From Candidatus Rokuibacteriota bacterium (lineage in GTDB: Bacteria > Methylomirabilota > Methylomirabilia > Rokubacteriales > JACPHL01), in the NCBI GenBank assembly GCA_016188625.1, contig JACPHL010000061.1, forward strand, positions 1-7,617: DNA of 7,617 nt, in the 5' to 3' direction. A program made the position numbers and the translations under genes. The notes below the pieces were generated by a model. It had not been told where the DNA came from. It saw only the letters and a list, made by a program, of their open reading frames with translations, and did not search any database. Below are positions 1 to 7,617 of the stretch, piece by piece (position 1 is the first letter of the stretch; each line of letters starts with the position of its first letter).

Positions 1-1
1 C

Positions 2-184
2 GAGCTGACTGAGGCCGACAGCCAGGTGGAGCTGGATCGGCGGAGGCCGGGACAGAGCGCCATCACCACCCCGCGGCAGGAGGAGGACCGCGCGCAGATC
101 CTCAGTGGGGTGTTCGAGGGGAAGACGCTGGGGAGTCCCATCTGCGTTCTGGTGTGGAACAAGGATGCGCGGCCCGATGACTAC
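2..184 (+). pseudogene. aroC: Chorismate synthase fragment (5' part, N-terminal residues)
   Basis: Chorismate synthase makes chorismate from 5-enolpyruvylshikimate-3-phosphate, the last step of the shikimate pathway, using reduced FMN. Frame 2 from the left edge reads [19 protein letters not shown], then [20 protein letters not shown] and NKDARPDDY. This matches the conserved early region of AroC, about residues 35-90 of the E. coli enzyme, including the LDRRRPG signature. In normal AroC the text after the NxDxRxxDY motif continues toward an FRPGHADYTY-like block. Here that block is absent and the reading changes at about base 185 to transmembrane sequence. Roughly three quarters of the enzyme, including most FMN and substrate contacts, is missing. 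The gene's own start lies left of the window. Confidence in the homology is high. Whether the break is biological or an assembly error cannot be told from one sequence. Confidence 0.85.
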
Positions 185-970
185 CTGCTGTTCCTGGGCC
201 GATTCACCGAGGCCAAGGGCGTGATCCAGGCGGTCATCGGGGTAACCCTGGTCTGGTTCTTCGCCTGGTGGCTCGGCGGCAAGATGCGGCTGGACGACAA
301 GCTACGGGCGGTGATGGCCACCTCGGTGTCCATCTGCGGCGTCTCGGCCGCCATCGCCGCCACCGGGTCGGTCCTGGCGAAGAAGGAGCAGCTCTCCTAC
401 ACGGTGGCGCTGGTGTTGCTCTTCGCCCTGCCGCTCATGGTGCTCATGCCGTGGATGGTCGGCGTCCTGGGCCTGAACCAGGTCGTGGGGGGCGCCTGGA
501 TCGGCGGCAACATCGACACCACGGCGGCGGTGGTGGGGGCGGGGGCCCTGGCGGGGAAGGAGGCGCTGCAGGTTGCTACGGTGGTGAAGCTCTCCCAGAA
601 CGCCATCATCGGCTTCGCGGCGTTCTTCCTGGCCCTGTACTGGGTGCTGGCGGTGGAGCGGAAGCCCGACGAGCGGCCGTCGCCCATGGTGATCTGGCAC
701 CGGTTCCCGAAGTTTGTCCTCGGGTTCATCGTGGCCTCGATCCTCGGCACCGCCGGGGTCTTCGGGAAGACGCAGCTCGGGGCCATCTCGAACTTCAGCA
801 AGTGGTGCCTGCTCCTAGCGTTCGTCTCCATCGGCCTCGAATTCGCCTTCCGGGAGTTCGGGAAGGTGGGTTGGAAGCCGTTTACGGTGTACCTCAGCGC
901 CACCGTGTTCAACCTGGTGGTGGTGCTCGGGCTGGCGCTCCTGATCTTCGGCGGGTACCTGGGGATCTAA
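2..970 (+). CDS. Chimeric frame: chorismate synthase N-terminal piece fused to YeiH-type putative sulfate exporter C-terminal part (partial at left edge)
   Basis: The frame is open from the left edge, so the GTG at 26 is probably not a real start. Translation from base 2 gives about 61 residues of chorismate synthase, then about 260 residues of an integral membrane protein ending at TAA 968-970. The membrane part resembles the YeiH/UPF0324 (Cons_hypoth698) family, annotated as putative sulfate exporters of the inner membrane. It carries the family-like [14 protein letters not shown] segment (about 320-375) and [18 protein letters not shown] (about 494-550), followed by an ATVVKLSQN motif. About seven or eight hydrophobic segments can be seen, with a polar loop [10 protein letters not shown] near 655-690. 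Full family members have further N-terminal membrane segments, which are missing here, so the exporter is truncated by the fusion. Such a chimera is unlikely to be a working protein. Recognition of the YeiH part is good. Substrate is known only by family annotation. Confidence 0.8.
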
Positions 971-1111
971 ATTCGCGGCGGGCCGGGCCGGTCGGCGGCG
1001 GCTGTCGGCTCACCGAGCGGGGGCGGGGCTCTCAGGGAGGAGGGATCGGACCTGGCCTGAGCGCCTGATCGCTCCCTCTCCCGGCGACCGGGTCGGGACC
1101 GGAGTCGCGGG

Positions 1112-1717
1112 GTGGACGTACTGCGCCTGTCGGCCTCGGTGGAGATCCGGGCGGGGCCCGAGCGGGTCTTCGCGCTGGTGAGCGACCCACGGAGAAAGGC
1201 CGCCCTGAACCCGAACGTCCAGGTGATCAGGGTGGAGATGGAGGGTGAGGGGCCGGTCGCGGAGGGGAGCCGCTTTTATCATCGCCTTCAGAGAGGGCAG
1301 CGAATCTTCGAGTACAGAAGCCGGGTCATTCGGATGGTTCCGCCGCGCCTCTTCGAGAGCCGGGCGGAGACCGACCCCCCCTTCGAGGTCAGGGTGACGG
1401 TGGAGCCCGCGCCGGAGGGGTGCCGGTTCACGCAGCAGGAGACGCTGGAGGTCGCCCCGGAGCTGCTCGATGCCCTCGAGCCGGTGTCGGTGGGGGGGCG
1501 GACAGTGCGGGAAATGGCGGGATGGCTGACCTTCTTTCCCGGCCCGCGCCAGTTTGGGTTGTACCTTCGGAGCCTCCAGCGTGACCGCCTGGCCCGGAGG
1601 CTCACCCGGGAACTAGAGGCATGGCTCGATGCCATCAAGGCCCACCTCGAGGCCGGGGAAGCATCGCCAGCAGGCGGGGCAGAGGTCGAGAAAAAAGGCA
1701 CCAGAGGCAGCCTGTAA
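1112..1717 (+). CDS. SRPBCC (START-like / polyketide cyclase-type) family protein
   Basis: The 201-residue protein starts at GTG 1112, preceded by a GGAG ribosome binding site at 1101-1104 with a 7-base spacer. Its first half looks like the SRPBCC/START-like fold: an opening beta strand with VEIRAGPERVFALVSDP (residues about 10-26), then strands around EGSRFYHRLQ, FEYRSRVIRMVPPRLFES and FEVRVTVEPAPEGCRFTQQETLEV. A charged amphipathic helix near residues 152-182 would correspond to the long C-terminal helix that closes the ligand cavity. No signal peptide or membrane segment is visible, so a cytoplasmic location is inferred. Members bind or act on small hydrophobic ligands, and no ligand can be named here. 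The last seven codons and stop lie inside the 3' end of the convergent rnpB gene, an overlap of about 21 bases. The last dozen or so residues (GGAEVEKKGTRGSL) are probably unstructured. The 141-base gap before it shows no clear promoter. Confidence 0.75.
   Translation: MDVLRLSASVEIRAGPERVFALVSDPRRKAALNPNVQVIRVEMEGEGPVAEGSRFYHRLQRGQRIFEYRSRVIRMVPPRLFESRAETDPPFEVRVTVEPAPEGCRFTQQETLEVAPELLDALEPVSVGGRTVREMAGWLTFFPGPRQFGLYLRSLQRDRLARRLTRELEAWLDAIKAHLEAGEASPAGGAEVEKKGTRGSL
1691..1696 (-). terminator. U-tract directly after rnpB P1 helix
   Basis: Six T residues (minus strand) follow immediately after the 3' strand of the 16-bp P1 helix. A GC-rich helix followed by a U-run resembles an intrinsic terminator, but the other helix strand lies about 300 nt upstream, so the whole folded RNA would have to act as the hairpin. 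The same six bases encode two Lys codons of the SRPBCC gene on the other strand. This is an inference from position only. Confidence 0.45.
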
Positions 1718-2015
1718 GCCGGGTTCTGTTCCCCGGGCGGTGTCCCGGCCCGGGGCGATGGTCATTCCTCTAGGAGGCCGGTTACCCGACCCCTCCAGCG
1801 GCCTGACAGCCCGGTCACCCGGGCTGCTGGTGAGCTCTTACCTCACCGTTTCACCCTTACCTCGAGCCCCGAAGGGCCCGAGGCGGTCTGCTCTCTGTGG
1901 CACTGTCCGTGGGGTCGCCCCCCCTGGGCGTTACCCAGCACCCTGCCCTGTGGAGCCCGGACTTTCCTCCCGCCCGCTCGCGCGGGCCGGCGACCATCCG
2001 GCTGCCTCTGGTGCC
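1697..2015 (-). ncRNA. rnpB: RNase P RNA, bacterial type A, with an internal block missing
   Basis: This is the catalytic RNA of RNase P, which cleaves 5' leaders from pre-tRNAs. On the minus strand the conserved GGAGGAAAGTCCGGGCTCC (1970-1952) and ACAGAACCCGGCTTA (1729-1715) form the P4 core. Between them are CAGAGAGCAGACCGCC, AAGGGTGAAACGG and P12 (GGTGAGGTAAGAGCTCACC, 1847-1829). The ends pair perfectly over 16 bp: GGCACCAGAGGCAGCC at 2015-2000 with 1712-1697, forming P1. Other helices visible are a GTGA-capped hairpin (1826-1807, P13-like), a GTAA-capped hairpin (1791-1776, P18-like), and P19 with 8 bp (1755-1748 / 1738-1731). Only 15 bases separate the P13-like and P18-like hairpins. The usual P14, the conserved GGAGCAAG-type strand and P15-P17 are absent, so the RNA is about 319 nt against about 377 in E. 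coli. The true 5' end may be a few to about 25 bases upstream of P1. Confidence 0.95.
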
Positions 2016-2021
2016 TTCTGT

Positions 2022-2035
2022 CAAAGAGCAAAGAG
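2022..2035 (-). repeat. 7-bp perfect tandem repeat in rnpB leader
   Basis: On the minus strand CTCTTTG occurs twice without a gap (2035-2029 and 2028-2022), between the -10-like element and the start of RNase P RNA. The two copies are identical. No function is evident; it may simply be part of the 5' leader. Confidence 0.6.
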
Positions 2036-2045
2036 TTCGTGAGCA

Positions 2046-2074
2046 AGTATACCCTGGAACAGGGGCCGGAGCCA
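2046..2074 (-). promoter_or_regulatory. Probable rnpB promoter (-10 TATACT)
   Basis: Upstream of rnpB the minus strand carries TATACT at 2051-2046, an AT-rich hexamer matching 5 of 6 bases of the sigma-70 -10 consensus in otherwise GC-rich DNA. With a 17-base spacer the -35 position reads TGGCTC (2074-2069), a poor match. One base further out, CTGGCT matches three positions. Transcription would start near 2039, about 24 bases before the P1 helix, so either a short leader is processed or the mature RNA begins further upstream. Confidence 0.45.
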
Positions 2075-2133
2075 GCGGGGGGCGGAACGATCCGGAACGA
2101 TGGGAGCGGGGCTGGGGACTTTTCTGAGGTTCG

Positions 2134-2157
2134 GAAGGGGGGCATCAGCCCCCCTCC
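2134..2157 (-). terminator. GC hairpin at the end of the rnhA-like gene, no U-tract
   Basis: On the minus strand GGAGGGGGGC (2157-2148) pairs with GCCCCCCTTC (2143-2134) in a 10-bp stem with one G-U pair and a four-base TGAT loop. The stop codon TGA (2147-2145) of the RNase H-like gene sits in the loop. No run of U follows, so it is not a classical intrinsic terminator. It could cause pausing, protect the mRNA 3' end or act with a protein factor. It lies between the rnhA-like gene and the rnpB promoter. Confidence 0.4.
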
Positions 2158-2567
2158 GAGTTCGCCCGGCGGGCGCGGTTGGCGAGGCGGTCGGCGGCCC
2201 GGTTCTCCTCCCTGGGGATGTGCTCGAGCCGGAAGCTCCTGAAGCGGCCGGCCAGGGCGCGGGCCCGCGCGTGGAGGGGGCGGAGCTTGGCGTCCTTGAC
2301 CCGGTACTCCCCCGAGAACTGGCGGACCAGGAGCTGGGAGTCGGAGCGGATGGTCACCTCGGCGGCCCCGAGCCGGCGGGCCTTCTCGAGCGCGGCGAGG
2401 AGGGCCCGGTACTCCGCCTGGTTGTTCGTGACCTCGCCGATCGCCTCCCCCCAGGCCTCGACGACCTGCCCCGCGCCGTTCAGGACGACGACCCCGATGG
2501 CGCCGGGGCCGGGGTTCCCCAGGACCGAGCCGTCGATGTAGATGGTCAGGGGGCCGGCGGGGGCCAT
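2145..2567 (-). CDS. Ribonuclease HI family protein (RNase H fold)
   Basis: The 140-residue protein has the RNase H fold and would cleave the RNA strand of RNA-DNA hybrids, for example primers or R-loops in the cytoplasm. The four acidic catalytic positions are visible: D12 in IYIDGSVLGNPGPG, E52 in TNNQAEYRALLAAL, D76 in RSDSQLLVRQ and D126 in EENRAADRLAN. The IYIDGS...GNPGPGAIGVV opening and H116 in LEHIPREEN fit the short prokaryotic RNase HI-like group (also called reverse transcriptase-like) rather than classical E. coli RnhA, which carries an additional basic handle region. Start ATG 2567 lies 7 bases after the stop of the zinc-ribbon gene with no strong ribosome binding site, so it is probably translated by coupling. 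Pairing of a zinc-ribbon gene with such an RNase H gene and rnpB recurs in several GC-rich Gram-negative groups, as I recall. Enzyme activity itself is inferred. Confidence 0.92.
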   Translation of the reverse strand: MAPAGPLTIYIDGSVLGNPGPGAIGVVVLNGAGQVVEAWGEAIGEVTNNQAEYRALLAALEKARRLGAAEVTIRSDSQLLVRQFSGEYRVKDAKLRPLHARARALAGRFRSFRLEHIPREENRAADRLANRARRANSEGG

Positions 2568-2574
2568 CGGCGGC

Positions 2575-3279
2575 CTACGCCACCCAGTAGAGGATGCGGC
2601 CGCAGCTCTCGCAGGCGAGGACCGTCTGGTTCAGCCGGACCTCCTGGAAGTGCTGGGGGGTGAGGGCGACGTGGCAGCCGGCGCAGATCCCGCCCTGGAC
2701 CGGGACCACGGCGAGGCCGCCCCGGCCCCGGAGGAGCCGCCGGTAGGTGGCCAGCACATCCCGCGGGACATCGCGACTCAGGCTCTCCCGCTCGCCCCGG
2801 ACCTGGGCGAGCGCGGCCTCGGCCTCGCGGAGCTCCCCCTGGGCCCGGGTCTCCTCGACCCCGCCCGCCTGCTCCCGGGCGTGGAGGCGGGCCTCGGCCT
2901 CGGCGATCTCGCGGGTGATCCGCTCCTGGGCCTCCATGAGCGAGAGGATCTCCTCCTCGATCCGGGCCTTCTCCACCTTGAGCGTCTCGATCTCCGCCAG
3001 GACCGCCGAGTACTCCTTGTTGGTCTTGACCTCGTAGAGCCTGGCCTCGCACTTGGCCCGCTGGCTCGCCTGGTAGTCCAGCTCCTTCTCCTTGGCGCGG
3101 GTCTCCTTCTTGATCTCGTCGAGCTGGGCGCGCAGGCGCTCGACCTCGCGCCGGGCCTCGAGGGTGGTGTCGCGGACGGTCTGGATCCTGGCCGGGATCG
3201 CCTCGAGCTGCCGCTCCAGCCCGGCGATCCGGGTGTCTAGCGCCTGGAGGTCGATGAGGATGCGGAGCTCGTGGTCCAT
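2575..3279 (-). CDS. C4-type zinc ribbon coiled-coil protein (COG1579 / zf-RING_7 family)
   Basis: The 234-residue protein begins [18 protein letters not shown], as is typical of the COG1579 family. Residues about 5-165 form a long antiparallel coiled coil rich in E, R, K and A, with the family signature [18 protein letters not shown] near residues 84-101. The C-terminus is a zinc ribbon with four cysteines, C199 and C202 (CAGC) and C223 and C226 (CESC), followed by GRILYWVA. Full length is as expected. Proposed roles in the family concern nucleic acid or protein scaffolding; its best studied relative is the Helicobacter FlgZ-type protein. The biochemical role is not established for this branch. 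ATG 3279 follows the CCA end of the tRNA by only 8 bases (GCGCTTCC) and has no Shine-Dalgarno sequence, so once the tRNA is cut out the mRNA would be nearly leaderless. The start is supported by family alignment from memory. The rnhA-like gene follows after a 7-base gap. Confidence 0.9.
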
Positions 3280-3287
3280 GGAAGCGC

Positions 3288-3362
3288 TGGTGGGCCCACC
3301 CGGACTCGAACCAGGACCGACCGGTTATGAGCCGGTGGCTCTGCCAGTTGAGCTATGGGCCC
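3288..3362 (-). tRNA. tRNA with anticodon CAT (probably tRNA-Ile2, else elongator tRNA-Met), CCA encoded
   Basis: A complete cloverleaf is readable on the minus strand. Acceptor stem GGGCCCA (3362-3356) pairs with TGGGCCC; the D arm is GCTC-AACTGGCA-GAGC. The anticodon stem is ACCGG/CCGGT with loop CTCATAA (anticodon CAT at 3329-3327). The variable loop is four bases (CGGT), the T arm is CCTGG-TTCGAGT-CCGGG, discriminator A, then encoded CCA at 3290-3288. The 1-72 G-C pair and the lack of three G-C pairs in the anticodon stem exclude initiator tRNA. CAT may be read as Met, or as Ile (AUA) after lysidine modification by TilS. The GGGCCC acceptor and the CGG-CTCATAA-CCG anticodon arm look more like bacterial tRNA-Ile2, but this is a comparison from memory. 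It has its own promoter and is probably cotranscribed with the zinc-ribbon gene. Confidence 0.95.
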
Positions 3363-3372
3363 GCCGTCCCGA

Positions 3373-3401
3373 CGTATACCAGATTTTCCCGACACGGTCA
3401 A
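3373..3401 (-). promoter_or_regulatory. Sigma-70 promoter for the tRNA and downstream genes
   Basis: Within the 58 bases between the rpoD stop and the tRNA the minus strand reads TTGACC (3401-3396), a 17-base spacer, then TATACG (3378-3373). The -35 matches 5 of 6 and the -10 matches 4 of 6 of the sigma-70 consensus, and a TG one base before the -10 (TGG-TATACG) gives an extended -10. The predicted start near 3367 leaves a leader of only about 5 bases before the tRNA. Spacing, AT content and position all agree, so this is the best promoter in the window. Confidence 0.75.
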
Positions 3402-3420
3402 ACCACGCCCCTCCGCATCC

Positions 3421-5171
<1,751 letters not shown>

Positions 5172-5175
<4 letters not shown>

Positions 5176-7004
5176 GGACGCACGCCTCCCTCGATCATCG
5201 GATCGGATCTCCCCGCGGCCATCTCCCGGATCTGCCGGGCCTCGGCCTGGAGGGCGAGCTGCAGATCGGCCAGCCCAGGATCCCCCGCGGCCTGGGCGCG
5301 GGCGATGGCCTGGGTCATCTCGCGGACGCGGCGCATCCGGTGCCGGAGCTCGAGCCGGTGCCGGAGCTCGCCGATGAGCTGCCCGGGCTCGGGCCACTCC
5401 CGCTCCTCGATCAGGAGCCCGGTCAGGAGCGCCCGCTCGGCCTCGGCCTCGAGCCGGCTCACGAGGCCTTCGGGGGGGACCTCGGCGTGCGCCAGCAGCG
5501 CGCCCAGGATCGCCCGGAGCCCCGGGTGAGTCACATCCTCGGCCGCGAGGCTCCCGCCGAGGGCCTGCCGCGCCTCGGGGCGCTGGAGGAGGAGCTGGAC
5601 GAGATCGCGCTCGAAGGCGACCGGCGCGGGCTCGGCGGGCGACGGCGGGGTCGCAGGCCGTCGCGGGGCGGCCTGGAGCCGCTGGGCCTCGAACCAGAGC
5701 TGGGTGGGATCCACCCCGAGTCGCCGGGCCGCCTCGCCGGCCAGCTCGGCGGCCTCCTGGGCGTCCTGGACCTTCGAGAGCATCAGGGCGATCCGGGCGA
5801 AGGCGGTCGTCCGGCCGCGGGCCGTCCCCGTCTCCTCCTCGGCCAGGATCCGCTCGAGGGCGTAGCCGAGGAGGTTCCGCGCCGCGCCGAGCCGCTCCCG
5901 GAAGGCCTCGGCCCCCTCGCGGCGGAGGAAGGTGTCGGGGTCGTGGCCCGCGGGCAGGGTGGCGACCCGGAGCCGGAAGCCGCCGGCCGTGAAGGCCCCG
6001 GTCCGGCTCACCGCCCACGCCAGGGGGGCCCCGGACTGCTCGAGCAGCTCCTCGGCTCGCCGTGCGGCCTCGGCGCCGGCCCGGTCGGCATCGAAGAAGA
6101 GGACCGCCTCATCGGCGTAGCGGCGCAGGAGCCCGAGCTGGGACGCCGTGAGCGCGGTCCCCAGCACGGCCACCGTCTCGCCGAAGCCGGCCTGGTGGGC
6201 CGCGAGGCAGTCGAAGTACCCCTCGACGAGGAGGGCGCGCCGCGTCGCGGCCATCCGCTCCCGGGCCAGGGCGAAGGCGTAGAGGGTCTGCCCCTTCTGG
6301 TAGAGCGGGGTATCGGGGGAGTTCAGGTACTTCGGCTCCTCGCCCGCCAGCGCCCGGCCGCCGAAGGCGATGACCCGCCCCTGGGGATCGCCGATCGGGA
6401 AGAGGAGCCGGCCGCGGAAGCGGTCGTAGTGGCCCGGGCCGGTCTGGCGGGGGAGGACGAGCCCCGCCAGCTCGAGGGTCGCCACCTCGAGCCCCTCCGC
6501 CCGGGCGGCCGCCAGGAGGGTGTCCCACCCCTCCGGGGCGTAGCCGAGCCGGAAGGTCCGCGCCAGCGCCTCGCCGATCCCCCGCTCGGCCAGGTAGCGG
6601 CGCGCCCGCTCCGCGTCCGGCCGCTCCCAGAGCCAGGCCTGGTAGCGACCGGCCGCCCACTCCATGGCCCGGTAGAGGGTCTCCCGAAGGCCGTCGTCCC
6701 TGGCCGGCCGATCGGCGGGGAGCCCGACGCCGACGCGCTCGGCCAGCCGCCGGACCGCCTCGGGGAAGGTCGCCCGCTCCACCCGCATGAGGAACCCGAA
6801 GGCGTCCCCGCCGACGCCGCAGCCGAAGCAGTGGAAGATCCCGCGGCTGGGGTTGACCATGAAGGAGGGCGTCTTCTCGGCGTGGAACGGGCAGAGCCCC
6901 TTCCAGTTCGCGCCGGCCTTCTTGAGGGGGACGTGGGCGGAGACGAGCTCCACGAGGTCGAGCCGGCTCCGGATCTCGTCGAGCAGCTCGGGGGAGAAGC
7001 TCAC
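5172..7004 (-). CDS. dnaG: DNA primase DnaG
   Basis: The 610-residue primase makes RNA primers at the replication fork, working with the DnaB helicase. The N-terminal CHC2 zinc domain has C38-P-F-H41 and C59-F-G-C62, with [20 protein letters not shown] just ahead of the second pair. The catalytic core includes [20 protein letters not shown] (about 194-213) and [16 protein letters not shown] (about 223-238). The Toprim motifs are LLVEGYFD (E261, D265) and LFFDADRAG (D305, D307). After a proline-rich linker (about 446-461) comes the helicase-binding domain, from [18 protein letters not shown] on. The start is GTG 7004, preceded by GGGAGG with a 7-base spacer; the first residues [20 protein letters not shown] match the family N-terminus. 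The GTG overlaps the mutS2 Smr stop as GTGA, and the stop overlaps the rpoD ATG as ATGA. The frame remains open upstream to beyond 7508 because of the mutS2 lesion, but that part is not primase. The gene itself looks intact. Confidence 0.97.
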
Positions 7005-7617
7005 GCCCGGCCCTCCCGGAGATCGACCACCGTCACCCCGCCGCCCCCCTCGCGGGGGGCCCCGGTGCGGAAGGCGGCGACGAAGGGGTGCTCCCGGAGG
7101 AGCCGTTCCACGGTCCGCCGGAGGGCCCCGGTCCCCTTGCCGTGGACGAGCCGGACCGCGTCGTGGCCGGCCAGGACGGCGGCGTCGAGGAACTTCTCCA
7201 CCGCGCCCCTGGCCCTGGATGGGGGCGGGCGGGGTGGTGGCGCGGCCCGGGGCCTGGACCACCTCGCCCCGCGGGACCCGGACGGTCAGGCTCCCCGCCT
7301 GAACGGTCACCAGGCCGTCGGCCTCCGCGACGAGCCGGCCGCGGAGCCCGAGCCCGGGGACCAGGACCTCGCCGGCGAGCGGGGCGTCGTCCCCGGTCGC
7401 GGCCGGCTGGGGGACGGCCTCCTCGAGCCGCCGGAGCCGCTGATAGGCTTCCTGGAGGCGTCGGCGGGAGGCCTCCTGGGCCTTGAGCGCGGCCAGTTCG
7501 TGCCCCACCTGACGGCGCGCCTCGGCGACCAGCTCCCGGGCCTGGCGCCGCGCCTCGGCCCGGAGCCGCTCGGCCTCTGCCTCGGCCCGCGCCCGCTCCT
7601 CGCGGGCCGCCCCGCGC
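7001..7617 (-). pseudogene. mutS2: MutS2 3' portion, with deletion and frameshift in the Smr domain (partial at right edge)
   Basis: MutS2 is an ATPase with a C-terminal Smr nuclease domain that acts on branched DNA or stalled ribosomes in different bacteria. From the right edge one frame encodes an EERARAEAEAERLRAEARRQ-type coiled coil (7617 to about 7420). It is followed by a beta-rich stretch with GEVLVPGLGLRGRLVAEADG and LTVRVPRGEVVQAPG, ending near 7242. A different frame then gives VEKFLDAAVLAGHDAVRLVH and GKGTGALRRTVERLLREHP to [12 protein letters not shown], stop 7001-7003, which is the second part of an Smr domain with its HGKGTG loop. The expected Smr opening (a LDLRG-type motif and first helix) is missing and the frame changes between about 7242 and 7201. 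The ATPase part lies beyond the window. Because of the shift the upstream frame runs on into dnaG. It may be a real lesion or a sequence error. Confidence 0.82.

Follow-up and report, generated by a model that had tools for sequence, protein, structure and literature searches.

The RNase P RNA gene (rnpB) on a 7.6-kb contig raises the question of whether a bacterial class A RNA has been naturally reduced, or whether part of an ordinary gene has been lost through a collapse of the sequence. The original prediction, which left both readings standing, was made on the whole stretch of DNA analysed here (7,617 nucleotides; hereafter the window). It held that P14 and the P15-P17 block, including the loop that binds the tRNA CCA end, are missing from an unusually short interval between two hairpins.

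In an Rfam covariance-model search, positions 2009-1699 on the minus strand match the bacterial class A RNase P RNA (RF00010) with a score of 187.8 bits (E = 4.5e-60). The score exceeds the gathering threshold of 100, and the match spans the whole model (positions 1-367) apart from a local deletion that falls between P14 and P18. P1, P3, P4, P8, P9, P12, P13, P14, P18 and the conserved 3' end are intact. The P4 strands are GAGGAAAGUCC and ACAGAACCCGGCUUACAG, P13 is GGUGAGGUAAGAGCUCACC, P1 is fully paired, all three GNRA loops are kept, and the junction contains no N. The gene has a GC content of 71%, and single-sequence folding gives a z value of -6.9, which denotes strong folding and does not discriminate between the two readings.

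The hairpin at 1826-1807 (minus strand, GUGA loop) had been labelled P13-like, and P14 had accordingly been regarded as missing. In the covariance-model alignment, however, this hairpin is P14 itself, which is hence present; its loop, L14, belongs with those of P9 and P18 to the conserved GNRA loops (PMC4264200). The P18 hairpin, with a GUAA loop, is placed at 1797-1776 on the minus strand by alignment with relatives. The short interval between the hairpins at 1826-1807 and at about 1797-1776 is borne out by the covariance model as well as by the alignments with relatives.

When aligned with 29 RNase P RNAs from the order, the sequence at the gap reads ...CAGCAGCCCGGGTGACCGGGCTG and then GTCAGGCCGCTGGAG..., while the extra segment in the intact relatives begins with GGCTCGGYAAACCCCACCCGGAGCAAGGCC. 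The alignments with the order and with the relative G003 place the junction at 1805-1809 (minus strand), with an uncertainty of a few bases in its position. Where 70-85 nt had been proposed to be missing, the gap is 89 nt against G003 (at about 1807) and, taken as the longest gap in each alignment, 66-102 nt against the other full-length relatives.

As proposed, the P15-P17 block with its CCA-binding loop is absent in both the RF00010 and the order alignments: the 5' strand of P15, L15 with the CCA-binding GGU, P16 and P17 are not found in rnpB, yet they are present in the intact relatives. The extent of the loss had been understated, however. J5/15 and the 3' strands of P11, P10, P7 and P5 are likewise absent (covariance-model and order alignments), and none of these four helices has both of its strands. 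Because these 3' strands are absent, the rnpB as written cannot be taken for a functional class A RNA.

The 5' strands of the four helices remain as unmutated orphans on the minus strand, those of P5 (CUCC) and P7 (GGGUG) in the stretch 1939-1955, and those of P10 (GG) and P11 (GUGCC) in the stretch 1899-1908. All 16 orphan nucleotides match 27 relatives, in columns that are invariant or nearly so. Therefore, the loss from rnpB is either very recent or technical, having left no time for decay or re-pairing. The orphan strands should have mutated under an old, adapted reduction.

Comparison with the rnpB of close relatives, which the original prediction had put forward as a check, points in the same direction. 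In the phylum, an RNA over the cut-off is present in 64 of 95 genomes. Full length or nearly so are 60 of these 64 RNAs (including that of G032, which reaches a contig end); three are shortened (G000, G030 and G037) and one is a fragment at a contig end. At the level of the order, an RNA above the cut-off was recovered from 41 of 60 genomes, and the same three are internally shortened, with differing breakpoints. The internally deleted RNAs of G030 (L030, 1501-1825) and G037 (L029, 1501-1791) differ in their breakpoints; the deletion in G030 is similar but not identical to that in the window, and an intact RNase P RNA is found in G019, which belongs to the genus of G037. A lineage-wide reduction of RNase P is rejected, since most recovered relatives are full length.

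Four assemblies in the phylum end inside rnpB (G005, G024, G048 and G057). Such contig ends are mildly commoner than a rough estimate of chance, an excess that carries little weight. The contig of G024 ends beside a partial RNase P match (L040), and in its genus, g17 (G024, G052, G053 and G054), an RNase P RNA over the cut-off was found in none of the four genomes. In G083 (L175, about 330-575) rnpB is represented by its 3' part alone, which is fused within the P16/P17 region to unrelated sequence, and this rnpB is apparently chimeric.

Beyond the phylum, a collapsed-core pattern (GGTAAGAGC, 50-80 bases, CTAGANNAATG) was scanned in 84,980 species genomes. There were 35 matches, three of which are RNase P RNAs, as a sample and not a census, because rnpB genes without the exact anchors are missed and intact RNAs with both anchors are uncounted. 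The three belong to a Holosporaceae MAG (UBA5542; L059, 1152-1449), an Accumulibacter MAG (bin_122; L085, 1342-1811) and the Rokubacteria MAG G030 (JACPCW010000134.1). The collapsed core in the Holosporaceae assembly may represent a genuine reduction, in an endosymbiont. The junction of the window's own rnpB had no match in the other genomes searched, from which near records may be left out. A reduced RNA, if true, would mean that a ribozyme ranking among the best conserved can shed some of its catalytic core. However, the collapsed RNase P cores detected in public genomes are few and all lie in metagenome-derived assemblies, with none in an isolate genome, so that read-level support is needed before biological claims are made on unusual RNase P RNAs from such assemblies.

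The surroundings of rnpB on the contig comprise an RNase H-like gene, a coiled-coil/zinc-ribbon gene, tRNA-Met, rpoD, dnaG and mutS2, in a gene order largely common to G003. The tRNA gene with an encoded CCA, noted originally, is confirmed as tRNA-Met (CAT) at 3288-3362 on the minus strand by the Rfam search and direct reading. Two other joins that lack sequence are found, which makes three in 7.6 kb. In mutS2, alignment with G003 places a frame-breaking junction at 7202-7246 (minus strand), at the start of the Smr domain, with 53 nt missing at 7217 plus a further 9-nt gap. The severed Smr domain (PF01713; 7001-7201, minus strand) begins at profile position 16 in a frame other than that of the upstream part, whereas the two share one frame in G003.

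The other join is in an open reading frame at 2-970 on the plus strand, in which a chorismate synthase (aroC) fragment (2-184; PF01264, profile positions 26-85 of 327) is fused in frame to a YeiH-like membrane protein (215-970; PF03601 by profile search) that lacks the first 82 profile positions and starts at position 83. No other match to either family was found in the genome, and in the three relatives examined aroC is a long open frame of 371-456 aa. Identity to relatives is only 57-58% in the aroC part, and no match to the PF03601 part was found in 12 relatives; because of this low identity and this lack of a match, the left end of the contig may be chimeric. In a comparison with G003 over about 27 kb of coding DNA including the window, made at the protein level with limited sensitivity, no further clear frame-breaking deletion was found, and the assembly trouble therefore seems to be local and not genome-wide. 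Sequence divergence is too high for a comparison of deletion rates across the genome at the DNA level.

The genome itself (344 contigs, 84% complete) contains the rnpA gene for the RnpA protein. Neither a second copy of rnpB, which the original prediction had raised, nor the missing piece of about 90 nt was found elsewhere in it, and PF08745 (PIN_5), the profile of the protein-only RNase P HARP, had no match. Replacement of the RNase P RNA by HARP is thus unsupported in the recovered 84% of the genome. Since RnpA is present and neither HARP nor a second rnpB was found, a working RNA is needed.

In choosing between the readings, a collapse is favoured because the orphan strands are unmutated, 60 of the 64 RNAs in the phylum are full length or nearly so, and two other genes nearby are broken; on the same grounds the naturally reduced RNA of the original prediction is unsupported. 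The locus is very probably an ordinary rnpB that has been locally misassembled, and we infer that the cause lies in assembly and not in a loss from the DNA of the cell itself. In this relative of Candidatus Rokubacteria, the true RNase P RNA would be essential, of the ordinary class A type and about 400 nt long; it would act with the RnpA protein and is predicted to bind the tRNA CCA end via L15. A wrong joining of contig pieces would have dropped about 90 nt at rnpB, from the 3' strand of P11 to P15, this being the most conserved, strongly structured and GC-rich part. A simple k-mer join normally requires overlap between the joined sides, and the little overlap between the two sides of the rnpB junction speaks against misassembly, as do the similar, though not identical, deletion in G030 and the lack of further clear breaks over the 27 kb compared with G003, which shows, at limited sensitivity, that the assembly is not poor throughout. 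Local assembly errors of such a kind are known in metagenome scaffolds (PMC7111523). A chimera of two organisms within rnpB is unsupported, as P1 pairs perfectly across both ends.

The deletion in G030, from the same order, together with a junction without N and the intact P1, P4 and three GNRA loops, would also be in keeping with a naturally reduced class A RNA that lacks both P5/P7/P10/P11 pairing and L15 and is helped by a protein or a trans RNA fragment. This is extremely unlikely, considering that one strand of each of four core helices and J5/15 are lost with the orphan strands unmutated, that most relatives have full-length RNAs, that no copy of the missing piece turned up in the rest of the recovered genome, and that the contig carries further broken genes. 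It is very unlikely that a real recent deletion has turned this copy into a pseudogene, with an intact copy in an unrecovered part of the genome: class A rnpB normally occurs once per genome, and joining errors better account for the local cluster of broken genes. The incompleteness of the genome would leave room for such a copy, and the G051 bin does hold two different rnpB copies, but the second of these may be contamination. The deletion might instead have been made physically, not by the assembler but during library preparation or amplification of a GC-rich and hairpin-rich template, for which the composition and folding of rnpB (71% GC, z = -6.9) would be suited. This is exceedingly improbable, because the consensus contig would need the same artefact in most reads, and the aroC/PF03601 join is no hairpin deletion. 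Local misassembly is therefore the preferred explanation.

Compared with known RNase P RNAs, the window shares P1, P3, P4, P8, P9, P12, P13, P14, P18 and the 3' end with the bacterial class A RNA (RF00010), and differs from it by the absence of about 90 nt of the core and of the P15-P17 block, most likely through an assembly error. Archaeal type M RNA, like the window, is without the P15 substrate-recognition loop and P16 (PMC4919922); it resembles archaeal type A and loses P8 and P6, whereas the window retains P8 and loses core strands. The type P (type T) RNA of the archaeon Pyrobaculum is also reduced, but it keeps the catalytic domain and has lost nearly all of the specificity domain (PMC4919922), while in the window P12-P14 are retained and core strands are lost. 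Cyanobacterial RNase P RNA that lacks the GGU in L15 is similar to the window in having no canonical CCA-binding GGU; in the cyanobacterial RNA, however, only the P15-P16 loop differs (PMC4264200), whereas in the window the helices themselves are absent.
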